From: Rhizobium sp. ZPR4
GTDB taxonomy: Bacteria; Pseudomonadota; Alphaproteobacteria; Rhizobiales; Rhizobiaceae
Assembly: GCF_040215725.1 (NCBI RefSeq)
Contig: NZ_CP157967.1
Coordinates: forward strand, 124,001 to 188,000
Reading direction: 5' to 3'
DNA: 64,000 nucleotides
The position numbers were made by a program, and so were the translations under genes. Below the pieces are notes generated by a model. That model searched no databases, was not told where the DNA came from, and saw nothing but the letters and a program-made list of their open reading frames with translations. This document shows, in pieces, positions 1 through 64,000 of the stretch (its first letter is position 1; the number at the start of each line of letters is the position of its first letter).

Positions 1-2
1 CT

Positions 3-2678
3 CAAGAAGACGGTTATGCAATTGGTGTCACTGTCAATTTCGTTACGGGCAACAATCGGGTAAATGAAAACGTCCTGTATTACCGTGCTGTCTGGCATGA
101 CGATGACGGCAAGGGCTTCAATGGAGACGACCTACCGGAACCAACTCTTGTTATCGAGACCAGTCCTAATCGATTCCATCGTTATTGGTTTATCGACCGA
201 AGCAAGGGCGAGATGACGACAGACGAATGGACGGGCATTATGGGAGTCATGGCCTGTGTGCATGGTTCCGACAAGGGACACCCTTGCCAAGCTCTCCGGT
301 TGCCCGGGTCCTATCATCAGAAGGGCGAACGTCATCGTGTCGAGATCGTTGGCGGGACTGAAAATCTGTATTCTGTATCTGAACTGCTGGAAGCCTTCGG
401 GACGATGGCGGATTACGGTCTAGATGAGGTTGATGGTGTTCGAGCAGCGCCGATTCCTGTCGATTGGGAGCAGGACCGCGAGCGGATAGCAAAGGCCCTA
501 AAGTCCTTGTCTTCCGATAGTCGGGATAAATGGTTTGCCTATGGCGGGGCGATACATGACGCCTGTGGTGGTGCCATCGAAGGATTTCGGATTTGGGATG
601 ATTGGTCCCGAACTTCCGAGAAATATGATCCGGCTACCCAGGTTGAATATTGGAACAAGGAATTTCCAAAGCGAGGGAATGCCTCCAACAAAACTGGTCT
701 CGGGACGATTTTCCGGGATGCCATCGAAGCAGGTGCTAACCCGGATAATGTCTTTCTACTCCCCCATGAGGAGCAGCAACCCGAGTACGATTACATCGAT
801 TTCTCGACCGCAAAGCTTGATGATGACGAGTTTCCGAAAGCCGTCATAAACGAGGTACGAAAGACATTTGACGGGTTCGGCCATAAGCCTTCTGAGGCGC
901 ACTATGGCGGATTGGAGGATATTGCCAAGACGTTCCACAGGATGGCTGGCGGGGCTCTCGCGCCCAATTTTTTCCTAAGCGCACTGCCTTGCGGGATGGG
1001 AAAGACGACGGTCGTAACCGAATGTACCAAACAGCTTTTGGATTGGCCGACGTATAAGAACGCTGGCGTCATTTATTTTCTGTCGAGGATTGTGGAAATC
1101 AACACTCTTGTCGAGCGTATGGGACTATCGAAAAATGACTTCGCGGTTCTGGTCTCGGAAGGCCGACAGGGCGACGTCAAAAACCACGGCAACCCCGAGC
1201 CGACGAAAGCCAGAATCCTCTTTACGACACACGAGCAACTGAAGAGGCGGCTTGAAGGGGGACAACAGTTCGAAGAAATCGACAAGCTCTTTTACCGGGG
1301 TCATCCTCGCACGGTTCGTATCTGGGATGAGACGATCACCCCGAGCATGGCGCTCACTTTGGAGAGGCGTAAGGTAGGACGACTGCTGGACGCTTTAGCT
1401 TCTAATGGCTTCGGTTCGCTAGCCGATGAGTTGGAGGAATGGGCTCTCAGCATCAAGGGAAAGAAGACCGGCGATAAAGTTGAAGTCCCCGACGTCAACA
1501 GTGTTGTTACGGACCTTCAGAACTTCCGAGACATGTTCGGTGACGACGACAGAGACATTGCAGAAGCACTCTGGAGATTGTCTGGACATCAGGCACGAGT
1601 CCGAACGGAAAACCTCCCGAAAGAGGCGAACGGAGTGATTACGCTCGACTACGAGGATAATCTCCCTAAGGACCTGACCCCGATGCTAATCCTTGATGCA
1701 AGCGGGGAGCTTCGGAAGACATACGCCTTCTGGGAGAAGTACCGGAAGGACTTGGGCGGCTCGCTAAAATTCCTGCGTTCGCCCCCGAAAACATATCATG
1801 GACTGACGATCCATCATTGGAACAAAGGGGCTGGTAAGGCTGCGAGCAACGATTGGAAGAAAGCACCGGAGATTGCGGCAGGTGTCATCACAGCAATCAA
1901 TACCTGCGTTCCGGTAGGCGAAGAGGTCCTTGTCATCCATCACAAGCCGAAGAAGGTCAAAGGTAGGGCAGGACCGGATATGGAAAATTTGGTCAAGCCG
2001 GATAACGGTTTGAACCCCAATGCTAAGGTCCGTTTCCTTACTTATGGGAACCATACGGCGACAAACGAATTCGCTCACGTCAAACACGTCGTCCTTGCTG
2101 GTATCCTCCAATACAATGAGGCTCAGTACGAGGCGTATGGACGAGGTGCGAAGAAAATCCAAACGGACGATGAATTTTCAGACAATGACCTGCAAAGTGT
2201 TCGTGTCGGAGAGATCGCCCATAATATCTTTCAGGCCGCTTGCCGTGGTCAGGTTAGGAAGGCGGAGAATGGTGATTGTCCAGAAGGGTGCCACCTTTGG
2301 ATCATCTTCCCGAACGACAGAAAGAAAGGCTTCTCTCAGAACCATCTAGCGAGGGTCTTCCCTCGGGCTGAAATCGTCAATTGGGAGCCGTTCGGAAAGC
2401 AGCTTACCGGGAAAGCTAAAGAGGTACTTGAGCATGTACAGGGCGTATTTGCTGGCAACCCGAATGCCGAACTGAAGGTATCGGATGTCAGGGATTGGGT
2501 GGAGATGCAGAAGCCCAACTTTTCAAGGCTGATCAACGGAGAGGATATGAAAACCTCACTCCAAGCCGAAGGCATTGAGCTTGTAGCGGGGAGTGGTAGG
2601 ACTGGGTCGTACTTCCGCAAAGTCTCAGCTAAATCCTTGCCGTGGGAGACCGGAACGCAAGAGGGTGCGGGGCTTTAA
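3..2678 (+). CDS. Primase-helicase of mobile-element type, 5' truncated by the window
   Basis: The frame is open from the first bases, so the start lies upstream; 891 residues are visible. The N-terminal part (TLVIETSPNRFHRYWFID, then CQALRLPGSYHQKG) resembles RepB/AEP-type DNA primases of plasmids and phages. Visible residues about 160-245 resemble the primase C-terminal PriCT-2 domain (KWFAYGGAIHD, FRIWDDWS, ASNKTGLGTIF). A helicase-like ATPase follows, with Walker A PCGMGKTT at about residue 329 and a Walker B-type DE (IWDET) at about residue 442. The protein probably primes and unwinds DNA for replication of the element. It converges on the membrane-protein gene, with two structured repeats in between. 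The domain order is read directly; the replication role is inferred from the family. Confidence 0.8.
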   Translation, partial: QEDGYAIGVTVNFVTGNNRVNENVLYYRAVWHDDDGKGFNGDDLPEPTLVIETSPNRFHRYWFIDRSKGEMTTDEWTGIMGVMACVHGSDKGHPCQALRLPGSYHQKGERHRVEIVGGTENLYSVSELLEAFGTMADYGLDEVDGVRAAPIPVDWEQDRERIAKALKSLSSDSRDKWFAYGGAIHDACGGAIEGFRIWDDWSRTSEKYDPATQVEYWNKEFPKRGNASNKTGLGTIFRDAIEAGANPDNVFLLPHEEQQPEYDYIDFSTAKLDDDEFPKAVINEVRKTFDGFGHKPSEAHYGGLEDIAKTFHRMAGGALAPNFFLSALPCGMGKTTVVTECTKQLLDWPTYKNAGVIYFLSRIVEINTLVERMGLSKNDFAVLVSEGRQGDVKNHGNPEPTKARILFTTHEQLKRRLEGGQQFEEIDKLFYRGHPRTVRIWDETITPSMALTLERRKVGRLLDALASNGFGSLADELEEWALSIKGKKTGDKVEVPDVNSVVTDLQNFRDMFGDDDRDIAEALWRLSGHQARVRTENLPKEANGVITLDYEDNLPKDLTPMLILDASGELRKTYAFWEKYRKDLGGSLKFLRSPPKTYHGLTIHHWNKGAGKAASNDWKKAPEIAAGVITAINTCVPVGEEVLVIHHKPKKVKGRAGPDMENLVKPDNGLNPNAKVRFLTYGNHTATNEFAHVKHVVLAGILQYNEAQYEAYGRGAKKIQTDDEFSDNDLQSVRVGEIAHNIFQAACRGQVRKAENGDCPEGCHLWIIFPNDRKKGFSQNHLARVFPRAEIVNWEPFGKQLTGKAKEVLEHVQGVFAGNPNAELKVSDVRDWVEMQKPNFSRLINGEDMKTSLQAEGIELVAGSGRTGSYFRKVSAKSLPWETGTQEGAGL

Positions 2679-2702
2679 GCTTCTAGTTCGAGGAAAAGAA
2701 AT

Positions 2703-2746
2703 GGGGTCATTTGCTTATAAGAGGGTCTATATAAGGGTTTGACCCC
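2703..2746. repeat. Structured repeat unit 1 (two-stem hairpin)
   Basis: Outer arms GGGGTCA (2703-2709) and TGACCCC (2740-2746) pair perfectly over 7 bp. A 4x4 internal loop (TTTG/GGTT) follows, then an inner stem CTTATA/TATAAG (2714-2719, 2730-2735) and a 10-nt apical loop. The unit has the same architecture as unit 2 at 2762-2807. It lies between convergent genes, just after the primase-helicase stop codon. No T-tract follows, so an intrinsic terminator is not the obvious reading. Candidate roles are a replication origin or recombination site of the element, or a structured RNA in a 3' UTR. Confidence 0.7.
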
Positions 2747-2761
2747 CTTTTGCCTGCTTGT

Positions 2762-2807
2762 GTTATCATTCGCTTATAAGGGTATATCTATATAAGGTTT
2801 TGATAAC
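2762..2807. repeat. Structured repeat unit 2 (two-stem hairpin)
   Basis: Outer arms GTTATCA (2762-2768) and TGATAAC (2801-2807), a 4x4 internal loop (TTCG/GTTT), an inner stem CTTATA/TATAAG (2773-2778, 2791-2796) and a 12-nt loop. Compared with unit 1, three outer base pairs differ and all are compensated, while the inner stem and the flanking TCA/TGA are unchanged. A partial third copy of the right half (ACTATAAGGGTTT) lies at 2848-2860, without a visible partner arm. Confidence 0.7.
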
Positions 2808-2921
2808 GCTACGCACCGGGGATATCATGGGGATGGAGGCCGGGGATACTATAAGGGTTTCCGTTTCGAGAGCTTGAGACAGCCCTTCTTCTTCCCCTCG
2901 TACCGGTGAACGGAGTGAACC

Positions 2922-3767
2922 TTAAGCCCCGCCTGACGTCCTTCGATATCCAAAGACGATGAATAGGGCAGCGCCGGTAATCGCGCCGAGCACTGGTAAG
3001 TAGATATCTGTTGTCACCTCGTTCCATAGCCACCCGCTGAAGCTTCCTAGAAGCCACTTTTTGGGTTCGCTTAGGTAAGCAGCTATGACCGCAATCAATG
3101 CGCCTGCAACAGTCGAGGCAGTAATTCTAATTATATAGACCCTATCGAATTGCATAATCTTGCTGCCCCAAGAGAGTTTGTTCCCGTTTTCTGAGAAAAA
3201 TCCCGTCATTCGCTGACCGATGAGCTTACTTCCAATTTTAACCAGCAGCAGAATAACAATAACATTCTTGCCGATCTCGAAAATGTTATTTATCAGCATA
3301 TCGTTATAAGACGCACCATCAGCTACCACAGCACGAAGCAATCTTTGCGCTTGACGATATGTGCCAAGTGGACCGCCCCTCAGATCAACGACAGCCCTCG
3401 TCAGCTCTTCTTCAAACTGAGGCGTCGGGAGGGAGCCTAAATAAATGACCTGAAGCAAAAGTTGTTTACCGGGCAAAATCGAACCACCATACGCGCCGTT
3501 GACAACAGTATTGCCGCGAACCCATGTGGCACCCGGTACGGCTTCCTTGAGCAAACCAACGCTCCAAGACAGCCATCCTTCCTGTGAGGCCTCTTCATTA
3601 GTCTGTTTGGATAACGCTGTTGCGAATTCCTTTTGGGCCTGCAATTTCGCTATGCCATTTAGGGCTTGTTCCTCCGCGAATGTGACTTGTCCTGCCATCA
3701 AACAAAACAGGATACAGAGGAAGATTGGTTGAAAGCCTCTGACGTTCTTCGGTCCGATTCGTTTCAT
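2922..3767 (-). CDS. Orphan membrane protein, function unknown
   Basis: A protein of 281 residues, starting at the ATG at 3767, where GGCGGA sits about 6 nt upstream; an earlier in-frame ATG at 3800 has no such site. The N terminus (a few basic residues, then a hydrophobic run ending GQVTFAEEQ) looks like a cleavable signal peptide. A polar region of about 130 residues follows, then three hydrophobic segments: one near FEIGKNVIVILLLVKI, one near STVAGALIAVIAAYL and one near the C terminus (VLGAITGAALFIVFGY). I recognise no family. It shares the AT-rich composition of the primase gene and is probably element cargo. Anchoring in the inner membrane with a periplasmic N-terminal domain is inferred. 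Confidence 0.6.
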   Translation of the reverse strand: MKRIGPKNVRGFQPIFLCILFCLMAGQVTFAEEQALNGIAKLQAQKEFATALSKQTNEEASQEGWLSWSVGLLKEAVPGATWVRGNTVVNGAYGGSILPGKQLLLQVIYLGSLPTPQFEEELTRAVVDLRGGPLGTYRQAQRLLRAVVADGASYNDMLINNIFEIGKNVIVILLLVKIGSKLIGQRMTGFFSENGNKLSWGSKIMQFDRVYIIRITASTVAGALIAVIAAYLSEPKKWLLGSFSGWLWNEVTTDIYLPVLGAITGAALFIVFGYRRTSGGA

Positions 3768-4021
3768 GATTTCCGCCCATTGGGTTGTGGCGAAACACAT
3801 GCATATTCAACTTTAAGAGTCGAGGGCTTCTCCCGTGAATATTGGGTATCGTCCAAACGACGGAATTTCTCTGAGAAAATTTCAGGGTGCCATACACTAT
3901 ACACCCTTGGGGACCGAACCCCCTGCTACCCCCCTGAAGGGCTTTTCGACAGGGTGAGGATATTCTCTGTATCAATGTGAGCGAAAGCGAATACCCATCG
4001 AGCACGCGGGCCGTCGTTCAT

Positions 4022-4040
4022 GCCGGTCTAGCTCAGAGAT
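4022..4040 (+). repeat. tRNA-like 5' fragment 1
   Basis: GCCGGTCTAGCTCAG matches the first 15 nt of the adjacent tRNA-Thr at all but two positions. The following bases cannot be folded into a D-arm or an anticodon arm. It lies 61 bp before fragment 2 and in the same orientation, opposite to the intact tRNA. Confidence 0.45.
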
Positions 4041-4082
4041 TCTTCTAATCGTGCCCGCTCATGCCAACGTCATTAGATTTAT

Positions 4083-4107
4083 GCCGCTTTAGCTCAGTTG
4101 GTAGAGC
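4083..4107 (+). repeat. tRNA-Thr 5' half, inverted copy (fragment 2)
   Basis: These 25 nt match the acceptor strand and D-arm of the tRNA-Thr gene at 4254-4230 at 24 positions, but on the opposite strand. Downstream a TTCGAT motif occurs, but I cannot fold a proper anticodon or T-arm, so this is a remnant and not a working tRNA. Together with the intact gene it forms an imperfect inverted repeat about 170 bp across. Confidence 0.6.
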
Positions 4108-4178
4108 CAGCGAGCTTGTCGAGCGCGGGTTAGTGTTCGATATCTAATTGAATATGCACAGGGAATAGCAAAGGGAAG

Positions 4179-4254
4179 TGGTGCCGCTTACGTGACTCGA
4201 ACACGTGACCCCATCATTACGAATGATGTGCTCTACCGACTGAGCTAAAGCGGC
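4179..4254 (-). tRNA. tRNA-Thr (anticodon CGT)
   Basis: A complete 76-nt cloverleaf on the minus strand. The acceptor stem is GCCGCTT/AAGCGGC, the D-arm is GCTC...GAGC, and the anticodon stem CATCA/TGATG holds the loop TTCGTAA (anticodon CGT, reads ACG). The T-arm carries TTCGAGT, the discriminator base is A, and CCA is encoded. Its 3' end forms the boundary with the integrated element, so the gene was left intact by integration. Confidence 0.93.
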
Positions 4255-4392
4255 CTCTCGCGGAGCATTCGGTTCGGCCCCGCGATTTGCATGGCGCTGA
4301 TACAGTCTATGTTATCAGATTTCAAGCGCTCAAATCGCCAATTGGCAAAAAAGCGGGATGCTTGTGAAAAAAGAGCCGCCTTTCAGCGTCGG

Positions 4393-5352
4393 TCAAAGCG
4401 CCAGCCGGGCGCGTGCATGCCTATATTCGGCTTCCAGACGGTCGACGAGGGCGGCAACGGGCTGGATGGATTTGATGGCGCCGATGCCCTGGCCGGAGCC
4501 CCAGATATCCTTCCAGGCCTTTACGCCGGTCGTAGCGGCCTCGAAATCCATCTTCGAGGGATCGGCCTCGGGCAAGTTGTCCGGGTCGAGGCCGGCGGCG
4601 CGGATCGAGGGCTTCAGGTAATTCCCAAGGACGCCGGTGAAATAGTTGGAATAGACGATATCGGCGGCGGTTCCCTCGACGATCGCCTGCTTGTAGGCGT
4701 CGGCCGCGCGCGCTTCTTCGGTCGCGATGAAGGGCGAGCCGATATAGGCAAGATCAGCGCCGGCCGCCTGGGCGGCCAGGACGGCGCCGCCGGTGGCGAT
4801 GGCGCCGGCGAGCAGCAGCGGCCCGTCGAACCATTCGCGGATTTCCTGCACCAGCGCAAAGGGCGACAGCTGGCCGGCATGGCCGCCGGCGCCGGCCGCC
4901 ACGGCAATCAGCCCGTCAGCTCCCTTGCGGATCGCCGAATTGGCATGGCGGTTGTTGATGATGTCATGCAGCACGATGCCGCCATAGGAATGCACGGCGG
5001 CATTTACTTCCGGCACCGCGCCGAGCGAGGAAATGACGATCGGCACCTTGTATTTCACGCAAAGCATCAGGTCGTGTTCCAGACGCTTGTTTGACGTATG
5101 GACGATCTGATTGACCGCAAATGGAGCTGCCAGACGCTCCGGATTTGCGGCATTGTGCGCGGCAAGATCCTCGGTGATCATGGCAAGCCATTCGTCGAGC
5201 TGGCTTTCCGGGCGTGCGTTCAGCGCCGGAAACGAGCCGACGACGCCGGCCTTGCACTGTGCCAGCGTCAACGCGGGATGAGAGATGATGAAGAGAGGCG
5301 AAGCCACGACCGGCAGGCGCAGGCGCTCGGTCAATATGGAGGGGAGGGCCAT
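4393..5352 (-). CDS. Nitronate monooxygenase family flavoprotein
   Basis: About 319 residues with a TIM-barrel flavin-binding pattern of the 2-nitropropane dioxygenase/nitronate monooxygenase family. The N terminus has LRLPVVASPLFIISHPALT. IVISSLGAVPEV, the glycine-rich VAAGAGGHAGQLSPF and LLAGAIATGGAVLAAQAAGAD follow, the last two being the usual FMN-phosphate region. The reaction expected for the family is FMN-dependent oxidation of alkyl nitronates. The start is set at 5352: GGG at 5362-5364 gives a 9-nt spacing there, whereas the ATGs at 5358 and 5361 abut the ribosome-binding site. A 16-bp-arm palindrome overlaps this ribosome-binding region, so the gene is probably under tight control, shared with the beta-oxidation operon at 52.7 kb. 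Confidence 0.88.
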   Translation of the reverse strand: MALPSILTERLRLPVVASPLFIISHPALTLAQCKAGVVGSFPALNARPESQLDEWLAMITEDLAAHNAANPERLAAPFAVNQIVHTSNKRLEHDLMLCVKYKVPIVISSLGAVPEVNAAVHSYGGIVLHDIINNRHANSAIRKGADGLIAVAAGAGGHAGQLSPFALVQEIREWFDGPLLLAGAIATGGAVLAAQAAGADLAYIGSPFIATEEARAADAYKQAIVEGTAADIVYSNYFTGVLGNYLKPSIRAAGLDPDNLPEADPSKMDFEAATTGVKAWKDIWGSGQGIGAIKSIQPVAALVDRLEAEYRHARARLAL

Positions 5353-5359
5353 GAACATC

Positions 5360-5395
5360 ATCCCTTTTGACGTTTACGAAAACGTCAAAAGGGAT
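5360..5395. promoter_or_regulatory. Large palindromic operator at the nitronate monooxygenase start
   Basis: A perfect 16-bp inverted repeat (5360-5375 and 5380-5395) around the 4-nt centre ACGA. Its core, TTGACGTTT-ACGA-AAACGTCAA at 5367-5388, recurs with one base changed at 52696-52717, ahead of a fatty-acid oxidation operon. The rest of the 325-bp gap up to 5677 holds no gene that I can support. Confidence 0.75.
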
Positions 5396-5677
5396 AGCAG
5401 ATGTCCGTCGAGAGGGGAAGATGGCGGAAGACGCAAGCAACCGGCAATAGGCAATAGTGCTTGATGGTCTCGGCCCGATGCCTTCGCCTATCACCTACCG
5501 CCACCCCATTTGCGTCGTCTTTGCCGTTTATCCCCGCCCGAGTGCCCTTAACCCATGCCGGAGGCTTGCGTATTGCAAAACTGGGCGTTACCGAATCCGG
5601 TTAACGGATGATGAAAATATGGCTGCCTTATCGGTAGAGTATGCGCGTATGTTGCGAGTGAGAATAAAGGATCTGAT

Positions 5678-6925
5678 GTGAGCGGATTAGAAACGGCTAT
5701 CAGAAGCGCCTTGGAGCGGTCCGATCGCGCCAATCCGGAAATTCGGGCTCGCATCTATCAGTCGGCACGACAGGCGCTGGAAGCGGGCCTTCGCAAGCAG
5801 GACATTACCGATGTCAACGTGATCGCCGCCCAGCGCCAGCGTCTGGAGGCGACGATCCGCGAGATCGAGGCCGAAGAGCGTGCCCGCCCCGTGCAGGCGA
5901 TGCCGGTTTCGCCGGAGCTGGAAGCTCCACATGTTTCTCCTTCTGCACCCAGGCCCGATGCAACGCAGGCCGCAGCACGGCCGCAGGAGCCTGTCATGAG
6001 CGTGCGCGGAGAAACACGCGATCCGCCAATGTCGGCAGGCCCCGCCGTTCCGGCGGAACCGACGTCGGCCGAGCTGGCGGGACGTGAAGGTGATTTCGGC
6101 GATATGCGCGCCGGCCCAGCCGATCATCTCGGTGCGGACAGTGATGTGCGTCCGACGGCCGATGCGCCGCCGGCGCGGACGATGAATTTCAAGCCGGAGC
6201 GCGCGGCCGTGCGCCGCAAACCCCGCAAGTTCTTCTCACGCCTGCTCGTCTTCTGCATCCTGCTTGCCTTCCTTGGTGTCGGCGCCTGGTGGATCAAGAC
6301 CTCGGGCCTGCTCATGTCTGCCTCCCAGAGGGATACAAGCGTGCCCAACCCGCCGGCACATGTCGATTCGCAGGATTTCAGCGGCAACAGCAACGACGAC
6401 GATACCTCGGATCAGGACGACAACAGTGGTCCGGTCAATCCGGGCCTGGCGACCATCGATCCACAGAACAGCTTCTCGGCGGAATGGCTCGAGATATTGA
6501 AGCCCACCGATGCGCCGAAGGTGACGACCGGCCCGCAGTCGAAGGCTGAAAACGTGTCGGAGAACGAGGGAGCCGCCGTGCGGCTGACCTCGCTCAGCAG
6601 CGGTTCGGACGGCAGCGGTTCGATCGAAGTGCCGGTCAATGTGCTGCAGCAGATGGCGGGCAAGGCCTCGACAGTGGCGCTGACCTTGCAATCCACATCG
6701 GATGCGCCGACGCAGATCACGGTGGAGTGCGATTTTGGCTCGCTCGGGCGCTGCGGGCGTCACCGCTTCACGGTCAGCCGGCAGAAGACGGATGCGCTGT
6801 TCCAGGTCCAGTTCGATCGTTCGATGGCGCCGACCAGCTCGGGCCGTCTGATCATCAACAGCGATGTCGATGGCAAGGCCCGCGGCGTCAACATCTACGC
6901 CATCCGCGTATTGCCCGGGCAATAA
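5678..6925 (+). CDS. Conserved single-pass membrane protein, function unknown
   Basis: 415 residues from a GTG at 5678, with AAAGGA 6 nt upstream. Residues 1-75 are charged and helical (SALERSDRANPEIRARIYQ, then an RQRLEATIREIEAEE coiled-coil-like run). A Pro/Ala-rich disordered stretch runs to about residue 180, and one membrane segment follows (RLLVFCILLAFLGVGAWWI). After that comes an Asp/Ser-rich linker and a C-terminal beta-rich domain of about 150 residues containing a CDFGSLGRCGRHRF segment. The layout suggests a cytoplasmic N terminus and a periplasmic C terminus. I do not recognise a named family. A rhizobial palindrome separates it from ppk2. Confidence 0.75.
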   Translation: MSGLETAIRSALERSDRANPEIRARIYQSARQALEAGLRKQDITDVNVIAAQRQRLEATIREIEAEERARPVQAMPVSPELEAPHVSPSAPRPDATQAAARPQEPVMSVRGETRDPPMSAGPAVPAEPTSAELAGREGDFGDMRAGPADHLGADSDVRPTADAPPARTMNFKPERAAVRRKPRKFFSRLLVFCILLAFLGVGAWWIKTSGLLMSASQRDTSVPNPPAHVDSQDFSGNSNDDDTSDQDDNSGPVNPGLATIDPQNSFSAEWLEILKPTDAPKVTTGPQSKAENVSENEGAAVRLTSLSSGSDGSGSIEVPVNVLQQMAGKASTVALTLQSTSDAPTQITVECDFGSLGRCGRHRFTVSRQKTDALFQVQFDRSMAPTSSGRLIINSDVDGKARGVNIYAIRVLPGQ

Positions 6926-6951
6926 GCCCGGGCCGCGTGCCCTTGGCCGTT

Positions 6952-6998
6952 AGAGCAATTCCAGGAAAAGTGCGCAGCGGTTTTCCGTCCGGAATTGC
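6952..6998 (+). repeat. Rhizobial intergenic palindromic repeat, copy 1
   Basis: A GC-rich imperfect palindrome that begins AGAGCAATTCC and ends GGAATTGC. A second copy lies inverted at 31384-31430 with only a few differences. It resembles the RIME-type intergenic elements of rhizobia and sits between convergent genes. Confidence 0.7.
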
Positions 6999-7014
6999 GT
7001 AAAAGCAAAAGGCT

Positions 7015-7896
7015 TTAACTGAGAATGTCCGAGCCCATGCCAAGGATCTTCTCGTCGATCTTGCCGATGGCCTTCTTGTCCTTGCCGTCATAGTCGAGCG
7101 TCAGCAGAATGTGACGGACAAGGTTCAGGCGCGCGCGCCGCTTGTCGTTGGCGCGGATGACGGTCCAGGGCGCGTGATCGGTATGCGTGTCCTTCAGCAT
7201 GCGATCGCGCTTTTCGCTGTAATCCTTCCATTTCGGCAGGGCGGCGATATCCATCGAGGAAAGCTTCCAGACGGCCCGCGGATCGTGGCGCCGGTCGTGG
7301 AAGCGCTTCAGCTGCATCTCCCGGCCGATATCGAGATAGAATTTGAAGAAGTAGATGCCGTCCTGAACGATGAGTTTTTCCATCTGCGGCGCCTGCTTCA
7401 AAAACTGCTCGTATTGCTTCGGCGTGCAGAAGCCCATGACCGGCTCGACGCCGGCGCGGTTGTACCAGGAGCGATCAAAGAGCACGAATTCGCCCGCCGT
7501 CGGAAATTGCGCGACGTAACGCTGGAAATACCATTGCCCGGCTTCGCGATCCGTTGGCTTGGTCAGTGCCACGACGCGCGCCAGGCGAGGGTTCATATGA
7601 GCAGAGGTCGCGGCAATCGAGCCGCCCTTGCCGGCGGCGTCGCGCCCTTCGAATAGCGCCATCACCCGTTTGCCGGTCGCCTGCAGCCAGAACTGTACCT
7701 TGATGAGCTCGATCTGCAGCGCTTTCAGCTCATCGAGATATTCGTCTTCCTTGAGCTTCTTGTTGTAGGGATAGCCGCCCGAGGTCAGCGCCTCGTCATC
7801 GATCCAGCTCGGCAGGATGGGATCATCGACATCGAATATGCGCTTGACGCCACGAATATCCAGTTCCACCGCGCGGCTTTCTGGTTTGTCTCCCAT
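7015..7896 (-). CDS. ppk2: Polyphosphate kinase 2
   Basis: 293 residues from the ATG at 7896, with GAGGAG about 8 nt upstream; a longer in-frame ATG at 7995 would add a non-conserved 33-residue leader. PPK2 family hallmarks are present: Walker [10 protein letters not shown], the [10 protein letters not shown] segment, lid-region [17 protein letters not shown], and the C-terminal [22 protein letters not shown]2 enzymes transfer phosphate between polyphosphate and nucleoside di- or monophosphates; which direction and nucleotide are used cannot be told here. It is divergent from phoR, so polyphosphate metabolism lies beside the phosphate regulon. Confidence 0.93.
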
Positions 7897-8142
7897 ATGT
7901 CGGCTCCTCGGCTGTTTACGCTGCGTTAACCCTGCCGCTTGGCTGCGGCAAAAAAGCTCCGCGAGGAAACTGGAGCTTTTATCCAATAGTTTCAAGCCCT
8001 TTGCCGTCGCCCTGTTTTGCCGGCTACATTTATTCTTGTCAGTTGCGGGCTTCTGTGGATAGAGCCGAATACTTCTGTCATGAATCGCAGATAAGACGCG
8101 GAATCCAGCATTCCATGATGGTAGGCGAAGGGACGGGCGCAG

Positions 8143-9399
8143 TTGGAAGACGAATGGTCATTTGTCAGGAAGTTGGCAGTGCGGTTGCGGCAGGAGAGCG
8201 CCATCCTGGTTCTGGCGACGCTGATCGCTGCGCTCGCCCTCGTTGAAGGCATCAACACCGGCGCCGTATTCTGGATCTGGGCGATCGTCATGATCGTCAC
8301 GCTGCTTCGCCCGCCGCTGGTCGAGAGGGTGGTGGTACCGCCGCAGGACGAGCCGGCTCCTGTTGATCCGCAGGCTGTGCTACACACCGCCTTTGCCGGG
8401 TTGGCGGCACTCGACATGCCGGTGCTGATCATCGATCGTGAAGCGTCGGTGCTGGTGCAGAACATGGCCGTCGAAAAAGCCTTCGGCGCCTTTCCGATCG
8501 GAGCACATATTTCCTCCAAGCTACGCTCGCCCGGCCTGCTCGACATGGTGCGCGAGACCATCACCACCAATACGCCGAACCAGATCGAGCATTCCGAGCG
8601 TCTGCCCTCGGAGCGGGTCTATGTCGTGCGCATCGCGCCGATCCATCTGCCTGAGATCGACAAGGAGGAGGATGCCCTCTTTCTGCTCTCCTTCCGCGAT
8701 ATATCCGAGCTGCGCCACATCGACCGCATGCGCTCCGATTTCGTCGCCAATGCCAGCCATGAGCTGCGCACGCCCTTGGCATCGCTGCGCGGCTTCATCG
8801 AGACGATTCAGGGGCCGGCCAAATCCGATGCCAAGGCGCAGCAGCGTTTCCTCGGTATCATGCTCGATCAGACAACCCGCATGAGCAGGCTGGTCGACGA
8901 CCTCCTGTCGCTGTCGCGCCTGGAATTGAAGTCGCACATCGCACCGGATCAGAAGGTGGATCTTGTCCCCCTGCTTGGCCATGTGCGCGATTCCCTGCTG
9001 CCGCTTGCCGGTGATCTCGATGTGACCATCAATCTGCATTTGCCTGCGGGCAAGGTAGAAGTATTGGGCGATCGCGACGAACTGGTGCAGGTCTTCGAGA
9101 ACCTGATCGAGAATGCCTGCAAATACGGCCAGGAAGGGAAGTCAGTCGAGGTTTCGCTGCTGAGTGGTGCCGGCCAGGCCGTCGAGGTCGTCATCTCGGA
9201 CAAGGGGCCGGGGATACCCGCAGAACATGTGCCGCGCCTGACCGAGCGCTTCTATCGCGTTAACGTTGAGGACAGCCGGTCCAAGAAGGGAACCGGCCTC
9301 GGGCTTGCCATCGTCAAGCATATCCTGACCCGACACCGCGCCAGACTGATCGTCAAGTCGGAAGTTGGAAAGGGAACCGACTTTACGGTCCGCTTCTGA
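8143..9399 (+). CDS. phoR: Phosphate regulon sensor histidine kinase PhoR
   Basis: 418 residues from a TTG at 8143. An in-frame stop lies 7 codons upstream and no ATG or GTG start is available near the N terminus. Two hydrophobic segments (residues about 20-60) anchor it in the inner membrane. A PAS-like sensor region (about 85-190) precedes the HisKA dimerisation helix with the phospho-acceptor His206 ([10 protein letters not shown]). The HATPase domain shows [11 protein letters not shown] (N box), SDKGPGIP (G1) and [12 protein letters not shown] (G2). It is followed directly by pstS and shares the cluster with its partner phoB, as is usual in rhizobia. A single CTGTCAT at 8075-8081 could be part of a Pho box, but the second half is weak. 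Confidence 0.93.
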
Positions 9400-9459
9400 G
9401 AAGCTCCGTGAAACGCTCTTTTGACCACTGATTTATCCAAATAATATCAGATAGATGGT

Positions 9460-9488
9460 CTGTCATAATTGTTTCACTCGCCTGACAT
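9460..9488 (+). promoter_or_regulatory. Pho box upstream of pstS
   Basis: Three heptamers spaced at 11 bp: CTGTCAT (9460), GTTTCAC (9471) and CTGACAT (9482). The first two read CTGTCATAATTGTTTCAC, close to the PhoB consensus of CTGTCAT direct repeats. The site lies 97 bp before the pstS start, which is consistent with PhoB activation of the pst operon under phosphate starvation. Confidence 0.75.
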
Positions 9489-9584
9489 AAAAGGGCGGTG
9501 TTTTCGCCAGTAAGAATGGACTGCTGAAAAAGTGGATGTGGCGTCCACCTCAGCGCTCTTCAAAGCTCATTAGGGGGATTCGTT

Positions 9585-10619
9585 ATGAATGCTTTGAAAA
9601 TATCCATTCTTGCGCTGGTTGCATCGGCTGCCCTTGCGGGAACTGCAGCCGCCCGCGATCAAATTCAGATTGCCGGCTCATCGACCGTATTTCCATATGC
9701 CAAGATCGTTGCCGAAACTTTCGGCGAGACCTTCACCAACTTCAAGACCCCTGTGGTCGAGTCCGGCGGCTCCGGAGCCGGCCTGAAGGAATTCTGCAAG
9801 GGCGTCGGAACGGATTCCATCGATATCGCCAATTCGTCGCGCCCGATCAAGGACAGTGAAGTCGAAGCCTGCAAGGCCGCCGGCGTTGCTGACATCCAGC
9901 AGGTCAAGATCGGCTATGACGGCATCGTCTTTGCCTTCGACAAGAGTAATCCCGACATCAAGTTCGAGCCGGTCGATCTCTACAAGGCGCTTGCCGCCGA
10001 AGTGGTCGTCGATGGCAAGCTGATTGCCAATCCTTACAAGAAGTGGTCCGAGATCAATCCGTTGCTGCCGGATTTTGAAATCGCCGCCTATATTCCGGGC
10101 GAGAAGCACGGCACGCGCGAAGTCTTCGAAGAGAAGGTGCTCGCCGCCGGCTGCAAGGCTTCCGGCGCCGCTGATGTCATCAAGGCCGCGGTTTCCGATG
10201 CTGGCCAGCAGGCCAAGAAATGCATAGCCGTGCGTAAGGATGGTGTCGCGGTCGATATCGACGGCGACTATCCCGAAACGCTGGCCCGCATCAATGCCAA
10301 CAAGCATGGCATCGGTGTTTTCGGCCTGTATTTCTTCCAGAACAACGCCGACAAGCTGAAGGTCGCCACTGTCAGCGGCATCGTGCCTTCGGGCCAGACG
10401 ATCGCCGATGGCACCTATCCAGTGTCGCGGCCGTTGTTCTTCTACGTCAAGAAGGCCCATCTGGGTGTCATCCCTGGGCTCAAGGAATATGTCGATTTCT
10501 TCACGAGCGATCAGATGATCGGACCGGACAGCCCGCTGGCGGAATATGGCCTCGTGCCGGCGCCGGATGCAGAACGCGACCAGATCCGCAAGGATTTCTC
10601 GGGCGGGAAGATCATGTGA
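9585..10619 (+). CDS. pstS: Phosphate ABC transporter, periplasmic binding protein PstS
   Basis: 344 residues with a signal peptide (MNALKISILALVASAALAG, cleavage near TAAA-RDQ). The mature start IQIAGSSTVFPYAK and the VESGGSGAGLKEFC loop are phosphate-binding motifs of the PstS family; KHGTREVFEEKV is a later ligand-loop segment. It captures inorganic phosphate in the periplasm and delivers it to PstC/PstA. AGGGGGA precedes the ATG by 6-8 nt. It is first of the pst genes downstream of the Pho box. Several cysteines (C63, C93, C187, C212) could form disulphides. Confidence 0.95.
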   Translation: MNALKISILALVASAALAGTAAARDQIQIAGSSTVFPYAKIVAETFGETFTNFKTPVVESGGSGAGLKEFCKGVGTDSIDIANSSRPIKDSEVEACKAAGVADIQQVKIGYDGIVFAFDKSNPDIKFEPVDLYKALAAEVVVDGKLIANPYKKWSEINPLLPDFEIAAYIPGEKHGTREVFEEKVLAAGCKASGAADVIKAAVSDAGQQAKKCIAVRKDGVAVDIDGDYPETLARINANKHGIGVFGLYFFQNNADKLKVATVSGIVPSGQTIADGTYPVSRPLFFYVKKAHLGVIPGLKEYVDFFTSDQMIGPDSPLAEYGLVPAPDAERDQIRKDFSGGKIM

Positions 10620-10637
10620 GTGCGTAAGGATCGAGCA

Positions 10638-10662
10638 CCGGCGCGGCTTGTTGCTGCGCCGG
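10638..10662 (+). terminator. Intercistronic hairpin between pstS and pstC
   Basis: CCGGCGC (10638-10644) pairs with GCGCCGG (10656-10662) around an 11-nt loop, without a T-tract. Such hairpins between binding-protein and permease genes often stabilise or partly terminate the upstream message, which would give more PstS than PstC; here that is inference. Confidence 0.55.
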
Positions 10663-10681
10663 GGTTCGCCGGGGAATGGGA

Positions 10682-12163
10682 ATGAGTGTATCGCTGCTGC
10701 TGCTCTGCTTGTCGGTCTTCGGCGCCTCCGCTTTCGTGCTGGGGCGGGTGAGGGCGGCTGCGCTGTCGGGCGGCAGGTCTTCGTCCATGCATTCCCGGCT
10801 TGGCTACCACGGAGCCTATGCTGCCATCTGGGCGGTGCTTCCGGCTCTGGCGCTCGTCTGTGTCTGGCTGATCGTCAGTCCCATCGTCATCGATCGCCTG
10901 GTGACCAAATCTTTTCCGGAGGAAGTTCAGTCTCTGCCGCCGGCCGAACTCAATCTCAGCTATGGCATGGTGCGCAGCATCGCCCACGGCATGCGCATGC
11001 TCGATAGCCAGGAGCTTGCCGATGTCGATAACGGCAAGGCCGATCTTCAGTTGCTGTTGGCGCAGAAGGGCGTCCCCCTCGCCGTTCGCCCCACCGGCTA
11101 CATGATCGATGCCGCCAGCAAGTATAACTATATGCGCGAAGTGAGCCGGATGGTGATGTCGGCGGCGGCGATCATCCTGTCGCTGCTGTGCGCAGCCTAT
11201 GGCTTGTGCGCCATCGCGCCGCGTTTTCGCGCCCGCAATCGTGTGGAACAGGTCATTCTCGGCGCCCTGATCGTCGCCTCCTCCATCGCGGTGCTGACGA
11301 CGGTCGGCATCGCCGTTTCCATGCTTTCGGAAGCGGCGCGCTTCTTCAGCATGGTGCCGGCCAACGAATTCTTCTTCGGCACTGTCTGGGATCCGCGCTT
11401 CACCGGCGCCGGTTCGCAGACCTCGGGCACCTTCGGCCTGATCCCGTTGCTGGCCGGCACGATCTATATCGGCTTCGTCGCCATGCTGTTTGCCGTGCCC
11501 ATCGGCCTTTTTGCAGCGATCTACATGGCCGAATATGCCTCGGCGCGCGTGCGCTCCATCGCCAAGCCGATGCTGGAGGTTCTGGCCGGCATTCCGACCA
11601 TCGTCTACGGCTTCTTCGCGCTCATCACTGTCGGACCCTTCCTGCGCGATATTTCCGCCGAGATCGATGGCTTGATGACCGGGAGCTACAAAAGCTTCAT
11701 CGAGGCGCAGAGCGTTTTGACAGCCGGCTTCGTCATGGGCGTGATGCTCATCCCTTACGTCTCGTCGCTGTCGGACGATATCATCATGGCCGTGCCGCGC
11801 TCGCTTCGCGACGGCTCGCTTGGCCTTGGCGCCACGCGTTCGGAAACGGTCAAGCGCGTTCTGCTGCCTGCAGCTCTTCCCGGCATCGTCGGCGCATTGC
11901 TCATGACAGCGTCGCGGGCGATCGGCGAAACCATGATCGTGGTGCTGGCAGCCGGCGTGGCCGCGCGCATGCAGCTCGATCCCTTCGAGCCGATGACGAC
12001 GGTCACGGTGAAGATCGTCAATCAGCTGACCGGAGATCTGGAGTTCACTTCGCCGCAGACGCTCGTTGCCTTCGCGCTCGGCATCACGCTGTTCTGCCTG
12101 ACGCTGTGCCTCAACGTCTATGCGCTCTACATCGTCCGTCGATACAGGGAGCAATACGAATGA
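10682..12163 (+). CDS. pstC: Phosphate ABC transporter permease PstC
   Basis: 493 residues from the ATG at 10682, which lies 6 nt after GGGGA; the ATG at 10676 abuts that site. The protein is much longer than the ~310 residues of E. coli PstC. An N-terminal extension with two membrane segments and a ~90-residue soluble part precedes the permease core. The core has the inner-membrane permease loop (SLGLGATRSETVKRVLLPAAL) near the C terminus and a PstC-like IPTIVYGFFAL. This long form is common in alphaproteobacteria. It overlaps pstA by 4 bp (ATGA), so the two are translationally coupled. Confidence 0.92.
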   Translation: MSVSLLLLCLSVFGASAFVLGRVRAAALSGGRSSSMHSRLGYHGAYAAIWAVLPALALVCVWLIVSPIVIDRLVTKSFPEEVQSLPPAELNLSYGMVRSIAHGMRMLDSQELADVDNGKADLQLLLAQKGVPLAVRPTGYMIDAASKYNYMREVSRMVMSAAAIILSLLCAAYGLCAIAPRFRARNRVEQVILGALIVASSIAVLTTVGIAVSMLSEAARFFSMVPANEFFFGTVWDPRFTGAGSQTSGTFGLIPLLAGTIYIGFVAMLFAVPIGLFAAIYMAEYASARVRSIAKPMLEVLAGIPTIVYGFFALITVGPFLRDISAEIDGLMTGSYKSFIEAQSVLTAGFVMGVMLIPYVSSLSDDIIMAVPRSLRDGSLGLGATRSETVKRVLLPAALPGIVGALLMTASRAIGETMIVVLAAGVAARMQLDPFEPMTTVTVKIVNQLTGDLEFTSPQTLVAFALGITLFCLTLCLNVYALYIVRRYREQYE

Positions 12164-13494
12164 GCGACATCGTATCCTCCTCTCAGCTCAACATGCCGCG
12201 CGGACTGACGCCGGGTACGTCTGTGCGCCGCGATATCGGCATCGCCAGGCGCTATGCTGCCGAACGCCGCTTTCGCGCCTATGGGATAACGGCCGTCATC
12301 TTTGGCCTTATCTTCCTCATCATCCTGGTCTCGACCGTGGTCCGCACGGGCTATACCGCCTTCGTTCAGACCTCGATCACCCTGCCGATCGAATTCACCG
12401 AGAAGGTGATCGACCCGACTGCCAAACGCACCAGCGATCCGAAGGTACTGATCGCTGCCAACTATCCGGTGCTGGTGCGCGACGCCCTGGTGAAGGCGCT
12501 TGGCATCGATCCGGCCAATCGTGTGCTCGTTCGTGAAGCGATGGCGATGGTGTCGGATGGCGCGAGGGTCGCATTGCGTGACCGGGTCGTTGCCAATCCT
12601 TCGATCATCGGGACGACCCAGAGCGCCACTTTCCTTGCCAGCGCCAACATCGATTCCGCCAACAAGGGCCAGATCGATCTTACGGTCGACGAGAAGGATC
12701 GCAAGGTATCCGATCGGCAGGTCGCCTGGATGAAACAGCTCAGCGATAGCGGCGCACTGTACAAGACTTTCAACAGCGGACTCTTCGTATCGGGCAATTC
12801 GAGCCGGCCGGAGGCCGCCGGTCTCGGTGTGGCGTTGATCGGCTCGCTCTATCTGATGCTGACCGTTCTCGTGCTCGCCTTGCCGGTCGGCGTTGCGGCG
12901 TCGATCTATCTGGAGGAGTTTGCGCCGAAGAACCGGCTGACGGATCTGATCGAGGTCAACATCAACAATCTCGCGGCCGTGCCCTCGATCGTCTACGGCC
13001 TGTTGGGCCTCTCGGTCTTCATCAACATGATGGGTCTGCCGCGTTCGGCCTCGCTGGTCGGCGGGCTCGTGCTGAGCCTGATGACGCTGCCGATGATTAT
13101 CATCGCCACGCGCTCGGCATTGCGTGCTGTGCCGCCATCGATCCGCAGCGCGGCACTCGGGCTGGGTGCGTCACGCATGCAGATGGTCTTCCATCACGTC
13201 CTGCCGCTCGCCATGCCGGGCATCCTGACGGGCACGATCCTCGGGCTTGCCCATGCGCTCGGTGAAACGGCGCCGCTGCTTTTGATCGGCATGGTCGCCT
13301 TTGTCGCCAACTATCCGGCATCGCCTCTCGATCCTTCGACGGCGTTGCCGGTGCAGATCTACATGTGGGCGAGCGAAGCCGAGCGTGCCTTCGTCGAAAG
13401 AACGTCCGGGGCCATCATCGTCCTGCTCTTCTTCCTCGTCGCAATGAACATCGGCGCGATCCTGCTGCGCCGCCGCTTCGAGCGGCGCTGGTAA
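12160..13494 (+). CDS. pstA: Phosphate ABC transporter permease PstA
   Basis: 444 residues from the ATG that overlaps the pstC stop. The N terminus is cytoplasmic, then a membrane segment ([19 protein letters not shown]) and a periplasmic stretch of about 170 residues that E. coli PstA lacks. The permease core has [11 protein letters not shown], the EAA-type loop [19 protein letters not shown] and [18 protein letters not shown]. With PstC it forms the membrane channel for phosphate, driven by PstB. Confidence 0.92.
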
Positions 13495-13508
13495 GGGAGG
13501 GCCGTGGG

Positions 13509-14324
13509 ATGAACATGATGACGGAAGCCGCAAGCGAAAAAGCATTGACCAAGAGGATGATGACGATCCCCTACAAGATGATCGGCCAGGACGTTTCGGT
13601 CTTCTATGGCGATAAGCGCGCGCTCTTTGACGTCAATCTGAAGATCCGTGCAAATACGGTCACGGCTCTGATCGGCCCTTCCGGCTGCGGCAAGTCCACC
13701 TTCCTGCGCTGCCTCAACCGCATGAACGATACGATCGAGACCTGCCGCGTCACCGGCAAGATCACGCTCGACGATCAGGATGTCTATGACAACAGCATCG
13801 ATGTCGTGGAATTGCGCGCGCGCGTCGGTATGGTTTTTCAGAAGCCGAACCCGTTCCCGAAGTCGATCTACGAAAACGTTGCCTATGGCCCGCGTATTCA
13901 CGGCCTGCATCGCTCGAAAGCCGATCTGGAGCATATCGTCGAAACCAGCCTGCAGAAGGCCGGTCTCTGGGGCGAAGTGAAGGATCGGCTTCACGACGCC
14001 GGCACCAGCCTTTCGGGCGGTCAGCAGCAGCGCCTCTGCATCGCGCGCGCTGTCGCGGTTAGCCCGGAAGTTATCCTGATGGACGAGCCGTGCTCGGCGC
14101 TCGATCCGATTGCAACAGCCAAGGTCGAAGACCTTATCCACGAGCTGCGGGAAAATTTCACCATCGTCATCGTGACGCATTCCATGCAGCAGGCAGCCCG
14201 CGTCTCGCAGCGCACCGCAATGTTCCACCTCGGCCATCTGGTCGAGGAGAACGACACCGATAAGATGTTCACCAATCCCGACGATTTCCGCACGCAGGAT
14301 TACATCATGGGCCGTTTTGGTTGA
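13509..14324 (+). CDS. pstB: Phosphate ABC transporter ATPase PstB
   Basis: 271 residues, with GGAGG 8 nt before the ATG at 13509. ABC ATPase motifs in order: Walker [11 protein letters not shown]-loop [11 protein letters not shown] (PstB-specific), signature LSGGQQQR, Walker [13 protein letters not shown], and H-loop IVTHSMQQ. The pairs CLNRMND and [11 protein letters not shown] are also typical of PstB. It powers phosphate import and, with PhoU, relays transport status to PhoR. Confidence 0.96.
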
Positions 14325-14375
14325 TGATGTCAGGCGCGCGGCTCATTTCACACAGTTCACCTTGAGGATAGAAAA

Positions 14376-15089
14376 ATGGTCTCCACTCACATTCTCTCTG
14401 CTTACGACGAAGACCTGAAGTTCCTGACGCGCCGCATTGCGGAAATGGGCGGCCTGGCCGAGCAGATGGTTAGCGACAGCGTACGTGCGTTGGTCAACAG
14501 CGATGCCGGCCTCGCACAGAAGGTTATTTCCGACGACGTCGTTCTCGACCATGCCGAGCGCGAAGTCGGCGACAAGGCGATCGTCACGATCGCTCGCCGT
14601 CAGCCGATGGCAGCCGACCTGCGCGAAATCATGGGTTCGATCCGCATCGCCTCCGATCTGGAGCGTGTCGGCGATCTCGGCAAGAACACCGCCAAGCGCG
14701 TCATCGCCGTTCAGGGCACCGGTGTCCCCCGCCGTCTCGCCCGCGGCATCGAGCATCTCTCCGAACTGGCGCTGAGCCAGCTCAAGGAAGTTCTGGACGT
14801 CTACGCGACCCGGTCGCCCGACAAGGCCGTGTCGATCCGCGAACGCGACGAGGAAATCGACGCCATGTACACCTCGCTCTTCCGCGAGATGCTGACCTAC
14901 ATGATGGAAGATCCGCGCAACATCACCACCTGCACGCATCTTCTCTTCTGCGCCAAGAACATCGAGCGCATCGGCGACCATGCCACCAATATCGCCGAGA
15001 CGATCTATTACATGGCGACCGGCGCCCAGCCCGAAGGCGAGCGCCCGAAGGACGATACCGCCAATACCGTCGGCGCGGTGACGGAATAA
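14376..15089 (+). CDS. phoU: Phosphate transport regulator PhoU
   Basis: 237 residues, starting after a GAGGA site. It has the duplicated three-helix PhoU fold, with the metal-binding E/D-rich repeats near DRIASDLERVGDL-type sequence (SIRIASDLERVGDLGKN) in the first half and CAKNIERIGDHATNIAE in the second. PhoU links the Pst transporter to PhoR and keeps the regulon off when phosphate is plentiful. It lies between pstB and phoB, all in one direction with short gaps. Confidence 0.95.
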   Translation: MVSTHILSAYDEDLKFLTRRIAEMGGLAEQMVSDSVRALVNSDAGLAQKVISDDVVLDHAEREVGDKAIVTIARRQPMAADLREIMGSIRIASDLERVGDLGKNTAKRVIAVQGTGVPRRLARGIEHLSELALSQLKEVLDVYATRSPDKAVSIRERDEEIDAMYTSLFREMLTYMMEDPRNITTCTHLLFCAKNIERIGDHATNIAETIYYMATGAQPEGERPKDDTANTVGAVTE

Positions 15090-15119
15090 TCTGGAAGCGA
15101 AAAAGGAGACCAAAGGCGC

Positions 15120-15803
15120 ATGGTTCCGAGAGTTGCTGTTGTAGAAGACGAGGAAGCGCTCAGCGTTCTGCTGCGCTATAATCTTGAGGCCGAAGGCTTC
15201 GAGGTCGACACGATCCTCAGAGGCGATGAGGCCGAGCTGCGTCTCCAGGAGCGCATCCCCGATCTCCTGATCCTCGACTGGATGCTCCCCGGCGTGTCCG
15301 GTATTGAGCTCTGCCGCCGGCTGCGTATGCGGCCGGAGACGGAGCGCCTGCCAATCATCATGCTGACGGCCCGCGGCGAGGAAAGCGAGCGCGTGCGCGG
15401 GCTTTCGACCGGCGCGGATGATTATGTCGTCAAGCCGTTCTCGACGCCGGAGCTGATGGCCCGCGTCAAGGCGATGTTGCGGCGTGCCCGCCCGGAGGTT
15501 CTCTCCACGGTGCTGCGCTGCGGCGATATCGAGCTGGACCGCGAAACCCATCGCGTCCACCGCAAGAGCCGCGAAGTGCGGTTGGGGCCGACGGAATTCC
15601 GCCTGCTGGAATTCCTGATGTCCTCGCCGGGCCGCGTCTTTTCGCGGTCGCAGCTGCTCGACGGCGTATGGGGTCACGATATCTACGTCGACGAACGCAC
15701 CGTCGATGTCCATGTCGGCCGCCTGCGCAAGGCGCTTAATTTCTCCAATATGCAGGATGTCATCCGCACCGTTCGCGGCGCGGGCTATTCCATGGAAGCC
15801 TGA
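15120..15803 (+). CDS. phoB: Phosphate regulon response regulator PhoB
   Basis: 227 residues. The N-terminal receiver domain shows the acidic pair VVEDEEA, phospho-acceptor Asp53 (LLILDWMLPG), the conserved Thr in MLTARGEE and the Lys in VVKPF. A winged-helix OmpR/PhoB DNA-binding domain follows (LGPTEFRLLEFLMSSPGRVFS, DERTVDVHVGRLRKAL). It binds Pho boxes such as that upstream of pstS. The stop codon lies inside a 9-bp hairpin. Confidence 0.96.
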   Translation: MVPRVAVVEDEEALSVLLRYNLEAEGFEVDTILRGDEAELRLQERIPDLLILDWMLPGVSGIELCRRLRMRPETERLPIIMLTARGEESERVRGLSTGADDYVVKPFSTPELMARVKAMLRRARPEVLSTVLRCGDIELDRETHRVHRKSREVRLGPTEFRLLEFLMSSPGRVFSRSQLLDGVWGHDIYVDERTVDVHVGRLRKALNFSNMQDVIRTVRGAGYSMEA

Positions 15804-15820
15804 GCGCAAGCCGCTCAGGC
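15798..15820 (+). terminator. Hairpin at the end of phoB
   Basis: GCCTGAGCG (15798-15806) pairs perfectly with CGCTCAGGC (15812-15820) around CAAGC. It includes the phoB stop codon and has no clear T-tract, so its terminator function is uncertain. Confidence 0.5.
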
Positions 15821-15832
15821 ATCAACATTACT

Positions 15833-15888
15833 GCGTCACGCGTCTTTCAAGACGCGTTAAGGTCGCTGTAACCTCTTAAATTATGCAG
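15833..15888 (-). repeat. Rhizobial intergenic repeat, family 2, copy 1
   Basis: Read on the minus strand it runs CTGCATAATTTAA, GTTACAGCGACC and a small palindrome ACGCGTCTT...AAGACGCGT. The same modules in the same order occur at 31908-32008. The function of the family is not known to me. Confidence 0.55.
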
Positions 15889-15905
15889 TCGCGGCGGAAA
15901 TAGAA

Positions 15906-15929
15906 AAACGGGCCTCGAGGGGCCCGTTT
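15906..15929. terminator. Bidirectional terminator between phoB and gcrA
   Basis: AAACGGGCC (15906-15914) pairs with GGCCCGTTT (15921-15929) around a 6-nt loop. T-rich sequence follows on both strands (CTCTTTGGTTTT on plus, a run of five T on minus), as expected between two convergent genes. Confidence 0.8.
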
Positions 15930-15952
15930 CTCTTTGGTTTTGCTTATGGCTT

Positions 15953-16480
15953 TCAGCCGTTGTTGCGCCGGCGATCATGCACGGGCTGGTAGGCCATGCG
16001 CTGATGATAGGTGCAGTAGGGCGACGAATCCGGGCTGTCATTGCCGCAAAAGTGAAAATCATCCTTCAGCGGGTCGCCGACCGGCCACTTGCAGGTGCGT
16101 TCCGTCAGCTCCGTCAGGCCGAGGCGGCGGGAGATCGGAACGACGACGTTCGATGCCGGGCGATATTGGATTTCGTTGACGGAATCGACCTCGATCTCTT
16201 CCTTCAGCATGGTTGCGCCCTGCTGGCGGGTGACCACCGCGCGGGTTGCAACGCGCGATCCGTAGGTCGCGGCGCGAGGCGCTGCGGCGCTACGCTTCGG
16301 CGTGCGCGCTGCGGTTGCCGTGCCGCCAGCCTTCGCTCGGCCGGGAAGGTTCAGGCGGTGCACCTTGCCGATGACGGCATTACGGCTCACGCCACCGAGC
16401 TGCGCAGCGATCTGGCTGGCGCTCAACCCTTCGGACCATAGCTTTTTCAGCTTCTCGACGCGTTCGTCTGTCCAATTCAT
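15953..16480 (-). CDS. gcrA: Cell-cycle regulator GcrA
   Basis: 175 residues. The N terminus MNWTDERVEKLKKLWSEGLS, then SASQIAAQLGGVSRNAVIGK, is the DNA-binding helix-turn-helix of GcrA. A basic Ala/Thr-rich linker leads to the C-terminal part with paired Cys and His residues (ERTCKWPVGDP, FHFCGNDSPDSSPYCTYH), as in other GcrA proteins. GcrA acts with sigma-70 at promoters carrying methylated GANTC and controls cell-cycle genes in alphaproteobacteria. Its own upstream region holds five GANTC sites. Confidence 0.95.
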   Translation of the reverse strand: MNWTDERVEKLKKLWSEGLSASQIAAQLGGVSRNAVIGKVHRLNLPGRAKAGGTATAARTPKRSAAAPRAATYGSRVATRAVVTRQQGATMLKEEIEVDSVNEIQYRPASNVVVPISRRLGLTELTERTCKWPVGDPLKDDFHFCGNDSPDSSPYCTYHQRMAYQPVHDRRRNNG

Positions 16481-16512
16481 GCCCTGTCTCCGCTGTCGCG
16501 TTTCCGATGGCA

Positions 16513-16661
16513 GAATCCCTCACCATTGCCTCGCATGGTAACAAGGCGCGAAACGCTCTAAAATTGTGGTGACTAGTTCCGCCGCATGCAGTCTAGCAAT
16601 TGGTTTTTAACCTAGTGTGAGGCTGACTCCGTGACAAGAGTCGCGGGAATCTTGAGGAATC
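16513..16661. promoter_or_regulatory. GANTC (CcrM methylation) site cluster in the gcrA-argD gap
   Basis: GANTC sites are at 16513 (GAATC), 16625 (GACTC), 16638 (GAGTC), 16647 (GAATC) and 16657 (GAATC), four of them within 37 bp. By chance about one per 256 bp would be expected at even base composition. The 425-bp gap between the divergent gcrA and argD genes holds no supported gene. CcrM methylation state at gcrA is a known control in Caulobacter; its use here is inferred. Confidence 0.65.
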
Positions 16662-16905
16662 GATTTCGAGGTTTTCCCCAACTTGCTGTCCAGGCGTGGC
16701 ATTTCTGCAATAGGCGCCGCCGAACCCAGCTCTTTTGCCCGCAAGCGCTATCTCGCACCTGCTAAAACGCCAGTTTTGTTGACATCGCGGTGCAAAACAT
16801 CAATAGTGCCCAGGCCGCCGCAAGGCGGCATTTTTGATTTTTTCGGACCCGTTTCATCAAACGGAAGCGATCGGTCCTTAAAGTTGTGATCGAGGAGAAA
16901 TGGCC

Positions 16906-18105
16906 ATGGCCGAGACCACGCCGCTTTATGACACCTATATGCGCGCTCCGCTACGGTTCGAGCGAGGCGAGGGCGTCTGGCTGGTCACCGAAAATGGCGA
17001 ACGCTACCTCGATTTCGCAGCCGGCGTCGCGGTCAACTCGCTCGGTCACGCCCATCCTCATCTCGTCGCCGAATTGAAGGCACAGGCCGACAAGGTCTGG
17101 CACCTGTCCAACCTCTATGAGGTGCCCGGTCAGGAAAAGCTGTCGAAGCGGCTGACGGAAGCGACCTTTGCCGACAAGGTGTTTTTCACCAATTCGGGCG
17201 CCGAGGCGCTGGAATGCGCCATCAAGACGGCGCGGCGCTATCAATTCGCCAAGGGGCATCCTGAAAAGTTCCACATCATCACCTTCGAGGGCGCCTTCCA
17301 CGGTCGCACCATCGCGACGATCGCCGCGGGCGGTCAGGAGAAGTATATCGAAGGCTTCGGCCCGAAGGCTCCGGGCTTCGACCAGGTGCAGTTCGGCGAT
17401 CTCGATGCCGTGCGTGCCGCCGTCACGGATGCGACAGCCGCGATCCTGATCGAGCCGGTGCAGGGCGAAGGCGGCATCCGCCCGGCCACCAACGAATTCC
17501 TGCGCGGGCTGCGCCAGATCTGCGACGAGCACGGCCTGCTGTTGATCCTCGACGAAGTACAGTGCGGCGTCGGCCGCACGGGCAAGCTCTTTGCCCATGA
17601 ATGGGCCGGTATCAAGCCTGACATCATGGCGGTCGCCAAGGGTATCGGCGGTGGTTTCCCGCTCGGTGCGTGCCTTGCGACGGCGGAAGCTGCTTCCGGC
17701 ATGAAGGCGGGCACTCACGGCTCGACCTATGGCGGCAATCCGCTCGCCATGGCGGTCGGTAATGCGGTTCTCGACATCGTACTCGCCGAAGGCTTTCTGC
17801 AGCATGTGCGCGATGTCGCGCTGGTGTTCCGCCAGGGGCTCGCGTCGCTCAAGGATCGCTTCCCGGATATCATCGAGGATGTTCGCGGCGAAGGCCTGAT
17901 GCTCGGCGTCAAGGCGGCCATTCCGCAGGCGGATCTGCTGCAGGCAGTCCGCGCCGAGCATCTGCTTGGCGTGCCGGCCGGCGACAATGTCATCCGTCTT
18001 CTGCCGCCGCTGGTCGTCACGGCCGAAGAGGCGCGCGAAGGTCTTGCCCGTCTCGAGCGCGCTGCCGAACGCGCACGCGCTGCCCGCACCAAAAAATCGG
18101 CTTGA
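16906..18105 (+). CDS. argD: Acetylornithine aminotransferase
   Basis: 399 residues from the ATG at 16906, 8 nt after GAGGAG; the ATG at 16900 is too close to that site. A class III PLP-dependent aminotransferase: [17 protein letters not shown] (phosphate-binding loop), [25 protein letters not shown] (the Asp that pairs with the PLP ring nitrogen) and Lys245 in [15 protein letters not shown] as the Schiff-base lysine. It converts N-acetylglutamate semialdehyde to N-acetylornithine in arginine synthesis. argF follows, which supports ArgD over other class III enzymes. Confidence 0.93.
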
Positions 18106-18111
18106 GTTTAC

Positions 18112-18159
18112 CGCCCGCAAATGGGGCGTTCGTGCCCCACGCGGGCGTTATTGTTTTTT
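18112..18159 (+). terminator. Terminator-like hairpin between argD and argF
   Basis: Outer stem CGCCCGC (18112-18118) / GCGGGCG (18141-18147) and inner stem GGGGC (18123-18127) / GCCCC (18134-18138), followed by TTATTGTTTTTT. It is a full intrinsic terminator by eye, yet it lies inside a presumed operon, only 20 bp before the argF start. Confidence 0.75.
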
Positions 18160-18178
18160 CTGGAGTACAGGTAAGGAC

Positions 18179-19096
18179 ATGGCTTCTCCGAAACACTTTC
18201 TCGACCTCTCTGCCGTTCCGGCTGCCGATCTGCGCAATATCATCGACGATGCGATCGTCCGAAAGAGCGCGCAGAAGGCCGGCACGGCCGACAAGCCGCT
18301 CGCCGGCAAGATGCTGGCGATGATCTTCGAGAAGCCGTCCACCCGAACCCGCGTCTCCTTCGATGTCGGCATGCGCCAGTTGGGCGGCGAGACGCTGTTC
18401 CTCTCCGGCACCGAAATGCAGCTCGGCCGCGCCGAGACGATCGGCGACACGGCCAAGGTGCTGTCGCGCTATGTCGACGCGATCATGATCCGCACGACCG
18501 ACCACTCCCGCCTGCTGGAGCTGGCGGAGCACGCGACCGTCCCGGTCATCAATGCGCTGACCGACGACACGCATCCCTGCCAGATCATGGCCGATATCAT
18601 GACCTTCGAAGAGCATCGCGGCCCGATCAAGGGCAAGACGGTCGCCTGGACGGGCGACGGCAACAATGTACTGCATTCGCTGATCGAAGGGGCGGCTCGT
18701 TTCGGCTATCGCATGAATATGGCGGTACCCCTTGGTTCCGAGCCCAAGGATCACTATCTGAACTGGGCCCGCAACGAGGGCGCCGAAATCATGCTCTCGC
18801 ATGATGCAGACCGTGCGGTCGCCGGCGTCGATTGCGTGGTAACCGATACCTGGGTTTCCATGAATCAGGAACACCGGGCTCGCGGTCACAACGTCTTCCA
18901 GCCCTATCAGGTCAACAAGGCTTTGATGGCACAGGCCGGCAAAGACGCGTTGTTCATGCACTGCCTGCCCGCCCATCGCGGGGAGGAGGTGACGGACGAG
19001 GTGATCGACGGTCCGCAATCCGTTGTCTTCGATGAGGCGGAAAACCGCCTTCATGCGCAAAAGTCGATTCTTGCTTGGTGCCTGGGCGCGATCTGA
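18179..19096 (+). CDS. argF: Ornithine carbamoyltransferase
   Basis: 305 residues. Carbamoyl-phosphate-binding motif [13 protein letters not shown]; further family motifs are [16 protein letters not shown] (HPCQ), [16 protein letters not shown] and [16 protein letters not shown] near the C terminus (active-site HCLP). It makes citrulline from ornithine and carbamoyl phosphate in the cytoplasm. It lies directly downstream of argD but behind a terminator-like hairpin, and upstream of hslO. Confidence 0.96.
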
Positions 19097-19144
19097 AGAT
19101 ATCAAACCGCGTCTCAAGGGCGCGGGCGCAGTAGGAGTAAAGCA

Positions 19145-20134
19145 ATGGCCGAAAATGCCGCAACGCTGGGTCAGTTCGATTTTGCCGGTGACGATCATGT
19201 CGTTCCCTTCCAGGTGGAAGGGTTGGATGTGCGCGGCCGTGCCGTGCAGCTTGGTCCGCTGCTGGACGCGATCCTCGCCCGGCACGACTATCCGACGCCG
19301 GTTGCGCGCCTTCTGGCCGAGGCGATCGTCCTTACCGTCCTGCTCGGCACATCGCTGAAGTTTGAAGGCAAGTTCACCGTGCAGACCAAGGGCGATGGTC
19401 CCGTCGACCTTCTGGTCGCCGATTTCACGACGCCGGAAAATGTTCGCGCCTATGCCCGCTTCGACGAAGAGGCTTTGGCAAAGGCTGTCGCCGAAGGCCG
19501 GACAGAGCCCGAGCAGCTGCTCGGCAAGGGCGTGCTCGCCTTCACCATCGATCAGGGGCGTTTCAGCCAGCCCTATCAGGGTATCGTCGCGCTCGATGGT
19601 GCCTCGCTCGAGGAGATCGCCGGTACTTATTTTCGCCAGTCGGAACAGATACCGACGCGCGTGCGCCTCGGCGCTGCAGAACTCTTCGATCGCGACGAGA
19701 ATGGCAAGCCGCGTCACCGCTGGCGCGCGGGCGGCCTGATTGCCCAGTTCCTGCCGGAAGCTCCAGAGCGCATGCGCCAGCCTGATCTTCACGGCGGCGA
19801 CGGCGACGAGGGTCTGCGCGATCATGTCGAGGACGACGCCTGGGCGGAAGCGCGCAGCCTGGTGGAAACCATCGATGCCGACGAGTTGACGGACCCGCAG
19901 GTGGGCACCGAGCGGCTTCTCTACCGTCTCTTCCACGAGCGCGGCGTACGCGTCTATGAACCGAAGGCCGTCTACGATCGCTGTTCGTGCTCGCGTGACA
20001 AGCTGAAGGGCGTCTTGAAGGGTTTTACGGCCGAGGAAATCGAGGCCAGCCAGGAGAATGGCGAAATCGCCGTGACCTGCGAGTTCTGCTCGACGACCTA
20101 TCGCTTCGAAGTGGCTGAAATAGAAGCGGCTTGA
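19145..20134 (+). CDS. hslO: Redox-regulated chaperone Hsp33
   Basis: 329 residues. The N-terminal substrate-binding domain has LLAEAIVLTVLLGTSLKFEG and the typical VLAFTIDQG segment. The C-terminal zinc switch is intact: CSCSRDKLKGVLKG (Cys-X-Cys) and then CEFCSTTYRF (Cys-X2-Cys). Oxidation of these cysteines releases zinc and activates the holdase in the cytoplasm. It follows argF after a 48-bp gap, as in many rhizobia. Confidence 0.95.
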   Translation: MAENAATLGQFDFAGDDHVVPFQVEGLDVRGRAVQLGPLLDAILARHDYPTPVARLLAEAIVLTVLLGTSLKFEGKFTVQTKGDGPVDLLVADFTTPENVRAYARFDEEALAKAVAEGRTEPEQLLGKGVLAFTIDQGRFSQPYQGIVALDGASLEEIAGTYFRQSEQIPTRVRLGAAELFDRDENGKPRHRWRAGGLIAQFLPEAPERMRQPDLHGGDGDEGLRDHVEDDAWAEARSLVETIDADELTDPQVGTERLLYRLFHERGVRVYEPKAVYDRCSCSRDKLKGVLKGFTAEEIEASQENGEIAVTCEFCSTTYRFEVAEIEAA

Positions 20135-20154
20135 CGCTGCCCGGTTGCGGCGGC

Positions 20155-20547
20155 TCAGTTCAGCGTGCGCAACAGGTTCGGCGTATCCAGCGAAAAGGCG
20201 GGGATCTTGACATGGAAGAGTTCCCCGTCGTCCGTTTCCATCTGGTAGTGGCCAAACATCATGCCTGACGGGGTGTCCAACGGGCAGCCGGAAGAATATT
20301 CATAGGTATCACCGGGTTTCAGATGCGGCTGCTCGCCGACGACGCCTGGCCCCGTCACTTCATCCACCATGCCGTTCATGTCGGTGATGTGCCAGTAGCG
20401 CGTCACCAGTTTCACGGCCTGCTCCGAGTGGTTGGAAATGACGATGCGGTATCCCCAGACATAACGATCATCGTCCGGATCGGATTGCTCCTCCAGATAA
20501 AACGGCTCTACAACCACTTCGATGTCGCGTGTTAGGGCGCGATACAT
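20155..20547 (-). CDS. apaG: ApaG domain protein
   Basis: 130 residues from the ATG at 20547 ([20 protein letters not shown]), the usual length of the family, with AAGG 8 nt upstream. A longer start at 20589 with GAGGG is possible and would add 14 residues. The single beta-sandwich ApaG domain shows [30 protein letters not shown] and [20 protein letters not shown]. Its biochemical role is unsettled; it is often named a Co2+/Mg2+ efflux protein. It is convergent with hslO. Confidence 0.9.
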
Positions 20548-21160
20548 GCCTGATACCTTGCCACTGCTCTGAAACGTTGAGCGCTCCATGAAGCCCTCAT
20601 TGTCGTTTCAGCATTTTCAAGTCTGCGGCATATTATCCGCTTTCCACCGCTCCCGCAAAGCGCGGGATATTTAGCGGTATCCTATAACCAATCCATTCCG
20701 TCAAGGAACGGCGTGATGAAATCTGGCTCATGGTGCCGGACCGTTCTGAAATTCAGCTATTACGGCCGATGAAAAAGGTTAGTCCTTTCTTCTCAAAGTA
20801 TCTTGTTTCGCTCGTCATTTAATCTCGTCTACCATAATGCCCGCTGACGGAGCATGCGGCGGGCAGATACGCTTGCCGCAATTGCTGGTGCACTTCAATG
20901 ATCGGTCGTCACATCTGATCACCGGCTGTTAAAATCTCCCGGCCATATAACCCCTGTTCTTTCTTTATGTTCCTTGGAGGGAACTTGCCCGGATTCCCTG
21001 CCAGGAGGATTTCGGCTATGATCTGATTCTGGCATGGCCCGTGCCTCCCCCCTCCACTCGGGAAAGTATATTTCATGCGGGGCCGTCGATATCCAAACCG
21101 ACTGTTTGAGCACCTGGCATAAGGAGGGGTTGCGGTCATTGCTCGCAATAGGAGGTTTAG
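20548..21160. other. 613-bp intergenic region, no gene seen
   Basis: There is no coding frame I can support. A GC-rich hairpin (TGCCCGC...GCGGGCA) lies at about 20838-20866. Short C- and G-rich runs at about 20975-21060 include CCCCCCTCC, which could pair with ribosome-binding sites, so a small RNA is conceivable but not shown. The last 12 bases carry the GGAGG site of the next gene. Confidence 0.4.
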
Positions 21161-21874
21161 ATGAGGCTTTCTGCCCCTGTTTATCATTTGAAGCGTAAGG
21201 CGAAGCTCCTGTCTCGCCAGCAGAATATCCCCTTGCACGCCGCGCTGGATCGCGTCGCGGCTGGTGAAGGTTTTGAAGGCTGGAGCTTGCTTGCAAGTAA
21301 AACCAGCTCAGCCGTGCCAATCGGCGAGTTGTATTCGCGTCTGAGCCCGGGCGATCTGGTGTTAGTCGGCGCGCGGCCCGGCCATGGCAAGACCTTGATG
21401 AGCTTGAGGCTCGCCGTCGAAGCCATGAAGGCCGGCAATCGCAGCGTCTTCTTCACGCTGGAGGACACGGAAAAGGTCGTTCTGGACCGTTTCCCGGTCA
21501 TCGGTGCCGATCACGCGGAATTTGCCGATCTGTTCGAGTTCGACAATTCCGACGCCATCAGTGGCGACTATATCGTCGAGAGGCTGGCCCAGGCGTCGCG
21601 CGGCACGCTGGCGGTGATCGATTTTCTGCAGCTGCTGGATCAGAAGCGTGAGAAGCCGGAACTGATGATCCAGGTTCAGACGTTGAAGGCGTTTGCGCGT
21701 GCGGGAGGTGTGATCGTCGTCTTCATCTCGCAGATCGACCGGTCTTACGATCCGGCGCTGAAACCCGTGCCCGATCTTGCGGATGTTCGCCTACCGAATC
21801 CGCTGGATCTCGGGCTGTTCGACAAGATGGTCTTCCTGAACAACGGTCGGGTTCAGTTCAAGGCCGCCAGCTGA
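21161..21874 (+). CDS. Stand-alone DnaB/RecA-fold ATPase
   Basis: 237 residues, with GGAGG 5 nt before the start. After a basic N terminus (LKRKAKLLSRQQNIPLHAAL) comes a single RecA-type ATPase core: Walker A VGARPGHGKT, FFTLEDTEKV, Walker B-like LAVIDFLQLLDQ, then VIVVFISQIDRS. The core resembles the C-terminal half of replicative helicase DnaB, but the N-terminal primase-interacting domain is absent. It is too short to be DnaB itself, and its role is unknown. It is monocistronic by position, between convergent metZ and the long gap behind apaG. Confidence 0.8.
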   Translation: MRLSAPVYHLKRKAKLLSRQQNIPLHAALDRVAAGEGFEGWSLLASKTSSAVPIGELYSRLSPGDLVLVGARPGHGKTLMSLRLAVEAMKAGNRSVFFTLEDTEKVVLDRFPVIGADHAEFADLFEFDNSDAISGDYIVERLAQASRGTLAVIDFLQLLDQKREKPELMIQVQTLKAFARAGGVIVVFISQIDRSYDPALKPVPDLADVRLPNPLDLGLFDKMVFLNNGRVQFKAAS

Positions 21875-21954
21875 CGGCTGCCGTTCCTGCCATCGCCCGA
21901 TGAGATGAAGGCAGGTCGAGCCGCCCGGAGAAAATCCGGGCGGCTCGATTGATA

Positions 21955-23142
21955 TCAGGCGGAAACCTGCTCGAGCGCGCGGGCGAAATCCTCGACCAGA
22001 TCGGCGCTGTCTTCGATGCCGGCGGAGAAGCGCACGGTGCCCGGCGAAATGCCGAGCTCGGCGCGGGCCTCGTCGGTGAGGTTCTTGTGCGTCGTGGTGG
22101 CCGGATGGGTGATCAGGCTCTTCGAGTCGCCGAGATTGTTGGAAATCTTCACGATCTCCAGTGCGTTCTGCAGCTTGAAGGCCGCTTCCTTGCCGCCCTT
22201 GAGCTCAAAGGCGACGAGGGTCGAGCCGCCGCTCATCTGCTTGGCGATGATATCGGCCTGCGGATGGTCCTTGCGGCCCGGATAGATCACGCGAGCGACC
22301 TTGTTTCCCTGCTCGGCGAGGAAATCGGCTACCTTGGAGGCGTTCGCCGTCTGCTGCGCAACGCGCAGCGGCAGCGTTTCGATGCCCTTCAGCAGCGTCC
22401 AGGCCGTAAACGGCGACATGGCCGGGCCGGTGTGGCGGAAATAGTCCTGCAGGTTCTCGTCGATCCACTGCTTGTCGGAGAGGATGACGCCGCCCAGCGA
22501 ACGGCCCTGGCCGTCGATATGCTTGGTGGCGGAATAGACGACGATATGGGCGCCGAGTTCCAGCGGCTTCTGGAAGAGCGGCGTCGCAAAGACGTTGTCG
22601 ACCACGACCTTGGCGCCGATCTGGTTGGCGAGCTTGGCGACGGCTGAGATATCGACCACTTCCAGCGTCGGGTTGGTCGGGCTTTCGAGGAAGAAGACCT
22701 TGGTATTCGGGCGGATGGCCTTTTCCCAGTTCTCGGTGAAGCGGCCGTCGACCAGCGTGCATTCGATGCCGTATTTCGGCGCGAGCGTCTCGACCACCCA
22801 GCGGCAGGAGCCGAAAAGGGCGCGGGCAGCGACGATATGATCGCCTGCCTTCAGCTGGCAGAGGATGGCGGCGGAAACGGCGGCCATGCCCGAAGCCGTG
22901 GCGCGAGCATCTTCAGCGCCTTCCAGCGCGCACATGCGCTTTTCGAACATGTCGTTGGTCGGGCTGCCGTAGCGGGCGTAGATGAAACCGTCCGTCTCGC
23001 CCTTGAAGCGAGCTTCCGCCGCTTCCGAGGTGTCATAGACGAAGCCCTGGGTCAGGTAGATTGCTTCGGAGGTCTCGCCGAACTGCGAACGAAGCGTTCC
23101 GTTGTGTACGAGCTGGGTTGCGGGGCGCCAAGTCTTGCTCAT
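21955..23142 (-). CDS. metZ: O-succinylhomoserine sulfhydrylase
   Basis: 395 residues starting MSKTWRPATQLVHNG at 23142; upstream in-frame codons lie in the riboswitch and are not coding. A Cys/Met-metabolism PLP enzyme: YARYGSPTNDMFEKR, ATASGMAAVSAA, FLESPTNPTLEVVDI, the internal-aldimine Lys in VYSATKHIDGQGR, and SLGDSKSLITHPATTTH-like (NNLGDSKSLITHPATTTH) near the C terminus. It makes homocysteine from an O-acylhomoserine and sulfide in methionine synthesis. MetZ is chosen over MetB/MetC because of the family pattern and the SAM-II riboswitch, which often controls metZ in alphaproteobacteria. Confidence 0.92.
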   Translation of the reverse strand: MSKTWRPATQLVHNGTLRSQFGETSEAIYLTQGFVYDTSEAAEARFKGETDGFIYARYGSPTNDMFEKRMCALEGAEDARATASGMAAVSAAILCQLKAGDHIVAARALFGSCRWVVETLAPKYGIECTLVDGRFTENWEKAIRPNTKVFFLESPTNPTLEVVDISAVAKLANQIGAKVVVDNVFATPLFQKPLELGAHIVVYSATKHIDGQGRSLGGVILSDKQWIDENLQDYFRHTGPAMSPFTAWTLLKGIETLPLRVAQQTANASKVADFLAEQGNKVARVIYPGRKDHPQADIIAKQMSGGSTLVAFELKGGKEAAFKLQNALEIVKISNNLGDSKSLITHPATTTHKNLTDEARAELGISPGTVRFSAGIEDSADLVEDFARALEQVSA

Positions 23143-23167
23143 GCCATCACCACTTTCAAAACAAAAA

Positions 23168-23204
23168 AACCGGTCGCGAAAGCAGACCGGTTCAACCCCG
23201 GTCT
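23168..23204 (-). terminator. Riboswitch expression platform: terminator versus antiterminator
   Basis: On the minus strand AACCGGTC (23192-23185) pairs with GACCGGTT (23175-23168), followed by a run of T: an intrinsic terminator. The competing pair is AGACCGG (23204-23198) with CCGGTCT (23190-23184), which uses the same bases. The two folds exclude each other, as a transcriptional switch needs. Confidence 0.85.
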
Positions 23205-23205
23205 T

Positions 23206-23257
23206 TTTAGCCATTTGTTTAACGTGGCTGCAAGCCGACCGGCCAAATCACCACGGG
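23206..23257 (-). promoter_or_regulatory. SAM-II riboswitch aptamer
   Basis: The minus strand carries the SAM-II pattern GTGGTGATTTGGCC, then CGGCTTGCAGCCACGTTAAA and ATGGCTAAAA, which form the classic H-type pseudoknot aptamer. It lies 64 bp upstream of metZ, with a terminator platform in between. S-adenosylmethionine binding is expected to switch metZ off. Confidence 0.9.
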
Positions 23258-23336
23258 ATAAGTTGCAATACTGCCGTTGACGGCTTGCGTCAATTCCCCG
23301 AGTTTGGTTTTGTCTGCGGCAAATTATGAGAGAAGC

Positions 23337-24431
23337 ATGATGGCTCGCAATACTGGAATTCTGGCCGACCGCGCCATTGCAGCGCTCTTCGAAACGGGGC
23401 GGCTGACGAGCGAGAGAGAACTGGATGTCGATCAGATCCAGCCGGCAAGCCTTGATCTGCGGCTCAGCTCGCATGCTTTTCGCGTCCGCGCCAGCTTCAT
23501 GCCAGGCCCGTCGCATCTGGTCGCCGACAAGCTCGACCGGCTGAAGCTCCACGTCGTTGATCTCTCTGAAGGCGCAGTGCTCGAGACCGGCTGCGTTTAC
23601 ATCGTGCCGCTGATGGAGCGCCTCGACCTGCCCGAAGACATGTCGGCTTCGGCCAATCCGAAGAGCTCCACCGGCCGTCTCGACATCTTTACCCGCGTCA
23701 TCACTGACCGGGCGCAGGAGTTCGACAAGATCCCGGCCGGCTATTCCGGCCCGCTCTATCTCGAAATCAGCCCGCGCACCTTCCCGATTGTCGTGCGTCG
23801 TGGTTCGCGCCTGTCGCAAATCCGCTTCCGCGTCGGCCAGGCCCTGCTCACCGAGCCGGAACTTCTGGCGCTGCACGAGACGGAAACGCTGGTTGCCAGC
23901 AAGAAGCCGAATATCACCGGCGGCGGCATTGCATTGTCGATCGACCTCGCCGGCGACAAGGAAGGGCTGATCGGCTATCGCGGCAAGCACCACACGGCGG
24001 TCGTCGATGTCGACAAGAAGGCGCAGCACGATATTTTCGATTTCTGGGAGCCGCTCTATAGCCGTGGCCGTACCGAGCTGATCCTCGACCCGGACGAGTT
24101 CTATATCCTCGTTTCGCGCGAAGCGGTGCACGTTCCCCCGCACTTTGCCGCCGAAATGACGCCGTTCGATCCGCTGGTCGGCGAATTCCGCGTCCATTAT
24201 GCCGGCTTCTTCGATCCGGGCTTCGGCCATGCGCCGGCCGGCGGCCGCGGCAGCCGCGCGGTGCTCGAAGTGCGCAGCCATGAGGTGCCCTTCATCCTCG
24301 AGGACGGCCAGATCGTCGGCCGCCTGATCTACGAACACATGCTGGAACAGCCGAGCAGCCTCTACGGCTCCGGCCTTGGCTCCAACTACCAGGCACAGGG
24401 CCTGAAGCTCTCGAAGCACTTCCGGCTCTAG
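23337..24431 (+). CDS. dcd: 2'-deoxycytidine 5'-triphosphate deaminase, two-domain form
   Basis: 364 residues from the ATG at 23337 (a second ATG follows at once). The protein is about twice the length of E. coli Dcd and looks like two tandem dUTPase/Dcd-fold halves. The first half has QIQPASLDLRLSSHAFRVRA and ANPKSSTGRLDIFTRVITD, containing the SSTGR substrate motif. The second ends RAVLEVRSHEVPFILEDGQI. Alphaproteobacteria commonly carry this long form. It deaminates dCTP to dUTP for dTTP synthesis. It is divergent from metZ. Confidence 0.88.
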   Translation: MMARNTGILADRAIAALFETGRLTSERELDVDQIQPASLDLRLSSHAFRVRASFMPGPSHLVADKLDRLKLHVVDLSEGAVLETGCVYIVPLMERLDLPEDMSASANPKSSTGRLDIFTRVITDRAQEFDKIPAGYSGPLYLEISPRTFPIVVRRGSRLSQIRFRVGQALLTEPELLALHETETLVASKKPNITGGGIALSIDLAGDKEGLIGYRGKHHTAVVDVDKKAQHDIFDFWEPLYSRGRTELILDPDEFYILVSREAVHVPPHFAAEMTPFDPLVGEFRVHYAGFFDPGFGHAPAGGRGSRAVLEVRSHEVPFILEDGQIVGRLIYEHMLEQPSSLYGSGLGSNYQAQGLKLSKHFRL

Positions 24432-24489
24432 ACGTCCACCGACCGGCCTTGACAGAGGCCGCCAACTGTTGGACATCTCAAAGATGCAG

Positions 24490-24563
24490 GCGGGTGTAGC
24501 TCAATGGTAGAGCAGCAGCTTCCCAAGCTGAATACGAGGGTTCGATTCCCTTCACCCGCTCCA
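24490..24563 (+). tRNA. tRNA-Gly (anticodon CCC)
   Basis: A 74-nt cloverleaf: acceptor stem GCGGGTG/CACCCGC, D-arm GCTC...GAGC, anticodon loop TTCCCAA (CCC, reads GGG), T-arm with TTCGATT, discriminator T and encoded CCA. No element is attached to its 3' end. Confidence 0.95.
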
Positions 24564-24615
24564 ACCCCCAGTTTGACTCGCTTGTTCTCTGTATCATTGG
24601 GGGGAAGAACTAGCC

Positions 24616-24993
24616 TTGATCGACCACATAACCATCGAAGTCAGCGATCTCGATAGGAGCAAGGCTTTCTATGAGCGGGCTTTCGTGCCCTTGGGGTACG
24701 GCCTGTCCTTCGGAAAGGAAGGCGTGTTCTGGGCGTTCGACGTCGGTGATGGCAGCCTGTTCGAGATCCAGCACACCGGTAGCAAACAACCTTTGACGCA
24801 CCTGCACGTCGCCTTCCGGGTTGAGAATAGGGCGCAAGTCGATGCCTTCCATCGCGCCGCGCTCGAAGCCGGCGCTAAGGAGAATGGTGCTCCCGGCCCG
24901 CGTCCGGAATACACCGCGGATTACTATGCCTGCTTCGTCCTCGATCCCGATGGCTATAATATCGAGGCGATGGTCAACAGACCCGGCGTCTGA
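24616..24993 (+). CDS. VOC-family (glyoxalase-like) protein
   Basis: 125 residues from a TTG at 24616, with a GGGGGGAAG stretch about 10 nt upstream. One vicinal-oxygen-chelate domain of two beta-alpha-beta-beta-beta halves: IDHITIEVSDLDRSKAFYE at the N terminus (His likely metal ligand), LTHLHVAFRVENRAQVDAFH, YACFVLDPDGYNIEAM at the C terminus (Glu likely ligand). The substrate is unknown; the family includes glyoxalases, dioxygenases and resistance proteins. It converges on the LysR gene with a 9-bp gap. Confidence 0.85.
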   Translation: MIDHITIEVSDLDRSKAFYERAFVPLGYGLSFGKEGVFWAFDVGDGSLFEIQHTGSKQPLTHLHVAFRVENRAQVDAFHRAALEAGAKENGAPGPRPEYTADYYACFVLDPDGYNIEAMVNRPGV

Positions 24994-25002
24994 TTGCCGG
25001 GT

Positions 25003-25911
25003 TCAGGTCAAGAAGGGCCTCTTCGCTTTCAGCGCTTCCGCCAGTGTTTCACCGAAGGTCGCGATTGGGCGGGCAAGACGCCCAGCCGGCGGGCGGTGCA
25101 CCAGCCAATTGACCACTTTGGGGGTGAAATCCGGGGCCTCGATAATCTCGATAGCATTGCGCCAGCGGCTGTCCGCCAGTGCGGCCGGCGTCAGGACACC
25201 GATGCCGAGACCGCGCGCAACCAGCGACATGCGCAGATCGGCGCTCATGGCCTCGACCCCGACATCGAAGGGCAGGCGCTCGGCTTCGAAGCGATGCTGA
25301 ATGAAGGCACGGAAGCCGCAGCCGCTCTGGTTCATGATCCAGGGAAAGCGGGAGAGATCTTCAAGTCTTGGTTCCTTGGGAACGCCGAGCGAGGGCGCTG
25401 CGACCAGAATGACGGCATGGACTCCGAGCATCTCGCCGACCACATTGTCGGGCGGCTGCAGCCCCTCCGCCAGGCAGACCGTCGCCGCATCGAGCTGACT
25501 GTGCGCGACCTGCTCGATCAGCTGTGGCGACCAGCCGGTGACGATCCGTAGCGTCAATTGCGGAAACTGGCTGCGCAATTCATCAAGCGGAGCGGATAAG
25601 GCCGCTTCGGAGAGATAGGGCATGATCCCGAGGCGAAATTCACCGCCGATCGTGCCGCCGGGCGAAACGCCGGCCTTGAGATCATCGAGCGAGCGCAACA
25701 CCCGGCGCCCATGCTCATAGGCCTCGCGTCCCGCCGCCGTCGGCCTCAGGGGCTTCGATTGCCGGTCGAGGAGGGCGATGCCGAGACTGTCTTCCAGGTT
25801 CTGTATGCGCCGGGTGATGCCCGGCTGGGTCAGATTGATGCGTGCAGAGGCCGCGACAATCGAGCCCGTTTCCACCACAGCGACGAAAGCTTCCAGATCA
25901 TGAATGTTCAT
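25003..25911 (-). CDS. LysR-type transcriptional regulator
   Basis: 302 residues. The N-terminal winged helix (MNIHDLEAFVAVVETGSIVA, NLTQPGITRRIQNLEDSLGI) is typical of LysR proteins, followed by an inducer-binding domain of two Rossmann-like halves (FRLGIMPYLSEAALSA, ATVCLAEGLQPPDNVVG, MSLVARGLGIGVLTPAAL). It is divergent from an MFS exporter gene 101 bp away and probably controls it; the inducer is unknown. Confidence 0.92.
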   Translation of the reverse strand: MNIHDLEAFVAVVETGSIVAASARINLTQPGITRRIQNLEDSLGIALLDRQSKPLRPTAAGREAYEHGRRVLRSLDDLKAGVSPGGTIGGEFRLGIMPYLSEAALSAPLDELRSQFPQLTLRIVTGWSPQLIEQVAHSQLDAATVCLAEGLQPPDNVVGEMLGVHAVILVAAPSLGVPKEPRLEDLSRFPWIMNQSGCGFRAFIQHRFEAERLPFDVGVEAMSADLRMSLVARGLGIGVLTPAALADSRWRNAIEIIEAPDFTPKVVNWLVHRPPAGRLARPIATFGETLAEALKAKRPFLT

Positions 25912-25920
25912 GCTGAACTC

Positions 25921-25960
25921 GCATAATCATTATTAGTTCATTTCAATTGCCGCATTATGC
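25921..25960. promoter_or_regulatory. Candidate LysR operator between regulator and MFS gene
   Basis: GCATAAT (25921-25927) and ATTATGC (25954-25960) form an inverted repeat in the AT-rich 101-bp gap between the divergent genes. The position fits a LysR-type binding site; the assignment is inference. Confidence 0.45.
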
Positions 25961-26012
25961 AACAAGGCGATAAACATGGCTATCTTTATTATCAGAAATT
26001 ATTGGAGAGCTC

Positions 26013-27239
26013 ATGTCGCAAGTTCCCGAATGCATGACGAGCGAGCCGGAGGAAGATGTTTACACGGCAGCGGCCGCTCCTTCGACCTTGTTGTTCGCCA
26101 TCGCCACCGGCGTCATCATCATCAATCTCTTCGCACCCCAGACGCTGGTTGGCATCATCGGCCCCTCGCTCGGCTTTTCCGAGAGCGGCGCGGGCCTGGT
26201 AGCCATGGCCTCGCTGCTCGGTTATGCCGCTGGCCTGTTTTTTCTAGTGCCGCTGGCGGATCTCATGGAAAATCGGCGGCTGGTGCTGCGCATGCTTGTC
26301 TCGGCTCTGGTCATGGCTATTGCCGCCGCCTTCGCGCCGACGGGCTGGAGCCTGCTGATCTTCCTCTTCCTGCTGGGGGCGGCCTGTTCGGCGATCCAGA
26401 TCCTCGTGCCGATCGCAGCCGCCATGGCACCGCCTGAACATCGCGGCCGGGTAATCGGCAATGTCATGAGCGGTGTCATGGTCGGCATTCTTGTCTCGCG
26501 CCCGCTAGCGAGCCTGATCGCCGATTTCTGGGGCTGGAGAAGTTTCTATGCCATGAGTGCGGTGACGCTCGCGCTCTTGGCGGCCGTTCTCGCCCTGCGC
26601 CTGCCGGAGCGGCGCCCGTTGGTCAGCGCAAGCTACGGGGCCTTGATCGGCTCGCTCTTCGATCTCTTGCGGGAGGAGCCGGTGTTGAGGCTGCGCGCCT
26701 TCACCGCCGCGTTGATGATGGCAAGCTTCAGCCTGTTCTGGACTTCCGTCGCCCTGCGTCTGGCACAACCACCATTCTCGCTTGGCCAATCCGGCATCGC
26801 ACTGTTTGCCCTCGTGGGCGCCGGCGGCGCTGCTGCGACCTCTGTCTTCGGCCGCATGGGTGACAGGGGCTGGACACGGACGGCGACATTGGCTTCGCAT
26901 CTGATCGTCCTTGCCGCCATGGCGGTCGCCGCATGGGTAGGCGCAATACGGTCGGGCGACTCTATGGCCCTGCTGATCCTCCTGGGTGCCAGCGCCGTCC
27001 TGCTCGATGTCGGCGTCACCGGAGACCAGACCTTGGGCCGTCGTGCTGTCAATCTCCTGAAGCCGGAGGCTCGCGGACGCATCAATGGTCTCTTCGTCGG
27101 CATCTTCTTTCTCGGCGGAGCTCTCGGATCGGCGCTTGCCGGCACGGCATGGGATTTCGGCGGCTGGGTTGCTGTCTGTGCAGGGGCCGCGGGCTTTGGC
27201 GTGATTGCATTGATCACGGGCCTTGCCGCACGCACCTGA
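26013..27239 (+). CDS. MFS transporter
   Basis: 408 residues with about twelve hydrophobic segments. The first loop region has GYAAGLFFLVPLADLMENRRLVL, the MFS motif A position. QILVPIAAAMAPPEHRGRVIGNVMSGVMVG resembles motif C of drug/H+ antiporters. The C-terminal half has ALFALVGAGGAAATSVFGRMGD. It probably exports small molecules across the inner membrane; the substrate is unknown. The divergent LysR regulator supports inducible expression. Confidence 0.88.
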   Translation: MSQVPECMTSEPEEDVYTAAAAPSTLLFAIATGVIIINLFAPQTLVGIIGPSLGFSESGAGLVAMASLLGYAAGLFFLVPLADLMENRRLVLRMLVSALVMAIAAAFAPTGWSLLIFLFLLGAACSAIQILVPIAAAMAPPEHRGRVIGNVMSGVMVGILVSRPLASLIADFWGWRSFYAMSAVTLALLAAVLALRLPERRPLVSASYGALIGSLFDLLREEPVLRLRAFTAALMMASFSLFWTSVALRLAQPPFSLGQSGIALFALVGAGGAAATSVFGRMGDRGWTRTATLASHLIVLAAMAVAAWVGAIRSGDSMALLILLGASAVLLDVGVTGDQTLGRRAVNLLKPEARGRINGLFVGIFFLGGALGSALAGTAWDFGGWVAVCAGAAGFGVIALITGLAART

Positions 27240-27357
27240 ACGATGCCAGGAGACGGGCAGCACTTGTGATCGCACGGCCGCATCGCCATCTGTAGCGCTT
27301 TCAGGTGGGCGCCAGACAAACATGTAAAAACAGACGCCCCTTGTCAGGAGTGTCGGA

Positions 27358-27933
27358 ATGCGTGGAATTGCATGGCTTTACAGGCTGAGAGCCGTTTTCA
27401 GGAGCGGTGTGCTGAGAATTGCCCGCAGCACCAAAGTCCCTCTCGGCACCAGGATCATCTGGAGGCGCGGCGATGTTCGCATCGGAGAGAGAGTGCATTT
27501 CCGTAAGGGAGTGGTCATCGATGCGCAAGAAGGCAGTATCGAGGTCGGCAACCACGTTTCCTTTAACGATTATAGCATCCTGCTGGGCCGTGGCGGCATC
27601 TCCATCGGCAACGACGTACGCATCGCCGCTCATGCGATGATCGTCTCCTTCGATCACAATTTCGATGATGTTTCCCGCCCGATCCGCCTTCAGGGTGTCA
27701 CGAAGAAGCCGATCGTCATTGAAGATGATGTCTGGATCGGCGCAGGCGCCAAGATCCTCGGCGGCGCCCACGTCGCCAAGGGATGCGTCATCGGCGCCAA
27801 TGCCGTTGTCAAAGGAAAGACCGAGCCCTATGGCATCTATGTCGGAGCTCCCGCAAGGCTACTGAAGCGGCGCGGAGAAACCGGCGACCGCGGATCTGCA
27901 AGGGTCGAACAATTCGCCCGCGCGAAAAAGTAA
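27358..27933 (+). CDS. Hexapeptide-repeat acyltransferase
   Basis: 191 residues, with AGGAG about 7 nt before the ATG. Left-handed beta-helix turns are clear (VRIGERVHFRKGVVIDAQE, ISIGNDVRIAAHAMIVSFDH), with the likely catalytic His in IVSFDHNFDD. A typical end cap follows: VIEDDVWIGAGAKILGGAHV, GCVIGANAVVKG, IYVGAPARLLKRR. Such enzymes O-acetylate sugars, often in polysaccharide synthesis; the acceptor is unknown. Confidence 0.88.
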   Translation: MRGIAWLYRLRAVFRSGVLRIARSTKVPLGTRIIWRRGDVRIGERVHFRKGVVIDAQEGSIEVGNHVSFNDYSILLGRGGISIGNDVRIAAHAMIVSFDHNFDDVSRPIRLQGVTKKPIVIEDDVWIGAGAKILGGAHVAKGCVIGANAVVKGKTEPYGIYVGAPARLLKRRGETGDRGSARVEQFARAKK

Positions 27934-28017
27934 GCAGTTCGACCGGGTAATCTCGTCGGGCTGGACGCTTTACATTGAATGCACCACGAGTGGCTGTCGA
28001 TGCCGACGTTGCCGGTT

Positions 28018-30024
28018 TCAGAACTCAGTCCAATCCGATTCCTTGCTCGTTGTCGCCGCCGGCGTCGCACCGAAGGCGCTCAGCAGCTTCTGACCGAGCG
28101 CACGCGCGGGAGAAGCGGCCGGCCGCACCTTGGCATTGTCGACGGCCCGGATACGCGGAGTTGCAACCGGCGGGGCCGCCGGTCGAGGTGCCGGCCTCGG
28201 CGCTGGGCTGACGACAGGTTTCGCAGAGACGCGCATGGCATCGCCGCCATCCGTGCGAAACTGAGCAAGCAGGTTGGACAGCGAGGCAGCCTCCGTCGCC
28301 AGGCTGTGGCTTGCAGCCGTGCTCTCCTCGACCATGGCGGCATTTTGCTGCGTGCCGCGATCCATGCTGTTGACGGCCGTATTGATCTCCTGCAGGCCAG
28401 CCGACTGTTCGCGGGAGGCTTCGGCGATCGCCTGCACATGCCGGTTGATTTCCTGCACGCCCGAGACGATGGCATCGAGTGCCTTGCCGGTTTCGCTGAC
28501 CAGTCCGACGCCCGTACGTACATGCGTTTCGGAAGTAGCGATGAGACCCTTGATTTCCTTGGCAGCATTGGCGGAGCGCTGAGCAAGCTCGCGCACTTCC
28601 TGGGCGACGACGGCAAAGCCCTTGCCGGCATCCCCCGCACGGGCGGCCTCGACGCCGGCATTCAGCGCCAGAAGATTGGTCTGGAAGGCAATATCGTCGA
28701 TGACGCTGATGATGTTGCCGATCTCGCCCGAGGACTTTTCGATCTGCTGCATGGCTTCGATTGCATTGCGGACGATCTCGCCGGAGTGTTCCGCGTCGCC
28801 GCGGGTATGGGCGGCGAGCTGGCTGGCCTCCTGCGTGCGCTTGGCGGCGTCCTTGACGGTGGTGGTGATTTGCTCCAGGGCGGCAGCGGTTTCCTCGACG
28901 GAAGCGGCCTGCTGTTCGGTACGCTTGGAAAGCTCGTCGGCTGCGCCACGGATTTCGTCGGCACCGGCACTGATGGCGCGGGCGTTGGAGCCGACGGCTT
29001 GTATCGTTGCGTTGAGCTTGTCGAGCGAGCTGTTGAAGTCCTGCCGCAACTGATCGAGATGCGCAACGAACTGGGTATCGATCTGCGTGACGAGATCGCC
29101 TTCCGCAAGACGCCTTAGGCCGTCGCCGACAGCCTGAACGGCCTGTTGAAGCTGTGCCGCTTCGGCAGCCTGCCTTGTCTCGCGCTGGCTACGCTCGCTG
29201 TCGCTGAGGATGCGATCCGCCTCGGCCTGCGCTTCAAGGCGGGACCGCTCGACGGCGTTGTCACGGAATATGGCGACGGCTGAGGCCATCTGCCCGATCT
29301 CGTCGCGGCGCTCCTGGCCCTCGATCTCGCTTGCCGTGTCGCCATGCGCAAGTGTCGTCATGCGCTGATGCAGCCGCATCAGCGGCGCGGCGATGCCCTT
29401 CTGCGCGGCATACATGCCGAGGAGGATGGCCAGCATGATCAACCCGGCGAGAGCCATGAGCATGTAGTTGACGGAGCTGTTGAGATGGACCGACAAGGCA
29501 TCGGCGCCCTGGTTCATCCGGTTTGTCAGCGCATCGTCGTTGGCCTGGATGCTGGCAATGAGCTTGGGTAGCTTTTGGTTGACCAGTATCAGAGTCGCTT
29601 CGGCGCCCTTGAGGTCGCCGTTCTTGCGCTGATCGATGGTCTTTTCGGTGAGGCTTTGCACCTCATCGAGACGGGCAAGGATCTCATCGATCGATTGCTT
29701 TGCCGAGGGAATGAGATTTTCCGCATGGGTCAGTCTTTGCTTGGCTTCGCCGAAATAGCTGCTGCCCGCAGCAATCGCCTTGAAGGCGTCACTGCCGGGA
29801 TCGAAATTCAGCATCAGGCTTGCTTGCAGCACGGAAGCGAGAGAGGCAGCGCTCGCACGCGCGGCCTCGCGCGCCGCGACGGCTTCATTGTCGAGGAAGG
29901 CGCTATAGGCCCGATCCGCCTTGTGGAATTCGCTGGCGATCAAAAGCAGGCCGACGAAGGAAATGACGCCGAGAAACAGGATCACGGCGAGCATCTTGGT
30001 TTTGATTTTCAGGTTCCTGAACAT
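28018..30024 (-). CDS. Methyl-accepting chemotaxis protein
   Basis: 668 residues. Transmembrane segment 1 (MLAVILFLGVISFVGLLLIA) and segment 2 (YMLMALAGLIMLAILLGMYA) flank a helical periplasmic sensor of about 160 residues. A HAMP domain (APLMRLHQRMTTLAHGD) leads into a second HAMP-like stretch and then the signalling domain. Its hairpin tip is NLLALNAGVEAARAGDAGKG followed by FAVVAQEVRELAQRSANAA. The C terminus ends SDWTEF, which resembles the CheR/CheB-docking pentapeptide. It senses an unknown ligand and signals to CheA/CheW. Confidence 0.95.
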   Translation of the reverse strand: MFRNLKIKTKMLAVILFLGVISFVGLLLIASEFHKADRAYSAFLDNEAVAAREAARASAASLASVLQASLMLNFDPGSDAFKAIAAGSSYFGEAKQRLTHAENLIPSAKQSIDEILARLDEVQSLTEKTIDQRKNGDLKGAEATLILVNQKLPKLIASIQANDDALTNRMNQGADALSVHLNSSVNYMLMALAGLIMLAILLGMYAAQKGIAAPLMRLHQRMTTLAHGDTASEIEGQERRDEIGQMASAVAIFRDNAVERSRLEAQAEADRILSDSERSQRETRQAAEAAQLQQAVQAVGDGLRRLAEGDLVTQIDTQFVAHLDQLRQDFNSSLDKLNATIQAVGSNARAISAGADEIRGAADELSKRTEQQAASVEETAAALEQITTTVKDAAKRTQEASQLAAHTRGDAEHSGEIVRNAIEAMQQIEKSSGEIGNIISVIDDIAFQTNLLALNAGVEAARAGDAGKGFAVVAQEVRELAQRSANAAKEIKGLIATSETHVRTGVGLVSETGKALDAIVSGVQEINRHVQAIAEASREQSAGLQEINTAVNSMDRGTQQNAAMVEESTAASHSLATEAASLSNLLAQFRTDGGDAMRVSAKPVVSPAPRPAPRPAAPPVATPRIRAVDNAKVRPAASPARALGQKLLSAFGATPAATTSKESDWTEF

Positions 30025-30454
30025 GGCGGTCCGCCTGCGAATGCCGTGCCTTATTCAGAGTGAGACCAAGAACCCGCTCGCCCGTCTCGGGTCGTGAGGG
30101 GAGCGCTGCCTGAAGTGCACGGGTGAAGCCGAATTTGCGTGATACCTTGCCGAGAAGGTCCAGACGACCTGCATCATGCGATCGGCGTTGGGGCCGATGT
30201 CGTCGATGGCGCTGAGTACAATCAACAGAGCTTAATCGACCGCTAACAGTGGCGGCGGCAGAGCCGGATTCCCTCATTAATTTTGTGCATGTGCAAAACT
30301 TCGCAACCGGGCGGTGCGCATGATCTCCGCCGTTCATCCAGCAGACGCGGCCGCCGACATTGCATGGCGCGATATTCCCCCTGCGGCGTGACTCTGCTAA
30401 ATCGGATTCGTGAATCAGAAATGTGCATCCACGACCGGAGGCTGGATCAAGACC
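30025..30454. other. 430-bp region between the MCP and a binding-protein gene, no gene seen
   Basis: It must hold the two divergent promoters. I see no coding frame with convincing character and no repeat family here. Part of it (from 30410) would be coding only if a GTG start were used for the next gene. Confidence 0.4.
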
Positions 30455-31330
30455 ATGCCTGTTTGCCTTTCGTCGACGATCTTCGTCGCCCGGCTCCTCG
30501 CGTGTGCGGCATTGGTCGCCATCTCCTGCGCCTGGCCGGTTGCTGCCGAGGAGACGAAGCCGCAGAACCTGCCGATCCTGTTCGATGCGCGCGAGCGCCT
30601 GCCGAAGCCGGACCTGTCCTCCCTGGTCAGGCTGCGCTTCCTGACATCGATCGATTTTCCGCCCTTCAATTTCCTCGATCAGAACGGCAAGCTCACGGGC
30701 TTCCATGTCGAGCTGGCGCGCAAGATCTGCGATGAGCTCGCAATATCCGACAAATGCCAGATCCAGGCCTTGCCCTTCGGCGAATTGCAGGGCGCACTCG
30801 CGGCCTCCCAGGGCGATGCCGTCATTGCCGGCGTCGCGGTCACGCCTGAACTGCGCAAGACTTTTGCCTTTTCGCGGCCTTTCCTGACGTTGCCGGCCCG
30901 TTTCGCGCGCAATCTCAAGGCATCGATCAGCGGCAGCACGGCCGCCTCGCTCTCGGGACATCCGGTCGGTGTCGTCAAGGGCACGGTGCACGAGGCAATG
31001 CTGACGGCCTTCTTCCCGGCGATCAAGCCAGTGCCGTTCGACGACAAGGATGCGCTGCTGGCCGCCGTCAAGGACGGCAAGGTCGATGCCGCCTTCGCTG
31101 ATGGCCTGCAGCTTTCCTTTTGGGTCTCGTCGCCGGCGGCGGAAAAATGCTGCGCTCTGTTTGATGGTCCCTACCTGTCGCAGCAGTTTCTCGGCGAGGG
31201 CTTGACCATCATGCTGCGTCAGCAGGATGCCGATCTGACGGCCGCGATAAATCATGCGCTTGCCACACTGTCACGCGACGGCAGGCTGCAGGAAATCTAT
31301 CTGCGCTATTTCCCTTATGGGCTGTACTAG
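30455..31330 (+). CDS. Transporter substrate-binding protein, amino-acid type
   Basis: 291 residues from the ATG at 30455, which gives a good signal peptide (MPVCLSSTIFVARLLACAAL, cleavage near VAAEE). An upstream GTG at 30410 is possible. The mature part is a family-3 solute-binding fold: RFLTSIDFPPFNFLDQNGKL, GFHVELARKICDEL, DAVIAGVAVTPELRKTFAFS and GVVKGTVHEAMLTAF. It binds a polar solute in the periplasm. No ABC permease or ATPase gene is adjacent, so it is an orphan here and might serve a distant transporter or a sensor. Confidence 0.88.
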   Translation: MPVCLSSTIFVARLLACAALVAISCAWPVAAEETKPQNLPILFDARERLPKPDLSSLVRLRFLTSIDFPPFNFLDQNGKLTGFHVELARKICDELAISDKCQIQALPFGELQGALAASQGDAVIAGVAVTPELRKTFAFSRPFLTLPARFARNLKASISGSTAASLSGHPVGVVKGTVHEAMLTAFFPAIKPVPFDDKDALLAAVKDGKVDAAFADGLQLSFWVSSPAAEKCCALFDGPYLSQQFLGEGLTIMLRQQDADLTAAINHALATLSRDGRLQEIYLRYFPYGLY

Positions 31331-31367
31331 AGCGGTTCAGCTTTTCACGGCTTCTCTGAAGCGCTCT
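31329..31367 (+). terminator. Palindrome after the binding-protein gene
   Basis: AGAGCG and CGCTCT arms, with TTCAG/CTGAA inside, form a hairpin overlapping the stop codon. Similar palindromes are repeated in rhizobial genomes, so it may be a repeat unit that also acts as a terminator. Confidence 0.45.
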
Positions 31368-31383
31368 AACTCTGTGTTTTCTC

Positions 31384-31430
31384 GCAATTGCGGACAGAAA
31401 ACCGCTGCGCACTTTTCCCGGAATTGCTCT
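31384..31430 (-). repeat. Rhizobial intergenic palindromic repeat, copy 2
   Basis: The inverted counterpart of 6952-6998, matching with only a few differences. It lies between the binding-protein gene and the convergent TerB-like gene. Confidence 0.7.
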
Positions 31431-31432
31431 GG

Positions 31433-31846
31433 TCAGGCCTTGCGGTAGCGGGCAATCGCGCTGCGCTCGATGGCCGCGCAGGTCAGCTTGTCGAGGCCAA
31501 GACGGTCGCGAAGCAGGCTGAGCAGGCGCAGTTCCTCGGCCTTGACCGACAGGTCGGCCGAAGCGACTTCGACGGCAAGGGCGTAGGCTGTATCGTAGAG
31601 CCGCGCCGGCAGCGTATCGCGTACGGTTTCGAGCACGATGTCGAGCCCTTCATTGCTGGCCAGGAGCTTGGCGCAATCGCGGGAGACGGAGATCAGCTTC
31701 TCGTCGTCGAACCCCTTGAAGACCGGCAGGGCGTGGATGAGCTCACCGATGCGGCTGAGTTCCCGATCGTTCATCGTGCGATCAACGGCCGAGGCCAGTA
31801 CCATGACATAGATCAGGGCCTCGTGAGCAGAAAGCGGCTTGTTCAT
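31433..31846 (-). CDS. TerB-like helical protein
   Basis: 137 residues starting MNKPLSAHEALIYVMVLASA. Features match the TerB/DjlA-type all-helical domain: acidic residues in VDRTMNDREL near the start and again in EVASADLSVKAEELRLLSLL, where related proteins bind metal. A tellurite role cannot be inferred. It lies downstream of the nuclease-like gene on the same strand, but a 178-bp gap with a long palindrome separates them. Confidence 0.8.
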   Translation of the reverse strand: MNKPLSAHEALIYVMVLASAVDRTMNDRELSRIGELIHALPVFKGFDDEKLISVSRDCAKLLASNEGLDIVLETVRDTLPARLYDTAYALAVEVASADLSVKAEELRLLSLLRDRLGLDKLTCAAIERSAIARYRKA

Positions 31847-31907
31847 GACAGGCGAAGTCCTTTGAATTTGGCAGGCTGAAAAGTCGCGCATCTCATCGCA
31901 AAAGTTA

Positions 31908-31951
31908 CTGCATAATTCCTTAAATCGGTATCGATTTAAGGAATTATGCAG
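31908..31951. repeat. 20-bp-arm perfect palindrome
   Basis: Arms 31908-31927 and 31932-31951 pair perfectly over 20 bp around GTAT. The arms begin CTGCATAATTCCTTAA. The right arm runs into the family 2 repeat at 31942-32008. It lies upstream of the TerB-like gene. Confidence 0.8.
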
Positions 31952-32008
31952 CGGGTTTAAAGTGCTACAGCGACCTTTGCGGGTCACATATGACGCGCGG
32001 CGCTGTAA
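31942..32008 (+). repeat. Rhizobial intergenic repeat, family 2, copy 2
   Basis: Modules AATTATGCAG, TGCTACAGCGACCTTTGCG and GACGCGCGGCGCTGTAAC match those at 15833-15888 in order. It ends 17 bp before the nuclease-like gene's stop codon. Confidence 0.55.
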
Positions 32009-32024
32009 CGGCGGAAGCAGGGCG

Positions 32025-33224
32025 TCAGATCGGATTGAGCGGGTCTTCCTTGGGCAAGGCCGGTCCGAGCGTCGATTTTCCATTCTTGCGTGGATCATCC
32101 CCATACATGCCGCGCTTCTTCTGCTTGGCTTCATCGACGAGCGATGCAAGCGGCGAACCTGGTTCCGGATCGGCCCAGCCGAAGCGCACCAGCCAGGCGC
32201 TGAGATCGACGCGGACATAGCGGCAGGCGCCCTTGACAGTGCCTTTCCAGTTGGCATCGGGCACATCGCAATCGATCGAGCGGCCACGCAGATACATGCG
32301 GAAGGCCGTGCGTGCGGCCTGGCCGCAGGGCCAGTCCTTCCCGCTCGGGCCGGTGCACATCCGGTCGACATCGGTCGGAACGATCCCGCTGAGCTGCACG
32401 CTCCTGCCTGATATGGTCAATATGCCAGCCTGATCCGAGAAGGGGCGGACGAGTTCGATCGTTGTCGTCTGCTCCTGCGGCTTGGATGCGGGATCAAGCG
32501 CTGTCTGTTCGGACTGAGGCTCCGGCTGAGGCTGCTGCTGTGGTGACTCTGGCGGCAGGGTTCGATGTTCGGCGGCCGCCGTTTCCCTGTCGATCTGGTC
32601 GGCCGGTATCCGGTTGTCCGGGACGGGATCCGTCTTGACCTCATCGGAAGACGCTGTCTCCGAGGAAGCGGCAGCCGCCTTGTCCGGCGCGCTTTCGCTT
32701 GGCTGTGGAGCCTGGGACTGGGCAGCGCCCTTGTCCTTCGCCGCGTCTGTCGGAACCTCGTTGTCCTCTTGCGTCACCGGCTCTGCTGCCGCCGTCTTGT
32801 TTCCCTCGACCTTGGCCTCGTCGTCGTCACTCGCCGCCGCCGCCGCCGCCATGGCGGTGGCGGACAGCTCGGGACCGCCGTCGGAGCTACTTGTCGAAGG
32901 GGACGCTGTGGCTAGGATCGTTGCCTTATCCTTCGTTGCTTGCGTGGCCGAGCCGTCGGCCTGCGCTAGCGGCTGGCCCGAATTCGCGTCGCTCTGCTTC
33001 GTGGTTTCTGCGGGCTTGGGTGCCTCGATAGCCTTCGGCGGCATGGTGCCGGCCTTGGCGGTCTCGCTCGGGGTAGTCGCAGCCGGCTTGTTTTCTGCCG
33101 TCGTGGTGCTGTTGCCCCGGTGGGGCAGGCTGAAACCACGCTCACTGACCTGAATCGCGACGAGGGTCAACCAAGAACCGACAATGGCGCCTGCCACACC
33201 GGCAAGCCAAATATCACGACGCAT
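32025..33224 (-). CDS. Membrane-anchored, degenerate thermonuclease-like protein
   Basis: 399 residues. An N-terminal membrane anchor (IWLAGVAGAIVGSWLTLVAI) is followed by about 225 residues rich in Ala, Thr, Ser, Pro, Glu and Gln, surely disordered. The last ~150 residues resemble a staphylococcal-nuclease (OB-fold) domain: VQLSGIVPTDVDRMC, AFRMYLRGRSIDCDV, then YVRVDLSAWLVRFGWADPE. The usual catalytic Arg of a DRYGR motif is missing (NWKGTVKGACRY stands there), so nuclease activity is doubtful. Such proteins are frequent in rhizobia; their role is unknown. Confidence 0.8.
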   Translation of the reverse strand: MRRDIWLAGVAGAIVGSWLTLVAIQVSERGFSLPHRGNSTTTAENKPAATTPSETAKAGTMPPKAIEAPKPAETTKQSDANSGQPLAQADGSATQATKDKATILATASPSTSSSDGGPELSATAMAAAAAASDDDEAKVEGNKTAAAEPVTQEDNEVPTDAAKDKGAAQSQAPQPSESAPDKAAAASSETASSDEVKTDPVPDNRIPADQIDRETAAAEHRTLPPESPQQQPQPEPQSEQTALDPASKPQEQTTTIELVRPFSDQAGILTISGRSVQLSGIVPTDVDRMCTGPSGKDWPCGQAARTAFRMYLRGRSIDCDVPDANWKGTVKGACRYVRVDLSAWLVRFGWADPEPGSPLASLVDEAKQKKRGMYGDDPRKNGKSTLGPALPKEDPLNPI

Positions 33225-33239
33225 AACGAGAAAACTTTC

Positions 33240-33905
33240 CTATTGGCTGGCCCAAATGATCCGGGCAATCCATTCCACATCCGCAAGCTCAAAGCTGCGA
33301 TTGGGGTGTTCGGGGTTGAGCGACAAAAGTTCTATCGACTTGGCGCTCTGCCGCAGCAGGACCTTGGCCATGACTTCGCCCTCGCGGGTCTTCACGACGA
33401 CACGGTCGTTTTTCCTGATCTGAGCACCTGGCTCGACAATCAGAATATCGCCATCCCGGTAGAGCGGCAACATGCTTTCGCCCTGCACCTCGAGCGCATA
33501 GGCGCCAGTCCTTTGCCCGGCTGCAACGGGAAACTCCACCATGTCCCAGCCCTGACCGGCCGGAAATCCGCCATCGTCGAAGAAGCCACCTGCGCCCGCC
33601 TGGGCGAAGCCGATCAGGGGGATCGAGTGGCCGGCCGACAGGGTCCCATTCACGAGCGCAGCGCCCGGTGGTTCGCTCGGCCGGATGAAGCTCAGGAACT
33701 GCTCCAGGCTGGCACCCGTTGCATCGAGGATCTTGGCGATCGATTCCGTCGAGGGCCAGCGCAGGCGGCCGTCCTGGCTCAACCGCTTGGATTTGTTAAA
33801 GGAGGTGGCATCAAGGCCGGCGCGGCGGGCGAGACCAGAGGGGGTCAGGGCATGCCGCTCGGCAAGCCGGTCGATCGCACCCCATATCTGCTCGTGTGAC
33901 AGCAT
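33240..33905 (-). CDS. S24/LexA-like transcriptional repressor
   Basis: 221 residues. An N-terminal helix-turn-helix (TPSGLARRAGLDATSFNKSK) is followed by a LexA/CI-type peptidase domain. The likely nucleophile is Ser144 (GESMLPLY) and the general base Lys181 (EVMAKVL). An Ala-Gly pair near residue 103 (FAQAGAGG) is at the expected self-cleavage position. It is therefore probably a repressor that can self-cleave. No prophage genes are adjacent, so it may be a host stress regulator. It lies 15 bp upstream of the nuclease-like gene on the same strand. Confidence 0.85.
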   Translation of the reverse strand: MLSHEQIWGAIDRLAERHALTPSGLARRAGLDATSFNKSKRLSQDGRLRWPSTESIAKILDATGASLEQFLSFIRPSEPPGAALVNGTLSAGHSIPLIGFAQAGAGGFFDDGGFPAGQGWDMVEFPVAAGQRTGAYALEVQGESMLPLYRDGDILIVEPGAQIRKNDRVVVKTREGEVMAKVLLRQSAKSIELLSLNPEHPNRSFELADVEWIARIIWASQ

Positions 33906-34044
33906 CGCCGCTCGGTATCCGCGCCGGCTCGCCCGGCGCTCTGCTCTTTAGAAAACGTTAACCGAGGCATTTTGGCGAGTAAAGACCGGCATAGGAATAC
34001 GGTCCTTTATCCCCGTGCTTTCGTCGTGTGGCCTTTTGCCGGCC

Positions 34045-34473
34045 TCAGGTCTTCTGCGGTTGCGGCTTGACGTCCGGTTGCTCGTTCTGGAATTCTTTCG
34101 CCATGCCCATGAAGCCGCGCATGAATTTCTGCATGATGCCGAGCGTGCGGTCGATCTCGGCATCGTCGGGCAGGCTTGCCCCCTTGTTCGAGGCGACCGT
34201 TTTTTCCAGTTTCGTCACGCGGTCGGCCAAGCGATCCAGCTCGTCGTCATAGGCGGTGCGTTCATCGGCAGCCATGCGGCAGACGAGATTGCCGTTCTGA
34301 TCCTGGCAGATGGACATGGCGCCCGTCTGCTTGTCGAGGCGGATGAAGTGATCGCCGCTGCGCTCAAGCTGAAAGCGTTCTGCATCCGGTTCGGCCGATA
34401 GAGCCGGCGTGGCGAGAAGAAAGGCGGTAGGCAGAAGCATGGCCACAAGGCCGATTTTCAGTTCCTTCGTCAT
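34045..34473 (-). CDS. Small exported protein, function unknown
   Basis: 142 residues from the ATG at 34473, 5 nt after GGAGGA. The signal peptide is clear (LKIGLVAMLLPTAFLLATPALSA). The mature part has RFQLERSGDHFIRLDKQTGA, a Cys pair in ICQDQNGNLVCRMA, a coiled-coil helix (DELDRLADRVTKLEK) and a Met/Phe-rich helix (MQKFMRGFMGMAKEF). Rhizobiaceae carry similar proteins without known role. Periplasmic location is inferred. Confidence 0.78.
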   Translation of the reverse strand: MTKELKIGLVAMLLPTAFLLATPALSAEPDAERFQLERSGDHFIRLDKQTGAMSICQDQNGNLVCRMAADERTAYDDELDRLADRVTKLEKTVASNKGASLPDDAEIDRTLGIMQKFMRGFMGMAKEFQNEQPDVKPQPQKT

Positions 34474-34581
34474 GTCATCCTCCGGATTTTCTGCGTTAAA
34501 CCCCAAATCCATCACGGAAACCGTGGACATCGGCTGATGTTTTCGTGCAAAGCCCTATCAGGACAGCTTTACAGAGGGATG

Positions 34582-34935
34582 ATGACCGCCATGCCAGTGG
34601 TTTACAAGATCGTGCCGGACACGCTCTGGCAGCAAGCCAGACAAACCGGCGTTTTTCATGGCGCGGCGATCGATCTGACCGACGGCTACATTCATCTCTC
34701 CACCGCCAAGCAGGCGCGGAAAACCGCCGAGCTCTATTTCGCGGGGCAGATCGGGCTGCTGCTGGTGGCGGTCGACGGCGACGTCCTCGGCGACAAGCTG
34801 GTCTTTGAACCCTCGCGCGGCGGCGATCTCTTCCCGCATCTCTATGCGCCGCTGCCGCTTTCCGCAGTAATCTGGGAAAAGCCGCTGCCGATTGGCGACG
34901 ATGGCGCTCACGTCTTTCCGGAGATGGCGAAATGA
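34582..34935 (+). CDS. DUF952 family protein
   Basis: 117 residues from the ATG at 34582, just after GAGGG (another ATG at 34579). DUF952 features: VVYKIVPDTLWQQARQTGVF at the N terminus, then DGYIHLSTAKQARKTAELYF and LVFEPSRGGDLFPHLYAPLP. The fold is thought to be like ADP-ribosyl-transferase-related folds, but no function is known to me. It overlaps pyrD by 4 bp (ATGA), so the two are translated together. Confidence 0.88.
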   Translation: MTAMPVVYKIVPDTLWQQARQTGVFHGAAIDLTDGYIHLSTAKQARKTAELYFAGQIGLLLVAVDGDVLGDKLVFEPSRGGDLFPHLYAPLPLSAVIWEKPLPIGDDGAHVFPEMAK

Positions 34936-36020
34936 TCGGCGCCTTTCGCGATCTCGGCCGGCGCGGCCTGTTCCTGTTCGATCCGGAAACCGCCCATGGC
35001 ATGTCGATAGCGGCGCTGAAATCGGGGCTGGTTCCGGCCTGCCGCATCAGTGCCGATCCCCGCCTGCGCCAGACCGTGGCTGGGCTCGATTTTGCCAACC
35101 CGATCGGCATGGCCGCCGGCTATGACAAGAATGCCGAAGTGCCGGAAGCGTTGCTGAAACTCGGCTTCGGCTTTACCGAGATCGGCACCATCACGCCGAA
35201 GGCGCAGCCCGGCAACCCGCGCCCGCGCATCTTCCGCCTGGTCGAGGACGAAGGTGTCATCAACCGCCTCGGCTTCAACAATGAGGGCCATGAGGCGGCG
35301 CTCCAGCGGCTCAAGTCGATCCGGAGCAACGGCATCATCGGCGTCAACATCGGCGCCAACAAGGATAGCGCCGATCGCATTGCCGACTATGTCATCGGCA
35401 TCCGCCGCTTCTATTCCGTGGCACGTTATTTCACCGCCAATATTTCTTCGCCGAACACGCCCGGCCTGCGCGATCTGCAGGCGCGTGAAAGCCTGTCCGC
35501 GCTGCTGTCGGCCGTGCTTGCCGCCCGCGACGAGGAAGCGGTAAAGGCCGGCAAGCACATTCCGGTCTTTCTCAAGATCGCTCCGGATCTCACCGAAGAG
35601 GGCATGGACGACATTGCCGCCGAAGCGCTGTCGCATGCGCTCGACGGTCTGATCGTTTCCAACACCACGTTGTCACGCGACGGTTTGAAGGATCAGCGGC
35701 AGGCCAGGGAGGCAGGCGGCCTTTCCGGCAAGCCGGTCTTTGAGAAATCAACCGCGGTACTCGCCAAGATGCGCCGCCGTGTGGGTGCCGCATTGCCGAT
35801 CATCGGCGTCGGCGGTGTATCGTCAGCCGAAACGGCGCTGGAAAAGATCACGGCCGGCGCCGATCTCGTGCAGCTTTATTCCTGCATGGTCTATGAGGGG
35901 CCTGGTCTGCCGGGACAGGTCGTCTCTGGCCTGTCGAAGCTGCTCGATCGCGATCGCGCCGGCTCGATCCGCGATCTGCGTGATGCCAAGCTGGATTACT
36001 GGGCGAACCGGAACGTCTGA
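34932..36020 (+). CDS. pyrD: Dihydroorotate dehydrogenase (quinone)
   Basis: 362 residues, class 2 enzyme. Motifs: NPIGMAAGYDKNAEVPEALL, GTITPKAQPGNPRPRIFRL, INRLGFNNEG, then SSPNTPGLRDLQ (catalytic Ser segment) and LKIAPDL with the FMN-binding Lys. The C-terminal phosphate-binding part is IGVGGVSSAETALEKITAGA. It oxidises dihydroorotate to orotate at the inner membrane, passing electrons to quinone. Its 3' end overlaps the convergent MATE gene by 25 bp. Confidence 0.96.
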   Translation: MIGAFRDLGRRGLFLFDPETAHGMSIAALKSGLVPACRISADPRLRQTVAGLDFANPIGMAAGYDKNAEVPEALLKLGFGFTEIGTITPKAQPGNPRPRIFRLVEDEGVINRLGFNNEGHEAALQRLKSIRSNGIIGVNIGANKDSADRIADYVIGIRRFYSVARYFTANISSPNTPGLRDLQARESLSALLSAVLAARDEEAVKAGKHIPVFLKIAPDLTEEGMDDIAAEALSHALDGLIVSNTTLSRDGLKDQRQAREAGGLSGKPVFEKSTAVLAKMRRRVGAALPIIGVGGVSSAETALEKITAGADLVQLYSCMVYEGPGLPGQVVSGLSKLLDRDRAGSIRDLRDAKLDYWANRNV

Positions 36021-37345
36021 TCGGCTCGCTTCTTCAGGCCCATGGCCAGGAAGATGCCGCGAAACAGCAGGAAGGCGTTCATGGCCATCCACAGGCCATG
36101 ATTGCCGAGCGTCGGCACGAAGATGGCCAGCGCTATGAGATAGCCGCCGAAGGAAAGCAGCATCTTGTTGCGCATCTCACGTGACCATGTGGCGCCGATG
36201 AAGACGCCGTCCATCAAAAAGGCAAGCGCGCCGGTCAGACCCGTGATCGCAGCCCAGGGCAGATAGGTTCCGGCCGCGGTCCGCACCTCTTCAGAGGTTG
36301 TCAGCAGGCGGATCAAAGCCGGTCCGACCGTGAAGAAGAAGATGGCGGCGGCAAGCGCCAACCCGAAGGACCAGAGCGCAGTCAGCTTCAAGCCGCGCTC
36401 GAAGGCCGGCCGATAGTTGGCGCCGATCGAGCGGCCGGTGATCTGCTCAGCCGCATTTGCCAGCCCATCAAGATAATAGCCGGATAATAAAAAGAAGTTC
36501 ATCAGCACGGCGTTGGCGGCGAGCATGACCGCACCAAAGCTGTTGCCGATGCGCGTCATCAGCGTGAAGGCAGCGATCAGCACGAAAGTACGAATGAGGA
36601 TATCGCGGTTGAGCGCGAAAAGCTGCGTGAGCTTGGCGCGTGAGAGCAATTCCGCGCGCGCCGGCCTTTCCTCGCCAGCAAAGCTGCGCAGCACGATGAA
36701 AAGCCCGAGCAGCATGCCGCTCGCCTCGCCGATCAGCGTGCCCCAGGCAACGCCGGCGACGCCCCAGCCAAGCCAGAGCCCGAGCAGGATGGCGAGCACG
36801 ATGTTGACGCCATTGATGACGGTCTGCAGCAAGAGCCCGATGCGGCCCTGGCCGCGGCCGAGCACGAAGCCGAGCAGCGCGTAATTGGCAAGTGCTGCCG
36901 GGCCGGAGAGCATGCGGATGGAGAAATAGGTGCGGGTCGCATCGGCAATGCCGCCTTCCGGCCCCATCAGCTTGATGCCGATCCAGAGCAGCAGCGGCGA
37001 CATGAGCACGATCACGATGCCGCAGCCGAGCGCCGAGATGATGGCGCGCCAGAAGACTGCCTGTTGCTCGTGCCGATCATGGCGGCCATAGGCCTGTGCG
37101 GTCAGTCCCGTCGTCGAGGCGCGCAGGAAGTTGAAGCTGGCAAAGAGAAGGTCGAAAAGCACGGCGCCGATGGCAAGGCCGGCCAGCGCATCCGGCTGGC
37201 CCATGTGGCCGACGACGGCTGTATCGACGAGACCGAGCAGCGGCGTCGTCATGAAGCCAAGCGTCATCGGAAGCGCGATCGACAGCACGAGCCGATGCGT
37301 CACGTCGAAGGGCAAAACCCTTCCGCTCCCTTGCTGGACATCCAT
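35996..37345 (-). CDS. MATE-family efflux transporter (DinF-like)
   Basis: 449 residues with about twelve membrane segments in two halves, as in MATE transporters. Typical sequence: LGFMTTPLLGLVDTAVVGHM near the N terminus, then ASTTGLTAQAYGRHD, and the second-half counterpart YYLDGLANAAEQITGRSIGA. This DinF-type pattern suggests cation-coupled export of small molecules. Its stop codon lies within the pyrD coding region on the other strand. Confidence 0.9.
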   Translation of the reverse strand: MDVQQGSGRVLPFDVTHRLVLSIALPMTLGFMTTPLLGLVDTAVVGHMGQPDALAGLAIGAVLFDLLFASFNFLRASTTGLTAQAYGRHDRHEQQAVFWRAIISALGCGIVIVLMSPLLLWIGIKLMGPEGGIADATRTYFSIRMLSGPAALANYALLGFVLGRGQGRIGLLLQTVINGVNIVLAILLGLWLGWGVAGVAWGTLIGEASGMLLGLFIVLRSFAGEERPARAELLSRAKLTQLFALNRDILIRTFVLIAAFTLMTRIGNSFGAVMLAANAVLMNFFLLSGYYLDGLANAAEQITGRSIGANYRPAFERGLKLTALWSFGLALAAAIFFFTVGPALIRLLTTSEEVRTAAGTYLPWAAITGLTGALAFLMDGVFIGATWSREMRNKMLLSFGGYLIALAIFVPTLGNHGLWMAMNAFLLFRGIFLAMGLKKRADQTFRFAQ

Positions 37346-37361
37346 TTGACCCTACGCCTCC

Positions 37362-37865
37362 TCAATCCGAGGACAGCACCATGGACCAATAAGGCCTGTC
37401 GCCGGAAGAGGGGGTAGAGGCAAGAGCGACACCCAGGCCGTCATATTTGCCGAGCATGTTGTGCAAATGCTTCGGCGAATTGATCCAGGCCGTCACCGCG
37501 GCATTCACGTCGTGTTGTCCCTCGGCGATGTTCTCGGCTGCAGGCAACTTGACGCCGCTTGCCTTGACGCGCTTGCCGAAATCGTCGCCGAGGCCGATCA
37601 GGTGTTCCATCTTGCCGGCGTCGGCCATGCGCCGCGCCTGATAGATGGCGGCGGCACTGGCCGCCGTATCGATCTTCAGCGGCGGCAGGCCATTCTTGGC
37701 GCGCAGCGCATTGACGAGCGGCAGGGCGGAGGCGGTCTGGTCGCTGGCAGGTATATTGGAAACATGGGCTGGCGGCGTCGCACAGCTTGCGACTGATGCG
37801 GTGAGCGCAAGGGCGGCTAGGCGCAGCGTATCGCGGCGCGTTAAGGGCAATGTCTGGGAGGTCAT
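37362..37865 (-). CDS. CAP/SCP-domain lipoprotein
   Basis: 167 residues. The leader RRDTLRLAALALTASVASC ends in a lipobox (VASC), so the protein is probably lipid-anchored at Cys28; the twin Arg could also suggest Tat export. The CAP domain follows: ALPLVNALRAKNGLPPLKID, AENIAEGQHDVNAAVTAWI and NSPKHLHNMLGKYDGLGVA. Bacterial CAP proteins act in the envelope; their reaction is mostly unknown. It starts 1 bp after the stop codon of the small membrane protein upstream. Confidence 0.88.
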   Translation of the reverse strand: MTSQTLPLTRRDTLRLAALALTASVASCATPPAHVSNIPASDQTASALPLVNALRAKNGLPPLKIDTAASAAAIYQARRMADAGKMEHLIGLGDDFGKRVKASGVKLPAAENIAEGQHDVNAAVTAWINSPKHLHNMLGKYDGLGVALASTPSSGDRPYWSMVLSSD

Positions 37866-37866
37866 G

Positions 37867-38133
37867 TCAGCTGCGGTAATTGAACAAACGAAGTAAGATG
37901 AAGATCGGAATGACGATGGATGCGCCGACGAGCACGTAATCGCCGAATTCGCCGAGCGCGGCGAAGCCGCTGTGCCAGAGATCGAGCAGGAAGCGGCGGA
38001 CGCCGTAGAGGAAATCGAGCGGACGCCAGCCGAAGAACTTCATCACGAAGCCGACGACGAGCGACACGATGACGAGCTTCACCAGCGTTCGGCCTGGCGA
38101 GTCGCCAAGGAATCTGTTCACCTGATCGGACAT
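37867..38133 (-). CDS. Small two-segment membrane protein (DUF6460-like)
   Basis: 88 residues from the ATG at 38133, with GGAG about 10 nt upstream; the longer frame has a poor N terminus. Two membrane segments are visible (TLVKLVIVSLVVGFVMKFFG and YVLVGASIVIPIFILLRLF), joined by a short amphipathic stretch (FLYGVRRFLLDLWHSGFAAL). It resembles a conserved rhizobial protein of unknown function and is joined to the CAP gene. Confidence 0.75.
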   Translation of the reverse strand: MSDQVNRFLGDSPGRTLVKLVIVSLVVGFVMKFFGWRPLDFLYGVRRFLLDLWHSGFAALGEFGDYVLVGASIVIPIFILLRLFNYRS

Positions 38134-38299
38134 TCTGACGTCTCCATAATGGCGGTCGGCCGGTGTTGAGATAGGGCCGGGACCCACGACTCGCAAGCAC
38201 TTTTGCCTGGCTTACACTCTAAACTAGCCCCTGCCTGAAATAGGACTTGAGTTTTTTTGTGGCCGCGTTCAAAGGCGGGCGTCAAACAGGATGAAACCG

Positions 38300-39244
38300 A
38301 TGCTGCCGAGCCAGCTTTCCTCCGGCGATGTCATCGCCGACCGCCGCGCCGATTATGCGAAGATGCTTGCCGAAAGCGGAGAACCCGCGAGCGCTGCCGA
38401 GCTGATGGAGCAGGCGCTGGAACTGGTGCCGCGCTGGGCGGCGGGCTGGTTCACGCTCGCGACCTATCGCGAGAAGGCCGGCGATGCGCCGGGCGCGATT
38501 GCAGCGCTGACCGAGGTGCTGGCGCTCGATGAGGGCGATGTCTTCGGCGCCCGCCTGAAGCTTGCGGTTCTCGGCGGCACGGAAGTGCCCGACCGGCCGC
38601 CAAGCCTCTATGTCGAGCGATTGTTCGACGACTATGCCGACCGCTTCGAAACCTCGCTTGTCGAGAAGCTTGGCTACAGCGTGCCTGGCAAGCTTGCGGT
38701 GCTGATTGCCGAAACCGCCGATATCCCGAAGCATTTCCGCCTCGCCGTCGATCTCGGCTGCGGCACGGGCCTGCTCGGGCCGGAAATCCGCGCGCGTGTC
38801 GATCGGCTGGAAGGTTACGACCTGTCGAAAGGCATGCTTGCCAAGGCGGCCGAGAAGAATGTCTACGACTATCTCGGTCAGGCCGATCTGTCGCTGGAGC
38901 CGGATCTGTCAGGCGTGTTTGAGGCGGGGCTTGCCGCCGGCCGGGCGGATCTGGTCACCGCCGCCGACGTGCTGATGTATCTCGGCAATCTGCAAGGCGT
39001 GATGGCGATCGTGGCGAAGCTCTCGGCCGCTGGCGCAATCTTCGCCTTTTCCGTCGAGGATGCGCAGCAGCCGGACGGTTATGTGCTGTGCGATTCCCTG
39101 CGGTTTGCTCATTCCGAGGCCTATGTCAGAAAGATTTTGGCCGCCCACGGCTTTACGGTGCTTGATCTCACTCGCAGCGTCATTCGCATGGATGGCGGAA
39201 AACCTATCCACGGCATTCTGTTCATTGCGAGCAAATCGGCCTGA
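38300..39244 (+). CDS. TPR-linked SAM-dependent methyltransferase
   Basis: 314 residues from the ATG at 38300, 8 nt after CAGGA (another ATG at 38291). The first ~95 residues form tetratricopeptide-like helices (AELMEQALELVPRWAAGWFT, DAPGAIAALTEVLALDEGD). The class I methyltransferase core follows, with AVDLGCGTGLLGPEIR (SAM-binding motif I), EGYDLSKGMLAKAAEKNVYD and LVTAADVLMYLGNLQ. The target is unknown; similar rhizobial proteins are annotated only as methyltransferases. Confidence 0.85.
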   Translation: MLPSQLSSGDVIADRRADYAKMLAESGEPASAAELMEQALELVPRWAAGWFTLATYREKAGDAPGAIAALTEVLALDEGDVFGARLKLAVLGGTEVPDRPPSLYVERLFDDYADRFETSLVEKLGYSVPGKLAVLIAETADIPKHFRLAVDLGCGTGLLGPEIRARVDRLEGYDLSKGMLAKAAEKNVYDYLGQADLSLEPDLSGVFEAGLAAGRADLVTAADVLMYLGNLQGVMAIVAKLSAAGAIFAFSVEDAQQPDGYVLCDSLRFAHSEAYVRKILAAHGFTVLDLTRSVIRMDGGKPIHGILFIASKSA

Positions 39245-39351
39245 CGATTTCGAATCTTGCGAATTTCAAATAGGTCAGCATTGCTTACGTATTTTCGCTT
39301 GATTGTCACCGATGCTTTCAGCAAAAAGCCTGGAAACCCAGGGGAAAGCAC

Positions 39352-39987
39352 ATGGCGAACGCAAAGAGCGCATTTGGCGTCTGGAATACTTCCGCGACCC
39401 GGCATTCGTGGATTGAGGATGTTCAAGGTATCCTGACCGGCAGCCTGATTTCGTCGCTCGGGCTGTTCTGCCTTTCCAGTGCGGGCCTTCTGACTGGCAG
39501 TACTGCCGGCATCGCCTTTCTCTTGCACTACGCAATCGGCGTGAACTTCGGCCTGGCCTTCTTCGTGGTCAATCTGCCATTCTTCTATCTGTCGCTGAAG
39601 CAGCTCGGCCCGGTCTTCACCATCAAGACCTTCATCGCCATCACGCTGACCTCGCTGCTCACCAACCTGCAGCCGCTGCTCTTCGATGTCGCGCATATCA
39701 ACGCGCTGTGGTCGGCGCTCCTCGGCGGCATCCTTCTCGGCTTCGGGCTGCTCGCGCTCTATCGTCATCGGGCAAGTCTCGGCGGCGTCGGCATTCTGGG
39801 CATTTATCTGCAGGAGCGTTTTGGTGTCAGGGCAGGGCTGGTGCAGCTGGCAATCGATCTATGCGTGCTTGCTGTTGCTTTTGCGGTGACCACGCCTCCG
39901 GTGGTCATCTGCTCCGTGATCGGCGCAATCGCGCTCAACCTCTTCGTGGCGATCAATCATCGCTCGGATCGCTATATAGCGCTGTAA
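39352..39987 (+). CDS. YitT-family membrane protein
   Basis: 211 residues with five or six membrane segments. Typical features: LTGSLISSLGLFCLSSAGLL, GSTAGIAFLLHYAIGVNFGL, then a GGILLGFGLLALYRHRASLG repeat-like half. Family members are often called YitT or YczE-like; transport function is unproven. It converges on the DUF2735 gene with a 9-bp gap. Confidence 0.82.
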   Translation: MANAKSAFGVWNTSATRHSWIEDVQGILTGSLISSLGLFCLSSAGLLTGSTAGIAFLLHYAIGVNFGLAFFVVNLPFFYLSLKQLGPVFTIKTFIAITLTSLLTNLQPLLFDVAHINALWSALLGGILLGFGLLALYRHRASLGGVGILGIYLQERFGVRAGLVQLAIDLCVLAVAFAVTTPPVVICSVIGAIALNLFVAINHRSDRYIAL

Positions 39988-39996
39988 AATTGAAGC

Positions 39997-40188
39997 CTAT
40001 TGCTTGCGGGTCTCGTCGGATTCGACGATCGCGGCTTCATGATACCAGCTGTCGAATGCGGCCGTTGCAATGGTCGGGCCGATATCCGGGGTGAGGTTCA
40101 CCTTCGGACGCTGGCTCACCGCCGTCGAGCGGGCCGTGACGGGAAACTGATAGATCTTTGCGGTTTCGTGCCGAGTACCGATTGCCAT
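39997..40188 (-). CDS. DUF2735 small protein
   Basis: 63 residues from the ATG at 40188 (MAIGTRHETAKIYQFPVTAR); the frame upstream lacks family similarity. The conserved part is ATAKIYQFP-like at the N terminus and IATAAFDSWYHEAAI. DUF2735 proteins occur in Rhizobiales, often divergent from glnII as here, so a link to nitrogen metabolism is plausible. No function is established to my knowledge. Confidence 0.8.
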   Translation of the reverse strand: MAIGTRHETAKIYQFPVTARSTAVSQRPKVNLTPDIGPTIATAAFDSWYHEAAIVESDETRKQ

Positions 40189-40520
40189 TCGTTGTCTCTC
40201 CCTTTTGGTGTTCAAGCGGGCGCGCTTCAAGAGACAGCTCATATATAGCAAAGTCGAAGGCGAATATCACCATTCCGCTTAAAAAAAATGCTAAATGATG
40301 AAATTATAGGCAATCCGTTAGTGGCGCGGTCGATGCCGTTTCTTTGATCTGCCGGTTTTTCGATCCATTCCAAGGCCAGCGCACCTGCGACATTTTGGCA
40401 GTTCGGCTGAAATGACACCGACGATTTGAAAAAGAATCTAATGATTGGCGCCCGGAAATCCTGCCCGAATACGGCTGAATCATAAAAATTTCACTTGGCC
40501 AGCCAGGTGTCGATGCGATC

Positions 40521-40536
40521 TGGCACGGCAAATGCA
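40521..40536 (+). promoter_or_regulatory. Sigma-54 promoter of glnII
   Basis: TGGCACGGCAAATGCA matches the -24/-12 consensus TGGCACG-N4-TTGCW at all but one position. It lies 95 bp before the glnII start. An imperfect palindrome, CACTTGG/CCAGGTG, is just upstream (40492-40509). glnII is known to be NtrC/RpoN-dependent in rhizobia. I could not place a convincing NtrC site in the rest of the 442-bp gap. Confidence 0.85.
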
Positions 40537-40630
40537 TCTCTCTTGACAGCGGTTCGTAGTGAGGAATTTTCCGGCGGGCGCGCCGGCCAAGTTTTCCTAC
40601 TTCGCCTGATTAACTGTTATGAGGTGCGTA

Positions 40631-41671
40631 ATGACGAAGTTTAAGCTCGAGTACATCTGGCTCGACGGATATACCCCAGTACCGAACCTGCGCGGTAAAA
40701 CGCAGATCAAGGAATTCGACGCATTTCCGACGCTCGAGCAGCTTCCGCTTTGGGGCTTCGATGGTTCGTCGACGATGCAGGCCGAAGGCCGCAGCTCCGA
40801 TTGCGTGCTGAAGCCTGTTGCCATCTATCCGGACCCGGCCCGTACCAACGGCGCTCTCGTCATGTGCGAAGTCATGATGCCGGATGGCGTCACCCCGCAT
40901 GAATCCAACAGCCGCGCGACCATCCTCGACGATGAAGACGCATGGTTCGGTTTCGAGCAGGAATACTTCTTCTACAAGGACGGTCGTCCGCTCGGCTTCC
41001 CGGAATCCGGCTACCCGGCTCCGCAGGGCCCGTACTACACCGGCGTCGGCTACAAGAACGTCGGCGATGTCGCTCGCGAAATCGTTGAAGAGCACCTCGA
41101 CCTTTGCCTCGAAGCAGGCATCAATCACGAAGGCATCAACGCCGAAGTGGCCAAGGGCCAGTGGGAATTCCAGATTTTCGGCAAGGGCTCCAAGCGCGCC
41201 GCCGACCAGATCTGGATGGCTCGCTACCTGCTGCTGCGTCTGTGCGAAAAGTACGGCATCGACATCGAGTTCCATTGCAAGCCGCTCGGCGACACCGACT
41301 GGAACGGCTCGGGCATGCACTGCAACTTCTCGACCAAGTTCATGCGCGAAGTCGGCGGCAAGGCCTATTTCGAAGCGCTCATGGCTCAGTTCGACAAGAA
41401 CCTGCACGACCACATTGCTGTCTACGGCCCGGACAACCACATGCGCCTGACCGGCAAGCATGAAACGGCTCCGTGGAACAAGTTCAGCTACGGCGTTGCC
41501 GACCGCGGCGCTTCGATCCGCGTCCCGCACTCGTTCATCAAGAACGATTACAAGGGCTACCTCGAAGATCGTCGTCCGAACTCTCAGGGTTGCCCCTACC
41601 AGATCGCTTCCCAGGTCCTGAAGACCATCTCGGAAGTCCCGACCGCTGGCTTCGGCTCGGTTGCTGCTTGA
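40631..41671 (+). CDS. glnII: Glutamine synthetase type II
   Basis: 346 residues starting MTKFKLEYIWLDGYTPVPNL, 6 nt after GAGG. A eukaryote-like GSII: WGFDGSSTMQAEGRSSDCVL, DAWFGFEQEYFFY with the metal-binding Glu residues, GQWEFQIFGKGSKRAADQIW, NGSGMHCNFSTKFMRE and NKFSYGVADRGASIRVP. It makes glutamine from glutamate, ammonium and ATP, and is the second, nitrogen-regulated glutamine synthetase of rhizobia besides GlnA. Confidence 0.97.
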   Translation: MTKFKLEYIWLDGYTPVPNLRGKTQIKEFDAFPTLEQLPLWGFDGSSTMQAEGRSSDCVLKPVAIYPDPARTNGALVMCEVMMPDGVTPHESNSRATILDDEDAWFGFEQEYFFYKDGRPLGFPESGYPAPQGPYYTGVGYKNVGDVAREIVEEHLDLCLEAGINHEGINAEVAKGQWEFQIFGKGSKRAADQIWMARYLLLRLCEKYGIDIEFHCKPLGDTDWNGSGMHCNFSTKFMREVGGKAYFEALMAQFDKNLHDHIAVYGPDNHMRLTGKHETAPWNKFSYGVADRGASIRVPHSFIKNDYKGYLEDRRPNSQGCPYQIASQVLKTISEVPTAGFGSVAA

Positions 41672-41715
41672 TCGTTTCCGGCTTGGCTTGCCAAGCAGAG
41701 GAAAACCAAAGAATG

Positions 41716-41741
41716 ACGCGGGGCTTTGGCTCCGCGTTTTT
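41716..41741 (+). terminator. glnII terminator
   Basis: ACGCGGGG pairs with CTCCGCGT around CTTTGG, followed directly by a run of T, 45 bp after the glnII stop codon. Confidence 0.85.
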
Positions 41742-41812
41742 CGTTCTGAGGTTATCAAATGGCAGTCATCGGCCAGACTCTCTTAGGTCCCCGCGCTGCC
41801 AACCCGATACTC

Positions 41813-41973
41813 CGTCATCCTCGGGCTCGACCCGAGGATCCACGCCCAAGCTGCCGACTATATTGGTATGCCTCGCATCAAGGGATGCACTCTCGCCGGT
41901 ACTCGTTGGCGGCGTTTTTTGCTGCGCTGACCTCCCTGTGCCTGGATCCTCGGGTCGAGCCCGAGGATGACGG
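41813..41973. repeat. Inverted pair of GAGCCCGAGGA-type palindromes
   Basis: Two copies of a ~31-bp unit (41813-41844 and 41942-41972) in inverted orientation, each itself palindromic (TCCTCGGG...CCCGAGGA) and about 97 bp apart. This kind of repeat is common between rhizobial genes. The 348-bp gap 41672-42019 holds only this and the terminator. Confidence 0.75.
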
Positions 41974-42019
41974 TGTTCAAGGGAGGGCTCTGGCTACAGC
42001 ATGCTCAGAGAAAGCAGGT

Positions 42020-42481
42020 TCAAGCAGCCTTGCTTGCCGCATCCACCGGATGCTGCGAGCGGAAGCCGACGGCGAGGCGGTTCCAGATGTTGATCGCGCC
42101 GATCGCCACGGTGATCTTGACGATTTCCTCTTCGCTGAAATGCTGCTTCAGCGGCTCGAAGTCGGAATCCGGAATGCCTGTCTGGGCGATCTTAGTCACC
42201 GAATCGACCCAGCGGAGCAGGGCGCGCTCGCGGTCGTCATAAACGGGCGATTCCCACCAGACGCACATCAGGTTGATCCACTGCTCGCTTAAGCCATCAT
42301 GGCGGGCTTCCTTCACATGCATGTCGACGCAGTAGGCGCAGCCGTTGATCTGCGAGGCGCGGAGCTTGATCAGGTGAATGAAGCGGCGCTCGAGGCCGCT
42401 GCTCTGAACGAAGTTCTCCAGCGCGACGAGAGCCTTGTAGGAGTCCGGGGAGGCTTTGGCGAAGTTGAAACGCGGATGCAT
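42020..42481 (-). CDS. Carboxymuconolactone decarboxylase/AhpD-type protein
   Basis: 153 residues from the ATG at 42481, 7 nt after AAGGAG. The AhpD-like core has the redox pair CAYC followed by His (GCAYCVDMHVKEARHDG), as in alkylhydroperoxidase D proteins. IYDDRERALLRW-like (VYDDRERALLRWVDSVTKIA) is also characteristic. It probably reduces peroxides or acts in redox defence. It lies downstream of an Rrf2 regulator on the same strand, so the two likely form a redox-responsive operon. Confidence 0.88.
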   Translation of the reverse strand: MHPRFNFAKASPDSYKALVALENFVQSSGLERRFIHLIKLRASQINGCAYCVDMHVKEARHDGLSEQWINLMCVWWESPVYDDRERALLRWVDSVTKIAQTGIPDSDFEPLKQHFSEEEIVKITVAIGAINIWNRLAVGFRSQHPVDAASKAA

Positions 42482-42512
42482 GGGTCTTCTCCTTGGGTTT
42501 AAATCTTGGGGT

Positions 42513-43016
42513 TCAGTTTTTGGTCTTGCGTTCATGCAGCTCGAGAAAGGCGCAGCCTCTCGCGGCTATGCCACCGTCGGTGTCCGTCTGCCTGAGATCG
42601 GTCAGCACGTCGGCGATGCTTGTTTTGGCCAGTTCAGCCCGGTAGACGCGTTCGGCTGCCAGCATGGCGGCATTGATGCCGCAGGGCTTGGCAAAGTAGC
42701 GCCCTTCCAAGGGGTTCGGCCCGCGCTGGCGAATTTCGCTGCAACGGAAGGCGGGGGCGGGGCCTTCCGCCGCAAGTACGATATCAAGCAGGCTGATCGC
42801 CTCCGGCTTGCGCGCCAGCCGATAGCCGCCCTTTGGCCCCGGAACCGTGTCGAGAATGCCGGCGCCAGAGAGCGCCTGCAGGTGCTTCAGAAGATAACTG
42901 ACCGAAACGCCATGAAATTCGGCGAGTGCTGCTGCCGAAAGTACGCCACCATCGGACAGGCCCGCCAGCATGCCAACGCAATGAATGGATTGTTCGACGC
43001 CGTCTCCGAGCTTCAT
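42513..43016 (-). CDS. Rrf2-family transcriptional regulator
   Basis: 167 residues. The winged helix has MKLGDGVEQSIHCVGMLAGL, FHGVSVSYLLKHLQALSGAG and GPKGGYRLARKPEAI, typical of Rrf2 proteins. Cys residues in the second half (FRCSEIRQ, AKPCGINAA, ARGCAFLEL) could bind an iron-sulfur cluster or sense redox state, as in IscR, NsrR or RirA, but the spacing is not the standard one. It lies 31 bp upstream of the AhpD-like gene and divergent from the Lhr helicase. Confidence 0.9.
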   Translation of the reverse strand: MKLGDGVEQSIHCVGMLAGLSDGGVLSAAALAEFHGVSVSYLLKHLQALSGAGILDTVPGPKGGYRLARKPEAISLLDIVLAAEGPAPAFRCSEIRQRGPNPLEGRYFAKPCGINAAMLAAERVYRAELAKTSIADVLTDLRQTDTDGGIAARGCAFLELHERKTKN

Positions 43017-43120
43017 CTTGGTGCCTCTCTAATCGTGGATATTTTTTATCTATGATTATGACGAGAGTCAATTCATTTTTGAAACGACGGGTGTCAGAGG
43101 CTCGCAGAACACCAAAGCCA

Positions 43121-45688
43121 ATGGACACGATACGCCCCCGCTTCTCATCCGCCGTATATCCATTACATTTACCCCCCGTGGACCAGATCGATGCAGACCG
43201 CCTCCTTGCCTTGCCCGCCCCCTTCACCCGCTGGTTTGCGGAAAAGGGCTGGCAGCCGCGTGCGCATCAGCTGGAGCTGCTGGCCCGCACTGAGGCCGGC
43301 GAAAGCACGCTGCTGATTGCGCCGACCGGCGCCGGCAAGACGCTCGCCGGCTTCCTGCCGTCGCTGACGGATCTCACCCGGCGCGGCAAGATCCCGCCGG
43401 GTTCGGCCTTCACCGGCATCCATACGCTTTATATCTCGCCGCTGAAGGCGCTCGCGGTCGATATCGAGCGCAACCTGATGAAGCCCGTCTCGGAGATGGG
43501 CCTCCCCGTATCAGTCGAGAACCGCACCGGTGATACGCCGAGCGGCAAGCGCCAGCGGCAGAAGCTCAATCCACCCGATATCCTGCTGACGACGCCGGAG
43601 CAGGTGGCGCTGCTGCTTGCCAATCGCGAGGCCGAGCGCTTCTTCAAGGACCTGAAATACATCGTCTTCGACGAGCTGCATTCACTCGTCACATCAAAAC
43701 GCGGTCATATGCTGTCGCTTGGCCTTGCCCGCATCCGCAAGCTGGCGCCGCATGTGCAGACCATCGGTCTTTCGGCGACCGTTGCCGATCCCATGGACCT
43801 GCAGAAATGGCTGGTGGCACAAGAGCCAGGGCAACAGCGCCATGCGGGCCTCGTCATTGTCGAGGGCGGCGCCAAGCCTGATATCTCCATCCTGTCGACG
43901 GAAGAGCGTATCCCCTGGTCCGGCCATTCCGCCAAATATGCGATCCCTGATATCTATCGCGAGCTGAAGGCGCATCGCACGACGCTCCTTTTCGTCAACA
44001 CGCGCTCCCAGGCCGAAATGCTGTTTCAGGAGCTGTGGTCGGCCAATGACGATAACTTGCCGATCGCCCTGCATCACGGCTCGCTCGATGTCGGCCAGCG
44101 CCGCAAGGTCGAGGCGGCCATGGCGGAAAACCGGCTGCGCGCCGTCGTCGCCACCTCGACGCTCGATCTCGGCATAGACTGGGGCGATGTCGATCTCGTC
44201 ATCCATGTCGGTGCGCCCAAGGGTGCCAGCCGCCTTGCCCAGCGCATCGGCCGCGCTAATCACCGAATGGACGAGCCGTCGAAGGCGATCCTGGTGCCGG
44301 CCAATCGCTTTGAAGTCATGGAATGCCAAGCGGCGCTGGATGCCAACTATATCGGCGCGCAGGATACCCCGCCGATCGGCGCCGGCGCGCTCGATGTGCT
44401 TGCCCAGCATGTGCTTGGCATGGCCTGCGCCGAACCCTTCGACATACTCGAGCTTTATGATGAGGTGCAGAGTGCGGCCCCCTATGCCGAGCTTTCCTGG
44501 GAGACCTTCGAGCGCATCGTCGATTTCGTCGCCACCGGCGGCTATGCGCTCCGAACCTATGAGCGCTATGCCCGTATTCGCAAGACGGCGGAGGGGCGCT
44601 GGCGCGTCTCCAATCCGCAGGTCGCGCAGCAATATCGCCTGAACCTCGGCACGATCGTTGAAGAGGCGATGCTGAACATCCGGCTGGTGAAGCGCAACGC
44701 GCTCGGCTCGCTCGGACGAGGCGGGGCGCCGCTCGGCAAGGTCGAGGAATATTTCGTCGAGCAGCTGGCACCCGGCGACACCTTCCTCTTTTCCGGCAAG
44801 GTGCTGCGCTTCGAGGGCATCCGCGAGAGCGAGTGTTTGGCGTCGCAGGCCTTCTCGCTGGACCCGAAAATTCCCTCCTATGCCGGCGGCAAGTTCCCGC
44901 TCTCCACCTATCTCGCCGATCAGGTGCGGGCGATGATTGCCGATCCCGACCGGCGGCATCGCCTGCCGGATCAGGTGCGTGATTGGCTGGAAATTCAAAA
45001 AGAGAAGTCGCTGCTGCCGAAGCGCGACGAATTCCTGATCGAGACCTTTCCGCGCGGCAGCCGCGACTATCTTGTCGCCTATCCTTTCGAGGGGAGGTTG
45101 GCGCACCAGACGCTCGGCATGCTCCTGACCCGAAGGCTCGAGCGCGCCGGCGCTAAGCCCATGGGCTTCGTCGCGACCGATTATTCCCTCGGCATCTGGG
45201 GACTGGAGGATATGGGGCTGATGATCGCCAACGGCCATCTCAGCCTTGCCGACCTCTTCGACGAGGATATGCTCGGCGACGATCTCGAGGCTTGGCTCGA
45301 TGAGTCCTTCCTGTTGAAGCGCACTTTCCGCAATTGCGCCGTGATTGCCGGTTTGATCGAGCGTCGGCATCCGGGTAAGGAAAAGACCGGCCGGCAGGTG
45401 ACGGTTTCAGCCGATCTGATCTATGACGTGCTGCGCAGCCACGAGCCCGACCATATCCTGCTGCAGGCAACGAGGCAGGATGCGGCGACCGGGCTTTTGG
45501 ATATTGGCCGACTTGCGGATATGCTGAAGCGAATCAAGGGCCATATCACCCATCGCGCGCTGGACCATATTTCCCCGCTCGCCGTACCGGTGATGCTGGA
45601 AATCGGCAAGGTGCCGGTGCCGGGAGAGGCGCACGATTCCCTGCTTGCGGAGGCGGCCGGCGATCTGATCCGCGAGGCGATGGGCTGA
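43121..45688 (+). CDS. lhr: Lhr-type ligase-associated DEXH-box helicase
   Basis: 855 residues if the ATG at 43121 is used; a GTG at 43178 is also possible and the site is not well marked by a ribosome-binding sequence. Superfamily 2 helicase motifs: Walker A LIAPTGAGKTLAGFL, VFDELHSL (DExH), GLSATVADP, LLFVNTRSQAEML, then STLDLGIDWGDVDLVIHVGA and RIGRANHRMDEPSKAIL. The long Lhr C-terminal part follows (LGRGGAPLGKVEEYF, DTFLFSGKVLRFEG). It is followed by pdeM, which identifies the ligase-associated DNA-damage set. It probably acts in DNA repair. Confidence 0.9.
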   Translation: MDTIRPRFSSAVYPLHLPPVDQIDADRLLALPAPFTRWFAEKGWQPRAHQLELLARTEAGESTLLIAPTGAGKTLAGFLPSLTDLTRRGKIPPGSAFTGIHTLYISPLKALAVDIERNLMKPVSEMGLPVSVENRTGDTPSGKRQRQKLNPPDILLTTPEQVALLLANREAERFFKDLKYIVFDELHSLVTSKRGHMLSLGLARIRKLAPHVQTIGLSATVADPMDLQKWLVAQEPGQQRHAGLVIVEGGAKPDISILSTEERIPWSGHSAKYAIPDIYRELKAHRTTLLFVNTRSQAEMLFQELWSANDDNLPIALHHGSLDVGQRRKVEAAMAENRLRAVVATSTLDLGIDWGDVDLVIHVGAPKGASRLAQRIGRANHRMDEPSKAILVPANRFEVMECQAALDANYIGAQDTPPIGAGALDVLAQHVLGMACAEPFDILELYDEVQSAAPYAELSWETFERIVDFVATGGYALRTYERYARIRKTAEGRWRVSNPQVAQQYRLNLGTIVEEAMLNIRLVKRNALGSLGRGGAPLGKVEEYFVEQLAPGDTFLFSGKVLRFEGIRESECLASQAFSLDPKIPSYAGGKFPLSTYLADQVRAMIADPDRRHRLPDQVRDWLEIQKEKSLLPKRDEFLIETFPRGSRDYLVAYPFEGRLAHQTLGMLLTRRLERAGAKPMGFVATDYSLGIWGLEDMGLMIANGHLSLADLFDEDMLGDDLEAWLDESFLLKRTFRNCAVIAGLIERRHPGKEKTGRQVTVSADLIYDVLRSHEPDHILLQATRQDAATGLLDIGRLADMLKRIKGHITHRALDHISPLAVPVMLEIGKVPVPGEAHDSLLAEAAGDLIREAMG

Positions 45689-45708
45689 ACGAACAAGGAT
45701 GGACTGAG

Positions 45709-46452
45709 GTGATCAACCGGCTGGCGCTGGCACGGAGCTTGAACTGTCAAGACAGCGGCGAAGCTGCGCCGGCTTCGGGCGTCGAGACCGTTGTGCATGG
45801 CACCGCTGCCATCTGCGATCCGCTGGGTGCGCTCTATCTGCCCGAGGCCGGTATTCTCGTCGTCTCCGACCTGCATCTGGAAAAAGGTGCCGCCTTCGCC
45901 CGTCGCGGCATGATGCTGCCGCCCTACGATACGCTGGCGACGCTGACCGTTCTTTCCGCCGTCATCTCCCGCTATGATCCGAAGCTCGTCGTTTCGCTCG
46001 GCGACAATTTCCATGATCGCGTCGGTTCGCAGCATCTGCCGGAAGAGTTTCGCAGCCTGATCGTCAGCATGGCCCGGGGCCGCGAATGGATCTGGATCAA
46101 CGGCAATCACGACCCGGATGGTACAGTCGATCTTCCCGGTCATTCGGTCGACGAGATGCATTACGGCGGCTTGACCTTCCGCCATGAACCGAAGGCAGGG
46201 CTGCAGGCTGGCGAAATCGCGGGTCATTTGCATCCGTCCGCCACCGTCCGGCGTCGGGAAAAATCGGTACGCCGCCCGTGTTTTGCAACGGATGGCACCC
46301 GTCTGCTCATGCCGGCCTTCGGCGTGATGACCGGCGGCCTCGATCTTCGCCATAAGGCCATGGCAGGCCTCTTCGAGCGGGAAAGCCTGATCGCACACCT
46401 GCTCGGGCGCGACCGCATCTATTCCGTGCGGTTCGGCAATCTGTCGGCCTAA
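45709..46452 (+). CDS. pdeM: Ligase-associated DNA damage response endonuclease PdeM
   Basis: 247 residues from a GTG at 45709, about 9 nt after AAGGA. A calcineurin-like metallophosphoesterase with the metal ligands in order: VVSDLHLEKG, VVSLGDNFHDR, INGNHDPDG and AGHLHPSATV. PdeM proteins belong to the same repair cluster as the Lhr-type helicase, an ATP-dependent ligase and an exonuclease. Here it is 20 bp downstream of the helicase; the ligase and exonuclease are not in the window. Confidence 0.9.
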   Translation: MINRLALARSLNCQDSGEAAPASGVETVVHGTAAICDPLGALYLPEAGILVVSDLHLEKGAAFARRGMMLPPYDTLATLTVLSAVISRYDPKLVVSLGDNFHDRVGSQHLPEEFRSLIVSMARGREWIWINGNHDPDGTVDLPGHSVDEMHYGGLTFRHEPKAGLQAGEIAGHLHPSATVRRREKSVRRPCFATDGTRLLMPAFGVMTGGLDLRHKAMAGLFERESLIAHLLGRDRIYSVRFGNLSA

Positions 46453-46601
46453 AACATGTCGTGCAGAGGTGTGCAGCGGCTTTTCGTCTGCCGTTGCGCG
46501 ATCATTTTCAGGCGGCTTTCACCCGCTCCTATCGCAGGACCACCGCGCCACGGTTGACCGAAGCCTATCTCGAGGTCGTCAGTCGCCGCAAAGGCGGCCG
46601 A

Positions 46602-47411
46602 TCAGTTCTTCCGGAAGATGAAGCTTGCACCCCAGCCGGTGACGAGGGCCAGCAGCACGGAGAAGATACCATAGCTAATCGGCCGCTGATGCGCCGCATC
46701 GGTGATCATCTGCTCGATCCCGGTCTTGATGACGCGCAGCGGCAGCGATTTCTCGCTCAGGAACTTGCCGCTCTTGAAGAGATAGGCGCGCACCGTATGC
46801 ACCCCGTTCGGCACGTCGGCGGGAACGCGGAGCGTCGCCTTGAAGAGCGAGGAACTGACGAAGCGCACGCCGGCGGGATCGCTCTCATAGAGCCCGCCTG
46901 CCTTTTGCAGCCGCCGGAAGGCGTTGCGGAATTCCGGCACATCGCCGACATTGCCGACGAAGCCGACGGGCGCCAGCGGAATATGATCGACGCCGATGCC
47001 GCGATCGCTGAGCTCGAGCGGCGTGGTGATGTTGTCGACGGCGCGCGTGCTCGATAGCGAATAGGCTTCCGGCACATGCTCGAACGTCATCGAGCGGGTA
47101 TTGACCCATATGCCGAACACGCGCTCCTTCCTGCGCACCGTCGCATTCTCGCGCGGGCCTTCCAGCACGACGACGATATCGTATTGGCCGATTGCGAGAA
47201 GCAGCTGGTCGGTGTTGGAGAGTGCGCCGAAAATCGTAAGATCTGCGCCGGTGAAGTCCGAGGTGATGGCGATCTCGCTCGTCGAGGTGCCGATCTCCAT
47301 CGTCTCGCGCGCCGTGGTCGACGTCGTCGGCTGATCGAGCAGCACCTGCGCCTGCGCGGTGAACGGAGCGAACAGCAATGCGGCAGCGAGAAGCAGTCCG
47401 GACACTCTCAT
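46602..47411 (-). CDS. TIGR02186-family exported protein, TauE partner
   Basis: 269 residues. Signal peptide (MRVSGLLLAAALLFAPFTA, cleavage near AQAQ), then a beta-rich periplasmic domain (EIAITSDFTGADLTIFGALS, YDIVVVLEGPRENATVRRK, VFGIWVNTRS) and one C-terminal membrane segment (GIFSVLLALVTGWGASFIF). The pattern matches the conserved alphaproteobacterial family found next to TauE/SafE permeases. It overlaps the permease stop codon by 4 bp, so the pair is translated together and probably works as one exporter. Confidence 0.88.
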   Translation of the reverse strand: MRVSGLLLAAALLFAPFTAQAQVLLDQPTTSTTARETMEIGTSTSEIAITSDFTGADLTIFGALSNTDQLLLAIGQYDIVVVLEGPRENATVRRKERVFGIWVNTRSMTFEHVPEAYSLSSTRAVDNITTPLELSDRGIGVDHIPLAPVGFVGNVGDVPEFRNAFRRLQKAGGLYESDPAGVRFVSSSLFKATLRVPADVPNGVHTVRAYLFKSGKFLSEKSLPLRVIKTGIEQMITDAAHQRPISYGIFSVLLALVTGWGASFIFRKN

Positions 47412-48331
47412 CGGCTCACCCCTTCCATGATGACCGAGTAGATGTCGGCGGGGGTGACCACGAGAGTAATGACGAGACGAAGACCGACAGCGAGGACAAG
47501 AAGGCCGAGGAGCGCACGCAATTGCTCGCCGCGCAGCTTCTGGCCGACGCGAACCCCGTATTGTGCGCCGATGACGCCTGCCACCATCAGCAGGAAGGCG
47601 AGGATGATATCGACGGAATAGTTGGTGGCGGCCTGGACGATCGTCGTGAAGGCCGTCACGAAAATGACCTGGAACAGCGAGGTGCCGACGACCACATTGG
47701 TCGGAACGCGCAGCAGGTAGATCATGGCAGGCACGAGGATGAAGCCGCCGCCGATACCCATTGGCGTCAGCATGCCGACGAAGAAGCCGAGGCCGATCAC
47801 CGGAATGGCGCTGAGATAGAGCTTGGATTTCTTGAACCGCAGTTTTAACGGCAGCCGCTGCACCCAGTTGTGATGGCGTGGTTTGCCGGTTGCCGGCGGC
47901 AGTTTGCCGGCCGCGCGGCGCATGGCCCTGACGCTTTCCCACAGCATCAGCGAGCCTACCGTGCCGAGCAGGAGCACGTAGATCAGGGAAATGATCAGGT
48001 CGATCTGGCCGAGCCTTCGCAAAAGCACGAATAGCCAGAGGCCGAACGTCGCCCCCGCCAGGCCGCCGGCGAGCAGGATTGCACCCAGTTTCAGGTCGAG
48101 CGAGCCGCGACGGAAATGGCTGAGTGCGCCGGAAACCGAGGAGGCGACGACCTGATTGGAGCCGGTGGCGACGGCAACGACCGGCGGGATATTGTAGAAA
48201 ATCAGAAGAGGCGTGATGAGAAAGCCGCCGCCGACGCCGAACATGCCGGAGAGAAACCCTACGGCTGCCCCCATGCCGAGAATAATGAGGATATTCACCG
48301 ACAATTCTGCGATCGGCAGATAGATCGTCAC
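47408..48331 (-). CDS. TauE/SafE-family permease
   Basis: 307 residues with about eight membrane segments. The family motif GFLSGMFGVGGGFLITPLLI appears near the N terminus and its counterpart GFFVGMLTPMGIGGGFILVP in the second half. A charged cytoplasmic loop (AMRRAAGKLPPATGKPRHHN) joins the halves. TauE/SafE proteins export sulfite, sulfoacetate or related anions; the substrate here is not known. It overlaps the TIGR02186 gene. Confidence 0.9.
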   Translation of the reverse strand: MTIYLPIAELSVNILIILGMGAAVGFLSGMFGVGGGFLITPLLIFYNIPPVVAVATGSNQVVASSVSGALSHFRRGSLDLKLGAILLAGGLAGATFGLWLFVLLRRLGQIDLIISLIYVLLLGTVGSLMLWESVRAMRRAAGKLPPATGKPRHHNWVQRLPLKLRFKKSKLYLSAIPVIGLGFFVGMLTPMGIGGGFILVPAMIYLLRVPTNVVVGTSLFQVIFVTAFTTIVQAATNYSVDIILAFLLMVAGVIGAQYGVRVGQKLRGEQLRALLGLLVLAVGLRLVITLVVTPADIYSVIMEGVSR

Positions 48332-48552
48332 GCGTTGTTCCCATTTGCAGGCTTTTCGGCGCGGTGACCGAAGCCCATTTCCCCTTAAACGGCGGATTCT
48401 AATCTGAAATCATTGCCAGAGCCTTAGGAAAGGCAGCGCTGTCACAGTTTTCGAATTGCCGGTTTCACTCTAATCCGTTTTTTTCCGCTTTTCTGTGACG
48501 CTGCATGGCGGAGTGGCCGGCAACGGCCGAGGATGCGGTAGCTTTGAGCTTC

Positions 48553-48585
48553 CCAAACAAAATGCCGGCGTCCTCACGCCGGCAT
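48553..48585 (-). terminator. podJ terminator
   Basis: ATGCCGGCGT (48562-48571) pairs with ACGCCGGCAT (48576-48585) around CCTC. On the minus strand a T-rich run (TTTTGTTTGGG) follows, 34 bp after the podJ stop codon. The 287-bp gap 48332-48618 holds no gene. Confidence 0.85.
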
Positions 48586-48618
48586 GTCGGTTGGTCGCTT
48601 TCGTGCGAAATCCTGGCC

Positions 48619-51600
48619 CTACTTGTTGCGGGCAAGCAGCTCCTTGACCACCTGATCGGTCACCCGTCCATCCGCCGGCAGACCGACGGATTTCTGGAAG
48701 CTCTTCAGGGCGGTGACCGTCTTGTCGCCCATGGCGCCGTCGGGCGCGCCGGCGTCGAAGCCATTCTTGTTGAGGATGGCCTGAATGTTGCGGATCGCCT
48801 TCTTCATGTCGATGGAGGCCGTGTTCACACCCTTGCCGGTGGTCCATTCGTCGGGAATGTCGGTGCCGTTGGCCTTGGGATCGACCGATTGCACCTTCCA
48901 CAGGTCGACCCTGGCGCGGGCGCTTTCGAGATCGGCCGGCTTCATGGCGTTAGCGACTTCGTCACGCTTCTGGGCGGCGTCCTTGTCGCCGCTCTTTGCG
49001 GCGATGGCGAACCACTTATAGGATTCCTGCAGGTCCTGTTTCACGCCGTTGCCGCGTGCATAGAGGATCGCGAGGTTGAACTGGCTGTCGGAGACGCCGA
49101 GATCGGCGGCGCGGATGAACCAGTTTGCCGCGCTATCGTAATCCTGCGGCCCTGCCGTGCCCGAGGCGTAGAGAACTGCGAGATTGTGCATGGCGCTGGC
49201 ATTGCCTTGGTTGGCAGCCTGCTCGTAATATTGCTTGGCCTTGACGAGGTCGCGATCGACGCCGTTACCCTTCTCATACATGCTGGCGAGGCGATACTGG
49301 GCCGGTGCATAGCCCTTATCGGCCGAAAGCTGATACCAGGTCGCTGCCTGCTTCATGTCGGCCGCAACGCCGCGACCATCGGTATAGCGGGCGCCGATTT
49401 CGAAAAGCGCGACCGGATCGGCCGATTTTGCGGCAGCGACGAGCGATGGCGGCTGGATGCCGTCGGGCACCGCAATCTCCGGTGCCGCCGGCGTGGCGGC
49501 GGGAGCTGCGGCTGCCGTATTGTCCGTCTGGACGAAGGCGGCGGCCTGCTGTGCGGGCGCGCTGCCGGCAGGGGCCAGGGCTTCGCTTGCCGTTTGATTG
49601 CCGTCGAGCGGGGTTGCTGCCGTCAGGCGATCATTTGCTGGAGCGGCGGTGGGATCGATGGCTGTGGGCGCGGGCTGGGCTTCCGCCGTCTCCGTCGTGG
49701 AAACCGAGGGTGCGGCGGCCTGATTGGCAGCCGGTTGCTGATTGCTGGCGATGGGGTTCGCATTGGCGACGACGGTATTGGTGGCGGCGCTGTCCGCAGG
49801 CGCGACCATCGTCGACACCTGGGCGGGGTGTGGTGCCTTCTGACCGCGCGTCAGCGTATTTGCCAGCGGGTAGGCCATGATGGCGAGCATGACGGCGCCC
49901 AATGCAAGCAGGATCGGTCGGCGGAAGCGCGAGAATGCGCCGCCCTTCTTGGCGTCTTTCTTGGAAGCAGGAGCAGAGCGCTGCGTCTGGTCGACTTCCA
50001 TGGCAGCGGCCTGTGCGGCACGACGGGCGGCCGCGATGTAATCGGCCCGCTCGTTTTCGGTCGGTTGACGTGCGTTGCCGCTGCGCGATGTGGTCTGGCT
50101 GGCGCGCACGCGCTCGAGGATCTTCTTGATGTCAGGCGCGCCGGAACCCGGCTCCAGCAGTTCGTTGGCCTCTTCGCCGGGCATTACGTCGGCGGGATCG
50201 ATCGACGGCGCCTGCTCGATGACCGGACGGTCCGGCGGAAAGATCGGCTCGGCCTTTTCCGGCGTGAAGAAGCGCTTGCCGAGGCTCGCAAACAGGCTGG
50301 TCTTGCCACTTTTCTTGACCGCCGCCTTGATTTCAGCCTTCGTATTGGCGTCGATCGCCTGTGCGACGGCGACTTCGGCGGAAATCGAGGCTTCGGTGGG
50401 CGCAACCGTGCGGATGATCGGACCGGCCTTCTGCTGTGCGGCCATCGGCGGCTTCAAAGCCGGAGCATCCTCTTCGGCGAAGACGTCGCTTTCGAAGGCA
50501 GCTACAGGCATGGCAGGTGCCGGCCGGCGCTGTTCCATATGGTCGAGCCGATCGGCAATCTGCAGCAGCGTGTCGTGCAGCGCTTCGAAGGTGCGGTGCG
50601 TGCGCTCGTCGCTGGCGCGGCTGATGTCTTCCAGATGGCGAAGGTCTTCGGCAAGCGCCGTCAGCGCTGCCATGTCGGCCGCCTGCGCGCCATGACCCAT
50701 CCCGCCTTCTCGCGAATAGGCCTCGACGACGGTTTCCGCCGCGTGGCGGGCCGCTTCGATGATGTATTCGTCGTTGGTCGCCATATAGTCTTCGATCGCG
50801 CTCATCCGGCGGTCGAAATCCGGAGGCAGATGATCGGCGGCGGCTCGCGGCTCGGCGGTCAGCAGTGTCGAAAGATGGGCGATCTGCTCTTCGAGATTGC
50901 GCAGTGCCTGCGTATCCGTGGCCGGTGCAGCCGTGCTGGCTTCGAGCCGGGCCGCGATGTCGGAGAGGCGGCCTTCCAGCCGGCGCGCCATGCCGTCGTC
51001 CAGGCTTGCGGCCGTAGCCGGCGGATGAAAATCGATCTCGTCGATGCGGCGGGCGAGATAATCCAGCCGGTCCGCCATCGCGTTGCCGACCGAGCCGTGT
51101 TCCAGCGCATCGATCTTGTGGGAGATATCGGCGAGATAGGTAACGAGCTCCGGCTGCGGGGCTGCCTTCTGCGAACGCTCCATCAGATGCGAGAGCTGGT
51201 CGAGGCGCTCTTCGAGGCGGGCGACGGCCTTGGCGCTGCCGAGTTCGTCGATGCGCATGGCGAGCGCTTCGAGACGGCCGGAAAGATCGTCGGCGGGCTG
51301 GCGGCGGCCCGCATCGCGGCTCATCAGGTCGATCTGGTCGGCAAGGCCGCTGAGGCGTCCTTCCAGCCGCTGCATCGCCTGATCCTGCGGCTGCATCATC
51401 GAGCCAAGGCTCTCCATCGCGGTTGCGATCGTCAGCAGCTTGGTTTCCAGCGCATGCACGGCCGGGCTGTCGTTCATACCGCCGAGATGCTGCTTGATGT
51501 CATCGAGGCGATAGGCAAGCGAGACGAGCTCGTCCTGCAGGCCCGACGTGTCGATGGCCTTCACCTGGCGCTCGACATGGTGGAGCGACTCTTCGCGGGC

Positions 51601-52302
51601 AAGCCCGTCCATCAGCGAGCGCAGCTCGTCGAATTCGGCTTTCAGGCCGATGGTTTCCGGCTGGCCGGCGAGCTGGTTGATGCTGTCGGCAAGCCGAGCC
51701 ATATCCTGGCGGACATCGGCGACAAAATGCTTGTCCTCGGTGTTTTCGCGGATATCGCGGATTTCGGCGCGCAGAGCGGTGACTTCACGGGTCACGCTTT
51801 CGGCGATGTCGCGCTTGAGATCCTGTCGAAGATTGACGAGCGCCTGGGCGATATCGACCGGCGCGTCGGCGGCAGCCGCCCGCATCGGCTGGCGTTGGGG
51901 ATAGCTTTCGATCGGACGCCGGGCCGGCTGCGGTTCCGCATGCGCGATGTCCTCGCGCCGCGGCTGCAGCCGCTCGCGGTTTGCTTCCAGCGTGCGCTGG
52001 CGCTGGCGGATTTCGGCAAGCGGATCGGAGCGAAGATCGCTTTCATGACGTTCGTTGCGCAGCGGGCGCTCATAGGGACGGCTGGCATGCTGCTCGCGTT
52101 CGGGGCGGGGCGGCATCCGCTCCGGTGCGGCTCGCTCGGGGGCAGGCGCATAGCCGGCGCCGACGCGCTGGCGCGTATCGCGTGCGGCGGCAGTCCCCAT
52201 CAGACCCTCGATGCGTGCCTCCAGCCCCTCGATCGTGCGGCTCAGAGCATCCAGCGACGTCCAGTCGCCCGTACCGGTAGGATTTGATCGCGATCCGCTC
52301 AT
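48619..52302 (-). CDS. podJ: Polar localization factor PodJ
   Basis: 1227 residues from the ATG at 52302. About 640 N-terminal residues are coiled-coil rich (repeats such as LAEIRQRQRTLEANRERLQP and LEGRLSGLADQIDLM). A charged, proline-rich region follows, then one membrane segment (RPILLALGAVMLAIMAYPLA). The periplasmic part has an Ala/Thr/Pro linker, Sel1-type repeats (ARYTDGRGVAADMKQAATWY, ASMYEKGNGVDRDLVKAKQY) and a C-terminal peptidoglycan-binding domain (AGAPDGAMGDKTVTALKSFQ). This order and length match PodJ, which marks a cell pole in alphaproteobacteria and affects polar growth and division in Rhizobiaceae. Confidence 0.92.
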   Translation of the reverse strand: MSGSRSNPTGTGDWTSLDALSRTIEGLEARIEGLMGTAAARDTRQRVGAGYAPAPERAAPERMPPRPEREQHASRPYERPLRNERHESDLRSDPLAEIRQRQRTLEANRERLQPRREDIAHAEPQPARRPIESYPQRQPMRAAAADAPVDIAQALVNLRQDLKRDIAESVTREVTALRAEIRDIRENTEDKHFVADVRQDMARLADSINQLAGQPETIGLKAEFDELRSLMDGLAREESLHHVERQVKAIDTSGLQDELVSLAYRLDDIKQHLGGMNDSPAVHALETKLLTIATAMESLGSMMQPQDQAMQRLEGRLSGLADQIDLMSRDAGRRQPADDLSGRLEALAMRIDELGSAKAVARLEERLDQLSHLMERSQKAAPQPELVTYLADISHKIDALEHGSVGNAMADRLDYLARRIDEIDFHPPATAASLDDGMARRLEGRLSDIAARLEASTAAPATDTQALRNLEEQIAHLSTLLTAEPRAAADHLPPDFDRRMSAIEDYMATNDEYIIEAARHAAETVVEAYSREGGMGHGAQAADMAALTALAEDLRHLEDISRASDERTHRTFEALHDTLLQIADRLDHMEQRRPAPAMPVAAFESDVFAEEDAPALKPPMAAQQKAGPIIRTVAPTEASISAEVAVAQAIDANTKAEIKAAVKKSGKTSLFASLGKRFFTPEKAEPIFPPDRPVIEQAPSIDPADVMPGEEANELLEPGSGAPDIKKILERVRASQTTSRSGNARQPTENERADYIAAARRAAQAAAMEVDQTQRSAPASKKDAKKGGAFSRFRRPILLALGAVMLAIMAYPLANTLTRGQKAPHPAQVSTMVAPADSAATNTVVANANPIASNQQPAANQAAAPSVSTTETAEAQPAPTAIDPTAAPANDRLTAATPLDGNQTASEALAPAGSAPAQQAAAFVQTDNTAAAAPAATPAAPEIAVPDGIQPPSLVAAAKSADPVALFEIGARYTDGRGVAADMKQAATWYQLSADKGYAPAQYRLASMYEKGNGVDRDLVKAKQYYEQAANQGNASAMHNLAVLYASGTAGPQDYDSAANWFIRAADLGVSDSQFNLAILYARGNGVKQDLQESYKWFAIAAKSGDKDAAQKRDEVANAMKPADLESARARVDLWKVQSVDPKANGTDIPDEWTTGKGVNTASIDMKKAIRNIQAILNKNGFDAGAPDGAMGDKTVTALKSFQKSVGLPADGRVTDQVVKELLARNK

Positions 52303-52695
52303 ATCTTTTGCTCGCCTCGAACTATGGACCACCCCGGGCCGTCATGCTGACGGAAGAAGACGTTGCTGCATCGTCGCACTGTCTGCATTCCGTCGTTCGG
52401 AAAGGGATAAATGTATTGGCTTTCCTCAAACCGAGCAGCAAAGACAGCGCGCGACCAAAGCATAAGTTGAAGAAACGCGAAGCACTGCTGCTCAACTCTT
52501 ACAATTTACGAAACGTGGTAAACAACTCGTTAAGTTTGGCGGAATTCTTAACCTTTTATTTCGGTTCTGCTGTCCCGCGAGCCGATATTCTTGTCGGCGG
52601 GTCAGCGCAGGCCGCGCGTTGGGGGAGGAGATATCACTCGCATTGAGCGTAATTTCCGGATCGCCCTCACTAAAATTTCAGCGCGCCTCACAAAT
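52303..52695. other. Gap between podJ and the beta-oxidation operon
   Basis: An AT-rich stretch (52430-52570), likely holding the podJ promoter, and a GC-rich part after it. TTAA half-sites at about 52532-52552 recall CtrA-type sequence but lack the 7-bp spacing. No gene is seen. Confidence 0.4.
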
Positions 52696-52717
52696 TTGAC
52701 GTTTACGCAAACGTCAA
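52696..52717. promoter_or_regulatory. Palindromic operator of the beta-oxidation operon
   Basis: TTGACGTTT and AAACGTCAA flank ACGC, a 9-bp inverted repeat 67 bp before the acyl-CoA dehydrogenase start. Of the 22 positions, 21 match the palindrome at 5367-5388. Regulators of fatty-acid or branched-chain acid use (for example MerR- or TetR-type repressors in proteobacteria) bind sites of this general kind; the regulator here is unknown. Confidence 0.75.
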
Positions 52718-52783
52718 TATTTTGTAAGAGTAGCATAGTGGCTGGACTCTGAGATCCGGCGGCGAATTGGAGGAATTCGAAAG

Positions 52784-54580
52784 ATGCCAGTCTACAAGGC
52801 CCCGGTGAACGACACGCTCTTCGTCCTGAACGATGTGCTTGGGCTTGAGCGCTACAACAATCTCCCGGGTTACGCCGATGCCACGCCTGATATGATCGAG
52901 GCGATCGTCGGCGAAGCGGCCAAGATTTCGGAAGAGGTGCTCTTCCCGCTCAACTATTCCGGCGATCAGGAAGGCTGCGTGCGCCATGACGACGGCACCG
53001 TCTCGACGCCGAAGGGCTTCAAGGAAGCCTATCGAGCCTATCGCGAAGGCGGCTGGCTGGGCCTTGCCGTGCCGGAAGAGTTCGGCGGCCAGGGGCTCCC
53101 CTATGTGCTGCACTGCGCCGTCGGCGAATATACCTCCGCTGCCAACATGTCGCTGATGATGTATCCCGGCCTGACGCAGGGCGCGATCGCCGCGATCCTC
53201 GTGCACGGCTCCGACGCGCAGAAGCAGACCTATCTGCCGAAGATGGTTGAGGGCATCTGGTCGGGCACCATGAACCTCACCGAGCCGCATTGCGGCACCG
53301 ATCTCGGCCTCTTGCGCACCAAGGCAGTGCCGCAGGCCGATGGCAGCTACAAGATTTCGGGCCAGAAGATTTTCATCTCCGCCGGCGAGCACGACATGAC
53401 GGACAATATCATCCATCTCGTCCTTGCCCGTATCGAAGGTGCGCCTGAGGGCACCAAGGGCATTTCGCTGTTCATCGTGCCGAAGTTCCTGGTCAAGGAA
53501 GATGGCTCGCTCGGCGCGCGCAACCCGGTCTCCTGCGGTGCGATCGAGCACAAGATGGGTATCCACGGCAACGCCACCTGCGTCATGAACTACGACGAGG
53601 CGACGGGTTTCCTGATCGGTGCCGAGAACAAGGGCCTCAACGCCATGTTCGTCATGATGAACGAGGCGCGCCTCGGCGTTGGCCTGCAGGGTCTCTCCAT
53701 CGCCGAAATCGCTTATCAGAATGCCGCCAACTATGCCCGCGAGCGCATCCAGGGCCGCTCGCTCTCCGGCCCGAAGGCACCGGATAAAAAGGCCGATCCG
53801 ATCATCGTCCACCCCGATATCCGCCGCTCGCTGATGACGATCCGCGCCTTCAATGAAGCCGGCCGCGCCTTCCTGCTATGGACGGCGCTGAAATCCGATA
53901 TCGCCCATCGTTCCCCGGACGAAAAGGACCGTCAGTCTGCCGACGATATCCTTGGTCTGGCGACGCCGATCCTCAAGGGCGTCATGACGGACAAGGGCTT
54001 CGAACATGCCGTCATGGCGCAGCAGGTCTTCGGCGGCCACGGCTACATCGAAGAACACGGCATGAGCCAGTATGTCCGCGATGCCCGTATCGCGATGATC
54101 TACGAAGGCGCCAACGGCATCCAGGCGCTCGATCTCGTCGGCCGCAAGCTGGCGCTGAACGGCGGCCGTGCCGTCATGGCTCTCTTCAAGGAAATCGGCG
54201 ATTTCTGCGAGGAGAACCGCAACGACGAGCAGATGGCTTTCTATACCAAGCATCTGAAGAAGGGCTTGAACGACGTGCAGGCCGCGACCATGTGGTTCAT
54301 GCAGAATGCCATGGCCAAGCCCGACAATGCCGGTGCCGGCTCGACCGATTACATGCACCTCTTCGGCCTCGTCGTCCTCGGCTACATGTGGGCCAAGATG
54401 GCGAAGGCGGCGCAGGATGGCCTTGCAAGCGGCGACAGCGCGCGCGAGGATTATCTGAAGAACAAGCTTGTCACGGCGCGGTTCTACATGGAGCGCATCA
54501 TGCCGGAAACGGCATTGCGCAAGACCCGCATCGAAACCGGTGCCGATACGATGATGGAACTGGCGGCGGAAGCCTTTTGA
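52784..54580 (+). CDS. Acyl-CoA dehydrogenase with C-terminal extension
   Basis: 598 residues, longer than the ~390 of short-chain enzymes. Features: [20 protein letters not shown] (N-terminal extension of this subfamily), [19 protein letters not shown], the flavin-binding segment [16 protein letters not shown], and [20 protein letters not shown] with the general-base Glu region. It does the first, FAD-linked step of fatty-acid beta-oxidation. A thiolase and a bifunctional FadB/FadJ-type gene follow, which makes a complete cycle. Confidence 0.93.
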
Positions 54581-54611
54581 CGGAATGAGATGATAATTTC
54601 CTGGGGGCAAA

Positions 54612-54851
54612 ATGGCATCAAAGGGTGATTTACAGGATTGGGTGGTCGACGCTCTCCGTTCAAATAAAGGATCTGCGTCAATTCTCTACGTTGCCCAACA
54701 CATCTGGGAGAATCACGAGAAGGATCTAGACGGCAGTCCGCTATTTTATTCGTGGCAATACGACATGCGTTGGGCCGCCACTGAACTGCGAAAGAAGGGT
54801 CTATTAGTTGCGGCAAGTGATGACCGTCGTGGAAAGTGGACCCTAAAATAA
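54612..54851 (+). CDS. Small protein inserted in the beta-oxidation operon, unknown
   Basis: 79 residues, with GGGGG about 5 nt before the ATG. MASKGDLQDWVVDALRSNKG, then ILYVAQHIWENHEKDLD and WQYDMRWAATELRKKGLL look like a short winged-helix fold, as in some restriction-related N-terminal domains. Its base and codon use appear less GC-rich than in the neighbours, so it may be a recent insertion. It lies between the dehydrogenase and thiolase genes, in the same direction. Confidence 0.65.
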   Translation: MASKGDLQDWVVDALRSNKGSASILYVAQHIWENHEKDLDGSPLFYSWQYDMRWAATELRKKGLLVAASDDRRGKWTLK

Positions 54852-54901
54852 CCCGCTTGGTGCGGACCTGCGGCTTTAACGTCGCATTGAGGAGATGAGA
54901 C

Positions 54902-56110
54902 ATGACCGAGGTTTTCATTTACGACCACGTGCGCACGCCGCGCGGGCGGGGCAAGAAGGATGGATCGCTGCACGAAGTGCCCTCCGTTCGCCTTGCCGCC
55001 AAGACGCTGGAGGCGATCCGCGACCGCAACGGCCTCGACACCGAAACGGTTGACGACATCATCATGGGCTGCGTCGATCCGGTCATGGAAGCCGGCGCCG
55101 TCATCCCGAGGGGTGCCGCCTTCGAAGCCGGCTATTCCACCAAGGCGCCCGGCATGCAGATTTCCCGTTTCTGCGCCTCCGGCCTCGATGCCGTGAATTT
55201 CGGTGCCGCCAAGATCGCTCAAGGGGCCGACGATATCGTCATCGCCGGCGGTGTCGAAAGCATGTCGCGCGTCGGCTTGGGCATGTCCGGCGGTGCATGG
55301 TTCATGGACCCCTCGGTCAACTTCCCGGCCTATTTCATGCCGCAGGGCGTATCGGCCGATCTCATCGCCACCAAATACGGCTTCTCGCGCGATGACGTCG
55401 ACGCCTATGCCGTCGAGAGCCAGAAGCGCGCCGCCAATGCCTGGGAAAAGGGCTACTTCAAGAATTCCGTCGTGCCGGTGAAGGATATTAACGGCCTGAC
55501 CATTCTCGACCGCGACGAGCATATGCGTCCAGGCACCGACATGCAGGCGCTGGCCTCGCTCAACCCGTCGTTCCAGCTGCCGGGCGAGATGGGTGGCTTC
55601 GAAGCTGTCGGCATTCAGGCGCACCCGGAAGTGGAACGCATCAACTACGTCCATCACGCCGGCAATTCCTCGGGCATCGTCGATGGCGCCGCCGCCGTGC
55701 TGCTCGGCTCCAAGGCGGGCGGTGAGAGCATGGGCTTGAAGCCGCGCGGCCGCATCAAGGCCTTCGCCAATATCGGCTCCGACCCGGCGCTGATGCTGAC
55801 AGGCCCGGTCGACGTTACCGAAAAGCTGTTGAAGCGCTCGGGCATGACGCTTGCTGACATCGATCTTTTCGAGCTTAACGAAGCCTTCGCCGCCGTGGTG
55901 CTGCGCTACATGCAGGCTTTCGATATCGAGCATGACAAGATCAACGTCAATGGCGGCGCAATTGCAATGGGCCATCCGCTGGGTGCCACCGGCGCGATGA
56001 TCCTCGGCACCGTGCTGGACGAACTGGAACGACGCGATCTCAACACCGCGCTGGTCACGCTCTGCATCGGTGCCGGCATGGGCACCGCCACGATCGTCGA
56101 ACGCGTCTGA
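54902..56110 (+). CDS. Acetyl-CoA C-acyltransferase (thiolase)
   Basis: 402 residues, after a GAGGAGATGAGAC leader. Thiolase active-site elements are all present: nucleophilic Cys in [31 protein letters not shown] with the catalytic His, and the second Cys in [12 protein letters not shown]. In beta-oxidation it cleaves 3-ketoacyl-CoA. It lies between the small protein and the FadB/FadJ-type gene, so the operon is continuous. Confidence 0.94.
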
Positions 56111-56125
56111 GGGGGAGGAAACCAA

Positions 56126-58336
56126 ATGGCCTACACGAATTTCACCGCCGAAACGGATGCTGACGGCATTGCGCTTGTCACCTGGGACATGCCCGGCAAG
56201 TCCATGAACGTCTTCACTGCCGAAATCCTCGAAGAACTGAATGCCATCATTGACGCGACCGTCGCCGACGCCGCCGTCAAGGGCGTGGTCTTCACGTCTG
56301 GCAAGTCCTCCTTCTCCGGCGGCGCCGATCTCTCGATGATCAAGTCGATGTTCTCCTTCTATCAGGAGGAAAAGGCGAAAGACCCGGCTGCAGCTGCGAA
56401 GAAGCTCTTCGATCTTGTCGGGCGCATGACCGGCCTCTTCCGCAAGCTCGAAACCTGCGGCAAGCCTTGGGTTTCGGCCATCAACGGCACCTGCATGGGC
56501 GGCGCTTTCGAACTGTCGCTGGCCTGCCACGGCCGCGTCGCTTCCAGCGCCAAGAGCGTCAAGATCGCGCTGCCCGAGGTCAAGGTCGGCATCTTCCCCG
56601 GCGCCGGCGGCACACAGCGCATTGCGCGCCTGACGGATGCGCAATCCGCCCTGCAGATGATGACGACGGGCCAGTCGCTGACGGCGGCGCGCGCCAAGGC
56701 GATGAACCTCGTGCATCAGGTGGTCGAGCCGGATCAGCTGATCCCCGCCGCCAAGCAGATGATCAAGGACGGCCTGAAGCCCGTCGCTCCCTGGGACGAA
56801 AAGGGCTTCAAGGCACCAGGCGGCGGCATCTGGACGCCTGCAGCGGCCCAGCTCTGGCCGGCAGCGCCCGCCATCCTGCGCCGCGAGACATCGGGCAATT
56901 ACCCGGCAGCACTCGCCATCCTCAAATGCGTCTATGAAGGCTTGCAGGTTCCCTTCGATACCGGCCTGAAGATCGAGCAGCGCTATTTCACCCATGTGCT
57001 GCAGACCACCGAAGCCTATTCGATGATCCGCTCGCTGTTCATCTCCATGCAGGAACTCGGCAAGGGCGCCCGCCGCCCGGCAGGCCAGCCGAAGACCGAA
57101 TTGAAGAAAGTCGGCGTCGTCGGCGCCGGTTTCATGGGCGCATCGATCGCCTATGTCACCGCCGCCGCCGGCATTCCGGTCACGCTGATCGACCGCGACA
57201 TCGAGGCCGCGACCAAGGGCAAGGGCGTTGGAGAAGGCTTGGTCAAGGATTCGATCGGTAAGGGAAGACTGACGCAGGACGAGGGTGCAGCGCTGCTCTC
57301 GCGCATCACGCCGTCGGCCGACTATGCCGATGTGAAGGACGCCGATCTCGTCATCGAGGCGGTGTTTGAGGATCGCGAAGTCAAGAAGGCGGTCATCGAG
57401 GCCGTCGAAGCCGTGCTGCCCGCCGGCGCCGTCTTCGCCTCCAACACCTCGACGTTACCGATCACCGGTCTTGCGAAGAATTCCAAGCGCCCGGTCGATT
57501 TCATTGGCGTCCACTTCTTCTCGCCGGTTGAGAAGATGATGCTGACCGAAGTCATCCTCGGCAAGGAAACCGGCGATCATGCGCTCGCGGTGGCGCTCGA
57601 TTACGTCGCTGCGATCAAGAAGACGCCGATCGTGGTCAACGACACGCGCGGCTTCTTCATCAATCGCTGCGTCTTCCGCTACATCCACGAAGCCTATGAC
57701 ATGCTGATCGAAGGCGTGCCCGCTGCCATGATCGAGAATGCCGCCAAGATGGCCGGCATGCCGGTCGGGCCGCTGGCGCTCAACGATGAAGTCGCCATCG
57801 ATCTCTCCTACAAGATCCTGAAGGCGACGGTCGCCGATCTCGGCGAGAAGGCGGTCGATCCGCGTCACATGCAGCTCGTCACCGGGCTTGTGGAAGGTGA
57901 GGGCCGCCTGGGCCGAAAGAATTCCAAGGGCTTTTACGACTATCCGCCGAAGCCGGCCAAGAAGTCGCTCTGGCCGGGCCTCAAGGATCTCTATCCACAG
58001 AAGAAGGCCGATGAGGTCGATGTCAATGTGCTGAAGCAGCGCTTCCTCGCCACCATCGCGCTCGAGGCCGCCCGTACCATCGAAGAGGGCATCGTCACCG
58101 ATCCGCGCGAGGCCGATGTCGGCTCCATCCTCGGCTTCGGCTTTGCCCCCTATACCGGCGGGGCGCTGTCCTACATCGACGGCATGGGCGTAAAGGTTTT
58201 TGTAGAGCTCTGCGAAAAACTGGCCGCCGCCTATGGCCCGCATTTCCAGCCGACGGCGCTGTTGAAGGACATGGCCGCAAAGGGCGAAACCTTCTATGGG
58301 CGCTTCGATCCCTACCGCGTCGCGAAGGCGGCTTGA
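56126..58336 (+). CDS. Bifunctional enoyl-CoA hydratase/3-hydroxyacyl-CoA dehydrogenase
   Basis: 736 residues. N-terminal crotonase half: [34 protein letters not shown] and [20 protein letters not shown] (catalytic Glu region). Then the Rossmann dehydrogenase domain begins at [20 protein letters not shown], with [19 protein letters not shown] and the C-terminal dimerisation part ([16 protein letters not shown]). It does two steps of beta-oxidation. It starts 15 bp after the thiolase stop codon and ends before a strong terminator. Confidence 0.94.
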
Positions 58337-58367
58337 GCCAACAAATCGTTGCTGACGACAAATAATG

Positions 58368-58395
58368 GGCCGCTCCTGTCGGGAGCGGCCTTTTT
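58368..58395 (+). terminator. Terminator of the beta-oxidation operon
   Basis: GGCCGCTCC (58368-58376) pairs with GGAGCGGCC (58382-58390), followed by five T, 31 bp after the last stop codon. Confidence 0.92.
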
Positions 58396-58437
58396 CGTTC
58401 GTCCTCTGCTTGAGTTCATCGAACCGAGGAGAATGAC

Positions 58438-58881
58438 ATGATCGAGATCATCGGCAATCGCGATGAGGCGGAAGCCATCAACGCAATGCTTGCGGGCTGG
58501 TCCTCAGCTCTTGGCAACAAGGATGCGGCGGGCGTGGTCCGGCATTTAAGCGACGATGTCATCGGCTTCACCCTGGCGGCACCATTGGTGCACAAAGGTA
58601 AGGGTGAAAAGGGATTGGAGGCTTGGTTTTCGACCTGGGAAGGGCCGATCGGCGGCGATGCCATCGAGGTCAGATTGACGGTTGGTGAAGATGTCGCCTT
58701 CTGGACGGGCCTCGTGCAGATGACCGGCAAGAAGACGGATGGTGTCGAAGTCGATCTCTGGTTTCGCCAGACGCTCGGCCTCAGAAAAGAGGCTGGCATC
58801 TGGAAGATCGTCCACGAACATACATCGGTGCCGTTTGCCATGGATGGCAGTGGTCTTGCCGAGCTTAGGCTCAAACCGTAA
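58438..58881 (+). CDS. NTF2-like/SnoaL-type protein
   Basis: 147 residues, with GAGGAG about 7 nt upstream of the ATG. One cone-shaped NTF2-like domain: INAMLAGWSSALGNKDAAGV, LSDDVIGFTLAAPLVHKGKG, then WKIVHEHTSVPFAMDG at the C terminus. Members of this family include small-molecule isomerases and uncharacterised binding proteins; the ligand is unknown. It is convergent with the MFS gene. Confidence 0.85.
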   Translation: MIEIIGNRDEAEAINAMLAGWSSALGNKDAAGVVRHLSDDVIGFTLAAPLVHKGKGEKGLEAWFSTWEGPIGGDAIEVRLTVGEDVAFWTGLVQMTGKKTDGVEVDLWFRQTLGLRKEAGIWKIVHEHTSVPFAMDGSGLAELRLKP

Positions 58882-58889
58882 GATTTTAC

Positions 58890-60101
58890 TTACACAACAC
58901 TCAAGGGCTTTTCCCGACTGGATCGCAAGGCAACAACGCCCCAGCCGATGAGCAGAAGGATTGCCGCCGCATAGATATCGGCGGCCTCGGCAAAGCCGAG
59001 TGCTTTCGATAGGAAGCCTGCCAGGATGGCGGGCACGCTGAAGGCGAGGTAGCTCTGGATGTAGAAGGCCGAGAGCAGCCCCGCGCGCTCGTCCGGCTTT
59101 GCCAGCGGCATGATGCTTCTGACCGTGCCGAGGAAAGCCGCCCCGAAGCCCGAGCCCGCAATCAGAGTCCCCGAGGCGAGGATCGACACCTCAGCCGCAT
59201 GCATGCCGGCGATGATGGTCAGTATGCCGAGCGTCATGCTCGGTATTCCGAACTTCATGATCGTGGCGGCGGATCTCCTGCGCAGCAGGAAGACGGCGGC
59301 TGCACCGCTGATCGTCAATGCCGCGACCACCGAGCCGCCGACCAGCGGCATCGTGCTGCCGGTCGTTGCGGTTACAAGCGAAGGCACCAGCGACAGATAG
59401 AAGCCGGCGAGCGCCCAGACGGCAACATTGATCGGTGTCAGCGCCAGCAGCGTCCGGCGCGCCTGCTGGGGAACAGCGACTTCCGGCTTCAGCGATGCGA
59501 GTGCGCCGGCCCGTCGGTTCGTTGTCTCCGGCACCAGCCATAGCAGCACTGCCTGCAGCGCCAGGAGAGCGAGCGTGACGATATAGACGAGTATGGTCGG
59601 AGCCGGCGCAAACTGGATCAGCAGGCTCGTGCCGAGCGCGCCGATCGCCATGCCGGCAAGCGGGGCAAGGCTGTTGGTGATCGATCCCCTGATCGGGTCG
59701 AGATCGACAAGGGCGGCACCGATGGAGCTGACGGCTGCGCCTGTCGCAAAGCCCTGCACGATGCGGGCGGCAATCAGCCAATCCGGACCCTTGGCCATTA
59801 AAAACAGCGCTATCGCCACCATATTGAGCAGGATCGAAGCGAAGATCACCGGGCGACGGCCGAGATGGTCGGAAATCGAGCCGACGATGAGCAGCGCGGC
59901 GAGAAGGGAGAAGGCATAGACGGCGAAGATTACCGTGAGCAGCACCGGCGAGAAGGCGAAGGCCTGCTGATAAAGGCGGTAGAGAGGCGTCGGTGCGGAT
60001 GAGGCGGCCAAAAACAGGGCACTGGTCGCGGCATAATAGGACGGCGCCAGGCGTCTGGCTGCTGAAATCGGCGTGCTGGCGGTGGAATCGAGCGAGGTCA
60101 T
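58890..60101 (-). CDS. MFS transporter
   Basis: 403 residues with about twelve hydrophobic segments. The loop between segments 2 and 3 carries IVGSISDHLGRRPVIFASIL, the MFS motif A; GFATGAAVSSIGAALVDLDP follows in segment 5 as in drug exporters. A TetR regulator lies divergent 137 bp away, so it is probably an inducible exporter of small molecules. Confidence 0.9.
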   Translation of the reverse strand: MTSLDSTASTPISAARRLAPSYYAATSALFLAASSAPTPLYRLYQQAFAFSPVLLTVIFAVYAFSLLAALLIVGSISDHLGRRPVIFASILLNMVAIALFLMAKGPDWLIAARIVQGFATGAAVSSIGAALVDLDPIRGSITNSLAPLAGMAIGALGTSLLIQFAPAPTILVYIVTLALLALQAVLLWLVPETTNRRAGALASLKPEVAVPQQARRTLLALTPINVAVWALAGFYLSLVPSLVTATTGSTMPLVGGSVVAALTISGAAAVFLLRRRSAATIMKFGIPSMTLGILTIIAGMHAAEVSILASGTLIAGSGFGAAFLGTVRSIMPLAKPDERAGLLSAFYIQSYLAFSVPAILAGFLSKALGFAEAADIYAAAILLLIGWGVVALRSSREKPLSVV

Positions 60102-60129
60102 CGACTATATCCTGCCTAAAGCTAAAAGA

Positions 60130-60184
60130 TTGCGTTAGACGGATATAGGTCGCCTGATGCATAAAAGCAAATAATTTGCGTTAG
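60130..60184. promoter_or_regulatory. Direct repeats in the MFS-TetR gap
   Basis: TTGCGTTAG occurs at 60130-60138 and 60176-60184, 46 bp apart, in the 137-bp gap between divergent genes. They may be binding sites for the TetR protein, although TetR sites are usually inverted repeats. Confidence 0.4.
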
Positions 60185-60238
60185 TGAATAACCCATGGTC
60201 ATTCACGATCAGCAAAAGGGAAAGATTGGCAAAGGCCT

Positions 60239-60805
60239 ATGGGCTACAGAGAAAATCCCCGCCCCGGCGGGCGCAGTGCCAGAGTGCAGGCCGCCGTGCA
60301 TCAATCCGTTCGCGACATGCTGGCAACCATGGATCGCGCCGATGTGACGATCCCCCTGATCGCGCAGCGCGCCAATGTCACGCCGTCGACGATCTACCGC
60401 CGTTGGGGCGATCTGCAAGAGCTTCTGGCCGACGTTGCCGCCGCACGCCTGCGGCCCGAAGGCGAGCCCGCCAGGATCGGCAGCGCCCGCGAGGATCTGG
60501 AAGCCTGGGTCGAGCAATATGCCGATGAGATGGCTTCCGGCGTCGGCCGGCAAATGCTGCGCGATATTCTTGCTGCAGCCGACAGTGCTAATGCGGAGAA
60601 ATGCGGCACCTATACGCGCTACCAGCTGAGCGTCTTCATCGCCCGGGCCGAGGAGTGCGGCGAGCCCTTTCCGACCCTGGTAGAACTGATGGATCACGTC
60701 ATCTCGCCGATTATCTATCGCATCCTCTTCAACCAGGCGCCCGACTCCGACTACGTCCGCAAGCTCGTCGCGAAGGTAATGCCGGAGAGTGCAGCCAGGA
60801 CTTGA
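60239..60805 (+). CDS. TetR-family transcriptional regulator
   Basis: 188 residues. The N-terminal helix-turn-helix spans IPLIAQRANVTPSTIYRRWG, preceded by VQAAVHQSVRDMLATMDRA. A C-terminal helical ligand domain follows (WVEQYADEMASGVGRQMLRD, PTLVELMDHVISPIIYRILF), as in the TetR/AcrR C-terminal subfamily. It probably represses the divergent MFS gene and itself. Confidence 0.92.
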   Translation: MGYRENPRPGGRSARVQAAVHQSVRDMLATMDRADVTIPLIAQRANVTPSTIYRRWGDLQELLADVAAARLRPEGEPARIGSAREDLEAWVEQYADEMASGVGRQMLRDILAAADSANAEKCGTYTRYQLSVFIARAEECGEPFPTLVELMDHVISPIIYRILFNQAPDSDYVRKLVAKVMPESAART

Positions 60806-61055
60806 TGCGCGACCAGCAATGGCGAGCGACTCACTCGAACTCCCCCAAGCACATTCAGTGGCTTCGGCTTGGTTGCTCGCAACTGACGAACAAGTAGCCA
60901 AGCATATGCACGTTAAAATTGCCAAAGCTGCGAAATTATCATGGGATATGCATGCTTGAGCGAGGCTCGCGGTCAATTTGCTGTTGAAAAATAAGGAAAA
61001 AGATGGTGCTAATTATCATCAGTGAATTCAACGGCAACGCGAAGGGGACTGCTCA

Positions 61056-61481
61056 ATGCTTAATGAATTCAAGGCATTTATCGCCCGTGGCAATGTCATG
61101 GATCTCGCAGTCGGCGTGATCATTGGCGGCGCTTTCGGCGGCATCGTTAAATCGCTGGTTGACGATATCATCATGCCGATCGTCGGCGCGATTTTCGGTG
61201 GCTTCGATTTCTCGAACTACTTCGTCGGCCTTGCCTCGGGGGTCAACGCACCGACGCTTGCTGCGGCCCGCGCCCAGGGCGCGGTTCTCGCCTACGGTAG
61301 CTTCATCACCGTCCTTATCAACTTCCTGATCCTCGCCTGGATCATCTTCCTCATGGTCAAGGGCGTGAATGCGTTGCAGGCCCAGGTCGCGCGCAAGGAA
61401 GAAAAGGTTGCCGAGGCAGCGCCGCCGCCGGCCGACGTCCAGCTGCTGACGGAAATCCGCGATCTTCTCGCGAAGCGCTGA
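61056..61481 (+). CDS. mscL: Large-conductance mechanosensitive channel
   Basis: 141 residues. [20 protein letters not shown], then [20 protein letters not shown], is the pore-lining first helix and entry of MscL. The second membrane segment is [20 protein letters not shown], followed by the cytoplasmic helix ([15 protein letters not shown]). It opens upon hypo-osmotic shock. The 250-bp gap before it (60806-61055) is AT-rich and holds no gene I can support. Confidence 0.96.
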
Positions 61482-61503
61482 TAGGTACAGTTCAACCTCT
61501 TTC

Positions 61504-61535
61504 AAAGCCTCGGTCTCCACAAGGGCCGGGGCTTT
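61504..61535 (+). terminator. mscL terminator candidate
   Basis: AAAGCCTCGGTC pairs with GGCCGGGGCTTT over 12 bp with a few G-T pairs. Only a short ATT follows, so termination strength is uncertain. Confidence 0.55.
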
Positions 61536-61625
61536 ATTCATCACCAAAATCGATCAGTCGCTAAGGCAAAGTCATGGGATTTGTCCGCCGCTCTGCTTTA
61601 TGAAGGCAGAAACCGGAGACTTTGC

Positions 61626-62792
61626 ATGTCGATACTGAACAGCCTCAGCCCGCGCGCACTCGCAGCACCCGAAAGCGGGATCGTCGAAGTGGTCAATTAT
61701 GCCCGCGGTCGCGATGGCCTGTTGCCGCTTTGGGTCGGCGAGGGCGATCTGCCGACGCCGGATTTCATCAACCGTGCCGCCATGGCGTCGCTCAATGCCG
61801 GTGAGACCTTCTACACCTGGCAGCGCGGCATTCCGGAGCTGCGCCAGGCACTCGCCGACTACTATGGCCGGCATTTCGGCACGTCGCTGCCGATGGACAA
61901 TTTCTATGTCGTCGGCTCCGGCATGCAGGCGATCCAGCTGTCCGTGCAGGCGATCACCTCTCCCGGCGACGAGATGGTCTATCTCTCCCCGGCCTGGCCG
62001 AACATTGCCGCCGCGCTCGAGATCGCGGGTGCCCGCTCCGTTGCCGTGCCCTTGCAGTTCGAGCACGGCAAATGGTCGCTTGATTTGGGCCGGCTGGAAG
62101 CGGCGATCACGCCGAAGACCAAGGGCCTCTTCATCAATACCCCGTCCAACCCCACGGGCTGGACGGCGACCCATCAGGATCTCCGCGATATCCTCGCCTT
62201 GGCGCGCAAGCACGATCTCTGGATCATGGCCGACGAGATCTATGCGCTGTATTATTATGCCGGCGGCCGCGCGCCGAGCTTCCTGGATGTGAAGGAAGCC
62301 GATGATAAGATCCTCTTCGTCAACTCCTTCTCGAAGAACTGGTCGATGACCGGTTGGCGCGTCGGCTGGATCGTCGCGCCGGCCGAGCTCGGACAGGTGA
62401 TCGAGAACCTCGTGCAATATTCGACCTCGGGTGTCGCGCAATTCATGCAGAAGGGTGCCGTTGCCGCACTGAACGAGGGCGACGATTTCGTCCGCTCCAA
62501 CATCGCCAAGGCGACCCGCTCGCGCGATATCCTCTGCGACGCGCTGATCGCCACCAACCGCGTGCAGACCTTGAAGCCGGATGGCGCGCTCTATTCCTTC
62601 CTCAGGATCGACGGCGTCACCGACAGCCGCAGGGCCGCCATCGACATCGTCGACAAGACCGGCGTCGGCCTGGCGCCCGGAACGGCCTTTGGAAAGGGTG
62701 GCGAGCTGTTCATGCGCGCCTGCTTCCTGCGCGATCCCGTGCAGGTGGCCGATGCCGCGGAAAGGTTGAGCCGGTATATTCTAAGTTTGTGA
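61626..62792 (+). CDS. Class I/II PLP-dependent aminotransferase
   Basis: 388 residues from the ATG at 61626, 8 nt after GGAGA. Fold-type I enzyme: SLNAGETFYTWQRGIPELRQ, FYVVGSGMQAIQLSVQAI, INTPSNPTGWTA, IMADEIYALYYYAG (the Asp that contacts the PLP ring) and VNSFSKNWSMTGWRVGW with the Schiff-base Lys. The amino-acid substrate cannot be read from the sequence. It stands alone, followed by a repeat-containing gap. Confidence 0.92.
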   Translation: MSILNSLSPRALAAPESGIVEVVNYARGRDGLLPLWVGEGDLPTPDFINRAAMASLNAGETFYTWQRGIPELRQALADYYGRHFGTSLPMDNFYVVGSGMQAIQLSVQAITSPGDEMVYLSPAWPNIAAALEIAGARSVAVPLQFEHGKWSLDLGRLEAAITPKTKGLFINTPSNPTGWTATHQDLRDILALARKHDLWIMADEIYALYYYAGGRAPSFLDVKEADDKILFVNSFSKNWSMTGWRVGWIVAPAELGQVIENLVQYSTSGVAQFMQKGAVAALNEGDDFVRSNIAKATRSRDILCDALIATNRVQTLKPDGALYSFLRIDGVTDSRRAAIDIVDKTGVGLAPGTAFGKGGELFMRACFLRDPVQVADAAERLSRYILSL

Positions 62793-62858
62793 TGCGGGGG
62801 CTTTGGTTCGCGCGGCGCTACGGCGGAAAGGCATCTTCGAGATTGCCGCACCTCTGTA

Positions 62859-63043
62859 CCCCCTCTGTCGCTGTCGCGACATCTCCCCCACGAGGGGGGA
62901 GATCGTTGGGAGTTTGTAGCTGTCCTTAACAATAGGACGCGCTTCAGCTTCTGCGGATACAATATTGGTTTGAGGTAGGTCGGTGCTACAGGCGACCAAC
63001 CTCCCCTTGTGGGGAAGATGTCACGAAGTGACAGAGGGGGGTG
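62859..63043. repeat. Inverted pair of CCCCCTCTGTC-type rhizobial repeats
   Basis: Unit A (62859-62903) begins CCCCCTCTGTCGCTG and has CATCTCCCCCACGAGG. Unit B (62993-63043) is its inverted counterpart. The two face each other around 89 bp, so the whole looks like a small MITE-like element with terminal inverted repeats. The 431-bp gap 62793-63223 holds no other feature. Confidence 0.7.
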
Positions 63044-63223
63044 AACACTCTCCAGGTGCATCACAATAGCGATCGCGCACCCAATCCATAAAATGCAATC
63101 GATCCGCGAAAGACCACCCTAACCATTCCCGCAATCTTTCCCGCCCCACCTCCCGCTTTTAATCAATTTCGCAGGAGAAGCGGCCTCATATATCGCCGAC
63201 AAGACTTGGCGGGGACGCGAAGA

Positions 63224-64000
63224 ATGACGGTGTTGGTGACGGGCGGAGCCGGATATATCGGCAGCCACATGGTCTGGAGATTGCTTGATGCGGGCGAGGA
63301 CGTTGTCGTTCTCGATTGCCTTTCCACGGGCTTTCGCTGGGCGGTCCCGCCGGCTGCCCGCTTCTATCTCGGCGATGTCGCCGACGAAGCGCTGCTGTGT
63401 CAGATTTTCGCCGAGAACGACATAGAGGCCATCATCCATTTTGCCGGCTCGGCGGTCGTGCCGATGTCGATCGAGGATCCTCTCGCCTATTATGAGAACA
63501 ATACCGGCAAGACCCGTATCCTGATGAGCGCCGCCGTTAGGGCCGGCATTCGCCATTTCGTCTTTTCGTCCACGGCTGCCGTCTATGGTCAGCAGCCCGC
63601 TGATCGGCCGGTCATCGAAAATGCGCCGCTGCGGCCCGAATCCCCCTATGGCCAATCCAAGCTGATGTCGGAACTGATGCTGCGCGATGCTGCCGCGGCC
63701 TATGATTTCCGCTATGTGGCGCTGCGTTATTTCAATGTCGCCGGCGCCGATCCCGAGGGACGCGCCGGTCAGTCGACTGACGGGGCCACCCATCTCATCA
63801 AGGTCGCCTGCGAGGCAGCCCTTGGCCGCCGCCGTCAGGTGGATATCTACGGCACGGACTATCCGACGCATGACGGCACCGGGGTCCGCGACTACATCCA
63901 CGTCAGCGATCTCGTTGACGCGCATCTCATGGCCTTGCGGCATCTGCGCGATGGCGGCCGGTCACTGGTCGCCAATTGCGGCTATGGCCACGGTTATTCC
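63224..64000 (+). CDS. galE: UDP-glucose 4-epimerase-like protein, 3' truncated by the window
   Basis: 259 residues visible; the frame is still open at the end of the window. Extended-SDR epimerase: NAD-binding MTVLVTGGAGYIGSHMVWRL, FVFSSTAAVYG (the catalytic Ser/Thr), SPYGQSKLMSE (YxxxK catalytic pair), ALRYFNVAGADPEGRAGQST and THDGTGVRDYIHVSDLVDAH. GalE interconverts UDP-glucose and UDP-galactose, feeding surface polysaccharide synthesis. Other close epimerases of the family cannot be excluded. Confidence 0.93.
   Translation, partial: MTVLVTGGAGYIGSHMVWRLLDAGEDVVVLDCLSTGFRWAVPPAARFYLGDVADEALLCQIFAENDIEAIIHFAGSAVVPMSIEDPLAYYENNTGKTRILMSAAVRAGIRHFVFSSTAAVYGQQPADRPVIENAPLRPESPYGQSKLMSELMLRDAAAAYDFRYVALRYFNVAGADPEGRAGQSTDGATHLIKVACEAALGRRRQVDIYGTDYPTHDGTGVRDYIHVSDLVDAHLMALRHLRDGGRSLVANCGYGHGYS

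Follow-up and report, generated by a model that had tools for sequence, protein, structure and literature searches.

Nested hairpins beside a primase-helicase gene as a candidate origin or priming site of a small integrative element in Rhizobium

Results

The hairpins lie in an 8.5-kb element integrated in a tRNA gene

The window, by which we mean the whole 64,000-nt stretch of DNA analysed, contains two hairpin units that sit in an 8.5-kb integrative element within tRNA-Thr(CGT) of the Rhizobium genome (Table 1). The element was delimited by 46-bp direct repeats, which represent the 3′ end of tRNA-Thr(CGT) and lie 8.46 kb apart. Besides the hairpins and the primase-helicase gene it carries an integrase of the phage integrase family, small ORFs and a cargo gene; its GC content was 0.49 compared to 0.61 in the flank. 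A conspecific genome (G208) had the empty site, with one locus matching both flanks and an overlap of 66 nt over the att segment; the borders of the element and its absence from that genome can be read directly from the sequences. The convergent 292-aa ORF, which we took as the cargo gene of this copy, had no Pfam, PHROG or PADLOC match. In Rhizobium sp. BK602 (L016/L141) a related element occupies this tRNA too and has identical 46-bp repeats, but its cargo is different, a DUF2806/Abi_alpha protein. A 16-bp copy of the tRNA-Thr 5′ end was also seen in opposite orientation at 4083-4098, just within the right end of the window's element.

Table 1. Features of the integrative element and positions of the hairpin parts (window coordinates unless a contig is given)
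Feature	Position	Strand	Details
attL	contig C1:119722-119767		46-bp direct repeat; outside the window
Primase-helicase, last 891 codons	3-2678	+	952 aa as P0002; start lies upstream of the window
Hairpin unit 1	2703-2746	+	44 bp; GGGGTCA / TTTG / CTTATA / AGAGGGTCTA / TATAAG / GGTT / TGACCCC
Unit 1, outer arms	2703-2709 / 2740-2746		
Unit 1, internal loops	2710-2713 / 2736-2739		
Unit 1, inner stem	2714-2719 / 2730-2735		
Unit 1, tip	2720-2729		AGAGGGTCTA
Hairpin unit 2	2762-2807	+	46 bp; GTTATCA / TTCG / CTTATA / AGGGTATATCTA / TATAAG / GTTT / TGATAAC
Unit 2, outer arms	2762-2768 / 2801-2807		
Unit 2, internal loops	2769-2772 / 2797-2800		
Unit 2, inner stem	2773-2778 / 2791-2796		
Unit 2, tip	2779-2790		AGGGTATATCTA
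Convergent 292-aa ORF	2922-3800	-	taken as cargo gene
attR, right end of the element	4179-4224		46-bp direct repeat
tRNA-Thr (anticodon CGT)	4179-4254	-	integration target

The primase-helicase comprises an AEP primase, PriCT_2 and a DinG-like SF2 helicase, and the helix-strand order in the structural model suggests, by our own reading, a C-terminal winged helix. The primase part was RepB′/PrimPol-like, with PDB matches 3h20/3h25. The helicase part belonged to SF2, with DinG/XPD chains at the head of the PDB matches and weak ResIII matches in 18 of 21 members. No match to DUF3987/DUF5906 was found in the protein, and the HSV origin-binding protein (OBP) was not among the best 50 Foldseek or the best 50 VIA matches listed, which excludes nothing. 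The protein search, which scored only the 8000 candidates with the most words in common with the query, yielded 24 matches. Among these, P0003 and P0005-P0010 were 48-67% identical to the BK602 protein, and their genes lie on contigs of 4 to 10 kb. The viral contigs and phage records searched contained no relative, and five plasmid records gave partial matches, of which Ruegeria and Azospirillum were taken further.

The nested layout of the units is non-random

Direct reading of the sequence confirmed the two-unit layout described in an earlier sequence-only reading, with 7-bp outer stems, 4x4 internal loops and identical inner stems. The compensatory changes claimed there were also present, as the outer stems of units 1 and 2 differ at three pairs with both sides changed. 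The apical loops of 10 and 12 nt given in that reading agree with the sequence, but they may be smaller than stated because the inner stem extends into them in the lowest-energy fold, where AGA/TCT or AGG/TCT closes a tip of 3-5 nt. The units are located +25 and +84 past the primase-helicase stop codon, with their cores in the same orientation.

Folded as single-stranded DNA, unit 1 had z = -4.4 (0/200 shuffles folded equally well), unit 2 had z = -3.4 (2/200), and the plus strand of 2700-2810 had z = -4.9 (0/200). An architecture descriptor derived from the window units themselves (outer stem of at least 6, 4x4 or 5x5 loop, inner stem of at least 5) matched twice within 330 bp past the stop codon, compared to no strict match and a mean of 0.010 relaxed matches in 200 shuffles. 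The outer-arm score alone was equalled in 37% of 60 shuffles and does not set the region apart. Nor does the minimum folding energy over 62-nt windows, which was as low in 10 of 60 shuffles and which in general failed to tell relatives from shuffles. Because arm score and window energy were unexceptional, the non-random part is the nested layout and not stem length or stability.

The inner-stem pattern CTTATA-N8..14-TATAAG matched only units 1 and 2 in the whole 7.7-Mb genome. The sequence-only reading had named a common genomic repeat as the case that would speak against it; since the pattern was confined to these two sites, the units are no such repeat. Across 200 genomes the pattern matched in 48, and its matches were outnumbered by those of a reversed-pattern control, so these counts are uninformative. 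The pattern CTTATA-N4..12-CTATATAAG occurred at six places in 5 of 148 genomes, four of them 3′ of a primase gene and the other two in G035 and G048. Rfam gave no gathering-score match over the units, and the 64-kb window returned only one SAM_alpha riboswitch (23186-23264, minus strand, 83.5 bits) and two tRNAs. No terminator-like site (GC-rich stem with T-run) overlapped the units in a search of 2500-4300, and similarity searches of a 351-bp region against plasmids and against phages gave one chance-level match each. The descriptor scan of the window also returned a perfect palindrome at 31908-31951, with 20-bp arms around 4 nt.

Outer stems covary among Rhizobium relatives

A single unit is present in BK602, again 3′ of the primase-helicase gene, with an inverted core and different outer arms. 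Its outer stem offers an unbiased test because the locus was found through the inner pattern alone; in its arms, GGTGTGGGGA/TCCCTACACC, 9 of 10 pairs were Watson-Crick and the tenth was G-T. Rhizobium sp. JAB6 (L142) has, by our own reading, two tandem units about 67 and 175 nt past the gene's last codons, both with the same core orientation. In this strain about 2.6 kb of IS-like DNA (L142:12760-15360; boundaries and IS nature judged by eye) splits the 3′ end of the primase-helicase gene, and the gene's last codons and both hairpins lie beyond the insert.

Because MAFFT misaligned the distant units, the covariation count was restricted to the five Rhizobium units (two from the window, one from BK602 and two from JAB6). 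The results showed that 95% of 80 cells were paired and that 8 of 16 pairs had changed on both sides, with a covariation score of 0.50 against 0.22. None of 500 shuffles scored as high on four measures and 28 of 500 did on a fifth, in a comparison with few rows (five) and with shuffles that do not keep relatedness. Slid versions of the alignment were 32-56% paired. Among eleven units, most of them chosen by pairing, each unit's own arms paired at 6 of 6 positions (BK602 at 5 of 6), compared to 2.4 of 6 for cross pairs; 4 of 110 cross pairs reached 6 because two pairs of units have common arms. The eleven units had nine different outer-arm 6-mers. The outer stem therefore keeps its structure while its sequence changes; sequence is better conserved in the inner stem and tip. 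An absence of covariation, the other outcome held by the sequence-only reading to be contrary to a selected fold, was not what the five Rhizobium units gave, and the compensatory changes in related elements support that fold.

Hairpins adjoin the helicase gene in distant relatives

Loci were collected from a GTDB contig scan (14), from searches of 394, 397 and 385 genomes, in which 9, 13 and 3 genomes respectively had a match (own genome included), and from plasmids (two). Whole-locus scans covered 21 loci, the window's included. Excluded were L150 and L154, in which the helicase is partial; L159-L163 and L173-L178, which are truncated or match the primase part alone; L164/L165 and L282, regarded as copies of L145/L148 and L146; and L169-L172 and L281, for which longer stretches were used instead.

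Downstream hairpins were present in Rhizobium BK602 and JAB6 (displaced), Mesorhizobium B2-4-15 (long arms without the tip motif), G834 and G824. Mesorhizobium IRAMC:0171 had two tandem downstream hairpins with 11-bp arms, which by our own reading may be oppositely oriented. Upstream hairpins were seen in a Rhodospirillaceae MAG, G1208, two Azospirillum (one by eye), Ruegeria TM1040, G649, a Gammaproteobacteria MAG (arms of 12 bp) and a Planctomycetota MAG (arms of 11 bp). The AGG...TCT tip was common to some of the relatives' hairpins, and three of the loci seen had two hairpin copies. The inner stem of Bosea was good, but by eye its outer stem had just 4 pairs. Methylocystis (L143), Novosphingobium (L151) and G738 (L279) had weak candidates only, the 7-bp arms that were all G524 (L166) offered were at chance level and unconvincing, and the sole candidate in Aestuariispira lay at about +290. 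In the helicase tree, hairpin carriers fell in more than one group. No primase was seen beside the G834 helicase, so the primase is not a constant partner.

Inverted repeats with arms of 11 bp or more and a spacing of 20-40 nt adjoined the gene six times, in 5 of 20 loci, compared to 0.16 expected (Poisson 2e-8, a value that like the other enrichment P values is indicative, because the zones, upstream ones included, and the tip motif were fixed after some sequences had been seen); away from the gene there were six in 350 kb. With arms of at least 8, 14 adjoined the gene (12 of 20 loci) compared to 4.7 expected, several of these differing from the hairpins named above and both Azospirillum loci contributing other repeats. 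With arms of at least 7, 30 adjoined the gene in 20 of 21 loci, a small excess (1.4-fold in rate). The motif RGG(N0-5)TCT in a nested hairpin had eight matches in 368 kb, of which five lay beside the gene, two in JAB6 past the insert, and one was unrelated. These results bear out the tie to a replication gene proposed from the window alone, as hairpins adjoin the helicase gene in relatives more often than elsewhere.

Two of these loci showed further features. On the Ruegeria TM1040 megaplasmid (L167:1-17812) a pair of BRO-family genes sharing one protein accession flanks the helicase together with a type I restriction system, as though the element were partly duplicated. By ORF reading, the cargo of the G834 element appears to consist of a Vsr-like protein and a DNA cytosine methyltransferase (L276:2721-4732).

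A similar core occurs in a prophage-like region and in viral contigs

Among 148 genomes of the genus, GGGTCTATATAAGGG occurred exactly twice, in unit 1 and in a prophage-like region of G013 (L015), where it lies 3′ of a Prim-Pol/DUF3987 gene. With at most one mismatch it occurred at eight places in 8 of the 148 genomes, and a control pattern was commoner; by ORF reading, the six one-mismatch places were not at primase genes. Among viral stretches matching the core pattern, 80 of 89 were read; 75 had a GC content under 0.5 and were discounted as chance matches, with five of them inspected, and the five high-GC ones were analysed further. All five contigs had a region closely similar to that of G013, and L217 had the same hairpin sequence as the G013 region. 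A Prim-Pol gene lay within the stretch in L192, L217 and L235, and none was seen in the L207 and L255 stretches. The viral hairpin region had no match in similarity searches against plasmids and phages. There the GGGTCTATATAAGGG segment forms one arm of a long hairpin that has a separate outer stem. The viral hairpins have GGGTCTATATAA in a stem arm and not in the tip, so the likeness may mean something else, and we regard the phage link as a lead and not as proof of kinship. In other viral contigs (L186, L220, L229 and L239), GTCTATATAA-GGGG motifs adjoin GCTATATAGC in non-coding regions and are repeated in some.

Discussion

We consider that the hairpins are probably the cis-acting origin of the 8.5-kb tRNA-integrated element, or priming or loading sites within that origin. 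Copying of the element probably starts there, because distant relatives of the gene also have adjoining hairpins, and, given the primase and helicase folds here and the precedents of pRN1, RSF1010 and HSV, the most parsimonious reading is a hairpin that acts as origin or priming site. We infer excision and replication of the element, the hairpin as its origin and the identity of the binding protein, as follows. The element would excise through the tyrosine integrase at the 46-bp att repeats, and the primase-helicase, or the DinG-like helicase with partners, would bind beside its own gene. The hairpins would extrude, or would fold as single strands upon opening of the region; the tip (AGG...TCT) and internal loop would serve as recognition signals, with only pairing needed in the outer stem. 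A primer would then be made at the hairpins and extended by host polymerase.

The sequence-only reading had offered a replication origin, a recombination or partition site and a structured 3′ RNA, and among these the origin fits best. Nothing was found in favour of recombination or partition, and the element's recombination sites are the 46-bp tRNA repeats. An RNA role, as terminator, mRNA-stability element or small RNA, would suit a hairpin that follows the stop codon in the Rhizobium elements and precedes a convergent ORF in the window, but no terminator-like site lies over the units, the core is inverted at the same place in BK602, and other relatives have the hairpin on the upstream side of the gene; we regard this role as very improbable. 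The same upstream position in many relatives, with a kept dyad symmetry at a site flanking the gene, would agree with a double-stranded operator, a palindrome to which a dimeric regulator of either the primase-helicase or the cargo gene would bind. However, the outer arms share little sequence (nine different 6-mers in 11 units), the tip is asymmetric and the two units of one element have different arms, which makes an operator quite unlikely.

Another single-strand DNA signal, such as an sso-type second-strand origin, an oriT for a helper relaxase or a packaging site, would account equally well for the position beside a replication gene and the indifference to orientation. No relaxase was found among the element ORFs compared with Pfam, so a helper could act in trans, and small satellites such as PICMIs rely on helpers according to the excerpted text of PMC10803314. 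Such a signal would have no need to stay with the helicase gene, now upstream and now downstream, across distant relatives, and we judge it unlikely. Chance or a generic genomic repeat is barely credible: the arm score alone is unexceptional in the window, but the pattern has only two places in the genome, the outer stems covary, hairpins are enriched beside the gene in relatives, and the descriptor shuffles also contradict it.

The origin or priming-site reading can be set beside known systems, here as presented in excerpts of the cited papers. In the Sulfolobus plasmid pRN1, deletions showed that replication requires a stem-loop immediately 3′ of the replication gene; this stem-loop is movable, and its function depends on its integrity (PMC4234260). 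The authors note that there is no direct proof of an origin and that another group reads a rolling-circle origin, and they mention a stem-loop 3′ of the replication gene in phage BIP-1 (PMC4234260). As in pRN1, the hairpins here lie directly beside a gene joining an archaeo-eukaryotic-type primase to a helicase, structure is kept while sequence changes (here for the outer stem), and placement relative to the gene is variable, there by experiment and here among relatives. The pRN1 structure is about 100 nt, with a 21-nt stem and a large loop, whereas the units here span 42-52 nt with an outer stem, symmetric internal loop, inner stem and AGG...TCT tip; the pRN1 helicase is SF3, whereas the one here is DinG-like SF2.

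In RSF1010, the primase RepB′ binds the hairpin sites ssiA and ssiB, one per strand, each of 40 nt with the hairpin at nt 7-27 and GTG at nt 31-33 (PMC4434180). The element likewise encodes a RepB′-like primase of the same fold (PDB 3h20/3h25) and has two hairpin sites. Unlike the RSF1010 sites on opposite strands, the window pair and the JAB6 pair each have one orientation, inspection by eye of both strands showed no GTG in the 10 nt that follow unit 1 or JAB6 unit 2 on the 3′ side, and primase and helicase are fused. The HSV-1 OBP, an SF2 helicase, binds the OriS* hairpin formed by the origin (PMC12543377); this is a eukaryotic virus with dimeric binding to boxes, and the relation shown to the window protein extends only to SF2. 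Like PICMI and other minimal phage satellites, the element is an integrated island of small size that encodes an integrase, a primase and further proteins. The defining features of PICMIs are int, alpA, a primase of the DUF3987/DUF5906 type and a site of insertion beside fis (PMC10803314), whereas here no DUF3987/DUF5906 was found in the primase-helicase, three small ORFs had no AlpA match and insertion is in tRNA-Thr. The term "stem-loop" is absent from the main text of the PICMI paper.

The view that no described family has this layout holds in that Rfam gave no match and the open-licence papers listed in the searches included none on the window hairpin or its element family; as to kind, the excerpts on pRN1 do describe it (PMC4234260). 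A stem-loop origin beside a prim-pol/helicase gene is a known principle, and the hairpin family and its helicase partner appear to be undescribed in the searchable literature. A wider reading, which we hold tentatively and with doubt, is that of a hitherto undescribed origin-hairpin family co-evolving with DinG/XPD-like SF2 helicases and having its core in common with phage hairpins beside Prim-Pol genes. Such a family would have an outer stem free in sequence, a symmetric 4x4/5x5 loop, an AT-rich inner stem and an AGG...TCT tip, and its helicases would be those of small integrative elements, mostly of Alphaproteobacteria. The unrelated Prim-Pol genes sharing the core would be those of the Rhizobium prophage and similar viral contigs. 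If true, element and phage origins would answer to one factor, for example with the element borrowing or mimicking a phage replication signal.

In many small integrative elements and satellites a primase or helicase can be recognised but no origin is known. A hairpin signature tied to one helicase family would allow origins to be found by sequence and would link a DinG-like SF2 helicase to the start of replication. Structure-based origin recognition, as in pRN1, the RSF1010 ssi sites and HSV OriS*, would become testable in an easily grown soil bacterium, and the phage link would open the question of how elements and phages share replication signals.
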